Assembly (NCBI GenBank): GCA_950295325.1
Contig: OX485803.1
Coordinates: forward strand, 8,000,001 to 8,064,000
Source of the DNA: Polytrichum commune
Taxonomy: Eukaryota > Streptophyta > Polytrichopsida > Polytrichales > Polytrichaceae
Direction: 5' to 3'
Length of the DNA: 64,000 nucleotides
Positions 1 through 64,000 of this stretch are shown here, piece after piece; within the stretch, counting starts at the first letter, position 1; the number at the start of each line of letters is the position of its first letter. The notes under the pieces are model-generated. The model saw only the letters and a program-made list of their open reading frames with translations, had not been told where the DNA came from and did no database searches. Position numbers and translations under genes: made by a program.

Positions 1-3000
1 TCTTGAGAAAACACTACTTTTGAATATCAAGGTTATATGAATGCATATGTGTGTGATTCGCATATACTAAGTCAATTGTCTGTTGTTTGATGTTAATCAT
101 TTATCTCCAAGAGGAATGTAGTGGAGGGATACCATAATATAATTAAATCGAACTTTGTCAAGACTATAGAGTTTATGATGTGAAGCATATTTCTTTATCA
201 TTTTTACCTTAAACAAAAGGCGAAGAGACAGGGGACCAAACCATTGGATGCGACCAGTTCACATGAGGTCAATGGAGCGAAAGGTTGAGGAGACCAAAAG
301 ACTTTGCGTGTTGCTAGAGGTAGGTACTTAACCTTTGATAAATGAAAGGAATTTCTAAGCGAAACATGCCGTGATGAGGACCTGGAAGTATATTATTGTT
401 CAAACGCACTAGGCAATTGTCTTGATTATATCATGATTGAAGGAAACCTCTTAATGTGTTGAGATCAATTTGATGAACTTATAAAATGGATTTCATCTTT
501 AACAAGATAAATTTATGAACAAAATGTTGTTCAAATAACCTTGGTGTGATTTGGTCGATCGTTGCAATTCATGGAAATAAGTGTTACCTTGACCAAGACT
601 AGGTAAAAGACTATGGTCGGACTGCACTGCATCTTCAAGTTACATTAAATGGATTTAATGAAGGAAAGACTATTGACTACACCGAAGTGCCTTTGGCTTT
701 GATAATAAACAAAAACTGATTACTTATGCAAGACCATTGACTATGCTTGTGCCTATGCTTGTGCATTGCACTTGATCCAATTAAAATGAACTTATTGCCA
801 GAGTATTGTTTGGGAAATTAGAGTGATGTGAGTGATTGTCACAAATGCATGTACTGATATGGAGAGTTTTTAAAAGTTTTTATCCCTTACCCATAATCCA
901 GTTGTCAGTCCTAATCCAAAATAAAGTGTATTATCCTTGTGTTTTCCCTAATAAACCTTAGTTGGGACACCTACATGATATACAAGTCACATTTTGAGTC
1001 AATCCTGAGTGTTTCCTTTGATTCATTTGTTTGAAACAAAATATAGGTCAATCATATGCATGCGCTTTATGGGTTCAAGGTTGGGATCAGCTAATGTTAA
1101 AACACATACATCTAAAGAAACTCTATTGAGCCCCTCAAACTTGTAATTAATCTTGCATCTATTCTCAATATCTAAGAATTGAAAGTGTCCAATTACAATA
1201 TGAATATCTTCAAGTATTGGTGTGATTTTTGCATACATGTCACCCTCACACACTCACAAGATCCAGTAAGTCATGGACAAATGTAGGCATCAACAAGTGG
1301 AAACAATATCAACTTCAAAGACATTGCAAACATGGTCGGGACCAACAACCTCACTAGAATCGAGTGCCTCGAGTCGCAGTTTGTATCGCTCATACAAACA
1401 CTTCCTACTAACGTCGTCCCCTCCCTCTGCATTGACCTTTCTCTCAAAAAATGTGAGAAATCACAAGAATTCAAAACCCTAAACCTTACACATATACCAA
1501 CTGAGTAGATAACTGAAAGTAGGAAAGATGAATCTTGAAATGGGCACACGTGATGAATGCAATTATGTGCATGCACCTATTGTCCAACTTTCAACAATCA
1601 ACCATCAACATCTGCCAAGTTTGCAAGATGATGGGTGTTTGCTCAAACTTTTTTTTTAAAGCTCCCGGAAACCCTAACTGGGAACTCGCAAAGCCAAACA
1701 GATTGCACAAACTTGTTGAGAGCCCTTCCGGCATCAAACCCAACATATTACATCCAACTACCAAGAGACATCCATGAGATGTCATCCAATTATGCTCATC
1801 CATAGTGTGCAGTCTTATATTGTTTTAATTCTCCACCCTTCTGAACCCTATGGTATGTTAGTTTTAAAACTTCTCCAACATGCCTAATTTGTAAAAAACC
1901 TAATTTAATTATATCGTGGAGTTCAATATATAACTTGAGCTTTGTTACATGTACGAGTTTCATAATTTATAAGTCACAACTATAAAGTGGACCCTATATT
2001 TGTTCTTACGTAGTTTTTTAAAAGAGACGAGTGACCCCCCCGGGCATTGTTGTCTCTTCATCCAATGATTGTAGAGTAGGGTTTGAAGTTCTTGTGATCA
2101 GTGAGTGTTTGAGCTTAGAGTTGAAGACGAGTGTAGGTGTGTATCAGGGGTCAGTGTTCGAGATATTACTCAAATTATTAGTTTGTTGCTACAAACAATA
2201 AGTTTTGGCACATGAGGTTTTTGACTAGTCTTGAATTCTACTTGCTCAAAGGATATATGTATACACACCTTGATGTGTCACTATAACCGTTCATCATTTT
2301 AATATTGTACAATACATATTGTTTGTGCAAAATTCTCACTCTATTGAATTGTCTAAATTAGGAAATTCCTATTTGTATGACTTCACCCTAACTATGCCAG
2401 ATTCACCACACCCGCAAACCAAAACATAACGCATCATGTTGCGTCCTCCCTTTAACATATGGATTGTGAAAGCCATTGTGCTAGGGTCATGCTCACATAA
2501 ATGTTAACATAGCATATCATACCCTAACCTAAATGTACACACAAACACCGTAAAATGTAATTTAGGCATGAGGAAATCATTATGGGTACCTGCCCTAAAA
2601 AAACTTGGTTATAGGGTTGTGCAGGGTCCTTCAAAATGGGTGGGTCAATCTCATGCTCATGGCCTAGCTTCTCTTCCTCACATTAGTTTACCAACATTCC
2701 ACACTATTTTGGATAATTTATTATCATAGTAACATAAACATAATTGTTCATTATATTGTGGTTGCTAGTAGCACATATGAATGAACAAAGTTATACATTT
2801 TTGTAGTATGATTATGTTTGAAGATACTCTACATGGGTAAAGAGACAACCTATTTGTGAAGGCAACCTTTTTGCAATATCAATTCAATTATTTTGCTTTA
2901 TGAGCAACCTTACCAAGGTGAAATGGATATGATGGAACATACCTCCATAACTTTGTGATCAACTCAATTGAGTCTCAAGGCACCAATTTGGTATGTCTCA

Positions 3001-4219
3001 TGCTTCTTTTGGAGTTGATTTTGCTAGTAAATCATCAGCAGGCCATATATAGTCTATTGCATTTTTACATCAAGTAGATTAATGGAGGCCCTGATCAAAG
3101 AGATCAAAGGGACCTGTTACTACGAGCATATGTTTCTTTCATCCAACAAAACACCTTGACATAATATGTACTATGGAGCCTACTTTTTAAGTTGATTGGA
3201 CACTTCAAAGACTTAATCTATTCTACCTAGTAAGGCACCCTTGACATGTCTTAACTGCAACTGTATATTCAGGGGATCTTTTCAACATGGATGGATGGGA
3301 GATACACAAGCAAGGTAGATGAGGCCAATTCAATTAGCATTCTTAAGTGGACAACTATTTTTTTGGTTCTTAATCAACAATCTAATTTGGTGGGTTAGTA
3401 ATACGTGTTAATTTAGCTATCACCTAGATGATATTTGGGTCAATAACTTTCGCAAAAATCAAACTACACCCAAATCCTCCATAATTAGGATGCTATTCGC
3501 CGAATTATGATACACTTGATTTTTGTAAGCGAGGTGAGCAAATTAGGAGGCGGTATGTGGCTGTTAGGTGCCGCCCAACTTGTATTGTAGATTTTCTATA
3601 ATGAAAAGTTAATTCAGTGACATTTTATCTTACCCATAACCACTTCAGAGACATGACACAATCAATATTGGCATTAAGCTTGGTTTTCATCGGTAAAGGA
3701 CCTATGTAGAATTTGTTGGTGTTGGTGTTGTTGTCCGCTTACATAACATTGCACAATAAAAGTGTTCTTCCCTATAATACCATATTGGGAAGTAAAGAAT
3801 CTTTGATGCTAGAACCTAGATCAACACCTTCCTCAACTCTGATTCAACAATCTAAAATCCTTTGGTCTGCATTCATAATTGCTAACGTGTTGAAGCTTCT
3901 AATGCTCAAATCCATTAGGTTGGAGGTGATTCCACAAGGTTGGAGATGTCCATATTAGCATCATCTACCAAGGTTATGTAACACCTCTTATGCCGCATCT
4001 ATCTCATTTGCCAAAAACATATATAGGTATATGTTGTTTTTCTATGTTTGTTTGGCACAACTGGATTAGTTTCTTGTAAGAAACAAGTGAGGAGTCACCA
4101 AAGTATCGAAACCCCTTGGCTTGCTCAAAGATCACTAAAAACACCCACGTACCCATGTCTGAACTGAACTAGACTTCCAAATCGCCAAATCAAAGTCATT
4201 TCTAGAGCACATCATGTTC
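1..4219. other. Gene-free AT-rich region
   Basis: No reading frame here looks like a conserved protein, and no RNA gene or terminal inverted repeat was recognised. Short open frames are scattered on both strands without any family motif. A stretch around 3100-3230 loosely resembles text near 15340-15480 and 40975-41110, so parts are probably old dispersed repeats. Confidence 0.5.
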
Positions 4220-4222
4220 TTA

Positions 4223-5957
4223 GGGTGAGGATCCATGTAGGCTGCTCGCCCACCAGATTCTAGTGGAAATGTAGATATCACCACATCTTCACAAGAATTT
4301 GGTGGGCAAGCGGTTGTGAGCCCTAAATGGTGTGCTCACATGTGTTTAGGATTAAGAGTCAGTAGCATTTAGGATTTGATATTTTCTATCACTTGTTTAA
4401 AACATAAAAAGAGTGGGGGTGGGGTTTAAATGTCCCTGTAAGCTTACAGGATTGAGTGTGAGTAATTTGATTTTTGGTAATTAGGCATTTAGAAATGAGT
4501 GTGTGGTGTTAAGATTAGGGAAGGCTTGATAAAAGGATGGGCGGGTGTTATGTGGCTTCTGGCCTTCCAAGGTCAAGGCTCGGACCAGGGGGGGCTATTG
4601 TTTGTTTAAGGCTCCCAAGGGTGCAGATTAAGGGGAGGGGGAACAAATTGGAAGGAGATCAGGTGCCGAATTCACGGCAGCAAGGAGGGGTTTACAGGGG
4701 CCGATCCCGACGAGGGAAGCTCTCTCTCAACACACACAAGGTGAGCTGCGGGGAGACAAGGGAGAGAAGGTCCCAGCGGCCAATGTGAATTTGGAATCTG
4801 CCGAAGGGATGGCGGCAGTCGCTGCTGCCGCATTGACCAAGGGTTAGGGAGGGTGCAGATAGAATGAGGCTGCATTGCCCAGCAGTGATAGGGACCAGCC
4901 GCCGAAGGCAAGCAAGGTCATCACGAAATGTGGGTGATCTGAATGAGGGAAAGGCAGCCGAATTAGGCAGCTGGTATGGCTGCATTGTGTCTAAGTGGCT
5001 GAAAGGTGGTAAGAAAGCATTGTGAAGAGATGACAAAAGACCCAGGAGGGCCAGTGAGGATTCGGGAGGGGAGAATTGTGAGCACATACTGCTCAGAGAT
5101 TCGAAAATCAAGGTTGGACTACAGGTGGACTACATTTTGAACGTTCAAATCAGTAAGGGCCGGAATTGATAAAGGCCACGAAGAACTGGGAGCTCGACCC
5201 CAGATTCAATAAGGAAGGCGAGGAATGCCCTGTCCAAAGTAGATACATGGCCGGGCTCAATACAGGTGAACACAGGGGAAGTGGACTGGCCGAGGGAGAG
5301 CGGGGATGGTGTATTCGGCACCTGCCTTTGGGGCCCTGGAGGCGGCAATCTCAGAGCCGTAGGTAGATCAGCCGGTTAGCAGCAGAAAGGACGTGGCCAG
5401 AAGAGGGAGACTGTGGGAACGCTGGACACGGCCTGGAGGGCTGCTGGTACCGAGTAAGGCCAGCAGTTGTTCACAATAACCGATAGTGGGTTGGGTTAGG
5501 CCATGCAACTAAGTGGCGGAACAGTAAGGGAAAGAGGACCAAGGGCCTTGGCTGGGTTTATGAACTAGGGAGGAGGACCGTATGGGCATCCAAACCGACC
5601 TAGGACATTAGTGTTTAGGTTAGTTAGTTTAGTTTAGGATTAGTTAGTCTTAGTATTCAGTTAGCGGTTTAATCTCCCCACCACAGTGGATGTGGTTTGG
5701 GGTGAGTGTGGGGTTAGAGGGTGAGTTTTGAGTGCTAATAAGAAAAGGAAGGGATCGGAGTATTTCTAAATGCTCATCCTCCCGCAGTATTGAATAAATT
5801 ATTGTTGTCCTTGATTGCATTATGGAGTATTGACCGCATGGTCAATGTGGGCTTGGTGGAGTTGGTTGAACGAATGTGAGTCTGAGATCCCCACCTGGAC
5901 TAGGACGCCTAAGGGTGGGGGTTTAGGGCTGACAGCGGCCTACATGGAAACTCACCC
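4223..5957. mobile_element. PIF/Harbinger-type TIR element, 1.7 kb, non-autonomous
   Basis: The ends form an imperfect inverted repeat: the left starts GGGTGAGGATCCATGTAGGC and the right end, reverse-complemented, starts GGGTGAGTTTCCATGTAGGC. The element is flanked by TTA on both sides (4220-4222 and 5958-5960), the duplication typical of PIF/Harbinger elements. The interior (about 4500-5700) is purine-rich and GC-rich compared with its surroundings and holds no intact transposase frame. A smaller relative with the same ends lies at 43748-44173. Family assignment rests on TIR and TSD only. Confidence 0.65.
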
Positions 5958-5960
5958 TTA

Positions 5961-6953
5961 GCACCTCAAGTAAGGTCAAAATATTTGAAGGTTTGTTTTA
6001 TTCTTTTGACATCAAATGATGACTAAGATAAGATGATCTAATTTGATTACTTATATGACATGTCTATATGTGAGGGATGTGTGGTTAGGTGTAGATTTAA
6101 GAATGGATAGCATAAAGATACGTGTGAAAAAGAGATTGGACTATATGCTTTCAAAAATATTTGATCGTTCTTGATTCTATAGTCAATAGATGAGGGGGGG
6201 GGGTATTATGTGGCCTTCTTCTGATTCATTGTTAACTTGGACTTTGATAATTCATATGAATATGAATTTAGTTCCAAAATTTATGGATAATCCTAACTTC
6301 TCATATACATTCGTGGATACACGAATGAGAAAACATACATAAACCAATAGAAAGAAAAGAAAAGAAGAAATGAAAAGAAAGACAACTCCGATGTTTCCAC
6401 TAGCGTAAATTATGGTATTGCTCCATTTTTTTAGTTGGTCTTACAAGTCTATATGTAATCCCAAAATCGACATTATGAACTAGAGATCCCCTGTAAACTA
6501 TTGCCTCTTTTAAAGGTGAACACCTTGAATGAATACAGACAAACATACCGACACCTTTCTCCCCCAGGGGCAAGCCTCTAAATTCCTACATGGTTGATTG
6601 AAAATATCCGATCAACCCAAATACCCCCACTATGCATGGGTGAATCGTAGGTGACAAGGTATAGTGAAAATCAAGTGCTAGCAAGGTCACCCATGTGAGC
6701 ACTACTCTAGTCTTAGATGACTTAACCTTGAAGATCCCAATATGAGATCGTGTTAAGGCCTTGGGTTTAAACCACCCTTTACAAATCAACAAACAACAAA
6801 GGTAATCAATTAAGGGGCATCTACCTTATTTTGGTTTGCATTTGGGTGAATTAATGATTACACATCCAATGGGTCTTCACTTCATGACTGAGTCCTTTGT
6901 TGTCGAGTCGATGATGGAATAGCAGTTTGGAAAGTGGGTCACACTAGCAAAGC
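5961..6953. other. Gene-free spacer
   Basis: AT-rich sequence between two TIR elements. I see no gene, RNA or repeat structure that I can support. Confidence 0.5.
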
Positions 6954-6956
6954 TAA

Positions 6957-7454
6957 GGGCCACTTCACACACGAGCCAAGAGCCGTGACCATGAAATTGT
7001 GAGAGCCCAAAAGAAAGTGTCCATAGGCCGTCTCAAGAGACCTCCAAAATCATGTAGTGTGGTCACGGATCCTCAAGTGTAGTGTGAAGTTATTTGTGAC
7101 TGGGCCCTCAACCAAATGCTATTCAATGAATTTCTTTTCATGCGGGTCCTCACACCATGATAAAATAGGATAAATCAACGGTTGCGAGTGTTTGGAGTGC
7201 CATGGTCTCCTGGTATTGTGTTAGGCCTACCTCCAAGAAGTGGTTTTGGAAAATAATCCAAGTGACCATTGACATGACCCATTGGATGGCATGTAGGAAT
7301 CCATGTAGACTTGACATCCATCTTGCATTCACATACTCCGTTGGTCCCTCAAGCGTAGTGTGAAGTGAACTTGGACCGGCTCCGCCTTCTCCACCAATGA
7401 GAGTGCTTAAAGTGTAATGGTCACGGGCTCTCAGTCTCGTGTGCGAAGTGGCCC
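6957..7454. mobile_element. PIF-type MITE, GGGCCACTTCACAC family
   Basis: A 498-bp element with TIRs of about 34 bp. The left end reads GGGCCACTTCACACACGAG and the right end complements it with few mismatches. Both ends abut TAA (6954-6956 and 7455-7457). Its internal sequence is shared, in inverted orientation, with the nested element at 42764-43353. No protein is encoded. Confidence 0.75.
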
Positions 7455-7600
7455 TAAGCTAGTCCGGCCATTCAAGGCTCCAAAGTATAGAGATTGCCCA
7501 ATTTCATCTTGGCTCTGAGGCTTTCAATTAGCTCGAACTCCATATATCTTGACTGGAGGATCCCGGCCGGCAGGCTTTGCTGGAGAAATAATGAAGAAAT

Positions 7601-7672
7601 TTGGTTTTATTCATTTTGGCGTTGGCTGAGTTGGCCTTCTGTCTCAAAATAATAATAATAATAATAATAATA
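7601..7672 (+). mobile_element. L1-type LINE 3' tail, severely truncated copy
   Basis: It carries the 3' terminal motif of the L1 family in this window (TTTGGCGTTGGC...TTGGCCTTCTGTCTC) followed by an (AAT)n tail. A candidate 14-bp duplication with one mismatch (7587-7600 and 7666-7679) flanks it, but that overlaps the simple repeat and is weaker than in the other copies. Confidence 0.65.
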
Positions 7673-8564
7673 AAGAAATGGTATGTGCAAATGTATGCAA
7701 ATAGAATTGCACACATACATCCAGTTTCCTTTGGATCCTTGCACCCAAGGGTGCAGGCAGCAAGGAAGCGCGCAATGTTCCAAATTGAAGTCTTCAATGC
7801 CCTTCAAATGTCATTTGGCTCCTCAAAATGTACATGTCTTAAAACAACCCTTCAAACGCGATTTGGCTCTTCAAAACATATTTTTCTCAAAACATCTTTT
7901 CGAAACGCAACCCCAAGTTGAAAATGAAGACGTCACTTGAAGTCCTCAATATAAATTGCCCGTCAAGCACTGTTCATACGAAAATTGTTGAATCAAATTT
8001 CATTCGTCCCTAGAGAGCTGAGACTTAAGAGTCCCTCCCTTCGTTTCCTCGTTATCACCTCCGTCTTTGTACTTATAGTCTCTTAGACTCCCCCTGGATG
8101 TCCCTCTCCTCCAGAACTGCCATTTGCTTCATCTCCATCACCACAACCCTCAACACTGAGAAGTAGATTAGATCAATTTGGTTTGGTTGCCATTCGGACA
8201 CGCCGAATCGGTGACTTTTGATCCGATCTACTTCACACTAGTAGGGGACGGACAAACATGTAGGCAAGGGGGTTGGATTACCACAAGCCTGCATGCTCAA
8301 GTGCTAGTGCAATGCTCAACTCATATGAGGGCTTCATCTTGAACACTGGAAGCTTGAACAGCTGCTTATTATAGAACTTAAGCTGAGCAGGTAAAGAACA
8401 CATGTCCTGTCTCATCTCGGAGCTGGCTTGGCCTGCCAGCCTGAACCGTTCAAAATTTACTTGGTTTGGCTTTGGCTTCAAAATTAAATTTACGAGGTTC
8501 ATACCTCTTTGTTAAGAGGTGCTATGTCAACAACCAGTTCCTGCCAACTAGCAACGTCATCTTA

Positions 8565-9104
8565 GGGCCACTTTACACCTAGAGGCTGGGCCAATTCCAC
8601 TTGAGGCTGATTACATGAAATTTCAGCCCCTTTTGGGTTGGAGGCCGGCCTCATCTACACATTGTAATAAGATTATAATGGGGGCCAATTTTTTCATATG
8701 TAAAGGTCTTAGGGCCAAGAAGCTAGGCGGATTCAATGAATCTAGTAGAATCCAACGGATCTAGCATAATCTAGCATAGAGCCGTTCATATTTCCACACA
8801 ATCCACTCAATATAGTTTGTTGAAAAAAACACGTTTTATTTATAAAAAAGTTGTTTTTTTTATTGAAATGTGACATTGGTCCCGAAGCCAAGAATCGGCC
8901 CTCCGTTTCAGGTGCACCCAATTCAACGAGCTCAGGCCGTGTCAGACCATGCATTTTTTTATTTAAAAAATCATACCACCAAATCGGCCCGGCCTCTAGG
9001 TGTAAAGGGGTTGGGGCCGATTTCAGCCTTTTGGCCAATCACAAGTGAGGATTTCAAGCCTCTTACACAGCAAATTGGCCCAACCTCTAGGTGTAAAGCG
9101 GCCC
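8565..9104. mobile_element. PIF-type MITE, GGGCCRCTTTACACC family
   Basis: A 540-bp element. The left TIR GGGCCACTTTACACCTAGAG is matched by the right end, whose complement starts GGGCCGCTTTACACCTAGAG. TTA flanks both sides (8562-8564 and 9105-9107). Its right half recurs, truncated, near 30036-30317. Both copies keep a roughly 62-residue open frame on the minus strand beginning MAKRLKS; see findings. Confidence 0.8.
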
Positions 9105-9107
9105 TTA

Positions 9108-9764
9108 TCATCGGGGGGCAGAAGAGCTACGAATCACGGGGAGGTCACTTCATTGTCAAGTTGATACCACGTGCGGACAAAGTTTGCTACCCCTATATTA
9201 CATGCCATATATAATTTTAAAATTTATGATATTTTTCTACATATACATAACCATTGATAGTATCTTTTGTATACTTTTTTGAAAATTTTAGTCATCTTTA
9301 TTTTTTTTAGTAATTTTTTTAGTTCAATTCTGTGTCATTCTAGTTAGAAATCGTATGTTTTATGAAAAAAACAAATCATCAAATTTAGTTACCGATTTTG
9401 ACTATGTCATAGGTACTGTGTATATCTACTCATGATAAAAATTTGACCCATTTTGGTGGTGCAACTTACCAAAAGAAGATTTTTTTTGGTCGCACATGGT
9501 GTTCAACTTGACAATGGAGTGATCTACCCGTGCTACAAATGCAACCCAAAATCCATGAAATCTCAAAATACAGAACCTGAAGATGATGTGATTCTCCGAA
9601 CAAGTTGTACGTGTTTGTGCATCTCTTGCCTGATGAAACCTGTTCATCTTTGGGAACATCTACCTTACTCGCACATGTTCTACCACAAGACCAGCGTGTT
9701 GTTTAGGTCATGCCCATTTTTGAGTTGGACTCTCACAACCACCCATAATGTGGAACTTCAAAGA
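9108..9764. other. Gene-free stretch with a doubtful CACTA-like remnant
   Basis: A plus-strand open frame at 9453-9770 contains GVIYPCYKCNP, which loosely resembles the CPCxxC core of the transposase-associated domain of CACTA elements. There is no further support, so I do not call it a gene. Confidence 0.2.
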
Positions 9765-10386
9765 CCGTAGCACCATAGCTGGTTCGTGCAAAAATAAATC
9801 CCAAAAAAAACCCCAAAAAATTGGAAGTTTTGGACCCAATCAAACGAATCAGTGAAATTTTATATTAGGAAAAAAACTAATTAATGGAATTTTGGACTCT
9901 TTTAAGCTCCAACCACGTCAACGCCATAAGAGGTTGCATGCTAATGCGTTAATGTCTCGGCGCCCTGCTCTCTCAAAGCGGCAAACTCTCCTTCTATATC
10001 CATCTCCCTCTCCTCCTTGCTAATAGGGATAAAAGCAAAACCAACCCGTCATTGTTTTGGTGCCATTTCTAACACTCTTCTCACACATGTCAAAGTGCAA
10101 ATACATACAAAACACCAAACACATACACTGTGCAAAGACAAACAAGAGCCACACTAAGTAAGGTTAAGGTGGATACTTAGGTTTAAGGCCATGAAGCCGC
10201 CACAAATGAATGAGAAAAAAAAAACTACTTCCAATATTGTTGGACTTTACCAAAAAAATGAATTAATTTTTTAAAAATCATAGGACTGATGAAATTTCAT
10301 TAAATTATATTAGTTGACAAACCTTATTTTTCAAAAAATAATTAAATATTCCTTTTGAGGTGCACGAACCAACTATGGTGCTACGG
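9765..10386. mobile_element. TIR element of unknown superfamily
   Basis: Terminal inverted repeats of about 26 bp: CCGTAGCACCATAGCTGGTT at the left end and its near-perfect complement at the right end. The 622-bp interior is AT-rich with no coding potential. No clean target-site duplication is visible, so the superfamily is open. Confidence 0.55.
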
Positions 10387-13300
10387 CAACCAAAGTATTT
10401 CCTAAAAACCAGGTAAAGCCCCCTCAGTTATAGCGGGGGCATCCGCCTATCCAAATGCACCTACAAGAACTTGCTCCGAAGATTGTCGAGTAGGTTTTAG
10501 TTAAGTAATTTTCACATATGTTCATTATTGTTTTATCTACCAAGTAATGACATGTTGGATAGTTTTTGTCCCATCTCCAAATGCTTTACTACTCGTTTAT
10601 CTTACCATCGGTTTTTATTAATGAAGCTCCTCATGGTCTCATAGCTAAGACTAAAAGCAACAATCACAAGGGCGGGAGGCGACACTTTTAAAGGTCCTAC
10701 ATTCTTGCCTCATGTCTAGGTACTGATAGGAGGATCGGTGCTTGAGGCTTTAAACCTCCACTTTTACACCATGCCACATTATTTGCCAACTAGGCTTGGG
10801 ACTAGACAATGTCAATGGTGTGAAGGCCGTGTTTTTATGACAAACTTTTAGGCTTAGCTAAATTCAAGTGAGAAGGGGGCATCGGCACCTTATAAGAACT
10901 CCCAAGTGGAGATCCTGATTTGCGGGGCGAACCCGGATCTCTCTCAATACCCCTGACGAGTAGGGGCAACACCAAAAAAGCCAAAGCCTCAGCCCCGTGA
11001 GCATGGCATGCCCCGACCCTAGCCTAATCCCCCAAGCATGGGCAAACCCTTGCATTCTTGAAGGCCGCTTGTCCATATAACCCATATTGGGTGCACTTCA
11101 TTTTCAAGGTCCAAAATTCAATATATATGTTCACTTCCATTGAGTAAATAAGCAATTGATTGGGATATTCTTTTCGAAGTGAAATCGTCAATAAAGTATG
11201 TAATTAACTTGGAAGTCAAAAACATTACAAAACCCTCATTAGCATTAAGGTTAAAACTTTTGTGACTTATCATTGACATGGTCTTTGTCATTCTAAAATG
11301 GAACTAAAATTAGTGTTTTATTTTAGTATGTTTATTTTATAATAGTATAGTTAATACCTTCTACTTTCACAAAGTATTCATACACATTCAAACTAATTGA
11401 GTGTGATTAAATATAATTAAGTGTAACAGGCCGAGCTGGGGGGGGGAGCTAATTAAGTAATAGGCCTCTGCCTTAATTAGGCCGCCAAGGTGCATTATTG
11501 AAATTGACATGCTTGTTTTGACACCTCAATAGATAAATTGGTCTAGTCAAATGACATTGGGTTCAAGTTTTATGAGGTGTTGAGACATTGGGTGTCAAAT
11601 TGTGTTACCCATGTTGTTTGGGACCATATTTTTTACTAGTGCATGCAAAAGTGAAAAGAAAGGTCCAAAACAACTACTTTGTTAGATCATCATTGGATGC
11701 CAAATCTATGAGTAGTCTAGATTGGGGGGAGGGGGGAGGGGACAACACTGGATTTAATTCTTAATTGGCATGAATGTGAGCCCATTGTTGCATAACAATT
11801 TGGATTGGACATGCTAATTTACAAAACACTTGTTTGGATCCATGTTTCTCAATAGTGATATTCAATGTACCAAATTAGGAGAGTGATGATTTGTGACTAA
11901 GGCAGATGGATCTTATTACTTTTTGCAATTAGCCCACTTCTTCCAAGATACCAATTGTGTGATTAGTATGAGATGGTTAGCAAATCTAAATCAAGGCCAT
12001 AAGTTCCTATCCTTATAATTTTTAGGAACTCATAAGAATTTCTTATTTATTATCAAAGTGGAATGTTCTCGTGCTCCTTAATTGGTTGCATAGGTCCCTC
12101 CAAATATGTTGACTAGTGAACCTACAATGGTCATCATATTTTGAGCATGCAATCCAATCACCTTCTAACACATGTCCTCTTGGTATCCATTCTTGGAGCC
12201 ACACCAAACCACATACCACTCAAATGTAGGTGTTCAATCAAGATGAGAAACGGATTAGGCACATATGCCTTAAGGTATAGAATTGGAATTGGTGCAAAGA
12301 AGTTGATTAAAGAAAAAATGTGCATTTTATTTAAGAGACGGAGTAGAGGAAACGATGAGGAGTACAATTTGTTTTCTTATTTTTATTCCCTATAAATTAA
12401 AAGTTACATTTTTCAAAGAGGCAACTAAGTCAAACCCCCTACTTGTACAACAAAGTCTCCCTAATTTGAGCATCAAAATATCATATTGTGCATATGAATT
12501 CATAAAAACAATCAACTTAATGACACCCAACAATGATCCCAAGTGGTGTGAAACAAGAAACATTTGGCCAATCATTGCATCTGGCCTATTACTACATCCT
12601 TTTTAGGCCATCACTTTTATAATTAACCATCTTGGGAAGTAATTGGTACAAGAATCATTCTACTCCTAGTCTAGTGCACCAATAGTGGTCATTCACCATT
12701 GTCTATTTTTTTTTCTGCCCTAACCCCTAACTTCTCAAGCAACCAACTACTGGTTGATGGATGATTTCTTCCCTACATTAACCTTACCTAAGTCATTCAT
12801 TCACAATCAAAATAAATATAAACATCAAGCCAACATGGATATCTACGCATAGACACATGAGTCTTGCAATTTGTAGACGATTAGAATGTGTTAAAAAAAT
12901 GTCAAAGTGGGAAGTGGCATGTTCTTGTTGTGTTGGGAGCTCATGTTAGAGGGCATTGACTTCAATCAATGGTTGCCTATTCAATGCAAACTTTGCATGC
13001 ACATCAAAGATGTTTAATTTGGTTAAAGTGAATTTTAGATGTTCAAGTAGAAACAACCTTTGTGCTCAAATCAACCATTCAATTTAGCATTTAGATACTC
13101 TCAAAGTTTTTAGGAATTCTTAGCATATACTTGGTTAGAAATATGGGACAATTCACATACTCCAAGTACAAGGTGGCTAGCCTATTGTGATTTACACATT
13201 TTGGCATGAGAATTTGTGGAGATGCTCAACTTCAGAGTTATTCCCATCCAATGGATTACACAAGCCTTTTTTCCTCATTTTCCATGTGAATTAGATGGGT

Positions 13301-13519
13301 CAAAGGTCCTTTTTAAAGGATAAAACACGGCATTTTCTCCTGCATCACTTCTTTCAATTATTACAATCTAAAATCTTAAGGTTATTTGTGCACAATTTTG
13401 CCCTCGCTATAGCTCATTTCCCATGTTTCAAAATCCTACAAACAAAACCCATTTTACCTCCAAATTTGTCCATGAAAATTCCATAGCCGAGATGGAGTGA
13501 AATGCACTCAAAACAACCC
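10387..13519. other. Gene-free region with dispersed repeats
   Basis: No gene recognised. About 11900-12260 resembles 54838-55110 and more weakly 56660-56830, with shared phrases such as CTTGGAGCCACACCAA. About 12334-12700 resembles 60991-61340. These are old dispersed repeats of unknown class; their scattered short open frames are not conserved. Confidence 0.5.
12334..12700 (+). repeat. Dispersed repeat, copy 1 (partner 60991-61340)
   Basis: Shares long collinear stretches with 60991-61340 in the same orientation, for example AAGTCAAACCCCCTACTTGT and AAGTGGTGTGAAACAA. No terminal repeats and no coding frame were seen, so the class is unknown; it could be the non-coding part of an LTR element. 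Confidence 0.6.
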
Positions 13520-13527
13520 TTTCACAT

Positions 13528-13752
13528 CTATGATCGGGGAGAACCGGCAGTTAGTTACAGATGAACTGGTTGAGTTTGAGAAATAACCGGTTGAAATTCA
13601 AGACTGCAGGAGAATTACCGATCACTTTAGAGGAATTTATGGAATATACCTAAATTAATATAGAAAAACCAAAGGTTGTCAACATGTAACCGGTTGGACT
13701 TGCAAACACTAGGATCTCAACCGATTATGCCCAAAAATCTCCCCGATCATTG
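13528..13752 (+). mobile_element. hAT-like MITE with perfect 8-bp TSD
   Basis: A 225-bp element with short TIRs (CTATGATCGGGGAGA on the left; the complement of the right end is CAATGATCGGGGAGA). It is flanked by a perfect 8-bp duplication TTTCACAT at 13520-13527 and 13753-13760. An 8-bp duplication with TIRs starting C(A/T) is typical of hAT elements. A second copy in inverted orientation lies at 29778-30019. The interior is rich in AACCGGTT-like motifs. Confidence 0.8.
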
Positions 13753-14159
13753 TTTCACATGCTTGGGAAGTTAAGGTCTAAGTAAAAAAACTATTTTCTT
13801 GCCAGCCTTTCATTGGAGCCCAAGATTTTGGGAAAGAATGAGGGAAAGGAGAAAGGTGGGAAATCAGAGGAGCTCCGAATTTGGAAGATGAAGAACATGG
13901 CAAGTGGATCCCTCAATTCCTTCTCCTGTGCAAAGCCAGGTTGATGATGGCCTTGCTGTCACCCAACACAAACCGCCCCCAAGAATATCTGCTATTTATT
14001 ACCTACCGAGTACTAGGCAAAAAGGCCAACTAGAGCTTGGTGGTCACCGAAACCCCAAAAATATAGCATTCAACAAATTTAAATCATAGATTTTGGAAGC
14101 AACTATCATTTATGAAACCTTTTTCCACCCACAGAGGGGTCCATAATATTGTTCAGCAA

Positions 14160-14693
14160 TTACTCTTTGGACCATTTGGATTGAACGGAATGACAAAGTG
14201 TTTAACCAGACACAATGGCATGAATCTAAGGTCAAACAACAAATTTGGGATGCTTTGATCATCTACGCTAAGATGGCTTGGAAGAGGGTGTTGGAACATA
14301 TTAAGATTAGTAGCTTCTCCAAAGAGGCATTGGTGCGCGGATTCGACAAGACTTGGGGCGCGCGGGGAGTCCTTTGTCGACGACATGATTTACACATGAA
14401 CTGGAATTGGAAGAGACATCGTAGGTAGGGAGGGGACCCTTGTTTGGGTCCCGGGGGTTTTGGTGGGTAGGGGGTTGTCCTTGGTTTGGGTGGTCCGGGG
14501 GTTGTCCTTGGGTGGGGTCGGTGTTTTCTTTTCTCTTTTATGTGGCGGTGTTCACGCGTCCGAGGGGCCCGCCTCCCCTCTGTGAGGGCGCGTGTTTTCT
14601 CTTTTGTGGTATCCATTTTGGCGTTGGCCGTTTGGCCTTCTATCTCCAAAAAAATAAATAAAAATAAAAATAAAAATAAATATATATATATAT
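14160..14693 (+). mobile_element. 5'-truncated L1-type LINE with perfect 14-bp TSD
   Basis: A 534-bp insertion bounded by a perfect duplication ATATTGTTCAGCAA (14146-14159 and 14694-14707). It carries the last ~90 codons of ORF2 (motifs TLWTIWIERND and GFDKTWGARGVLCRR, ending at a stop near 14428), the GC-rich 3' UTR and an (AAAAT)n/(AT)n tail. The protein tail closely matches that of the near full-length element at 18470-25954, so both belong to one family. It is a textbook target-primed, 5'-truncated insertion. Confidence 0.93.
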
Positions 14694-14707
14694 ATATTGT
14701 TCAGCAA

Positions 14708-15763
14708 GAAGAAATTGTTATGTGGGGTCAACTGTGATTTTTGAATCTTACCATGAGATGTTGGAGTTTCAAACTGAATCTGAGCGCGCAAAGCAGTACC
14801 AAATCGAATCTGAGTGAACACATCTCATCTACTGAGGAATGTTAAGCCCAATATTCTTTTTTCAATGTGGGCGCTAGGTGTGGAGGAAAATAAATAAATA
14901 AATAAATAAATAATTGGTCTTTTATCTTTTGCCATTTCATTTAATCATGTGAATCATGAAGAGGAAGAGTCACTTGTGGGTAAATGTGAACCAACATGTG
15001 AATAATTGCTTTTTGTTGAGTAGGAAAAATAAATTCCAAAGAGGTTAGTTAGTGCAACCCTTACATGCTTGAAAAATGAAAGGTATTTGTGTGTCACACG
15101 TGCAAGAAAACCACCTTCTGCAAAATGATTTTTCTTTTGCACTTGAGACATGTAAATTGCTAGTTTTATTATAACATCGGGTCCTTGTTTTGTGGGGTTT
15201 TCTAGCTTATGCTAAATTTTGTTATCATGGAAAAGCATGTTACATTGTTTGTGGTATTTTGTGTCACTGACTACTTGAATTTACACGCTATGATAATGGT
15301 TTGTTGCATATTTCAGTTTTTACCAACAAAGGTAGGACATGTTGTTTGAACCTCATAAAGAGGTAGGGAATCATCACATACAAACGTACCTCTCATCCAT
15401 CCACCATTAAAAAAAAATTGACCCCCTATAGGTATATGGCTGATTCATCTCGAGTGACTTGGACTATACTAGTTTGGGGTCTTTAACATTTATTCTAGTG
15501 TGAGCTAATCTAAAAATAATACACTTCGCGTGCATACTATTTCAGGGCATTTGTGTTGGATGAATGAAAGGTATGCCCTTAAGTGATAATTCCTTCTTTC
15601 CAACATGATAGAATATAGATGACTTTGTTGATTAGAGATTGTTGTTATAATTAAAATTTCATAAAAATATGTAACTCCCAATAATAAAGGACACTAAACA
15701 ACATAATGACACTTCAAGAATTCTAACACAAATACCAAACTACGGACAAAACCATAAAAACAA
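14708..15763. other. Gene-free spacer with (AAAT)n run
   Basis: It contains an (AAAT)n microsatellite near 14887-14912 and a dispersed repeat at about 15340-15480 that resembles 40975-41110 (shared CTCTCATCCATCCA). No gene recognised. Confidence 0.5.
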
Positions 15764-15955
15764 TAGGTCGGCTTGTACCTGCCAACCTTCACCACCCACA
15801 CAAACCCCATGCACCAAAGGATGGTCATCCTCACTATGCTCACCAACATCACACAACCTGTGTCTAATTACTTGGTGTAAGTGGCAACCATGCCCAACGG
15901 GAACATTGCTCCACCCCAATGGTTCATGATGATGAAGACAATGCTCAACAACGGG

Positions 15956-17308
15956 GTGAGAGCCTTGCCACATCGGGGCAACCGGACGCCCAACTAGCCA
16001 GCCCCGCCGGTTCAGGGGCATTGCAGCTAGCGGCCACTACAGCCACTGCCAGGCACGTGCCTCGGCTGGTTGGCTGCAAGGCACCCCCTTGTAACCAGCC
16101 AACCAGGGTGCTTGCTAGCTACCTCCAGCCGGGCAGGTCGGGCTAGCTACTAGTAGCAAAATAGAGGTTTGGCCGGGACACTTTAGTTTTTTTTAATTAT
16201 CGAAATTCGATCCCACTTTCTCCATAGGCTAAGCATGGTTTAGAAAATCCAATTTGGGGCCAGGCAAGGTCCCTCAGTACCCAAACCGGAGGGCATGCTA
16301 GGGCCAATGGTGTCGCAACCCTTGCTAGCCCCCCCTTGACCATCTTGCCAATTTTCAATTCTAGCAAATGTTACGAGTGGCTAACCCTTCGCATACCGCC
16401 ATGCTAATGGTTAGCTCCTCTAACCCCGGACCAATAGTTCATAGGAGGGAACCAACCCTCCTACTTTGCTTTCGGGACTCACCCCTTAATCGGTAACCCA
16501 TTTCCCCAATGTGGACTTCCATCCATGGAAGTCCAATCCTATGTTGATCATCGCGTTGCCGGAGCAACATTACAACAACCCGAACCATACTAGGCAACTA
16601 TGGCCTCACAATAGGCCAAAGCCCATGGAGGCCTTGCCGTTCGGCCTCGGGTGGGTGAGGCCACACCACCTCACCCATATAAGCCTCTAGGACTCTACGC
16701 GGGGCCCCTACCCCACCGTCAACCAACCTCTTGTCTCTCTACCAAGAGTTGGGGCCAAGTGGACATTTTGCCTTAGCTGCTGGGCCTAGAACCCCCCCAC
16801 CAGCTTCAGACCATCATAACTTCCTTGTATGATGTCTGATCATAACAACCAACCACTCCATCCTCATCTACGCTTCACGTAGATGAAGATGGACTCCTCA
16901 CTTGCCCCATTCGGGCAAGTCTTGAGGAAGTTATGCCTGTTTGAACCTTGGCAGTCCCGGGAATCACTCCCAGGCACTGCTGTACCAGGGCGCTGTCCCG
17001 GGACAGCGCCCCACTCAAATGGCCATAACTCCTAGCTCACACCTCCGATTGAGGTGTTCTTGAGCATTCTAGAATCACCACGCCATGAGCTACGCATAGC
17101 TCATGGCCTTACCCTTGTGCCTCCTAGTCTCCGTGGGTGGGAGGCGTTCCCAACGCCCGGGGCCCTCACCCACACTAGGATCACTTGGGCCCTCTCACCA
17201 ATGGCGCCACAAGTCCTGGGTGTCACTCCGGGGTCCCCCTTGTGCCCATGGTGTTTCGGGCACTCCTCATGGAGAGGTGCGCGACAATTGGCTTGGTGTG
17301 GCCATGCT
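15956..17308. mobile_element. Hairpin-rich GC-rich insertion in the GLOX pseudogene
   Basis: About 1.35 kb separating the two collinear pieces of the pseudogene, and much more GC-rich than the surroundings. Exact ends are not certain. ATGCT occurs at both junctions (15941-15945 and about 17304-17308) and could be a 5-bp target duplication. The left part starts TGAGAGCCTTGCCACATCGG, which resembles the start of plant LTRs. The right half carries a series of short hairpins, including a perfect 24-bp palindrome at 16988-17011. No conserved protein was seen. It may be a solo LTR or another non-coding element. Confidence 0.6.
16988..17011. repeat. Perfect 24-bp palindrome
   Basis: The first 12 bases, GGGCGCTGTCCC, are followed directly by their exact reverse complement. 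It lies in the hairpin-rich insertion next to several other inverted repeats: about 16511-16534, around 16866-16888, and 17079-17106. Confidence 0.9.
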
Positions 17309-17723
17309 ATGAGCCCCACAATCCCAAGCAAAGCAGCATGGGTGCATGTTGTTCCCTAAAGTACCTAATTACTAGATTGAGCCACATTAATTCCCAACTG
17401 ACATTGCTTTGTTGCAAGTTTTGAGAATGGCAATATGTTATTGCATTTATGGAGTATAGGTGATGATCCGTGCGTGCACAACAACGTCCATGTTTAACAT
17501 ATATAGTGAAGAAGATCTGGAGAAGTCATTCTTATCATTATACAACAACAACAACATCCAACCTACCAACCACCAATAATTTGACGTTCTATTCTTGGTC
17601 ATGATACAAGTTCGTCTAGACCATTTTTTTAACCAATTTACATTGTCATCAATAGGATATGATGCATATGGGTGGTGACAAAACACACAATTATATTAAT
17701 TAGGTACATTTACACTCATCATA

Positions 17724-17873
17724 GCATTATTAAGATCCACTACAATGTTTTGTGGGACTAACGGTATTCCATGGAATATTCCCCATATCCAAATTGAATG
17801 TGGGAATATCCATAACTATTTTGTGGAATATTGTTAGTCCCACAATACACTATTATGGATCTTAATTATTATT
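17724..17873. mobile_element. Foldback MITE, copy 1
   Basis: About 150 bp that folds on itself: AAGATCCACTACAATG...TGTGGGACTAAC on the left is complemented by GTTAGTCCCACA...GGATCTTA on the right. The same family is present at 33326-33487 with longer TIRs. This copy has lost the outermost bases and abuts an L1 tail on its right. Confidence 0.75.
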
Positions 17874-17971
17874 TTTTGAGACAGAAGGCTAACCAAGCCA
17901 ACGCCAAATGAGTAAAACAAAAGGAAAAACGCGCCCTCACCGAGGGGAGGCGGGACCCCTCGGGCGTGAAG
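17874..17971 (-). mobile_element. L1-type LINE 3' tail, truncated copy
   Basis: In minus orientation it carries the family 3' UTR (the segment with CCCTCACCGAGGGGAGGCGG, then GCGTTGGCTTGGTTAGCC and TTCTGTCTC) ending in an A-rich tail. About 100 bp remain. A target duplication is not clear because the tail merges with the neighbouring MITE. Confidence 0.8.
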
Positions 17972-18467
17972 TGATGATTCCTCATCTACTTGAACCATTT
18001 TGACTGAGATTTTGTCTCATGCAATCTCTAGAGTTTCTTGACATTAGAGTTATCCGTAAAATGAGTTGAAGAGAGGGTTTTGGGCCTGGATTTGAGAAAA
18101 TTGTGTGACAGGCCCTAAAAGTGGAGCAGGTGTCTGTAGCTATAAAAAAACACATGCACAAATCTTTTGAGGGACCGGAAATGGTGAAAAAAAAATTTTG
18201 CTCCTGTGTTGCGAGCGCGCCCCGGGAATTTAGCGTCGCTTTGTCAGAGGGCCCTCTCCTGTTTCGCTAATTCTGTCAACAAAGAAGATCCATTGACAAG
18301 GTGGGGCGAAAGTCATAAATAAAGGCAATTGAATTATTAGGAACAATTTCGGCAATTAGGTATGGCCCTAATTTTAGGTCACACATGGCAGACAAGGGGA
18401 CTTGCCCCCCCCCCCTCCTGCCCCATGCTTGTTATATGTTGGGAATCTTCAAGCCCACTTGTTTCAG

Positions 18468-18469
<2 letters not shown>
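17972..18469. other. Short gene-free spacer
   Basis: Sequence between an L1 tail fragment and the large L1 element. Nothing recognised except a homopolymer C run near 18406-18416. The last 12 bases form the left side of a probable target duplication. Confidence 0.5.
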
Positions 18470-18509
<40 letters not shown>

Positions 18510-18768
18510 GAAGGCCAACCGCCAACGCCAAAATGAAAAAAACCAAGAGAAAAGGAACCCCCACGCCCACACCGAGGGGGAGCGGCCCCCCCGGGCGTGA
18601 GAACACCGCCACGACCGAGACAACGACCCGCACAAAGAACCACCACGGACAAGCCCCCAACCCACCCGACCAAGGACCACATCCACCCCACCGGCCAAGG
18701 ACAACCCCCAAGCCACTCGAAAGTCACCAAAGAAGGCTTCCTCCTCACAAGGAGAGCCCCCCTAACCC

Positions 18769-21700
18769 CTACCTAAAATAGCTACTTTTTTTCCAATTCC
18801 ACTCAATGTGGAGATTGTTTCTCCTACAAAGAACATTCCTAGCCCCCCAAGTTTTGTCAAACCCTTGGAGCAATGCCAACGCCGAGAAAGCACTAATCTT
18901 GATATTCTTGAGCACTCGTTCCCATGCCGTCTTGGCGTAGAGTATAAGTTCGTCCCAAACGTGGTGTTTGAGTCGTGTTTCATGCCATTGTTCTTGGTTG
19001 AAGACCCTATCATTCCGTTCAATCCAAATGGCCCAAAGCGTGATGCCCCTAAGAAGGTGCCAAATTTTAATTTTGGGACCATACTTCTTGGGGAGTCTTT
19101 TCCCAAAGAGAGCTTGTTTCCAATTAAAACAATCATAGTTGCCCGTTCTCACCCCACAAAGTTCTTGCATAATGTAGGTGGCCCACCTCCACGCTCTCCT
19201 AGCTTGGATGCAATCCCAAAACTTGTGTTTAACCGATTCACTAGTATTGGGGAGACAAAAAATGCATTGTTTTGAGATGGATGCCTGGGCAATCCGTGCC
19301 CTCCATTCATTAACCGCGACCGCCTTATGCCAAATCGACCAAATGAAAGCCGCTTCCTTGCCGGAACGGTTCGAGTCCCACACTCGAGACCATTGGAATC
19401 TATAGTTGCCCGGTAGATAGCCTTGCCACTTGTCCGCCACCCGGGATGAGCCTTGACTTCTACTAGTAAGAATGTCTCTTCCTTTCTTAGTGGTGTAATC
19501 TAGAAACCGGCCCCCGTCTCCCCACCTCCACCTATCCGGGTCCCAAGAAAGAGTGGCCACTTTCCCGTAGAAGAAAATAACCTCTTCCCTCACTTCTTCT
19601 CCTTCTTTTTTAGCTCCCCTATTGGTGTAAATAATTTTGACCTCGTGGAAGTAACCTTCAATCTCTCCTTACGGATGTTCCCATTCTCTAAGGCATCTAG
19701 AGTAGGTGCCGACGGTAAAACATTTGGATGGAATGGGTAAGGTCAAAGTATAGAGTTGGAAGCAAGGGGGGGTAAACTCCGACTCGCATCTTACCACTAG
19801 CGTGGGGTCCTCCTTGCCCATCTCATATAGTCCAAGCCACATTCCGGGGTGGGTGTCATCCAAGTCATCTTCAAGCTTCCCTCTCCACTCCTCCGAGAGC
19901 TTACTCGTAATTCCCTCCCAATCACGCTCGTCGGTTGGTTTGAGTTGGAACTTCTCTTGTGCTTCGGCCCAAGTTAGGAATTCTTTTTTACCATTGTCCC
20001 ACACATCGTCCACGCTCCTAATGCCTTGGCGGTAGAGCTCCAAGCCCTTAGTATATGAGAAGCCCTTTTTGAGTAGCTCGACCCCATCCGACCACCAAAT
20101 GTTAGAGTGTAGAAGCTCCATCCTAGTTCGTGGCGGGAGTTGGTAAATGCTCTTTGACATGCATTTCCATGCCTTACTAATGTGGCCCCACACTTTAGAC
20201 CCGGAGAACCCTTGATGTTGTTTGCTAGTGAACCATTCAAGGTCCACTCCCCAACTCCGTCCTCTTTGTGGGTTAAATCTTGCAAGCCTATACCTTAGCA
20301 TGATTTGGAGGTTGGATTCTCCGGGTTCCATTGCTTTGACTATCCACTTACATAAGAGGCTAGTTTTAGCCTCTTCCGGGTCCACAAGGCCCAACCCTCC
20401 ATATTTCTTCTTTCTACAACACTCTTGCCAACTAACCCTAGTCCGAGTTAGTTGCTCCTTGCCGGACCACATGTAATTCCTAATTGCCCCCCGAATTTTC
20501 CTTAAGATCTTATTGGACCCTCCCCATACCGTGATAAAGAACCATAGTGTTGAGAGTAACACTTGGTTACATATTACAATTCTACCGGCTAGGGTTAACT
20601 TCATACCACTCCAATACTCTAACTTCTTTTTTATTTTGTTATAAAGAAATTGGTCAATATTTCTAGTGTTGAGATTTAGACCAAAGGGTGTACCTAGCAA
20701 TTTGGAGAGGTCGCCTTCCTCCGCCCACTTCCAATTGTAGCCGAGGAGCCAATCCGGCTCGTGAGTGTATTTGTCGAACCAATAGGCGCTCGACTTCTCC
20801 CAATTGATCTCCATTCCGGATGCCTTGCTAAATGTTTCAAGCAACCTCACAAGCTCGTCTACGTCCTCTTTGGTGCCTCTTACCATGAATGAGGAATCAT
20901 CCGCATATTGGGATATGCTTTGTTGCTTCTTCCCCCCGGGTAGGTAAACTCCTTTGAGTCTACCCTCCGCCACCGCCTTTTTTATTACGTGGGTAAGAAT
21001 CTCACCCACGATTAGGAAAAGGTAGGGGGCTAGTGGACACCCTTGTCTCACTCCTCTTTCAATTTTGAAGTTCCCCCCGGGATTACCATTAAGGTTAACC
21101 GCCGCGGATGCATGGGTGAAAGTAGTTTTATCCATCTTATGAACACCTCATCTATATTCATAGCCTTCATTGCACAAAAGAGAAAGTGCCAAGACTCCCT
21201 GTCATATGCTTTAGAGAAGTCTAGTTTTAGGAAAATTGAGGGTTGCTTAGAAGCTTTGGCCCAATGAAGGGTCTATTGGGTAAGAACAATATTATCTAGT
21301 ATAAACCTAAGAGGTAAAAACGCCGTTTGCTCCGGGCTAATGACGTCCCTTAACATGGGTTGGAGTCTAATTTGAAGAGTCTTGGCAAAGATTTTATAGA
21401 TCACCGTAAGGAGGGTGATTGGCCTCCAATAGTTGAGGTCTTTGGCATCCCCCTCCTTAGGTATTAGACTAATCAACCCTCTTGTAACCCCCTCATGTAG
21501 TTTCCCCTCATCCATGCTTTGCAAAATCATTTGGTGGAAGTCCTTACCAATAGTTGGCCATATCTTTTGGTAGAACTCTACCGGGATGCCGTCATGTCCC
21601 GGCGCCTTGCCCTTAGCCATTGAATTTACCGCACCCCTTAGCTCCCTTTCCGTAACCTCCTTAACTAGCGCCTCGTTCATGGCGGGGGTAAATGTAACCG

Positions 21701-23034
21701 GTACCCCCTCCATCACTTCTAGAAGTGCCTCCTCCTCAATGTCTCTATGTCTATATAGGTCTTGGTAAAAATCTTGGCAAATTCTACCTAGGTCCCCATT
21801 TTTGGTAAAAATTCGACCATGCTTGTCCTTGAGTTCCGTAATTACCATATGTGTATTTTTTTGGCGTACGGATTTAAAAAAACTCTTTGGAGCATCTATT
21901 ACCTACTTGTTGCCATTTGACCCTAGATCTAATGGCGGCCCCTATAGCTTTCCTAGTTTCTATGTTATCTATGATATTCTTAAGTCTATTTACCTCCCCT
22001 TGTTTCTCAAAGCTATTGACATCCTCATGTAGGTTGGCTATAGCTACTTCTAGCTTGGCCTTTGTGTCTAGCTCTAGTCTCTTATTCTCCTTTGCTTTTT
22101 GCTTGCACGCTTGTCTATAGAATCTTGAGATGTTTCTTAGTTTGTGGAAGAAGTTGGCATCCTCCGGTAAGCTCACCCACCTATCCTTTAGTTTCTCCCT
22201 AAGCTCTCCCTTAAGGTGTGCCGTATTCCACTTAAATGGCCCTTTCCGTTCTTCTCCACTACCAATATTTACCTCTAAGTGAACCGGAGCATGGTCCAAT
22301 CCTACGGTGTATCCGTGGATAAAGTAGGAGGTAATACGAGTATTGAGTTGACTTTGGAATGGTGTGTAGAATCTATCTAGCCTAGCTAGTCTCCTTCTAA
22401 CTCCCTTTTGCCCGTTGTCCCAAGTAAATCGTGGGCCCCCTTGGTGTAAGAATGCATCCCTAACTTGTAAGGAATTTAAAAATTCCTTCCACGTGTAACT
22501 CTCCAAGTCGCTAATGGTTCTCCCACATCCGTGTGACTTGTCCTCCGGTCTTTCGGTCATGTTGAAGTCGCCCCCAATAATCCACTCGCAATCCTTGGGG
22601 AGCGCGTCTAATAATATATGCCATAAATGTCTTCTTTCCGTAGGTATATTAGGTGCGTATACACAAGCTAGCCCAATATTCCCCCCTTCCACTCCTTCCA
22701 ATTTGATCCACACTACCCTATTTTCATATAGGGCCCCGGTAGCCGTAACAAGCTTAGCATATTTACTAGCTAGTAAAATGCCTACTCCGCCTTTCCCGGC
22801 GGCATTAGGGTTAAGCCAACTCCTTTCACCCGGAGCGGCTTCCAAAACCCAACTAGCACATCCGGGCAAAAGTCTTGATCCTATATTCTCCAAGGCTCTT
22901 CCTCTAAGTTTGTGCTCTTGGATCATTACCACCTCCACTTTTGGTACTATCATGCTAAGGAAACCTCTCTCTTTTGCAATACTCTCCGGATCATTTAGAC
23001 CCCTAATATTGTGTGTAATTAGATTCCACTTCAT
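18769..23034 (-). pseudogene. L1 ORF2 (APE endonuclease and reverse transcriptase), four breaks
   Basis: About 1420 codons. The frame starts at 23034 with an APE-type endonuclease: THNIRGLND, QEHKL, GGDFNM and DHAPV are the active-site motifs in order. It breaks at an A7 run (21876-21882), where one extra base shifts the frame. The reverse transcriptase follows (KGKAPGHDGIPVEFY, RPITLL, LKLDFSKAYD, GVRQGCPLAPYLF, and the catalytic QYADD at about 20910-20896), with a TAG at 21273-21275 and a second frameshift near 21131. A TAA at 19669-19671 precedes the C-terminal region, which contains the cysteine-histidine segment CIFCLPNTSESVKHKFWDC typical of plant L1 elements. It would nick target DNA and copy the element RNA by target-primed reverse transcription. 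Dead in this copy. Confidence 0.9.
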
Positions 23035-23077
23035 AGACCAAGATTTTGAAAAACTTTGATCGTCCTCCTTTCACCCT

Positions 23078-25675
23078 TTAGTGAGAATTGGTATCTACCC
23101 CCCATAGTCTTCCTTGTCTTGGGGTGATAATGTGCTTCCCAAGGGCTATAAGGCTAGATGCACTATTCCGGATAGGTGTATTAGTCAATGATGCATCTTG
23201 GACATGTTCTCTATTCTCCCCTCCTCTAGTCTCCGTGGATGTGTTGGGGCTATCTAGGCCAATGCTTGCCATTATATCTCTATACATGCTTCCCTTATGA
23301 GTGGTTTTAGGGATTGGTTGTGTCTCCCAAACTACATCCATTGGTCTATTAGTATGTGGACCCTCGTCATCCGGGTATGAACTACCAATACGGTCTATTT
23401 CGTTGTTGAGGTAGGAGTCCGACCACTTACCGAGTCTCGGGGCCTTGTTGATAGCACGGTGGTTGGTTGGTTCAATCTCCCACGTCTGTTTTTCCCATAT
23501 ATTTGCCTCCGTGTAGGTCAGTTTGTTGTGGGATTCTCCATTCCATCTCCCCTGCCTCTGCCCCTTAGAGCTTTCTGTTGGCCCCTTGCCCCTTAGTTCC
23601 TCTGCTGTGCCGGCTGGGTTGCCGTTGTCCGCTTCCTCGGCCGGTACCGCTCCCCCTAGAAGCTCTTGTAGGGGTTCACTGGTTAGCCGTTGGTTTGCCG
23701 GGTTTCGAGGGGCCACCTGCCCCTGCCACGTTGCGAGCTCTGCCTCAGTTGGTTCTTCGCAGTCCCCTCCTTTGTCTCCTTCCTTTCTCTCTTCTGTCCC
23801 GTCCCTCTCCTTGCTCGTTCGCCTCTGTTCTCCTCTCAGGCCACTGCCGGGCAGACCTTCCTCTCCTTCTAGCTGGTCGCTCTAGGGTATCCTCTCTCCT
23901 TCGGCTTCACTTCCTGTCCACTGCAGCTGTTCGGTGCAGCCAACTCTCACCTGCGATGATGCTGTAGCCTGTGGCTGTCTGTCTGCTCCCTGTTCTCTTT
24001 CCGGTACAGTTAGCCGGTTACTTTTTGGTGCTGGTGCTGCTATGGCCGCGGTCTCTTGGATCGGCATTTCCTTCCCTCCAGCCATCCCCTCTTCGATCTG
24101 CATCAGATCGTCGCTGCTTTGGTTCCTGATTACTCCCGGCCCCTCCTCCATTCTGTATGTTTCTTCCTCGGCTGCCTCTTCTCTGACATCCGGCTCTTCC
24201 TCCTCCGATTCTTCCTCCTCCGACTCTTCTTCCTCCGACTCTTCCTCCCCCGACTCTACCAGTTCTCCGCTTTCTAACGGCCTTTTTTGGCCTGCATGTT
24301 TTCTCGGCGACCAGAGCATCGTAGATGCTGGATCGTCTCTTCCTTCGACCGGTGTTTCAAGATCCTCTACTTGTTCTGTTTGCCCTACATCACCACCTGT
24401 CCTCGGCAGAGTCGCATCCCCGCTCGTAGTATCCGACCTCTGCCCTTCGACCTGGTTTTCGGTGTCTTGTGCCTTGCTGCCTCCAAGCCCTTCCTGGTTC
24501 CTCAGTGCTGGGTTTGTCCGAGCTGTTTGCTCTCCTCACCGTTGGCCGACCTCATCTCCCTGTGCATTAGATCGGAATCGTGCTGCTCTTGATTCTTCCG
24601 CCAGCGCGAATGCATTTGACCTCATTTCGTCATTAATGGTGTTGAATATGCTTCTTCTTGTATTTTTCCGATTTATGACTTGTTGAAAGCCGTCTTCATC
24701 AATTCTTATGCTCTTCCCTTTGCCTTGCTGATGTGTCTGTGGTACATGTGCTGATCTCCTTCCTCCCCTCACGGGTCTTTTCTGGACTTCATTGCAATCC
24801 CTCACCCGGTGCTTCCAGCTATGACATGCCTTGCACCGCATTGGCAGTTTATCATAGTCAACTAGGACTTTTTGCGCTGGGTATGATCCATCCTCCGTTT
24901 CTAGCTCAATGCTTGTCACCCAGCCTTTGTTAACCATGAGATTCACACAAAACCTCGGATCTCTTGCCGCTTCGTTTGATGTGTCAATGCCAATCACCTC
25001 TCCTAACGTTTGTGCTATGGCTATTGCTTGATCATGGTGTTCATATGGTAGTCTCCTCAAGGCAACCCAAGTGGGAAATGCAAGGTTGCTAGGGTTATCC
25101 GGATTGAATCCGGGTACCCAGCTTTGGATCATGCATGTTCCCCATTTTGACTTGTAAGGTGACAACATAAGTGCTCTATTGAGTGCATCCGAGTCCTCTC
25201 CTTTGAGGAAGAAGTAACCCTTGCCCACATTCATGCAAAACGTTAAAACACTATCTCCTATCTTTTGATTGAGGGCTTGCAACCACCGATCCATATCTTG
25301 GAAGGTGGGTTTTGGGCCTACAAACTTTGCAATCACTAGTTGCTCCTTCAATAAGGCAATGCGTGCATTCACCTTTACTGGATCCACTTTAAAAGTAATA
25401 GCATCCTTCCTAACCAAGAACCCACTAAAGTTCTTCTCAAGATTTGTTGGGAGAATCTCACCAACTTGTTCCCTAAATGGGTTGAGCTGTCCTTCATGGA
25501 CATGGCTACTTGCTTGGGCAAGAACTTCAATCACAGCCTCCGCCATTTCTTCATCTCGCCTTGGATCTTCCCCCGCTACCCATCCACCTTTTTCTTCCAG
25601 CATTGGGTCAAATCTTGGTCCTCCGCCGAATCTAACCTTTTCTGCAAACATTTTCACCTGCTGGACTTCTCCCAT
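23078..25675 (-). pseudogene. L1 ORF1 (RNA-binding protein with CCHC knuckle), two stops
   Basis: One frame of about 865 codons from ATG at 25675, interrupted by TGA at 24536-24538 and TAG at 23882-23884; I read the frame across both breaks without finding another stop. The N-terminal ~300 residues resemble the DUF4283-type nucleic-acid-binding region of plant LINE ORF1 proteins (GKGYFFLKGEDSDALNRALM, RLPYEHHD). A zinc knuckle follows: CKACHSWKHRVRDC, exactly CX2CX4HX4C. The second half is low complexity, with a very acidic run of Glu and Ser around 24240-24180. In related elements ORF1 binds the element RNA to form the ribonucleoprotein. The TGA sits where a CGA arginine codon would be expected, consistent with C-to-T decay. 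Confidence 0.88.
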
Positions 25676-26451
25676 CGCTACAGAGTTTGGTAACTACTGT
25701 TGCACACCTTCCGTTGTGTTTCGTAAATCTGCTGGATCCAAAGCTAACCTCAAATCGCGATCTGGTAACTACTTCAGATTGCTCAGATCCGTTGTTCGTT
25801 TGTCTACTGTCTAATCAAGATTACGTCTAAGCTCTAACACATCATCACAAACAGTCCTATCCTCGCATCAAGGCACAGATCTCGAGGGCATCTGCGCCTC
25901 GCTTCCGTTTCCTAGAGCGGGCCATCGCTCCTCCCCACCGGCACATAGTAGTGTCTTGTTTTAGGGTTTTCAAGAGGCTCCTCAACTTACACAATAAACA
26001 CCTGAAAATAGGCCCATACAAAATGAATACTATGTGTTGTGGGCCAGATGCCTGTTTTAGTCTCCGAAAAACTCTTAATTTCTTTTGACGAATAGGCGGA
26101 CCCCGATTCTCTCATCCAAAAACAAGCAGACCAGCTCTGACCCTAAACCCTGGCCTTGTGTATTATGCCCCGGAATTCAAGAGCCTTACTTTGCGTTTCC
26201 ATGGGTTTGTGTGAATAGTGCACTCAAAATCTGTCAAAAACACCAGCTTACTTTACGGATAACTCAATTGTATACAGAAGTCATAAATTTGCAATAAATT
26301 TTTAATAATGATATCTATTGGTTTAAAAAGATCCCACCACAAAGTATGAATTTGTGAATGTATAAAATCTAAATATTGGCGCAGGTTGCATTGCAACAAA
26401 TTCTTGCATGACCAATGATAAGTTGACCATCTATTCTGCCCATTTTACATT

Positions 26452-26606
26452 CACTATTGGGAAAGGTGGGCCTAGAACACACTTCTCATTTGACATGGGT
26501 GGTCAAGTCCAATCTATGACAATTGACATTTGTAAATGAGGTCGTGTCTTAATGAATGTCCGTGTCAAATGGGAAGTGTGTTTTAGGTTCCATGATTCTA
26601 GTACTG
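26452..26606. mobile_element. Foldback MITE, copy A of a close pair
   Basis: Inverted halves: GAACACACTTCTCATTTGAC on the left, and TGTCAAATGGGAAGTGTGTT on the right. About 155 bp, no coding capacity. A sibling lies about 170 bp downstream. Confidence 0.65.
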
Positions 26607-26624
26607 ATTGGTCATAGTAGGATC

Positions 26625-26648
26625 ATATATATATATATATATATATAT
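26625..26648. repeat. (AT)n microsatellite
   Basis: Twelve uninterrupted AT dinucleotides. Confidence 0.95.
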
Positions 26649-26778
26649 GTTATTTATTTATATTTAGACACGTTCCTTGATGTAATTGTAATTATATTGG
26701 ATGAAACAATATGTACATCATAGGGAATTTAATTGATTGTCATGTTGGTATGTAGAGTTAGTCATGTCTGAATGTTTA

Positions 26779-26970
26779 CTACTAGAAAATGTGGTTTCAT
26801 AACATACTTCACATTTGACACAGGCAGTCATTGCCACATGACCCCATTTACATGTGTTGAGTCTAATTTATGATTGTCATAGATTGGACTTGACACATTA
26901 AATGGGGTCATGTCGCAATGATTGTTTGTGTCAAAGGGGAAGTGTGTTCTAAGTCCCACAATCCTAGTAG
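26779..26970. mobile_element. Foldback MITE, copy B
   Basis: About 190 bp with terminal CTACTAG / CTAGTAG. Long inverted arms include ACTTCACATTTGACAC and GTGTCAAAGGGGAAGT, and also ATGACCCCATTTA with its complement. Same family as the copy at 26452-26606 but with better preserved ends. Confidence 0.7.
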
Positions 26971-29769
26971 TAATTGTTTGTGATCATCATCCATGTACGT
27001 TGTGTCTAAGATTATATCTTCTCACCATGAGAAATTTGGATGCTCTTGAATTCACAAACGTCGCAATAAAGGTAAAACACATATTTGTATGGGGTGAATA
27101 CTAGAGCCTTTCATTATATCCCACCAAAAAAATTAATCTACTTATAAAATCTGGATATATATATATAGCTGACTTTTCAAAACTTTGTACAAAGTTTGAA
27201 CTTCCTCTTTTCAGAGGCCAAATCCTTCAATTTCTTCTTCTTTGCAATACAAGGGTGGGTGGGTGGGAACATCCTCAAGACTCTCTCTATACATGTTTCA
27301 TGCCTTTTCCTATTTGATAGTATAGTACCACATTGCATAACAGAGTCATTTGCCTAATGTCTCATAGTATGTGTTGTACTACACATATATACTTTGCATA
27401 CCTAGTTTGCCTTGCAGGAATACATACCTTATTTGGATTTTTTGCTATCATATGGTATTCATCTCCCCATGTATGATTTTAACTTTCCCATGCTTTGGAA
27501 GCTAATTGCCAACCTTCTTGCCTCCTTATCAAGTACATCTAACTATAACACCACATGTATGTTGTACTTACTAAGGAGAAGTACCTAGTAACCTCAACCA
27601 ATATCTGTGCATAAAATGTCATAATCACAATTCATCACTGCATTGACTGTGTGAAGGGCCTGCCTCACATGTGCCCATGCAACCAACCAACAAACAATTG
27701 AGGATTAGTTACCTACACAGGGTAAATAACAACATGACCCAGTTGTTATCCATGTCACACACACTTAGTTCATTTCAAATGCACCAAAATATTTCAACCT
27801 CCAACACTCATTGTAAAACAACATATGGGTGTTCAAACCTGTTCTGTTGCCATGATTGGGTTACTCCAAGTAGAAAACTCCTCTTGGTGATGAACCCTAG
27901 TTACTCTTTCTTCAAGCACGTATCTATTACCCTAATGTGTATACCCAAAGCTCGCCGCACCTCTCACTTGCGTGAATGGTAAAAAAAAGAGGTCTTATAT
28001 TTTAGGGTTAAGGGCTTATATTGTAGTACTTACGTATGGTAAGTTCTCGTAACCCTATTTTTACTTCATTCATTTGTATCTCTGTTACATCCGTTCCATG
28101 GTAAGTACGACTTCTTTTCATGTGTGTAGATATAGTATTATCAGAGTTTATATCATTTGTTTTACATAAGAGACCTTTGCTAGGTCTATTAATATAAAAG
28201 TTTAAACTTGAATTTTTATGTAACATGGCATTAGTCAAGAACTAGAACTAGAAAGGAAGAGAGAGAGAGAGGGAGAAGTCTGCATTGCTACCAAATTCAC
28301 CATGCAGACCAATACCCACTTGGACACTGATGTCCACTTTTGGGGGGGAGAAAGTAGGAAGTCACATGGCTTTGCTGTTACTCTAGATCATAGAAGTGCC
28401 TGAAATCACTCCCAACCAATGTATCTGTATGATAGATAAGACTATAGTGTGGTATATATACACTACCAAGGAATGTGATCGTTTTTGTGTTAAAAACAAC
28501 TGCTTCCTTTGGAGAATCTTGTTTCTACACACACATTCACTGCTATGTCTGAGCACGCTATTGTGTCACCTGTCCATCCAGGAATGTGGTTATGACTTAT
28601 TGCCCTGTGAAGTTTGACGGTCTGAGAGGAAGTTGCTAAATGAATGGTGTAAATTACACCAAGTTGAAGTCACAACTCAGCATTGAGAGTTTTAGAGTGA
28701 AAAATTCGAATGCAACCATGAACAAATTAGCCAAAGGAAGGCAACGCTCATTTGTTCACAACACATGAAATCCGATGGTCTCTCATCTTGCTTCAAGTAT
28801 ACAACCAAATATGGCTCTCTGCATTCTTCACAATGCGACCTCTACATTGACGTGATTGAACTCAGAGGCATCCACTGTGAGCAAGTTGTGGATGCCCAAC
28901 TTGCATTGACATGTACTCTACCCTAAAATTGAGAGTTTGTATTCCACATCTTCTTCCAGAAACTCAGAAACTTTCAAACACACAATAAGAAAACCCCCTG
29001 ACAGTATACTTAAACCCAATGATAGCATGAGTAATCTAGAAGGGGAAGGGAAACATGAGTTCCTTCAATAACCGGTAATCTAGCATAGTCCAGGAGTCCG
29101 TGCCTAACAATCCAGGAGTCCATGCCAAATAACGTGTGATCCTAGCACATCTCCAGTTTCTTACTTCATGACAGTCTTAAGAAACCACCATCTTTATGTA
29201 AAAAAAAGAAAAAACTAACGATCAATTCGGGGGACATGGCAAGCCTTACGGACACTGAAGTCCCCTTTCTCACTTTATGAGAGGGATATAATAGGTATAA
29301 AAAGTGTTCAATCGTATTCAAAAAGTAATCAAACAACTACATACTGGGGTGCAATTTCAAAGCGTGAATGCTTTTTTTTATAAGAGAGACTTGTGCATCT
29401 ATCAATCCCTGTGCTCACTGCCCAAGGCAATAGTAAAAAACATGGAAAACAACATGCTTGTTAAATTGGTATGACTAGCTAGTGCGTGACAGTGCATTGG
29501 GTGGCTAGGTGACATCCCTCAAATGACAACAATTATAGAAGGCGTATCCTTGAAATCCATGTCTGGTGTCATTAAGAACCCTTTGGCATAAAAAACACCA
29601 AAAATTGGTACCTCACATCACACCTCCTATAACTCTTGTCATTTGGGAGGTGTCACCCAACCGTCTATTTCCTTGTAGAGTAAGGGACCATCTACACTAA
29701 TATGTGCAATGTGGTTGCCTTCGCATGAATATTAGTGAAATATAAAACTCACACAATAGTTTCATGGTT
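26971..29769. other. Gene-free region with dispersed repeats
   Basis: No gene recognised. About 27650-27790 resembles 55760-55890 (shared GTGAAGGG, TCACATGTGCCCATGC-like text, and GGTAAATAACAACA). It includes a (GA)n run near 28256-28270. Open frames are short and not conserved beyond this repeat. Confidence 0.5.
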
Positions 29770-29777
29770 CACCAAAC

Positions 29778-30019
29778 CAATGATTGGGGAGATTTTTGGG
29801 AGATTTTTGGGCATAATCGGTTGAGATCCTAGTGTTTGCAAGTCGAACCGGTTAAGTTACATGTTGGCATCCTCAGGTTTTCCTTTATCAAATTGGGGTA
29901 CATTCTATAAATTCCTCTACAATGATCGGTAATTATCCTGCAGTCTTGAACTTCAACCGGTTATTTCTCAAACTCAACCGGTTCATCTATAACTAACTGC
30001 CGGTACTCCCCTATCATAG
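29778..30019 (-). mobile_element. hAT-like MITE, second copy
   Basis: Inverted relative of the element at 13528-13752, with the same AACCGGTT-type interior and end sequence CAATGATTGGGGAGA. The flanking octamers CACCAAAC (29770-29777) and CACCAATG (30020-30027) match at 6 of 8 positions, a decayed 8-bp duplication. Confidence 0.75.
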
Positions 30020-30035
30020 CACCAATGGATATGGT

Positions 30036-30317
30036 TTGCTAAAAAAAATAAAAAATATTTAAGATTTTTTTATTATTGAAATTTGACATTGACCCCGAGA
30101 CCAAGGATTGGCCTTCCATTTTGGGTGCACCCAATTCAATGAGCTCGGGCCATGTCATACCATGCATTTTTTGATTAAACAAATCATACCACCAAATCAG
30201 CCCAGCCTCCAGGTGTAAAGGCATTGGGACTGATTTCAACCTTTTGGCCAATCACAAGTGAGGATTTCAAGCCTCTTACACAACGAATTGGCCCGGCCTC
30301 TAAGTGTAAATCGGCCC
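30036..30317. mobile_element. Truncated PIF-type MITE (right half only)
   Basis: Collinear with the right half of the element at 8565-9104 and ending in the same TIR (…CTCTAAGTGTAAATCGGCCC) followed by TAA (30318-30320). The left end is missing; the sequence begins next to the hAT-like MITE. Confidence 0.7.
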
Positions 30318-30320
30318 TAA

Positions 30321-33300
30321 CTTAGGCTCCTACCACTTTGCTACAACTACAAGGACCGTGATGGATGTTGCTCAAACTGCAACTATTTGACAAATCGTAG
30401 AGGCCTTGAGGTGTCTTTTGATCCCCTAGAGGCTTGCAAATTCCTTGAGTGAAATGTTGTTTTACAAACAAAGGTGTTATTTGTTAAGTCAAGATCATCA
30501 TGGTGTCCTACAACCTTTGGTTTCTTTAGTAACTTGCTCACTTAATATCTATTTTATAGCGGTCTTGTGCCTTGAGCCATCGTAGTTGTTTGCCCCGAAT
30601 TTCTCATCCTACAAGTGGCTATTGATCCGTAATTGGTGTGATGGTCACATTCTTGTGTATGTGCTTTTATATCACTTGAGATAATGCTCTCACAAATGGT
30701 TATTGCATGTTGTGACAAGAACTTAACCCCTGAATTTCATGACATGAATACTCTGGCTTCTACCATCAAGTTATAACACTCGTACTCTAGATCCCCCAAA
30801 AAATTCAAGGATTGAGTGCTCTTTTGTTCATCTTGGTATTCTAGTCGTTCTTGGAAGGGAATAATTTTAAATTTACATGGTACAAATTAATAATTATGAT
30901 ACCAATTCCAAGTGCACCGTCTTATAATGTATATCCCTTTTTTGAAAAAAAGAATTGTCAACACAAATTACTTGACTTTGTAGGTTTATGTCTTTTAAAA
31001 AATTTCATGGATTTTTTTCCACAAATTTCAATGTTGGTATATAGCTTTGAGTCACTTTCACTTGTACCTTGTGGGGATCAGGAGGTGTCCACTTAAATTA
31101 TTGTGCTTGCACCTTCATAACTGAATGATGTCATGGTATGGCCACAAGGAGACTCACAATGGGTTCCTAAGGCTTATTCATACTTCAAATGGGCATTGGA
31201 AAAGAAAAGAAAGGATTTAGCAACAGAGAATTATTGTATATGAGCGCACTTGTCCTCCTCCATGTTAAAAACCTACCTTTACAAATTTGTGGTTAATTCA
31301 TCTCAAACACGCCTCATTAGATTAATTCAAGATAAATTCCACTTCCAACCAATCTAGAAAAAGTAACCTCTAGACTACATATTTCAAGATGTTTTTGTTG
31401 GATGAATGAATGGCTCCCTAGATTATGCAATAAGTTCATACTTCCCTCCCTTTCTCCTCCAATAAAGAAAATTCCTTCTCTTTTGCCTCTAAACCAATTT
31501 GTTAACCTCCAATCCAACCAGGTATAGAGTTCACATTAAGATATGTCAAATCAACTAGGTTATGCTTCTCTCTACACCAATACGTGCAATTAGGATGAAA
31601 CATGCTAATCTATTATGAAGATTTATTAGCATAACGCAATGAGATATATGATTTTTTTAATTGAGGTTGCAATACAATTAAATAAACAAAGTTCTAAATA
31701 AATTTTGTGTTGATTCAAGGTACTTTGCATTGGTTAAGAGTCAACTTTATTCAGGAGGTCAACCCAAGTGCACATATGTGTGTACATTAAATCATGGGGA
31801 GCATGGTCCTTGTTGTAATGTGTTCCTCGATACGATGGAGAGAGTCCATTTGTTCAATAAATAAATCACATTGTCCGTAAGCAAAGTTAACTTGCTTTGT
31901 AATTTGAGTAACAAAAAGTACTACTAGGTATTTTGGGAAATCTGTTTGTATTATTTTCTCATTCTTGAGGTCCAATCTCGGACCTTACAAGTAGGTTAAT
32001 GCTCATTAACTGATGACAAAAGAAAGCCCTTCATTGTCAGTTAGCCCTGGAGTAAAGATTTGAACTTTTTGGTATATGCCGATACACTTCCATTTTAACC
32101 CAAGTTGCTTGAAACATGAATCTGTATATCCTCCATGATTTCTAAGTATGACAAAATCAAGGCCTAAGACAATGATCACATGCTAACACAAAATGGTGCT
32201 AAATCGGGTAACATTCTTTTAGAGGGGAGTGGTTTTGCTCTATTTCCCACACGTTCACTCTATATGAGCTCCATAAATAATAGGTCTCATGATTAAAAAC
32301 TAATATCTCATAATACACAAGTCTTTACATAGATTTTTTTTTAAATTGAAGTTGAAGGTAAGATTCTATTTCATCAAAGATTGTGGGACCTATTGATAGT
32401 TGATTTCCTTGTTGAGGAGTTGAGAGTTGCACGACAACATGCCCAAGCTAAATCCAACCAAGGAGGGTTATACAAGCCCAGCCAAGGGAATTAAAGCCGG
32501 TTCATGCTAGCTAGTGAGAGTGGATTCTGGACCCAACCTAGGACTATTTCATTGTAACTAGGTATATTGATCACATGTGATAATGCTCTAAGTGATGCTT
32601 TGCTCCATCATTGTCAACTAAGATGTGTCTAAATATGATCTACGTATCAAAGAATGTATTTGAGTTGACTAGGCTAGCTAGTTTTTGTTTAAAGAATTGA
32701 ATTCTTAGGGTAGGAGCACCTTAAACCAAGATAGCACCCAAAACCAACACCCTCAAGATCTGGCATAGTAAATACATGTTGATTTTGAGAATGTTCATCA
32801 TGTGAACAGTTACCCCCCCCCCCCAACAGTTTTGGGTGTTAACACAATTCTCACTTCAAAAAATTATATTCATTTCAATATTGAGGAAAAAAAATTAAAA
32901 ACGAATAAATAACTTGCAGTACACATGGTCTCTTTTTTTTACACGGAATTTTTTTGGGGGGATTCATACAACTACCACATGTATGTCAAATACCTCAACT
33001 TCTTGGTTCAATGTGCTCCTACGTTAATGTCTTGCTCCAATTTCCCTATAAAAGTTTAAATCAATGTGTGTGAGAACACACTACATTTATATGTGGAATT
33101 AGGTGCCCCATGCTAACTTATCGACAGTCCACACTATCTTGAATATTGACTAACACAGTAACAAACTACAGGCTTATAGTTTTACTGAGGTTGCTAAACA
33201 AAAAAATCACCAAAGCAATAAATTTTTTAACTGGTTTGAACCCAAGGGAACTTGCATGGGTGCAGAGGCAAACCCATTTCTAAAGGCAATTTACTTGCAT

Positions 33301-33325
33301 GTGATATCAATGTAGTTATTAAATT
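30321..33325. other. Gene-free AT-rich region
   Basis: No protein family, RNA gene or clear terminal repeat recognised. Homopolymer C run near 32813-32824. Short open frames carry no motif. Confidence 0.5.
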
Positions 33326-33487
33326 GGACATAACATTATGCAGATCCATAACAGTGCTTTGCAGGATTGACAATATTCCAGAGAATATTCTCTATATTCA
33401 GATCAAATGTGAAAATACAATGAATATTGCCTGGAATATTGTCAGTCCTACATAACATTGTTATAGATCTGAATAATGTTATGGACC
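33326..33487. mobile_element. Foldback MITE, copy 2, 54-bp TIRs
   Basis: A 162-bp element with inverted arms of about 54 bp, starting GGACATAACATTATGCAGAT and ending with the imperfect complement ATAATGTTATGGACC. Homologous to 17724-17873. It sits 14 bp outside the left duplication of the large retroelement. Confidence 0.8.
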
Positions 33488-33540
33488 TTTGAAAATAGGC
33501 AATTGTTGTTTCACAGAGAGAAAAAGAGAGAGAAAAACTT

Positions 33541-33558
33541 CGGTCTCCGAAGAGACCG
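33541..33558 (-). other. 3'-terminal UUCG-type hairpin of the retroelement
   Basis: On the element strand CGGTCTC-TTCG-GAGACCG is a perfect 7-bp stem with a UUCG tetraloop, 25 bases before the element's 3' end. The end itself is a pyrimidine-rich (CTCTCTTTTT)-type tail instead of poly-A. Such hairpins can be the recognition signal for the element's own reverse transcriptase. Confidence 0.7.
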
Positions 33559-33842
33559 ACGTGAATGAAGTGTCTGTTCGATCCTCCTCCAATCCGATGC
33601 CCACATGACAAAGGTATGGAGGTGAAGATCTACTCCTCCCTTTCGAGAGTAGACACTATAGTCACCAGTCACTAGTAACACGAACCAAAATGGTTAGTTA
33701 TTAGGGGGGGGGTGTTAGTATAATTTGGGTCGCCATGTTTATAGTTCATTATTAGTGGATGGGGTGGAGTAGCTTAGTTGTTAAGGTTTTATGGCTTTAT
33801 CTAAGGGGGGTCTAGTGTTTGGGGTAGTGGTTGATGGTTTTA

Positions 33843-34260
33843 TATTCTTCTTTTGTGTAGGAGGATAGTCATGGCATATTTTATAGCGATAGTATTGATG
33901 TTTTTAAAGGTATTTTTAATGGTAGACATAGGTATTTTAAATTTATTTTCAAGTGATTTCATTGAAGGAATGTGTGTAGTGGCTCTAGCACCAGCGGTGA
34001 TTATAATAAGGGGGTCAACTTTCCATCCTCTAGCAGCAATACTATCAATTAATGGTTTGTACTTGTTATTTTTTGCTTCAAGTGTTTCTGGAGAGAATCT
34101 ATCATTACAGTATGTAAATTCGAGGAATTGTATGGTGAGGTTGGGGTCCAAGTCTGTGGGGGGGTCATTTTGGTATGGTAATCCTCTAACACAGAGGATG
34201 TCAGGTCTAAATTTGGAGTTACAATGGCATCTTTGTGTACCGCATGTGCAAGGGAGTAGC
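33843..34260 (-). other. C-terminal zinc-like and PD-(D/E)xK-like nuclease segment
   Basis: After the RNase H and a CPIC...H...C zinc motif (near 34475), the frame continues beyond TAG 34260 with CTCGTQRCHC, then FRPDILCVRG, and after about 20 residues IQFLEFTYCND. RPD followed by E-x-T resembles the PD-(D/E)xK active site of restriction-like endonucleases in R2-type and Dualen elements. Then come GWKVDPLIIITAGARATTHI and a helical tail ending HKRRI. The mapping of catalytic residues is inference. Confidence 0.55.
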
Positions 34261-34849
34261 TAGTTGGGAACGGTGTTTTCCTGGGGTGTATTATTGAAAG
34301 TACCAGCATTCATGAGAGTATAACATCTAGATTTCTCAGATGAGATTAGTAGTTTCCTAATTTCCCATACTGCTTTGTTGTGTCTTTTGACGTGGAGTGA
34401 ATGTATATGTTGTTGTTTACACGTAAGTAGTACATGTAACCACGTGTCCGGTTCGTATAAGGTGCAGATGGGGCATGTAATAGAGGGATATGTTTGTCTA
34501 CCGAAGAACAATTGTTTTCGAGCATTGCCCATATAGGTTCCTGTTCGGAATTTGATGAGGCATGATTTTTGTTTATCCGTGACTTCCGGGTTTTCCCAAA
34601 ATTCGTTAGAAAGTTCTTTATCTATATCTGCATTTCCTGTCCATTTGTAAGTGTTGGGGGTTTGTGTGGCCATGTTTTCCAAGTTGTTTTCCCTATCGTA
34701 TTTAATAATTTGTTTTTCTAGGAATCTAACGGGGCCTTTATCAGGAACGTCCGTCATTGAAGCCCAAATGTCCTTTTGGTAGTAGTATGGGGTGGCATGA
34801 GCATGTTCATATGGATGAATGGCAATTATGTGCTCTAGTTCTAGCCCTT

Positions 34850-35260
34850 CTTTTGCCAATTTGTCTGCTTGTTCGTTGCCGTCAATGTTGACGTGTGCTC
34901 TAACTTTGTATAGTGTGATTGGTTGTGTCCGGTTTTGAAGTAGTTGTACCATGGTGGCGAGGGTAGTTTGGTCGGGGTGGCTATTGTGAAGTGTGGGGTG
35001 TTTAATTTGTGTGTTGAATAAGTGTAATACGTTTAGACTATCGGTAAATATGTATGCGGGTTCGTTTGGGTATAGTGTATTAATGGTTGTTAGTGTTTCA
35101 TGTATTGCTATCATTTCTGCTCGTAGTATGTTTTGGTGTCCATATAGTCTTTTGGAGATGTTAAGGCCCTTGGGGCTGTAGATTCCATAGCCGGCTCTTT
35201 CTCTTCTCCATACTCCAGGGTTAATTTCTTTGGGTTTCATGAAAGAGCCGTCTGTGTAGT
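34850..35260 (-). other. RNase H domain of the retroelement
   Basis: YYTDGSFM, LRAEMIAIHETL, YIFTDSLNVL and HVNIDGNEQADKLAKEG carry the catalytic D-E-D-D set in order with normal spacing. It is intact in this copy. Confidence 0.9.
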
Positions 35261-35569
35261 AGTTGAATTGAGGGTGGAATTTTAGTGGTAAGTTAGTTTG
35301 GTAATCTGGGAGTTGTGGAATAGGTGTGTTATTATTAACGGGTGTGTTTGGGTAGTTAGATTTAGCCCATTTTTTGCTAGGGTTAACGGCGGTATTCACG
35401 GGGGTAGGTGATGCAATTTGTGTGTGAATTTGTGATATTTGGAGATTATTTACTATGTTGGTGAGTTGATTCATTTGTTCGTAGGTACCGATGTGATTGT
35501 TTTGGTGGTGGATACAGAATATTCGTAATGTTGATAATTCTTTCCTCGTGATATTGAGTTCGGGGGGGA

Positions 35570-35830
35570 TTGTGGGTTCTTCGTATATGATGGTGTCTGC
35601 TGCAAAGTGGGCAATGATGTGTGTGTCCGAGAATGGGCTAGTATATGGGTTAAAATTGTGGTACCAATCCATATCTTTTGAAATAAGTATAGTGATTGTA
35701 TCTGGATCGTTTTTGGCCGCAATGCGGGCCCAATGGATGGCTTGTTGTAAGTTTGTTGCGTTATGGGGGTGGGCGTAACCAATTCCCTTCCATTTTTGGT
35801 CAAACGCTTTTCCTAGGGATCCAAATATTC
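35570..35830 (-). other. Possible Dam/N6A-methyltransferase-like segment
   Basis: Between RT and RNase H the frame reads RIFGSLGKAFDQKWKGIGYA, then HPHNATNLQQAIHWARIAAK and ITILISKDMDWYHN. The order W-x-G, aromatic-x-x-P, helix with WxxxA, then a hydrophobic strand and D-W-Y-H resembles the Dam-type methyltransferase fold found in DIRS elements and phages, but the usual NPPY is replaced by YAHP. This is by-eye similarity only. Confidence 0.35.
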
Positions 35831-37399
35831 TATCCCTGGAGAATGGTGAGTGAAATTGGGTGAATTGTATGGGGCAGGTAACTGGGGATGAGAAGTATGA
35901 ATGGTTGATATTGAAGGATGTTATTAGGAAGTCTAGTATTGGAGTTGGTATTGTGTATTGGGCACGTTTAAGTGGATCGTTTTTTGGAATGCGGTATTTA
36001 TACCTTTGGTATAGCCACACGATTTCTGTTTCAAATGACTGGGTAGGTGGTTCTAGACTATATGGGGTATTTTTAGCTTGATGGTATTGTTTCCATAACC
36101 ACAGTAATCTAGTTTTTGAGATGGTAATGAGGTGCCGACCGTTGTCTTCTTATATGTGAGCGACGTCGAATTGTGTTTGGATAGTGTTAGTATTTGTTTC
36201 GATGTCACTCTCTGGATTGCATTCATTAATGGAGATATGTGCCAATGGGATAATTGTGGCAGGGATAACGTATCTAGTGTCTCGTTGTTGTTCTATGGAG
36301 AAGTATGCATTGATGATGTTTGAAAAGTGTTTGTGTTGTCTTTTTGTATAATATTGGGTAAGTAGTTCGGTGTTGTGACGACTAGTATATGCGTCACAAT
36401 AGGGGAATAAATCTCTTTGGGTGTGCCATTTGTTGTATATATTATTATTTGGGGTGATCCATTGGCATAGATATGGTGTGTCTTTTCTTTGTATCCCATT
36501 AGAATCTGTGAGTTGTCGTTGTTTGTGGTCAAGTATTGTGTGTATGGGAAATTTACGGGGGTTTTTAAGCATATTATTGGGAGGTGGGGGTAGATGGGGG
36601 GCCGGGGGGTTCGGGGGGTGTATAGGGGGAGTCGGGTGTTGAGGGAGAATGTTGTGGTTTATTATTGTATAATTATTTTTTAGGGTTCGTGTAGGATAGT
36701 GGTCTGGGCATGGGAGTGGACATTCTTGGTGACAGGAGGGGTGGCAGAATAATTGGTTTGCGATGTTTAATGCACTCTTTATGAGTTTTGTAGGGTTGGA
36801 GTGGTATATTTTAAATTCATCTGGGTTCATTAAGGTGACACCGTTGGGCATGGTTATTTGTTCTAATTTTATTATATTATGCAATAGAAGTTTTTATAAT
36901 AGTTTAAGTGAAGTGTTGGGATTTAGGCCCTGTAGGTTTTGTGCTTCTTTCAACCATACGGTTTTGAGTGGGGACGGATTTAATAGAAATGTATCTATTG
37001 TGCTTTTTAGGTGGACTCCAACTTCATGTTTGAGTAGGAATAACGTTCTGGTGATAGGTGATCTAACGCAATGGTGGTATTTAATGCGGGTTATTTCTTT
37101 GGAGCCTCCAAATTTAGCTAGTATAAATTGTATTAAGCCATAATAGATTTTACCAAGTCTACCTTTATCATTGAGGGCGTTTTGTAGTTGTTCTCCAATA
37201 CAGCGCAAGTAGGCATTTTGTAGTGAGAATGCTTCAATTCCGAATAGATCGTGTGGAGGTTGTGTAGCAATATTAGATGTACATTTCGGTAATCCGCATA
37301 TTGTCTTGTGGAGTGCTATAATTTTTTTGTCGAGTTTTTTGATGGCCGGAATAGAATATGGTACTGCGTAAAAGCTATAGGCTATTCCAGCACGTATGA

Positions 37400-38692
37400 C
37401 TGTGTCTGCCATGTTGATTTTTGCTTCATGGTGGCTGGGCATGCTACGAGGGCTTGACATTGTTTGATAATTTTTGCTGTAATGGTGTTTATTTGTGTTT
37501 CCCATTTAAGTGAAGGTGCGAGGTTTATTCCAAGATAAGTGTATGGTTCGTGTTGGTTTAAAACTGGAATTGTGTGGTTTCTATAATTTATATTAGTAGA
37601 TTGGATCAAGGCTTTGAATGTTATGGGATTCATTTTTTATTTATTAGGACATCCGGTCACTGCGCATTTGGGTATTCCGAGGTCCATTCCTGCCCATCCG
37701 CAGAATTTGTCTAATTTATTTAGTTGTACTTGTAATGATTTTAGTTTGTTAGCAATGGCTGCCAAATCATCTGCATATGCTGCGGATGTAATTTTCTCTT
37801 TAGATGTTCCGAAGGTGTATCCATTATCACCTTGGTGTAACCATCTAAGGAGGGGTTCTAAAAATATTATAAATAAATATGGGCTGAGAGTGTCTCCTTG
37901 TATTGTACCTCTTTGAATGGGAATAGGAAGGGTTTTACCAAAGTGTTCTCCCATAAATATGGTAGATGTTTGTGAGTATATGTTCCCGACGACATTTATG
38001 GCGTCAGTTGGATAGCCCAGGTCCTTCATTATGGCTAAAAGTCTTGCATGGTCAATGGAGCCGAAGGCATTTTTGAAGTCAATGTAGAGGATGTATATAT
38101 CTTGGTTCGTAAGTCTAGCATCTTCTAATGCTGCAATGAGGAGTTGAAGTTGTCTAGATGTTTCTCTTTCAGTTCTAAATCCTTCTTGGTTGTCATGCAA
38201 TATTTGGTATCTTTCCCCATAAGCTGAAAGGATAGATGTTAGTGTGCTTGTGTATAATTTATATATGGTGTTAGCTAGTGCGATAGGTCTGTGGTTGGTA
38301 AGTTGTGACGAGTCACCTTTCTTATATAGTAAGATTGTTAAACTGGTTTTCTACAATGCGGGAATTTGCTTTTGTTTGTAGCAGTGTTTGAAGAATAAAT
38401 AGAGTAGTTTGTGAAATCGTAGGGGCATGTTTTTTAAAATTGAATTAGGAATTTTGTCAGGGCCCGGAGCTTTGTTGTTGCTTAGGTTTTTAAGGCAGAA
38501 GTCGTATGTTTCTTGGTCAAAGTATGTGTGCAGGGGAATTTGGGGTTCACCACGTTGATCGATTGTAAATCCTTCTAGGTCGTGCCATGGGTATTGCCTA
38601 ACACCACACGTGTAGTATGGTAGGTGAATATTATGATAGTGACATGTGGGTACTGTTGGGCGGTTACTGATGGATTGTTGGATGTGTATTTC
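37400..38692 (-). other. Reverse transcriptase domain of the retroelement
   Basis: Fingers motif KAPGPDKIPN, then LLYKKGDSSQLTNHRPIAL, catalytic YIDFKNAFGSID, RGTIQGDTLSPYLF and YADDLAAI. Two stops (38693 and 38351) precede the catalytic core; a frameshift follows it at 37418-37422. Confidence 0.9.
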
Positions 38693-39439
38693 TTATGCAA
38701 TGTCTTCCGGGCTAGTCATGATATTATTTTGTCTATCCGTGATGGAGTCTAGGGGGAAGGTTTCGGAGTGTTTGAAGACTTTCCTATTTATCTTTTTGGG
38801 GTTTTTTTCATACATTTGTCGGTATTTTGATACAGCTTTTAGAATACAGTCTTTGGTATATTTTGTGGTGATTTTTCTGGCTTCTTTATTAGCGGTTTTT
38901 GCGATGGCAGCTATGGTGTTTATCCATTTATTTGGAGGAGTGGTTGTTGTGAGTGGGTGTGGGATTAACACATTTTGGTGATTTCGAATTTCATTTAGGA
39001 TAGGGTGAGTTTGCCAGTGTGGGTTGTTTTTTGCAATGTATATAGTTTTTCTAATAAGGTGATATGTTTCAAGATATTTTTTCCATTTTTTTGATAGTTT
39101 TCGTGGCAGGAAGTCACCTTGCTGTGCAGTTTTGTTCGTGAGGGATGGTATTGGGGTTGCTTTGCAGGTTTTTTCAATGGTTTCAGAGGTTTTCTCTACA
39201 ATATTGTCTAGTGTTTCACAGGCTTCTTGCCATTGATAAGGGTTGAGGTGGTTGTGGTCCTCTAGTAATTTGGTTCGTTCGTTTAGTTGCGTGGAGTATG
39301 TTTCAAAAAATTCTATATTGAATTTTTCTAAGTTTTCCGGAGGGATTGGATTTAGTATTTTGGATGGTGTGATATTCGTGGGGAGTAGGGGTCTAGCTAT
39401 AAGTGTGTTTTGGGGTATGTGCAGAGTGACTGGGTAGTG

Positions 39440-40174
39440 GTCTGAGTTTAGATTCATGTTTGTGTTTGTTGTGGAGGTGAATCTATTATTGTCTAGTGAG
39501 TTGATATAGAAGCCGTCTATAAGGCTAGTTGATGTGTAATTATAGCCTCATTGTCTAGAGAGTATAGTGTCCGTAGGTATATATTCTAAATTGAGGGTTG
39601 TGGTGAAGTTTTTCCATTGTATGTCTTCTTATTGTGGAGGTGTGTTATTGTTATGGTTTTGTCTACCAGTGAGTGCAATGTCTCGGTTAAAATCACCACA
39701 TAGGATGTGCATGTGGTTTGGATGGGCAATGATTTGATTAGTGATTGTCATTTTGAGGTACGGAATGAGGTGGATATCTTCTATGTGTGTGGGCATATAC
39801 ATGTGTATGATTAGCCATGGTAGGAGTAGATGATTGTTTATTTTTATTATTTGTAAGTATGGTGAGATGTTTGCTGGTGAAGGGATCTTGGTGACGTTTC
39901 CGGAAAATGCGTATTTGTTATGAATTAGTGTGAGTAAGCCACCTCTTCCGGGGGTGTAAGGCATTCTTTGTTGTATACATCTTGTGAGGGTGTGCGTGTT
40001 GTTAAAAATAAGTTTGTATTCAGGGAATAAATTTTGTATGTATTTTGTTGATTTAGTTGCTGTCAATTTGGTTTCTTGGATATTAATGATTGCAGTGTTT
40101 CTGAAGGAGTAGTTTATTAGGCTTTGTAGATTTGGTAAGGCTGTGTTAAGCGATGAGGCATTCCAAGTTATCAT
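39440..40174 (-). other. APE endonuclease domain of the retroelement
   Basis: The domain begins MITWNASSL, then NIQETKL (metal-binding Glu), CGDFNRD (Asp-Asn pair) and SDHYPV (catalytic Asp-His). These are the ordered active-site motifs of the APE/exonuclease III fold. Two stops lie inside (39629 and 39548). Confidence 0.88.
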
Positions 40175-40824
40175 GTTTGTTTCGTGGTTGATATTTATGA
40201 CGTTTCTTGGAGTTGGTGTAGGGGTGTTTGGAAGTGGAGGTGGGTGTGAGTATTTGATTATGTTTTCTAGGAATCGGAGAGATTCGGTTATTAATTTTTC
40301 TGGAAGATAGGGAAATTTTCTTTGGAGTGTGGCTGGAGTAGGTGGGGTTTCTTGGCTGTGGATGAATTCATATAGTTCAGTATGTATAGTATTTTTGGGG
40401 AGTATTATGTCTTGGTTATTTTCTACAAATGTAGTGTATGGATGTTGTGTTAGAATATGTCGTTCGGGGGGTTGTTAAGGTTGGCTAGCCTAATAATAAG
40501 CGTGTTGGTCCATATATTGTTAAAGTGGTGAATGTGTGGTTGGGCTAGTATATTGTTACATGTGTTTATTGAGGGGTTTATAGTGATGATTAAGGCGTAT
40601 AGTATGTGAGTTGGTGGAGAGTGTCTTTGTGTGTGGATGTATTGATGTAAGTATGTATACGTAGTGGTTGCTTGGTGATGTAGTGGATGATTATGTTTTA
40701 GTATGGGTGCAAATGTGGTAGCTATATGTTGAAATTCGGGTTGCAGTTTTATCGTATTTGGAATAAAATATTGTTTGGCTCTTTTTTTATGTGAAGCGGG
40801 ATGTGTATGTAAAATATCAGACAT

Positions 40825-40869
40825 TGGTCCGGGGTTGGGTTCTATATCTCCACATTTTAATAATGTTAG
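40825..40869 (-). other. 2A-like ribosome-skipping motif
   Basis: The codons just before the ATG at 40824 read LTLLKCGDIEPNPGP. This fits the 2A consensus D(V/I)ExNPG|P, preceded by the usual leucine-rich stretch. In known 2A sequences the peptide bond between the last Gly and Pro is skipped, separating the upstream peptide from the downstream protein. Here the release point is one residue before the methionine of the main ORF. Only about 22 codons of upstream frame remain inside the element. Confidence 0.88.
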
Positions 40870-40904
40870 TTTGTTAATAAAGTAGTACCCATTGTTGTTT
40901 CACA

Positions 40905-42629
40905 ACTAAAACATATTGTCCCAAAATGATACGCATGTTGATAAAATTTTCCTACATGGTATGTTACATTAGGAGAGAGGGAGTTATCGTATACAAGCAT
41001 ATCTCTCATCCATCCAACAAAAAAACTTGAAAGTTGATCCCGTATAGGTTTGTTGCTTATTCATTTTAAATGACTTCCAATAGACTATCTCAAGGTCTTC
41101 AAAGTTGCACCATTTATGATGTTTAGTGTCACATGTGTAATAGTGTCACTTACCCTATTTTGAGGCGTATGCTAGGTTACATTGATGATCAACAACTTCA
41201 GCATGAGTTTCATTTCATGAAACTTGGCATACAAGTGCACTTACTAATATCTTGGCATGAGTAAGGTCGACGCATCCATAGTCGACTAGGTTCACTTAAT
41301 TGCTCATTAGGGTCACGTAATGCCGACATAGATGAGATCTATACTTAAGTACATAACTCCACGTAGTTGTTATGCTTTGATTTGAATTGTGGAGCATGGT
41401 TTTAAACCATACCTTCATTCCATAATCAATAGAAGGACAAACATAAGAGATCCACAAACTTAATCCACAAACATAAGAGATCGTTTTGATTCTTGTAATG
41501 ATATAAGTATATGTTATCAACATTGTTGGTTTTAGAACTAAGGAACAAAAAGGACAACAAACATTAATCAAAATAATCCCAAATTTTTTCCTCTAACTTA
41601 AGTATAGTTGTCCACTAATAGAAGTAACTATGTATTACGTATCAGTTGTGTAGCTTTAAGTATGACCCCAAACATGAATGAACATCACACATTAACATGG
41701 CTACATGAAAAGGAACATTTTGATACAAAATTTCACATGATCAAATATACATGTATGGAATCATAACACTTGACCCAAGGTGCTAGGTCACAAAACATAC
41801 ATAATTCACCTCTAGTATCTTATAGTAGTAGAATTACTCACATATATAGGCCAATTTACATTCCTCCTACTCAAGTGATCCCATCACCTTTCACTCAAGC
41901 TAATCCTAGAAGATCTTAGCCATTCGTCTTTCCTTCGATCTAAGAAAATGGTCAGCTCTAGATTTCATCACGACCGTTGCTTTAGGCGCCATGGTGCATT
42001 GGCCATTTCACTCAACATCAAGTTATCTTTTCCATGTCATCACCCTCCTCAGAATCAGGCTTGTGTTGCAGTAAACATACTTTGCATTCTTGCAGTGTGC
42101 GTTGTGTGTTGACACCTTTTGTGTTATAACGTTGTAGTATTTGTAGCAACATATGATGGTTCCAAAGACTCGGATTCAATAGAGGATAAGCAACCACATG
42201 TAAAAATGGTTAGCTTGGTGTCAAAGACATAGAGGCAGACCCAAAATCTTATGATGACTATGAGTTGGGAGATGCGGTTTTTCAATAATCATCTCAAACT
42301 CCTCCTCAAAGAATTTTGATATAGGATGAAGACATGTTTGAGAGACCTTTGATGACAAAAGGAACCTTTCGAGCACTACTTAGGATGCACAAGAATACAA
42401 TATTAAGTCAATTATTAAACTATGAGTGTGTTCCTCCGCTTAATTTGGTCACTACAAAGGAGGTTGCATTGGGAAAGGATTGCCTTCCAATAAATGGGGA
42501 GGAAAAACAAACTATGCTAAATCACTTGGGTGTGTATTTTAAAGCCTAGAGGTGTTGTTGTAGTAGTTGGGACCTATTGAGATGGCCTGGTTGTAGAACT
42601 AGACATGTTGAGGTGATTTAATAGCCATA
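40905..42629. other. Gene-free region
   Basis: About 40975-41110 is a dispersed repeat related to 15340-15480. No gene recognised. Confidence 0.5.
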
Positions 42630-42763
42630 ACATAAAAACCGACGGCCTCTCGACCAAAGTTTGGGTTTCCATTCCCGTCCAACCCAAACTTCCTTCGAGA
42701 GTCTGTCGCCTTCTTCAACAAGTAGTCATTTTAGAGTCCGGAGGCATTTGGACTTTGGCCTTA

Positions 42764-43353
42764 GGGCCACTTCACACTCAAGGTTGAAGACCCCTAACCA
42801 TGGCAATGTAAGAGCTCTCATTGGTCGAAAAGGCGAAGACCATCCAAGTTCACTTCACACTAGGAGGTGAAGGCCTATAGGCCCAAAGAAAAGTTCGTGG
42901 ATAAAAAGTCTACATGGAGTCCTACATGGCATGTCACGGATAAGGGTGCATGGTCTACTGGAATTTGCGTCATACCCACCTCCAAGAGGTGGGCATGACG
43001 CAAATTCCGGGAGACCATGACCTTTTTAATAATTTTCCCAGCATGACATTTTTCAGGACAGACTACAGGGCATATTCCAGAACAGATTCTAGGACAAACA
43101 AACACCACCAAGTAATTCTCTTGAATTGAGAAAGTTTGAGACATATTATATTGAACCAAATCCTCCCCTCTTTTTCCGCCAACAAAATATGCAATGGTCC
43201 CGTAACATGGTTCATTCTCACTTCACACTATGCTTGAGGGCCCAAGACTACATAAGATGGCTTTCCCAACACCCATGGTACAACCTTTGGATGAGAGTCA
43301 GGGGTCCTCACCATTACAAGGTCATGGCTCTTGGCTCATGTGTGAAGTGGCCC
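42764..43353. mobile_element. Nested PIF-type MITE with TTA duplication
   Basis: A 590-bp element whose ends are GGGCCACTTCACAC and its complement, with TTA at 42761-42763 and 43354-43356. Removing it with one TTA restores continuity of the outer element, as judged against the copy at 58730-59214. Inverted relative of 6957-7454. Confidence 0.85.
42949..43019. repeat. Near-perfect hairpin inside the nested MITE
   Basis: 34-base arms match at 31 positions around a 3-base loop (arms 42949-42982 and 42986-43019). Confidence 0.9.
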
Positions 43354-43747
43354 TTAGTGTGAAGGATCGAGAGGCCGAACCCTTGGTTTCTTGCAATATG
43401 ATGGGTGGAAATCGACGGCTTCTCGACCTTCGGCCATAGTGTGAAGCGCCCCTTAATAAGAATCGTGGTCCTAGACCACACTTCCCATTCTTCGCACGGG
43501 GTTATGTCAATTGGTGTCCTAGATATAGAACCACGTCCTGGCGTGTGAAGTGTCATGCCAATTGCAGTTGCCACCTAATTGACCTCATTAGTTTCTCCCT
43601 CCAGCTACCGCCACGGGGGAAGAGATAGACTCACCTCAGGCAGGACGGAGGATGATTAACTTAAGCACAACTGGAGCATCTCATGGGTCTAAAAACAATG
43701 ACTATACTGTGCTCCACTTTGTTTTTAGGGTCTCAGGAGAGCTGTCA

Positions 43748-44173
43748 GGGTGAGCCTTCATGTAGGTCGTCGCCCACTACATTCTCGATAATAGTGGGTC
43801 GGAGGTGTTCGCATGTTGTAGTTAAGTAAAAGTTGTCATCCAACCACATTCTAGTGGTCTATTAGAATATGGAAGTGGACACATGTCATTTGATAACCTT
43901 GCATCCAATTTACGAATCTTCAACTTACAAGTGCCAGTCATCAAAGGAATATGACCGGTTGAAGATTCAAGTGAACCCATCTCGATTTAGAATTCCATCT
44001 TTGATGACCAAAAGGAGGAAATTAACATGTGCACCCGGATTTGAGGAAATGAGGAAATATGGTTGGCACATACGAAAGAACCCTACCCCACCAGATTCGC
44101 TCTACATTTGAACAAGTTTGTCCTTGTCCACACTAGAATCTGAGAGGGGAGCCGTCTACATATAAACTCACCC
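43748..44173. mobile_element. PIF-type MITE, GGGTGAG family
   Basis: The ends GGGTGAGCCTTCATGTAGGT and (complement) GGGTGAGTTTATATGTAGAC match the family of 4223-5957. The flanking triplets TCA and TAT are not identical, so the duplication has decayed or the ends are off by a base. Confidence 0.6.
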
Positions 44174-45359
44174 TATAATTAGGCTCCATGTTCTCCCTCC
44201 GAAACCTTCGTAGCCAAATATTGCCCCAGATATCCCCAACAGCCCCATGTGAGCATTCTTTGCAAAACAGCCGTAGTCGAGATTTTGCTACTGTCAACGG
44301 AGGTGGTTTCTAGGTAAGGCGTGAACCTTGCAGGGCAAACATGTGTAACTGGCTTGTAACGATATCACTGTCCGAGCCATCACCTCATGTGTCACATTGT
44401 GTATGTAGATCAGTCCTTTGCTCATTCAAATGAAAAGTGCACACTCAACAAAACGTACTGATGATCAGTGTAGCACTTCAATCCTTAAATGCCTGCACTA
44501 CGACAAAGTGGTGGATTTATGGTGAAAGGGTCGAATCTGGAACAAGATGTTTGCGGTAGGTTACTATGCATCTTTTGATCGTTGGGATTGAGCAATAGAC
44601 CTGATTTATAGATTCTACAACGCCGAGTGATTTGAAATTTGACTACCCAAAATACATACCAGTTTTTAGGGATGTTTCAATTAATGTGTCTCTTGTAATT
44701 TTTTCACTTTTCAACTTCTTACATGCTAATGAATACATATTATCCCTACCACAAATGAAAAATTGGATGAAATCTTCTGCTTACGTTATACTTATTTTTT
44801 TAAATTGTCTTTTTTACATGCAAAATCCACAATTGATCTGAACATGGTCCAATCACGTTGAAATTGTGGTTATAGCTTCAATATACATTTTCCCTCTTTA
44901 TGTAGGGTTCTACTTTAGGAGTTGCACTCCTTCAAGTAAACAGAAATTACTCATATACAGTGCTTTGACTTGTTGGAAATAGGCCCGGGCATTTATGGGT
45001 CATTGAAGTTCAAGTTGGCACTTTTTGTGTTGAGTCAAGAAAGTAATATAATATAAATGTAGAACTATTGTAGCACTGTTGATGATGATGGAGAAGGTGC
45101 GTGCATGTCGCCCCAACTGTGATCTCGCCCTGCAACGATGAAACAGGAGCTTTATAGATAGCGAGCGTGACGCTCATTTTGATTGAGGCACAGGTTAGTG
45201 GTCGGGACACTTACTTATAGGGCAATCGCGTGAGGTGTGGAGACTTGACAGGTGAGCTAGCTATCATGCTTGCGTGCACAGAAACGCTGGCTGGATCGTC
45301 TTCAGACATCGGTTGTTCAGCTATAAAGAATGTGTCAGGGTATAATCTATATAACTCAA
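44174..45359. other. Gene-free region
   Basis: No gene or repeat structure recognised. Confidence 0.45.
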
Positions 45360-47200
45360 CTGGATTTCATCTATGTTTGTGTGTTTCCATGCTAACACAC
45401 AGTTCAAGAGTGAGGTAGGAAGTGATACTAACATTATTGTTTTTGGGACTTGGAAGTGCATTCAACTGTATAGAATGTTGAGATATCTATAGCTCATGAA
45501 GGCATGCTATTGCTTCCTCCACGCAAACCTGGCTTGGAACTCATCACCGATGCTGGTCAACGGAGTACAACCGGATCTGTTGGTGCATGTGATTCCAGTC
45601 CCTCGTCCATTTTCAATGTGTTTACAAAGTTTGAGAGTGGAGTGGGAAGTGATTGAGATTGTTGTTTTTTGTATCTGGAGTCGGAAGTGTATATATTCAA
45701 GTACATGGAATGTTGAGGTACCAACTTGGTGCATTCCAAGGTAAATGGATTTAACTAGCTTTGTACTGTGTTGGTGTGTTTCCAGTCCCTCGTCCATTTC
45801 CATGCGTTTACAAAGTTTGAGAGTGGGGTGGGAAGTGTTTGAGGTCAATGATCTTTTTGTATTTGAACCGAAAGTGTATTCAACTTTATAGAAAGTTGGG
45901 GTTTCTGTAGCTTCATGAAGGCACGATATTGCATCCACCATGCAAACCTGGCTTGGAACTTATCACCAACTTGGTACATGCTGGGGAATCGGAGTTACTA
46001 GATTTGTACTTTGTTGGTATGATTGCAGTCCCTTCTCATGTGTTTACAAAGTGTGAGAGTGGAATGGGAACTGGCTGAATATTTTTTGGGCTCTTTCTTT
46101 CCGGCAGCCATCCAACCCTGTGAATGACATGCTGTTGATATTCTTTCATATTATTAGGAGCTTGAGCACTGGTATCGTCAAGGTCGACTGAGAGAAATAG
46201 ATTCAAGGCAGCAATATCATGTCGAAAATCATGTCATGCCTTGAATCTACTCCTGTCAGTCGACCTTCACGATACCTGTGCTCAAGCTCCTAATAATATG
46301 AATCCTTAAAATGGTTCCCTTTTTTTTGGCATTTGTCACATTGTAGAATCTCATAGAGACAATGTCATTGTTTAAACCTCAATGATAACCAAGTCCTACA
46401 GAGTCCTTGGTTGCTCATAAGCCTGCGCATGCAGGTTTGTCGATCAATGCTCATGATAAACGGAGGTAACTGAATTTGTACTGTGTGGTTGTGTTTCTAG
46501 TCCTTCATCCTTTTCCATATGTTTACAAAATCTGAGGGTGGAGTGGGAAGTGATTTAGATGCTACTTTTCTGTATTTGGAGTTGAAAGTGCATTCAACTA
46601 TTGGGATATTATCTGTTCCTCATGAAGCCCTGATATTACATCCTCGACACAAACCTGTAAATCTACAGGTTTACAGGATTTGCAGGAGTTATTGAAGCCT
46701 TTTGAGTGAAACAATTCCGTATGACTCTTTCGTAACACTAAGGGACTGCTGAAATGAACTTCACAGCAAACTTTTGAAGGCACCTATAATACAGAGTATA
46801 TTTCAAATACCTCCCCTTCATATTACCAAAACTGGGGTTCCAACACCCCTTGAATATTATAAAATGTCGGAAATGGGCCAAAGCTCCAAACCGAACCAAG
46901 AGTTTTTAGAGACTTTTAGATAACTCTATTTTGTAAGTTTTTCCTAAAGTTTTACTCAAGCTCCCCTAATTCTATGTCATCATGCAGTGGAGCTGATCTT
47001 GAAGGCATGACATTACACTCTCGACAAAAACCTGTGAATCCACGGTTGGAATTTGAAGGTCTTGGTGGCAGTCATAAGAGTTGCAGGAGGGGCTAGCTGG
47101 TGATACACGGAGTAGCTGGATTTCTACAGTGTTGGTGTGTTTCCTTAACTTCATTACCAAATGCAATCCCTCATCCATTTCTAGAGAAGATGCAAGTGAT
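45360..47200. repeat. Degenerate tandem repeat upstream of GLOX
   Basis: A module recurs imperfectly. One landmark (CATGAAGGCA...GATATTGCATCC...AAACCTGGCTTGGAACT) is found near 45494, 45910, 46617 and 47002. Another (CCAGTCCCTCGTCCATTTCC...GTTTACAAAG) is found near 45588, 45775, 46025, 46495 and 47160. Spacing varies because of insertions and losses; the first two landmarks are 416 bp apart. A minus-strand frame of 144 codons at 45507-45941 is a by-product: its two halves repeat because the DNA repeats. Confidence 0.7.
46147..46300. ncRNA. Candidate miRNA-precursor-like hairpin
   Basis: Two 64-base arms (46147-46210 and 46237-46300) match at about 59 positions around a 26-base loop. Length, stem quality and loop fit a plant miRNA precursor, but a young inverted duplication is equally possible because it lies inside the tandem repeat. 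A diverged single arm seems to exist near 47265-47335. No known miRNA was recognised. Confidence 0.4.
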
Positions 47201-47767
47201 TGACATTTTTGTCACTGCCGATACGCATGTACAGAAAATTGTCCAGCACATTGTAAACAATTTTCTGTGATGTTCTTTGAGTTGATTAGCAACTTGACTA
47301 CTCCCATCGTGAAGGTGGACGGAACGAAGTAGGTTGTTAAGTGTTGTTCACGTAACAACAAGGGTTACGCATGCTTGGTACAGTTTAGACAACACTCTAT
47401 TTAAACAGGTTAGACAACGCTCTATTTAAACAGCTTAGAAACGCTTTCCAAGTCTATTCTCAACAAAGTGTGTTGTAAAAATTCTTAAAAAATATGTTCA
47501 TTATGAAAGATTCGTACATTACATATACAAATCTGATGCTTAATAAACCTTCTATGTTTGTTACTTTGTAACACTTTTACATAATGCTCCCCTTCTCTGT
47601 TATCATTGTTAAGACCCAAGTATGCTAGCCCTTTGGTCGAAACATACAGCCTAGACAAGTTAACACTTTAAGGTTAAGCAGAAATTTGGGTAAGCTACTT
47701 TCAACCTTAATGCTCATTCTTGAATTTGCTGTACTGATGCGAAAGTTCGATTTTCTGCAGGCTAACG

Positions 47768-50042
47768 ATGGCTCAAGTGATGATGAGATCAAGTGCCTTT
47801 GACATTCTATACTGTTGGATGGCGATACTCTTGACCATCACGATCAATAGCTTTTCTGCCCCAAGAGCAGTGGCAGTTGCCCAGCCGTTGGATTCCTGGA
47901 AGGTGGTGGTTCAAAATGCAGGCATATCCGCGATGCACATGGCAACCATGCACACAGACAAGGTGATCCTCTTCGATCGAACCAACTTCGGGAAGTCGCA
48001 AATTGCCCTCCCTAATGGCACGTGCCGCAACAACCCCAAGGAACTCGTACTCAAGCATGACTGCACCGCACACTCAGTGGAGTATGACTCCCTCACCAAT
48101 GCCATTCGTCCTCTGTTCCTCTACTCCGACACGCTATGTTCCTCCGGCGCCTTCCTGGTGGATGGTACACTACAGCAAAGCGGTGGTGACAATGAGGGCT
48201 CCAATGTTCTCCGGACCATCGGCACAGGACCCACCGATGATTGGGTGGAGAGCAACACCACTAGCCTCTTTGTCAAGCGTTGGTACAGCACAGACCAAAT
48301 CTTGCCCGACGGCCGGATCATCGTCGTTGGGGGCATCAACCAACATAACTATGAGTTCATCCCGAAACCCTCTGGCGCTAAGGGGCCAATCCAACTCGCT
48401 CTCTTGGCGTTGGCAAAAGGAGCCTCGAACCTCTACCCCTTCGTGCACCTCGTGCCCGATGGGAACCTCTTCATCTTCGCCAACGTCTACTCCATCCTCT
48501 TCAACTACAAGACCAACAGGGTGGGTACAATCATCACATGAGGAATGAGGGTTGGTTGAGTCTTCTTGTTGACATAAGGATTTGGGAAATTCCTCTACAC
48601 AGTTTTATGAGAAAAAAAACACAAAGATAGTAGGGACTCAACATCACAACAATATCGATTTGTGGAGTTTCATAAGGTAGCTCAACCCAACACAAGTCCA
48701 AACTTGTGACCACCTGAATGAAAAGATGGGCTTCATTTTAGACCGCAAATCTAGGACATCCAAGGATCGGTCATTTATGAGAGATCTAATGAATAGGAGA
48801 TCTTTGGTTGTCTTAGATTTGTGTTCTAAAATGAAGACATCTCATTCATTGGGGTGGTCACATATTCGGAGTTGGTGTTGAGTTGAGCTACCTTAATTGG
48901 TCGCTCATCTAGTGAAGAGCACTTCATACAAATTTTCTAGAGTTTTTATATCCATGTAGTTTCATTCTAAATCTTTAATTTACATTCATGAGCAGACCAA
49001 CTATGTCCCACACACAGCTTGAGTAGATGGATGTCGAGTTCCTCCCGCCCGTTATGTAGTGAATTGAAGTGTTTTGTAAATTGATAGGCTTTGGTGTGTG
49101 ACATGCTTGTCTTATTGTCCCTAGGTGGTCAAGACGTTTCCCAACCTTGGGACGGACCCGCGGAACTACCCATATTCAGGGACGTCCGTCATGTTGCCCC
49201 TCGAAGGAGCCAACAACTACACCAAAGTGGAGATCTTGATTTGCGGAGGTGCACCAACAGGCGCCGCCAGCCAAGTGACTAAACATATCTACATGACGTC
49301 TTTGACCAACTGCGGCCGCATGGAGATCACGGCTCCAAACCCAACATGGACCATGGAACAAATGCCCGGACCACGGGTAATGGGTGATGGCATCCTCATG
49401 CCTTCGCGACAGGTCCTTATCATTAATGGGTGCCAAGCAGGAGTGGCAGGCTGGGGCACAGACCGCACGCCCTCCCTAGCACCTTGGATTTACAATCCCT
49501 CAAACCACTCATTCCAAGTGCAATCGGCCACCACCATCCCCCGGGTGTACCACTCGTCTGTCAACATGCAATCGGACGGGACTGTTCTGGTAGGCGGGTC
49601 AAATGACCAACATGGCTATGTCTTCACGGGTGTCCGGTTCCCCACTGAGCTCCGCCTCGAGAAGTACAGCCCTTGGTACCTGAACTCCATTTACGACTCC
49701 CAGAGGCTCACCATCACCTCCCCCATCTCCACCACAGTGAAGCTCAACTCCAACTTTGTGGTCACATTCACCACTCCCTCTAACTCCACTGCCACAGCGG
49801 TGGAGATGAGCTTGTATTCCCCCACCTTCACTTCCCACTCCAACTCCATGAACCAAAGACTGCTAGCCCTGGTTACATCCACCAACATTACAGCCGTAGG
49901 AGGAAGCACGTGGCAAGTCAGTGTGGCGGCCCCTCCCAATGCAAACATTGCTCCTCCAGGATGGTACATGCTCACCGCATTGAATACTGGGACATTTCCA
50001 GCCATTCCTAGCAAGGCCACATGGGTGCAAATCACTACCTAA
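47768..50042 (+). CDS. GLOX: Aldehyde oxidase GLOX-like (secreted copper-radical oxidase), two exons
   Basis: Exons 47768-48520 and 49125-50042 (phase-0 intron, GT at 48521, AG at 49123-49124) give 556 aa. The enzyme family oxidises aldehydes such as glyoxal to acids, making H2O2 in the apoplast and cell wall. A signal peptide covers about residues 1-39. The galactose-oxidase-type copper site is complete: Cys124 (DTLCSSG) and Tyr173 (RWYST) can form the thioether cofactor, with Tyr393-His394 (RVYHSS) and His489 (TSHSNSMNQRLL). Repeated DG(R/T/N)-type beta-propeller turns run through residues 130-410, then a C-terminal Ig-like domain ends PPGWYM...IPSKATW. The coding sequence is GC-rich at third positions, unlike its surroundings. 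TTTTCTGCAG lies just before the ATG, so a 5' UTR intron is possible. AATAAA at 50214-50219 may be the poly-A signal. The intron carries a foldback element. A dead paralogue lies at 15767-17359. Confidence 0.95.
48674..48894. mobile_element. Foldback element in the GLOX intron
   Basis: Long imperfect inverted arms of about 95 bp: AAGGTAGCTCAACCCAACAC on the left and GTTGAGTTGAGCTACCTT on the right, with matching inner blocks around TCATTTTAGA / TCTAAAATGA. It lies wholly inside the intron and leaves both splice sites untouched. No clear target duplication. Confidence 0.75.
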
Positions 50043-50819
50043 AGCATGTGATTTGCAAGTCCGACAGAACTTCCCGCATGTTTGCTTTCCCATTAGGTTA
50101 GCACCGAATTCCCATTCCCAGGGATGAATGGAGCAGACTCACTATTTTTCAACCTTTTGCAATTTTCTTGAAGGGACTACCCCAATTTACATTCATATTC
50201 CTCTCTACATTCAAATAAATTAAGTCAAAGGTGACACATTAATTCAAGTGATCGAGTGATACCTATGTGTGGAGATCACTCCCTCAGGGAGCCTTGGAAT
50301 TTCCTTACACTGCCATGCTTGCTTTCACAGAGTTAATTCTAGATTTGAAACTATTAGTGTTCGTATGAAAATCACAATTCCCCTTGATACCTGGTGCAAA
50401 TTATTGGGAGGGGACTGAAGTCATGAACAGAGCAGACTGATTATTTTTGAATCTATGGGAATTTCGTTGTAGGGACCCAACGCACATAGATATTTCTATG
50501 TGCACTCAATATTGATATTCCAAGGTACCTTCAATATTCTAAGCAAATGTTCAGGTCCAAAACCGTAAGAGTTACGCAATGGAGCAGTATCAACAATGAC
50601 AGTCAGAATTGCAAGCTCATTGGCGCTCATGGTAGCTTGTCCTTAATTTCCCCTTAGAAATTTTTGAATAGCTATCCTTTGTGTAGCTGTGCTAGAAAGT
50701 TGAAATGGTGTTAGATTTAAAGTGCCTTCTTCATATGCTTCATGTGCATCTTGAAAGGGCTTAAAGCGAAAGGATAAGTAGGTTTCATGGAAGATAGATC
50801 CGCATTGGACCACATCTTC
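50043..50819. other. GLOX 3' flank
   Basis: Probably includes the 3' UTR (AATAAA at 50214). No other gene recognised. Confidence 0.5.
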
Positions 50820-52115
50820 AAATTACGTATTTTAATCGAACAAGAAGTATTTGCAAGTCATAGTCTCTATTCTTGTTTTGTTGATTGCAAAAAAGTTTTT
50901 GACACAATCCCACATGACAAGCTTTGGGCACGCTTCTAACAATTAGGTGCACCACCTCATTTACAACATATTGTAAAAGCCATGTACACCGTAGTCTATG
51001 CAAAAGTTTGAATAAATGGCAACACACATGGTGAAGTGATGTCCGACATTGGTGTTAAACAATGATGTCCTCTCTCTCTCACATTATTTGACATGTATAT
51101 TGATGAACTTGAAACATATTTATATGAGATCAACATGGACTTTCCGTGTTTATTTGCCATTCTTCTTTATGCTAACAATGTTGTTCTACTCTCTAAATTT
51201 GGAGTAGGCCTACAAAGACTTTTGTACAAGCTATATGAATTTTTCACTTCTTCTAGTATTGAAGTCACTTTATCTAAGACCAAAATCATGATATCTAGCT
51301 ACAACAAAAGGAAATCAAACCAAGAGGCAGTTTACCTAGGCAAGGACCCAATTGGGTTAAGTCATGAATACAAATACCTTGGGATTGATTACTATTCACA
51401 TGGATACTTGGAGCCATCTAGTAAAAGGCAAAGAATCACATGTATGAAAGCCTTGATGGGCACTTTAAGGAAAGAAATAATAGTCAGAGTCACATGTTGG
51501 GAACTCAAATCCCATCTATTCAAGGCTTTGGTGCTTCCAACTTTCACATGTAGCACTAAAATTTGGGGAGACGATTTGAACAACTCTCATTGGAAGGTTC
51601 TTGAGAAGGGCATGAAGATGCATATGATGTCTCACGTCAAAGTGTGTTCTTTGACAACTTATCAATTTTGTTGGCCAAATTTGGAGAACTTCCTATAGAA
51701 TTGCATGCTCTCAAGCTCACTATAGGTTTTCAACAATGGTTCACCCACATATCCCCCTCTTTGTTAGTCAATAAAGCAACCTCACTTTCCCAACACCTAG
51801 TTGAACATGGATTTAACACCTAATTGACAACCAATATGTGGAAGACATCATGGGGTCTATCTCACTGAGACACCCATGATAACCCAACCACGTCCAAAAT
51901 AACTTATGATGATATCAAGGAAGACTTTCTTGCTAAAGAGTGTAACTCTTTCCATCTCTCAAGGAAGAAACTAGATTACCTCCACCTCAAGGATTTTCTC
52001 AAATACGAATGTGAATTATACTTGAAGCAACCATTGACACCACCACAACGCGATATCATTGCCACTTACCACACCTCAAACCATAGATTAGCCATATCTA
52101 GATATATTGGCAGGT
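50820..52115 (+). pseudogene. Decayed LINE reverse transcriptase, third LINE type
   Basis: Reads with several stops through FVDCKKVFDTIPHDKLWARF, then GEVMSDIGVKQ-stop-CPLSLTLFDMYIDELE (the glycine of QGCPLSPTLF has become TGA). Next is LLYANNVVLLS, where the catalytic YADD has become YANN, then VTLSKTKIM and YLGIDY. A separate downstream piece (near 51990-52110) reads LTPPQRDIIATYHTSNHRLAI, typical of the C-terminus of these elements. The longest remaining frame is 51093-51698. Loss of the catalytic aspartates shows it is long inactive. The family differs from the two other LINEs here; its exact clade was not determined. Confidence 0.85.
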
Positions 52116-52175
52116 TTGGACCTTATGTTCAAGGAGGGTCACTTCAACTCGGTCCCCTTTTCTTTGTTCTTTGTT

Positions 52176-52229
52176 GTGATAACCTGAATGTCCTTGGCAT
52201 GGTCAAGATGGGGACATTTAGGTTATCAC
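52176..52229. repeat. Short hairpin
   Basis: 18-base arms GTGATAACCTGAATGTCC and GGACATTTAGGTTATCAC (one mismatch) around an 18-base loop, immediately after the LINE remnant. Possibly part of a small foldback element. Confidence 0.75.
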
Positions 52230-52533
52230 ATGTCTTCTGTGTACTTCACTTTCTCTCTCATTTTGAGCTGCAGGTTTGTCATGTTTGTGTGTCTGTTTTC
52301 ATCTTATGAGAATGTCACAGAAATTTATAGTCAACCACCCAGGTTGCCTGCTGCCTAAAACAGACAACAAGGAATTAGTTAAGGGCATATGGATACAAAG
52401 TGCGTCACTTGAGATTTCCTCAAGATTGGGTTTTTGAAGCTACTGCAAATTCATTCAGACGGGAAAGCCAAAGTTACAAGCCTCAAATCAATCATCATGA
52501 ACATCAACAGAATTACGATCATGTCATATAACA

Positions 52534-52732
52534 TCATCGATAGAAACTCTGTTCTTCCCAGAATTCAGATAGAACACGTACAGCTTTGAACATTGAAGCT
52601 GTGGCATCCAAAACAACCAGTTGAAATAATGTATCTGGGTGCTTATTCAGAAGTTGCAAATTTATATCTTTCCATAAATCATCTTCAATGACTTCTGTAA
52701 CTTTGTTGTAGTGTTCGACAACAGCTTGCGCA
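52534..52732 (-). CDS. Unassigned terminal exon, 65 codons
   Basis: A strong 3' splice site (TTTCCCTGTTTTCCTCCAG) is followed by 1 + 65 codons open to TGA at 52534-52536. The peptide looks like real protein: AQAVVEHYNKVTEVIEDDLW, then NLQLLNKHPDTLFQLVVLDA and FKAVRVLSEFWEEQSFYR, a soluble helical sequence with no repeats or bias. I do not recognise the family. Upstream, between here and bS16, another open stretch on the same strand (53304-53125, ACEVHCYANATSVQEVECAA...) could be a further exon after an acceptor at 53305-53306, but I could not join them with a good donor. It may be the 3' end of a separate gene, an alternative 3' exon of the bS16 locus, or a captured gene fragment. The coordinates are those of the exon only. 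Confidence 0.4.
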
Positions 52733-53526
52733 CTGGAGGAAAACAGGGAAAGGATTTAGAGGTATGCACTAGAATTTGTGCAGATAAATGTCAAGATCCC
52801 CATCCTGAACACACAAGCTAGAAAGTTATAATGCTGTAGATTTTGCACAGAAGAGATACTTCTGTACCATTTGAACATGATTCTTCTCACTATGAAAATA
52901 CAGTCTCAACAGTTTTAGGTCATCACTATGAGTTACAGTCTCAAACAGCAATGTAGAGAAGCACAACAAAATAATCATGTGCAACTTCGTATGTTTAGTC
53001 TCACACAAGTCAAGCCAGACGCTTCCCTGCATCCCAGAAGGATTGCAAAAACTGAAGAGTAACAAAGAGTGACTGAATTGTAGAGCACCAAACAACTACA
53101 GACAACTGCAAGCCCATTACTTCATCTGCAATGAGCATAAAAATAAACAATTGAAAAGAAATGTGAAATTGATGATGCAGCCAATATCAGGCTCCTCAGG
53201 CAACTCCCTTCAATCCAAGCAATTCTCTCTGCAGCGCATTCAACCTCTTGCACAGAGGTAGCGTTGGCATAGCAATGTACTTCACATGCTAAAAGTTCAG
53301 GTTTCTGTATCCATCACTCAGTCACCCTCTCGACTGAATGTACTTCAAACTATATGATGGATCACTTCCTGTGTTTCAGAACCTTGGGCATATCAATGTC
53401 CGATGAAACCCTAATAGTCATCACCTCTGTGCTAGTTGTCTAGCACCCTGTTGCTCGGAACGTTCCAAGTAGCACTTCCTCATTTCATTTTATCCAAGAA
53501 AAGGCTCGAACGTATGCATTTGGAGC

Positions 53527-54549
53527 TCAAACTTTGGGGCCTTTCTTATGCATGTGAGGAATGGGCGGAGGAGGCAAAATTCCTGCTTTATAGAGCAGTC
53601 TTCGCACTATGTCTGATGGTTGAGCTCCGACTGACAACCAATACCTGCCAACAGTCGAGCAGAAAACAATCAACAACCTTAACCTTCAAGATAAATACAG
53701 ATTCCTAGAACTGGTGCTGACAAATATCTATCACAGGGTCTATAAGAGCAACACCTATGATCACTGTAAATTGATTCTCTCAATAATCCGCATTCAAAGT
53801 ATTTTAGGGCAATGTCGCATGCTCATCTCACATATCACAAATCTTTATTGCCTACCAATTGTTAAAAAGGACACGACCCTCTAAGGTCCTTTGATTCCTT
53901 TGACTCTCGAGGGTCAGAAGGAGTTGCATCTCTCTCAATAATCGGTGGAAAATATGGATTTGGAAAACATATAGGCTCTGTGGTGAAATGAGCATGTGGT
54001 CTTGCCAAAAAGAAATTCAGATTGAAAAAAAAAAAACTAGATAGCTGATTATTGAGAAAGTCAATTTCCGGAGACCATAGGAGTTGCTCTAAGATTTCAA
54101 CCAGGGCGGACCTGAGGAAATCGCCTATCGCATGACCATCGCAATCAAGTGCAGTAATGTCTTACTTGATCCTATCGCTGTTGACGCCGATTCGCTTCAT
54201 CCCATCCTTCCCTGAAACCCACGCAACAAATTTCCATAAGCACTAAACGTCCAAGCCTACATTCTCTAAAACCTTGAATTAACAGAGACAAAACGGAACC
54301 CAATAAGCCGGTTGCAATGATAAGCAGCAACATAAGATGTTGAAATAGAGTGATGTAGTGCTAAAATTGGAAATTGAATGGCGGATGAGATGAGATAAAA
54401 CAAGCCTCCTCACCGGGCAAGGGATCGTAATGGCCAACGACTTCGAGGTGTTTGCCGTCGCGAGGAGCCCGGCTGTCCGAAACGAAGAGTCTGTAGAAGG
54501 GAAGATTCTTGCGGCCAAAACGCGCGAGGCGAATGCGTACCACCCCCAT
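53527..54549 (-). CDS. RPS16: Ribosomal protein bS16 (organellar), three exons
   Basis: Exons on the minus strand: 54549-54414 (136 nt), 54211-54166 (46 nt) and 53644-53527 (118 nt with TGA), joined by GT-AG introns of 202 and 521 bp in phases 1 and 2, giving 99 aa. bS16 is a small-subunit protein that stabilises the 16S rRNA 5' domain. The N-terminal signature [11 protein letters not shown] fits the S16 pattern, followed by [20 protein letters not shown] and [10 protein letters not shown]. Exon 2 supplies [14 protein letters not shown], and exon 3 [20 protein letters not shown] followed by GILPPPP. In land plants this gene is nuclear and its product goes to mitochondria, plastids or both. 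As in other plant S16 proteins there is no long N-terminal presequence. The C-terminal tail after PPPP is short (about 11 residues) compared with angiosperm homologues as I recall them. The first ATG in frame is the natural start. The compartment cannot be decided from sequence alone. Confidence 0.93.
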
Positions 54550-57062
54550 TGTTATGCTAAGTGAAATGTGGCCGACGCCTTCCTCACTCTAGCTGCCCAC
54601 ACCCTGCTCCACCATCGCCAATCACTCAAATCTTTCTGTGTGTGCGTTTGTCTATCTCACTCTCTGCGTTGAGCGCTAAACCCTAAACTCTCTCCGCCGA
54701 GGTAGTAGAGCATTTTCTATGATGTGTTCTAAAATAGCATTTCCAAGGGCTTCTTCAGAAATAAAGGTAAGGCTAGGTAGATGGGTCTTAAATGGTTACT
54801 TTTATGTATAAGCCCACTTCTTTTAGTATCTGAAACACGTGATTAGTACAAGGTGGTTAGCGAATCCAAATTGAGGACGTAGCCATTTTTGTTACAATTT
54901 GCCAAGCTCATATGAATATCTTATTCATTATCAAAGTGAAGATTATCATGCTCGTTAAATGGTCAAAGAGGTCTCCTTGATTATATTTGAGTATTGAGTT
55001 ATGGTGGTTATTATATTTTGAACTCCAATCTCTTTAACACGATGAGGTATTCGCTCTTGGAGCCACACCAAGTGCATACGACTTCATGTATAGAGGTGTT
55101 CGATTAAAGAGAGTAATTGAATAAAGGTTGTCTACCATATGTGGCCCTATGTGGGTGTGGCCACTTCCAACTCCACATTCGTTTCCAACCCTTGGACTGG
55201 CTTAGGATTGTCTCTCATTGAGTTAGCAATTGTGAATCACAAAGACTGGCAAATCAAGTATCATAATTGGAGTAGGGATCGTGCATGGAGAGAGAGAGAG
55301 AGAGTTGGGTTTTTCTTGCTTAGTGCTATGCTTACTGTCAAGCTTAGTCTTTGTGCAATACATTATCTTATCAAGAGGCCAAACCATTCTTTTGTATATC
55401 TATGAACCTTTCAAAACCCGGGAGGGTGGGTGGGGTCATTCCACATAGCACACTCATTACTTAGCTATCCTCCTACCATTGTCATTGTCTCATCTTGGTA
55501 TGCTTCTAAGAACATAAAAAAACCAAAAGTAAAGCATATTACTAAGGTTTTACCATTGTACCCTTAAAACCAAGTGATGCATTCCATATCCAAAGTTTGT
55601 CAAACTCAAGTATAAATCTATGTCAATAAAACTTCAAAGCCCTATTACTACTCAAAATATAACATATCATTCCTCATCACCAAGGAATGCCTAATCACTA
55701 CGTACACATTATTTTTGTTAAAAAGTTGATATGCAAAACCTAAGTATGCCGTCAAGTTTGTGAAGGGTCTCCCTCACTTGTGCCCATGCCACCAACCGAA
55801 TCCAAAAAGAGGGTTAGTAACGTACACGAGGTGAATAACAACAAAACCCAATTGTTGTCTATGTCACACAATTACGACCATACATTTTGCATCAAAGAAT
55901 ACACATACTTCCATAGAGTATTCTACATGTTCCTTAGCCATTTGAACCTTGTGCATTCGAAGTTAGAGTTGGGTCACATACGCCTCCCAACTTAACTAGT
56001 TTATACAACTTACACTAAACCTAAAAGTTACTTAGGGTAAACAACCTCCGCGGTTTAGCCAGTGAAAGGAGGTCCTTATGGCCTCATTTCCTTAATATAG
56101 GGTGAGGTAATCCTTTGTGCCCATAGATGCAAGAGTCTTGATCTATGGTGGATATTCATTAGTTTAAACTAACCTAACCCTAAAGTAACTTTACTGTGGG
56201 TTTAACACAAGTTATTGTTATGGTTGTCTTATGGTTAAGGCTATACATAGTAGAGAGAGAGAGAGAGAGAGAGAGTCTTCCAATTAATACACACACGTGT
56301 TAGCATTTGGGACAATGTGTGGTGGCCCATCATACTAATTCGTATGCACATGTGCAACAAGTCATGACAACACAGGTCCAATCTAACCATTGTACAATAT
56401 GCAAAGTTGTGATGGTGGTGGTGATAAGGTCATCGCCCCGCCATTATGGAAAGGTGGGGCACCATGTTAAATTTATGTGTCATGTGCAAGGATTTATGAG
56501 AATTAAGCTCAGGTATGTGTCCAAACAGTGAGTACTTCCAACTCCACTTTCATGGCCCTCATATTGATTTGAGTATTGTCTCATGGAAAAGCAATTGTGG
56601 TTCAAAAAGATTGTCATCTCAAGTTTCAAGATTGGTTGTAAAAGATGTAAACATAGAATATTTGCCTTTTTATATGATCACATGAGTCCTCCTAATTGTA
56701 CTCAATATTGACCCTAGAATAGTGACTAAATTTTGAGCACATAATTGAATCTCATTGTAACATGTCGTTTTGTTGTCCTTTCTTAACTACGAACTTTGCC
56801 ATATACCACTCAAATATAGGTCTCTGAATAAGGAGAATGACCCCAAATGGTAAACATTACCCAAGACAATTTTACTAAGAGTTTTGGCATGTTTTTTATG
56901 TACAATCCAAACTGAGAAAACAACCCAACAGATCATAACATTTTGTTGAAACCAATGGTGTAAGAATGATTTAGGGGAGTACTTCTCAAATTATGATGAA
57001 TTTCTCAATAACTATGTATGTGATATTCTTACATGGTTGTATATTAAGTGTACACCAAGTGG
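54550..57062. other. bS16 upstream region and dispersed repeats
   Basis: The first ~170 bp are the likely bS16 promoter and 5' UTR. 54838-55110 and about 56530-56830 are relatives of 11900-12260. About 55760-55890 resembles 27650-27790. (GA)n runs lie near 55290-55306 and 56249-56273. No further gene recognised. Confidence 0.5.
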
Positions 57063-57065
57063 TTA

Positions 57066-58229
57066 GGGCCGGTTTACACTACGGTGGAGAAGTCCACCGG
57101 TCATGAAAAAAAGGGTGTTTCTCAATTGTGATTGGTCGAAAATGCAACTCTTGACCGGTGGGTGTTTACACTAGGTGAAGAAAACAATGGTGGTGAACTT
57201 TTCTCATGGATAATAAAATGACATGGCCGCCTACATGGCGGCACTTTTTGGAGTTGGGCTTCTCCGGAGGAGGAGTTTCTTGTCCGGCCAACTCAATAAA
57301 AAATAATTTTCAAAAACAGATATGGACCGTAGATTTCAAATTTATTTTTTTCAAAACATAAGGTGTTGGCAAGCTTCTCTCTCTCTCTCTCTCTCTTTGA
57401 TGTAGTAGCTCCTTAGCAAAAAAATTTTGTGCAATTTTTTTCCGCAATGGCTGGTTACTCACAATTTCAGTTTGGTAGTAGCCAAGATGAGGATGACCTC
57501 ATTGGTAGTGAGAATTATTTTTAGCCCTCAAGGCAATTTCCAGGAAGTGCTTATGGTGATATTGATTCCGTAATTGAAGCATTATGGTGATACATGATGG
57601 TTTTTTGTATCGCCATAGTTGAAACGATAAAATACTTCAAAACCATAAAGATCATAAGAGAGCACAAAATCTCTCTTCTTCGATTATTCATGATTGAAGA
57701 TCAAAGATAAGAAGAGAGAAATTGATGAGGATGATTAAGAGGAGAGCATGTCTTAAATAATACCAAAGAGTAGTGCTTTGTCCAATATATGTGTATGGGT
57801 TTTCCCCTCTTCATTCTTAAACACCCAAGGAGACATTTATTTCCTACATGGGCCAAACTTGACAATTGGCAATTTGGCAATTTTCATTATCTTTTGAATA
57901 AAATTGAACATTATATTACACAATTCTTATGAACACAATTCTTGTTGAAATCTTTTGATACAATGTGAATGTAGAGAATTATGGTTTTTTATCACAAAAA
58001 ATCTTCACCATTAGGTGAACTTCTCTTCACCGGTGGACTTCTCCAGTGGACTTCTCCGCTAAACTTCTCCTCTAGGTGTTTAGACTTCAACCGGTCAAGA
58101 CTCCTTAAGAAATATTTTATTGCCTTTAATTCTTCTCCGGCACATCCACCATTTGCCTCATATAACCATGCCTTGGCCAAGCATTCTTGACCGACCAGAG
58201 GCCTTCTCCACTGTAGTGTAAACCGGCCC
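57066..58229 (+). mobile_element. PIF/Harbinger-type element, internally deleted, with residual ORF start
   Basis: 1164 bp with about 28-bp TIRs, GGGCCGGTTTACACTACGGT at the left end and a near-perfect complement at the right end. TTA flanks both sides (57063-57065 and 58230-58232). Inside, after a (CT)n leader, an ATG at 57447 opens a 26-codon frame, MAGYSQFQFGSSQDEDDLIG..., ending in TAG at 57522-57524. It looks like the start of a deleted transposon gene. Near the right end (about 58015-58075) ACTTCTC-type motifs recur four times in tandem, a plausible set of subterminal transposase-binding sites. Confidence 0.8.
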
Positions 58230-58314
58230 TTAGTATTGAGCAGGTGTTAAGCATTGATTTTTGGCAATCTAGCAAGCACTTATATTGATCTTTAGGAAAT
58301 ATGTATATATATAT

Positions 58315-58340
58315 GTATTTATTTATTTATTTATTTATTT
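58315..58340. repeat. (ATTT)n microsatellite
   Basis: About six ATTT units in tandem, directly after an (AT)n stretch. Confidence 0.9.
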
Positions 58341-58729
58341 AAAACAATGTCCAATCATTTTACACCAAAGTGTTCAAATCAAGTCGGTATTTGAGTAAGA
58401 CATGTTAACCTTATTACAAAAAAGAAGTTGTGAGCCGCCAACAAAGGATCACATCCATACATTTAGAAATCCCAAGAACACATATGGTTTTGCTACAATG
58501 ATTTTTTTCTTTCAAATATACATTTTATTGAGAAACTTGACATTATTGGTTGAATTTACAAATATAGTGGGTTGGTGGAATTATAGAATATTGAAACGAA
58601 GACCTCGAATTTATGCAAATGTGAAAATGTCCTAAGACGTAGACACTTCATGAGACACACATGATAATCATTTGTGAAATTTTATGATCAAGCACCATAA
58701 CCTTTGCTACATGGCATGGGTTGACATTA

Positions 58730-59214
58730 GGGGCGTTTCACACTATGGCTGAAGGTCAAGAGGCCGTCGATTTCCACAAATCAAATTGCAAAAAAGTAAG
58801 AGTTTGGCCTCTCGACCCTTCACACTATGGCCAAAGCTCAAAGGCCATCGCAATTTAAAATGATTACTTTTTGAAGAAGGCGACAGACTCTCAAAGGAAG
58901 TTTGGGTGGGATGGGAATAGAAACTCAAACTATGGTCGAGAGGCTGTTGGTTTTTTTTCATTAAAAAATCAATCATTGACAAGATCTAGGCCGTTAGATT
59001 GGAGAGGTTATTGTGAGCAAGGGATAAAGTTGGATGCTCCTTTGGGTTTGGACTTTAAGCTTGGCCTTTGGAAACTTCACACTATGCCTAGCTGAAGGCT
59101 CCACTTACTACATTTTATTGGCAATTTTCAACCCATTTCTTTAGACTCTCAACAAAGTTTGGCCACTCAATCCCACGGCCTCTTGACTTGGACGGCCATA
59201 GTGTGAAGCGACCC
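58730..59214. mobile_element. PIF-type MITE, GGGGCGTTTCACACTATGGC family
   Basis: A 485-bp element; the complement of the right end reads GGGTCGCTTCACACTATGGC. TTA flanks both ends (58727-58729 and 59215-59217). The internal GAAGAAGGCGACAGACTCTC block is shared with 42630-43452 in inverted orientation, and the motif CACACTATGGC recurs inside. Confidence 0.85.
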
Positions 59215-59217
59215 TTA

Positions 59218-60326
59218 GAATATTAATGCATGTGGATTTTGTCAATCATGAGCTATTTGAATCATACTCCAAAAATCCCTCTTGAACTTGATATTGTGGA
59301 GAAAGTTGACAACTTGCCTATTCATGTTCTACATGCTTTCATGGGATGCACCTATTCTCATGAAAATCTTACAACTTCTTCATAGGCACTTATTCAACTC
59401 AAACTTCTCATGAAAATTGTCTTGATTTAATCCACACCCATGGAAATCGGGTAAAGCATCAACTTCACCAAGTACGGCAAGTCTTTGTCAAATAGTTTGG
59501 GTGTCATGTGATGATAGAATGATTGTTTACCCGTTTCTTGGGGGAACATGGTCTCGAAAGGTTGCAATGATCTTTATCAATCTTTTTATGCACCTTTCAT
59601 TATATGGTGGATGCTCATCCAAGAAAAATGGAAGGTCAATCAATGCATGATCTATATTCATGATTTTCTATAAGTCCTCACCGGGTCTTAAAACCATGTG
59701 ATATATACATTTATGGGTTCAAAGCTTTGGCTATGTAAGCACATCATTATACATCAAGAAGAGAATTGAAAGACAATCATTTGTGACTTGAGGATCAATT
59801 TATAAAACTCGTGACTTTAGCATCAAACTTGTGACATCATAGTGTGCAATTGATTTCAACATACATTTGGTGAATGAAGTAATTTTATAAATGGTCATCT
59901 TGCACAAAATCGGTCCTTTGGAGGAGTCACATGGGGTTTGCGGCTGGGGGGTCACTCTCTTGTAGATATAATAGCCACATGTGATAACAATTTATTTTGC
60001 AAGGGGGGGGGGCTATGAAACAACGGACAAATTCATGTGATATTCCACATAATTTGTAAATATGATTTGAAACTACGTATTCTAATTTCTCATTTGAATT
60101 TTCAACCCCCTAAAATTAAAAAAACTGAATAGTTTTTTCATTAAAACTTGTTCGTCGCATTGCATTGTTTTGTCACGCTTGAACGTTGATTTACCCCCCC
60201 CCCCCCTTTCTCTTGTTTGGAGCTTTAAGTTCGCTACTTCCACCCAATATGAAAATGGGTATTGTTCCATTTGGTGTCATTAGTGTGAGGAGCCCCCACA
60301 AATATTTTGAAATTAAGAAAGATTGT
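59218..60326. other. Gene-free spacer
   Basis: No gene recognised. Homopolymer G (60003-60012) and C (60195-60206) runs. Confidence 0.5.
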
Positions 60327-60487
60327 AATAGCCCGCCCACACTTACATGTGCAGGCCATCAATGAACAATTCCTACCAGCAGGGGCCACTTCTAAAGTTG
60401 GGTTAGTAAGTGAAAACCCTTGGATGTAATCAATGCTAGTAGGAACCGTTCACTGGTGGCTTGCACCTGTAAGTGTGGGTGGGCTAT
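60327..60487. mobile_element. Foldback MITE, 55-bp arms
   Basis: Arms start TAGCCCGCCCACACTTACAT on the left and end with the complement CTGTAAGTGTGGGTGGGCTA on the right, extending imperfectly to AGCA/TGCT in the middle. About 160 bp in all. Confidence 0.8.
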
Positions 60488-60990
60488 AAGACGATGAGAA
60501 TGATTAATGGTAGGGAACTATTTAGCCGTGTGACAATGCTTTAGACAATCACAACTATTGGAAGGATGCATTGAAACTTCAAGGCCTTTGACGTGATATT
60601 TATTTTCTTGGCCAATATAGAGTTGCCTGCCTTTTATTTTCTTTGGTAATTTAACATGGTCTTCCATGTTGTCGCTTTTATCTTGAAACATAGTCCCAAT
60701 ATAGGAACTTACTACAGCTTACTTGAACACATTATAGAATATGCGGACAAGGTAGGAAGGAGAAATCCAAGGCAGGCACAATTGAGCCATTAACTTTCAT
60801 GACATATGTAGTAGGTAAACAATTTGCACATTATTTTTCAGTGAATTAGAAGGTAGCATGCAGTCATTCATCCAAGTATTCCCCACCCTTCGAGCTATTG
60901 GAGCTCTACACCTTTCACACCGTATGTAAGGTAGAAATAAGTTGATTTTGCTAGAACTAGTGGCTTGAAATTTTGTGCAATATTTTTCAG

Positions 60991-61340
60991 AGACGGAGAA
61001 GAGGAAATGATGAGGAATGTGAGTTGTTTCATAATTTGATTCCTTGTAAATAATAAGTTACATTTCTTCAAAGAGGCAAGTAAGTCAAACCCCCTACTTG
61101 TACATTAGAGTCTTCCTAATCTAAACATCAAAATATTCTACTCTGCATACAAAGACACACAAAACGGCTAGCTTAATGGCACCCAAAAGTGGTCGCAAGT
61201 GGTGTGAAACAACACCTTTATGGCCAATCATTGCATCCTATCTAGCAATGCATCCTTTTCGGGCCACCACTTTTCCAATTAGCAATTTTGGGTCCGCATA
61301 AGAATCATTATACCCCTAGTCTAGTGCACCACTCGAAGTG
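60991..61340 (+). repeat. Dispersed repeat, copy 2 (partner 12334-12700)
   Basis: Collinear with 12334-12700; both contain AAGTCAAACCCCCTACTTGT and CCTAGTCTAGTGCACCA. No coding frame. Confidence 0.6.
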
Positions 61341-62053
61341 GTTGGATCTCTCAATAATTGCTTGGTGTAAGAAAACTACATTGATTATCCCAATTAGTGA
61401 GGGTGGTACTAATTCCCAAAGCACGCATTGTTTAGCCTAATCTCTAAGCTATTGTTTATTATTAAGTTACACTAAATCCATGAATACATGAACATTTATC
61501 AAAGATTTCAAGAAAATTAAAACATGCTCTAAGTTATTATTATTATTATGATAACACTTGCATGTTAGTGCGAAGTGTTGGTACTTTTAGTGATTAGTGT
61601 TTCTAGGAATAGTGTTTTTAGGGAATAATGCCAAGACGAACAAAGCCTCCTAGATCTTTTGGTGGCATTGGCTTCGTAGCATAAAGAAGATTTAGTATCA
61701 CCTTCACTAATTTCCCACACTCGCAATCAACCCTCCCTCGCTAATTGGGATAATCGGTGTAGCACGAACATAGTATAGATAGGTATTGGTAACTTTTGCA
61801 AAAACACAATTAGTCCGTTCTTTTTTTAAGAAAAAAACTTTCTAGAGAAGGAAAAAATGAAAATCAAGGTCCTTGTTTGTGAGCTTTAATGTCAAATGGC
61901 AAGCTGTAGTCAAATGGTTTAAATGCGTAGTATTCTCCTACCTACCAAAAACTAATTTAAGGGGTATGAACCAAATAGAATGAACATTGAATCATCCACA
62001 TAACATAATCACCTTTCCATTTGCATTGTAGTGATACTAGAGCAGAGGTGTCC
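61341..62053. other. Gene-free spacer
   Basis: Nothing recognised. Confidence 0.45.
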
Positions 62054-62068
62054 ATGATCAATCACTTC

Positions 62069-62131
62069 TTCTTTTGGTTTCAATTCATTTGGCATTGGTT
62101 GGGTCTTCTGTCTTAAAAATAAAATTGAAAA
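62069..62131 (+). mobile_element. 63-bp L1 tail insertion with perfect 15-bp TSD
   Basis: Contains only the L1 family terminus (TTTGGCATTGGTTGGGTCTT, then CTGTCTT and an A-rich tail). It is flanked by the perfect duplication ATGATCAATCACTTC at 62054-62068 and 62132-62146. This is an extreme 5' truncation. Confidence 0.9.
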
Positions 62132-62146
62132 ATGATCAATCACTTC

Positions 62147-63780
62147 ATAGATTATGCGCCAAATCTGGAGAAGCATAAGGCAGTGCAATTTTTGTTTCCA
62201 TATAGGAAGATAGTAATTAAGAGAACTATAAATTTTTTTAGTAAGTTTATTTTGTTTTATTGAAATTAATGTGAGTTGTTGAAGCCAAAAGTTGACCCGA
62301 ACTTATAACTAATGTCTTCATTTTGTCTTAATTTTTCATTCCTCCTTGTTTTAACACTCAAACCAAGGACATGTGGCATGACACTATTGGTTCTGGCCCA
62401 ATCGAAATTCCATCCAAGCCTAATCAAATTATGGCACCCATAGGTTTCCGACGGGGCCTTGATCGGAAACAGATGCCTCTACTCTACACAATCTACCAAA
62501 TAATGATATGAAATCTATACCAACTCATGCAAATCACAATGTTACATTGATGTGATTGCACTTGAAAGTCATGTTGAGTTTTTCTTTAGATTTCTTACAT
62601 GTTCTTGAAGGCACATTCTTCTAAATTGATTTTGTAGATGTGGACTCCTATTGGACAAGCAAGCAGTACACCTACAAATGATGATGTTCTATAAGATTTA
62701 TGCGCAAAACATAATTTGGAGTCAACTTATAAGATAAAAGCCGTTGACAAAAATGGGTTAAGCGTTGCGGCTTCGTAACATTCTTTATTTGAGTTTGTAT
62801 GTTGGGTGGGGCCAGGAATAAGCCACATTCTATTTGAAATTATACTATGTTTATTCTCACAACATAGCATTACACTGGCATATTCAAGTTAAAAACTTGG
62901 ATGAAGCAATATATTTATATTATTTGAATGGAACAAGTGATATCAATTGAACAATGTTATATTGTCCACATAGGAATCTTTAATTTCCAATACCAATCTT
63001 GGGTACATGCATCCACCAAGGGCCAAACCCATTTTTTAACATCGGTGTGGGTTTTTTATTGAGAAAAGGTTGATCCACTTGATTGTTTTGTGGATACAAC
63101 TAGAAGTGGGTGGGAGTGCAAAGTAGTTGCCAGATTCCCCATGTCTACTCTTTAAAGCCCCAATCCTGATATTTTAGGAATCACATGCCGATATTTTAGG
63201 TCAAGTTTGGGAAAGCTTGAGCATAAACAAATTACCATGCATTTTGGTAGGAAAATAGACTTCCCCACGAGCTTTCACTCACAACATCTTCACCCGTTTG
63301 CAATAAGGTTGCATGCAACATTTATGTCCCAGGAGTAACCTAAACATGCACCCACCAATTGACCACTACCACAACCTTACCATTAACCGGGGTTGCAATA
63401 AGCTCTCATGTCCCGATCACAGCATGTCTGGTCATGGCTGTGAAATTGCTGGGGATTATGTTTAAAAATAGATGTTGGCCCACCACTTTTCACACCTATT
63501 ACAGTCGGAGATGCTCACGAATGGTGCCAGAAGTGGCTGGTACGATCAACCCCTCAAGCCGCAACCTTGAGGCAATATTGTGGGGTTTCACAAGGCTCCT
63601 TGAAGCTCAAACATGTCAGAGAAGGAGAACTCGAGCCCTTGCCCCCAATAATCTCCCACAAACCCAAGCCTGCCATAATGCGGCGATCTAAAGGGGAAAA
63701 TTTTGTGGCAACAAAGTCATACATATTAATTTTATGATATCCAGTCACTTCAACCTAATAACAAAATGATGTTTTTTGGG
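62147..63780. other. Gene-free region
   Basis: No gene recognised. A plus-strand frame at 63359-63691 (110 codons) has no family motif and I do not call it. Confidence 0.4.
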
Positions 63781-64000
63781 GTGAGAGTACAAGATGTTTG
63801 GAACAATAAGCAACCTGGAATGACTGCAAAGTGAACGACAAGAGATTGGGAGATGAAGTGGGGAGCATCAAGCGATGTGTCCAACTTTCATGAGATCTAA
63901 CTAAATGCAAAGGCGCTCGATGATGAAGATCTCATTCACGAATGTCATCAATTGTATAAATTGAAGCATCCCAAGTATTTGGATGTTCGGTATGAACATT
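63781..64000 (+). pseudogene. Decayed SANT/NAM-associated protein fragment of a PIF-type element
   Basis: One frame reads VQDVWNNKQPGMTAK-stop-TTRDWEMKWGASSDVSNFHE, then -stop- and DDEDLIHECHQLYKLKHPKY up to the window edge. The pattern TxRxxxxxW..I...V.xF followed by a D-E-D-x-I...A/C...Y...HPK block is that of the plant Myb/SANT-like, NAM-associated proteins encoded beside PIF/Harbinger transposases. There are two in-frame stops (63832-63834 and about 63898-63900). The fragment continues beyond the window. Confidence 0.55.

Follow-up and report, generated by a model that had tools for sequence, protein, structure and literature searches.

Our analysis indicates that an APE-type, RNase H-bearing non-LTR retrotransposon of the moss Polytrichum commune probably carries a StopGo (2A) recoding site inside its ORF2 polyprotein. 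Judged by its sequence, the site is likely to be functional: a ribosome would make the N-terminal ORF2 product and reach (L)LxCG-DIExNPG, the Gly-Pro bond would not be formed, and the upstream protein would be released. Translation would then resume at Pro and give a separate protein made up of a conserved N-terminal domain, the endonuclease, the reverse transcriptase (RT), a PCIF1-like segment, and RNase H. We infer that skipping takes place, how efficient it is, and what the upstream product does. In a related family of elements, several such sites follow one another in a single open frame.

The window copy

The window is a stretch of 64,000 nucleotides of contig OX485803.1. Its minus strand encodes a 2A/StopGo-like peptide, LTLLKCGDIEPNPGP (40825-40869), with the core DIEPNPGP at 40825-40848, where the skip is predicted to fall between Gly and the final Pro. 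An ATG (40824-40822, minus strand) follows NPGP directly, and the peptide lies inside a 149-amino-acid (aa) frame at 40899-40450 of the same strand; the one plus-strand frame that was translated in this region showed nothing comparable. An earlier note, made from the DNA letters alone, had described a 2A-type core with a Leu-rich lead, in frame with a plant non-LTR polyprotein and directly before its ATG. Our results bear out this description, including the place before the ATG, and add the strand, which the note had not given.

The downstream product begins with a conserved domain (M-S-D-I-L-H-T-H-P ... YFIPNTIKLQPEYQHI) at 40450-40824, as defined by an alignment of 20 copies from both families of the element (see below). 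It is followed on the minus strand by a frame with an APE-type endonuclease (39629-40474; PF03372, E value 3.4e-05, 24.1 bits, just below the cut-off of 24.5), an RT frame (37637-38350; PF00078, E value 7.7e-29), a PCIF1_WW-like segment (35781-36053; PF12237, E value 7.1e-10, 39.2 bits, cut-off 31.1), and an RNase H domain (34842-35267; PF00075, E value 4.1e-15). The relatives L045 and L040 have PF03372/PF14529 matches, and PF03372, which is just under the cut-off in the window and in L040, is above it in L045; PF00078 is matched in relatives as well as in the window. An APE endonuclease and an RT downstream of the 2A place the copy among 2A-bearing APE-type non-LTR elements.

The PCIF1_WW-like segment, located between RT and RNase H, is also present at L031:7938-8639, and PCIF1 in the PDB gave a further, weak match to it (E value 0.065). 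In the copies that were read, the stretch after FGSLG in this segment has AHPHN, where PCIF1 has a catalytic NPPF. Because AHPHN stands at this place, the segment may have a methyltransferase-like fold without the activity. A search of literature titles and abstracts returned no PCIF1 in retroelements.

The homology-covered part of the whole copy extends over 33525-40892 (minus strand). In a blastn comparison, it shows 78.2% identity to the joined L031/L039 stretch over 7,097 bp (40890-33802) and 72.6% in a second block of 157 bp (33679-33525). Homology to nine sister copies (L002, L004, L005, L006, L008, L031-L033, and L035) begins at 40890-40892, so that the part of ORF2 that precedes the 2A survives only as a remnant (40870-40892). 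The 5' truncation thus lies some 22 codons ahead of the skip site, and the broken frames make the window copy a dead relic of a decayed non-LTR retrotransposon. In-frame coding on both sides of the 2A is accordingly seen in its sister copies and not in the truncated window copy itself.

Other features of the window include a glyoxal oxidase gene in at least two frames (47738-50042, plus strand; PF07250 and PF09118), a plant L1 LINE with broken frames (18769-25693, minus strand; DUF4283 ORF1 and RT), and a fragment of another RT (51066-51698, plus strand; PF00078, 24.4 bits, under the cut-off). A near-perfect hairpin at 46145-46302 (arms of 66 nucleotides, 92% complementary, -104 kcal/mol, z -15.7) resembles plant miRNA precursors (MIR8643, 49.4 bits), far under the Rfam gathering score, and is possibly a MITE or a young miRNA gene. 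An inverted repeat lies at 42949-43019 (arms of 34 nucleotides, 91% complementary, loop of 3 nucleotides). In the genome as a whole, 28 NAM (NAC) matches, 14 per domain part, correspond to about 14 genes, with 0 matches in 14 control genomes, which marks the host as a land plant. The low number of NAC genes, together with seven large contigs among 64, points to a bryophyte, perhaps a moss.

Copies of the window type

We used the 149-aa peptide to search the same genome for copies of the window type (family A). All 150 scored candidates, out of 785 in all, matched the peptide, and 30 were fetched. Within each of the pairs L002/L003 and L008/L009, the two loci match in score and length and do not count as independent. 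The exact motif D(I/V)ExNPGP occurs in 26 of the 30 copies and NPGP in 28; the four without the exact motif have DIK (L004), DMK (L010), NPEP (L014), and NP followed by a stop (L029). The frame that reaches NPGP is open for at least 100 codons in 23 of the 28 copies, in two cases up to the edge of the fetched stretch, and because of this the 2A is internal to ORF2. The earlier note had made its reading depend on conservation of the motif in other copies and on an open frame upstream of it, and both are found here. Its proposal that a short leader peptide is released is rejected: the short leader is an artifact of the 5' truncation of the window copy, and in longer copies an ORF2 segment of 174 to 560 aa precedes the 2A (L031, 560 aa; L058, 297 aa; L044, 261 aa; L056, 174 aa; the starting Met was picked by similarity in each case).

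Longer stretches of five selected copies show the organization of the element. ORF1 overlaps ORF2 in another frame in L031, L032, and L033, and the 2A lies 580 codons deep in the open ORF2 frame of L031 and 281 codons deep in that of L032, while L035 is truncated 5' of the 2A. L031 and L033 share 99.7% identity over 12,593 bp, and blastn reported no similarity between them upstream of their common start; they are, on this sequence evidence, recent insertions that arose independently, and the element, at 12.6 kb or more, is an unusually long LINE. L035 belongs to the same subfamily (99.66% identity over 6,819 bp). Copies are dispersed on all seven large contigs, and L035 and the window copy are 5'-truncated at different points, as is characteristic of non-LTR elements. 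As far as seen, family A copies have single 2A sites.

In L036, the sequence from 3394 into L031 constitutes the start of the full-length element, with repeats of about 250 bp near the 5' end, and in the twin copy L033/L038 the ORF1 frame is open from about the element start (1,400 aa). L034 differs in layout: the frame before the 2A region (L034:615-3280) is open for almost 900 codons and of low complexity, and it contains three copies of a module (NKMA(S/L)AYR(P/L)RH ...), of which only the last ends in a 2A-like sequence. Modules located before the 2A thus seem to undergo duplication.

The upstream ORF2 segment and two ORF1 frames have no Pfam match over the cut-off. Hydrophobic stretches near the ORF2 N terminus, for example in L031 (whose maximum is beaten by 4 of 300 shuffles), bring to mind sea-urchin NLR proteins, a precedent for dual targeting in the available text of PMC4981915: the unskipped product would go to the membrane by way of these stretches and the skipped product to the cytosol or nucleus. 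We regard such dual targeting as very unlikely for the moss element, as the hydrophobicity is clear in only one of five segments; the other four are not, or only weakly, unusual for their composition, with 57, 101, 19, and 119 of 300 shuffles reaching the maximum. The case for a membrane role of the upstream segment is weak.

Selection on the 2A frame

Among 29 copies, the 18 codons up to and including the final Pro have a pN/pS of 0.167 in frame, compared with 0.70 and 3.10 in the two alternative frames. The corresponding values are 0.206, 1.19, and 1.57 for the 97 downstream codons and 0.54, 1.14, and 0.91 for the 71 upstream codons. In-frame stops number 1 (2A), 4 (downstream), and 3 (upstream), compared with 39 to 186 out of frame; in the 29 x 71 upstream codons, the other frames have 144 and 127. 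The 2A frame is under purifying selection, and the upstream frame is coding and loosely constrained. These values come from copies anchored on a relaxed motif, which favors conserved sites (the count of 26 exact motifs in 30 copies is free of this effect), and exclude 7 of 36 sequences: the twins L003 and L009, the gapped L007, and L041, L042, L045, and L046 of another subfamily.

Residue counts, which exclude 2 of the 36 sequences, show that D12, N16, and P19 are invariant in 34 copies, whereas I13 varies once, E14 three times (to K), P17 once, and G18 twice. Before D12, LxLL(K/Q)CG is found in most family A copies. According to the available text of PMC12846837, the StopGo core is (D/G/C/N)(V/I)ExNPGP, and Leu-rich contexts ending in (A/S/C)G accompany D12; the Leu-rich context ending in (C/S)G with D12 agrees with the active motifs 2/6 given there. 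Some observations count against a StopGo reading. (i) Three compared copies that are 99.7% identical have DIK. (ii) L034 has NLGP instead of NPGP within a 2,327-aa frame. (iii) The upstream frame is less constrained than the 2A and has no Pfam match over the cut-off.

The pattern of constraint also bears on another explanation, in which re-initiation or internal entry at the ATG that follows NPGP would give the downstream protein, and the 2A would be just the translated end of the upstream frame. Met follows NPGP in 33 of 34 family A copies, as this explanation would have it. However, the upstream frame is kept open and constrained, constraint on the 2A peptide equals that on the downstream domain, and Leu or Pro follows NPGP in all eight family B sequences compared. 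Because of the last observation, initiation at a Met after NPGP, where the earlier note had placed the start of the main ORF, is rejected as a general rule, and we hold this explanation to be improbable.

Genome-wide counts and variants of position 14

A genome-wide search (407.8 Mb) with degenerate DNA for D(I/V)ExNPGP gave 268 matches and none when read backwards; the reversed peptide likewise had 0 matches genome-wide. With position 14 (p14) left free, D(I/V)xxNPGP gave 451 sites, compared with 4 in the control. Although the core alone is short, a chance or compositional match is rejected on these controls and on the protein-level constraint that exists alongside synonymous change; its probability is close to nil. 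Both DIEPNPGP in the window and the 268 exact sites conform to the published core. In 10 of 10 stretches fetched beyond the homology list, the start of the downstream domain follows the site, as MPN(I/V/L)L or L(S/T)(T/Q/H)IL, and for this reason these stretches are retroelements of the same kind and not host genes. Every locus that was read among the 451 sites is a retroelement of the 2A-bearing kind.

By residue at p14, the 451 sites consist of 268 E, 85 Q, 69 H, and 21 K, with 8 others by subtraction. The DNA variant encoding DIKPNPGP is common to five copies, including the near-identical L031, L033, and L035, and the DIK subfamily has spread recently. If Lys at p14 abolishes skipping, then separation of the products is not needed for mobility. 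Taken with the numbers of DIQ, DIH, and DIK sites and with NLGP in the long open frame of L034, this subfamily raises the possibility that the 2A is ancestral and partly dispensable, and that some lineages drift by way of DIQ, DIH, and DIK and tolerate a fused polyprotein. Such drift appears unlikely to us, if less so than re-initiation. Three copies of equal score with a 2,625-aa frame have the canonical DIEPNPGP, and p14 is E, Q, H, or K in 443 of the 451 sites; moreover, in the portions of PMC12846837 that deal with p14, His retains over 95% activity in its native context and E14Q is cited with 56% or 26% activity. Under a StopGo mechanism, skipping would be expected to be efficient at DIE and DIH sites and leaky at DIQ sites.

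Family B and tandem sites

In the domain that follows the 2A, family B is 27 to 32% identical to family A. No 8-mer is more similar between the two families than the core octapeptide (83%, with a median of 28%; it ranks 1 of 232, level with the overlapping 8-mer that starts one residue earlier), and the stretch further upstream averages 14%; this comparison used 20 sequences with an unbroken stretch from 2A to endonuclease, anchored on the relaxed motif, which favors conserved sites. Family B contexts are Leu-rich and end in (S/C/G/H)G, and not all of them match the published motif.

Tandem sites, which were not part of the earlier note, occur in six fetched frames, each with at least two sites in one open frame, as in a multi-2A polyprotein: L040, L054, L056, and L058 have two sites, L059 has three, and L044 has four (DIQ, DIE, DIY, and DIH). 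The second site of L057 reads NPGA, and L041 has an upstream site that has decayed to DTETNLGP. The two sites of L058 share their frame with an ORF1-like sequence, which may reflect a local indel because the overlapping ORF1 and ORF2 of other copies are in different frames.

Among the 350 matches listed (85 Q, 69 H, and 196 of the 268 E sites), 61 neighboring same-strand pairs lie within 1,500 bp, of which 51 are in phase, with a spacing divisible by three, and there are no neighboring pairs on opposite strands. After spacings within 5 bp are merged, 24 of 26 classes among the matches listed are in phase. At least 54 arrays are present among these matches, with Q first in 41 and H last in 45; many are copies of one another and do not represent 54 independent events. 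Because the K sites were left out, as were E sites including the GATATA and valine forms, arrays are undercounted.

We tentatively propose that, in this plant lineage of LINE-type elements, the polyprotein yields several products through tandem StopGo sites that differ in strength. DIQ, a leaky site, would come first and DIH (or DIE), an efficient one, last, and selection would maintain the series for the ratio that it sets between separate and fused products. This is a possibility well short of probable, and decay, rather than tuning, may account for the DIQ sites. If the proposal is true, serial and tuned StopGo would have a natural cellular role in a plant.

Significance

StopGo is common in RNA viruses and rare in cellular genes, and it works in plants, yet no natural use has been found in plant viruses, as stated in the available text of PMC12846837. 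The natural p14 series (E, Q, H, and K) and the tandem arrays make it testable whether selection tunes StopGo strength, and the same sites let the separation of LINE proteins be tested. Skipping peptides native to plants may also find use in plant vectors. In our view, the tandem variant sites most deserve to be pursued.

Relationship to known systems

The plant L1 LINE of the window is, like the 2A element, an APE-type LINE with an RT in the same genome. Unlike that L1, whose RT has L1 ORF2p as its best match (1.4e-16; R2, 0.0019), the 2A element has an RT that best matches R2 (1.2e-25; L1, 1.3e-13), and the DUF4283 of the L1 ORF1 was absent from the two 2A-element ORF1 frames scanned with Pfam. 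In this comparison among solved structures, the 2A element does not group with the plant L1 clade.

Sea-urchin NLR proteins with an N-terminal 2A likewise have StopGo in a cellular genome; their 2A serves host genes as a short signal sequence at the N terminus, whereas the moss 2A is internal to a retroelement polyprotein (PMC4981915, in the text available). Picornaviruses with several 2A-NPGP sites similarly carry more than one NPGP site per polyprotein, as far as described in the accessible part of PMC11512398, but they are viruses and not cellular mobile elements, and the likeness is one of layout, with no homology claimed. Rao 2025, as told in PMC12846837, also screened cellular proteomes, and plants may be among them. 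In the titles and abstracts of the open-licence literature searched, neither a plant retroelement with a 2A nor a non-LTR element with several 2As was found. Single internal 2As in non-LTR elements are already known, and what may be new is a plant lineage with tandem variant sites. Earlier 2A-bearing non-LTR elements have, to our knowledge, one 2A only.

The earlier note had also referred to 2As in trypanosome and sea-urchin elements, which agrees with the record and extends to further species: 2As are reported in L1Tc of Trypanosoma cruzi (Heras 2006) and in APE-type elements of multicellular organisms, sea urchin among them (Odon 2013), both as related in the available portions of PMC4981915 and PMC5972666, and the 2As of non-LTR elements sit at internal protein sites (PMC4981915). 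Compared with the elements described there, the moss element is similar in being APE-type and in having an in-frame D(V/I)ExNPGP. It differs from them in its land-plant host, in the long ORF2 segment before the 2A, in its PCIF1-like segment, and in having a related family whose frames can hold two to four sites each, with the p14 variants in a common order.
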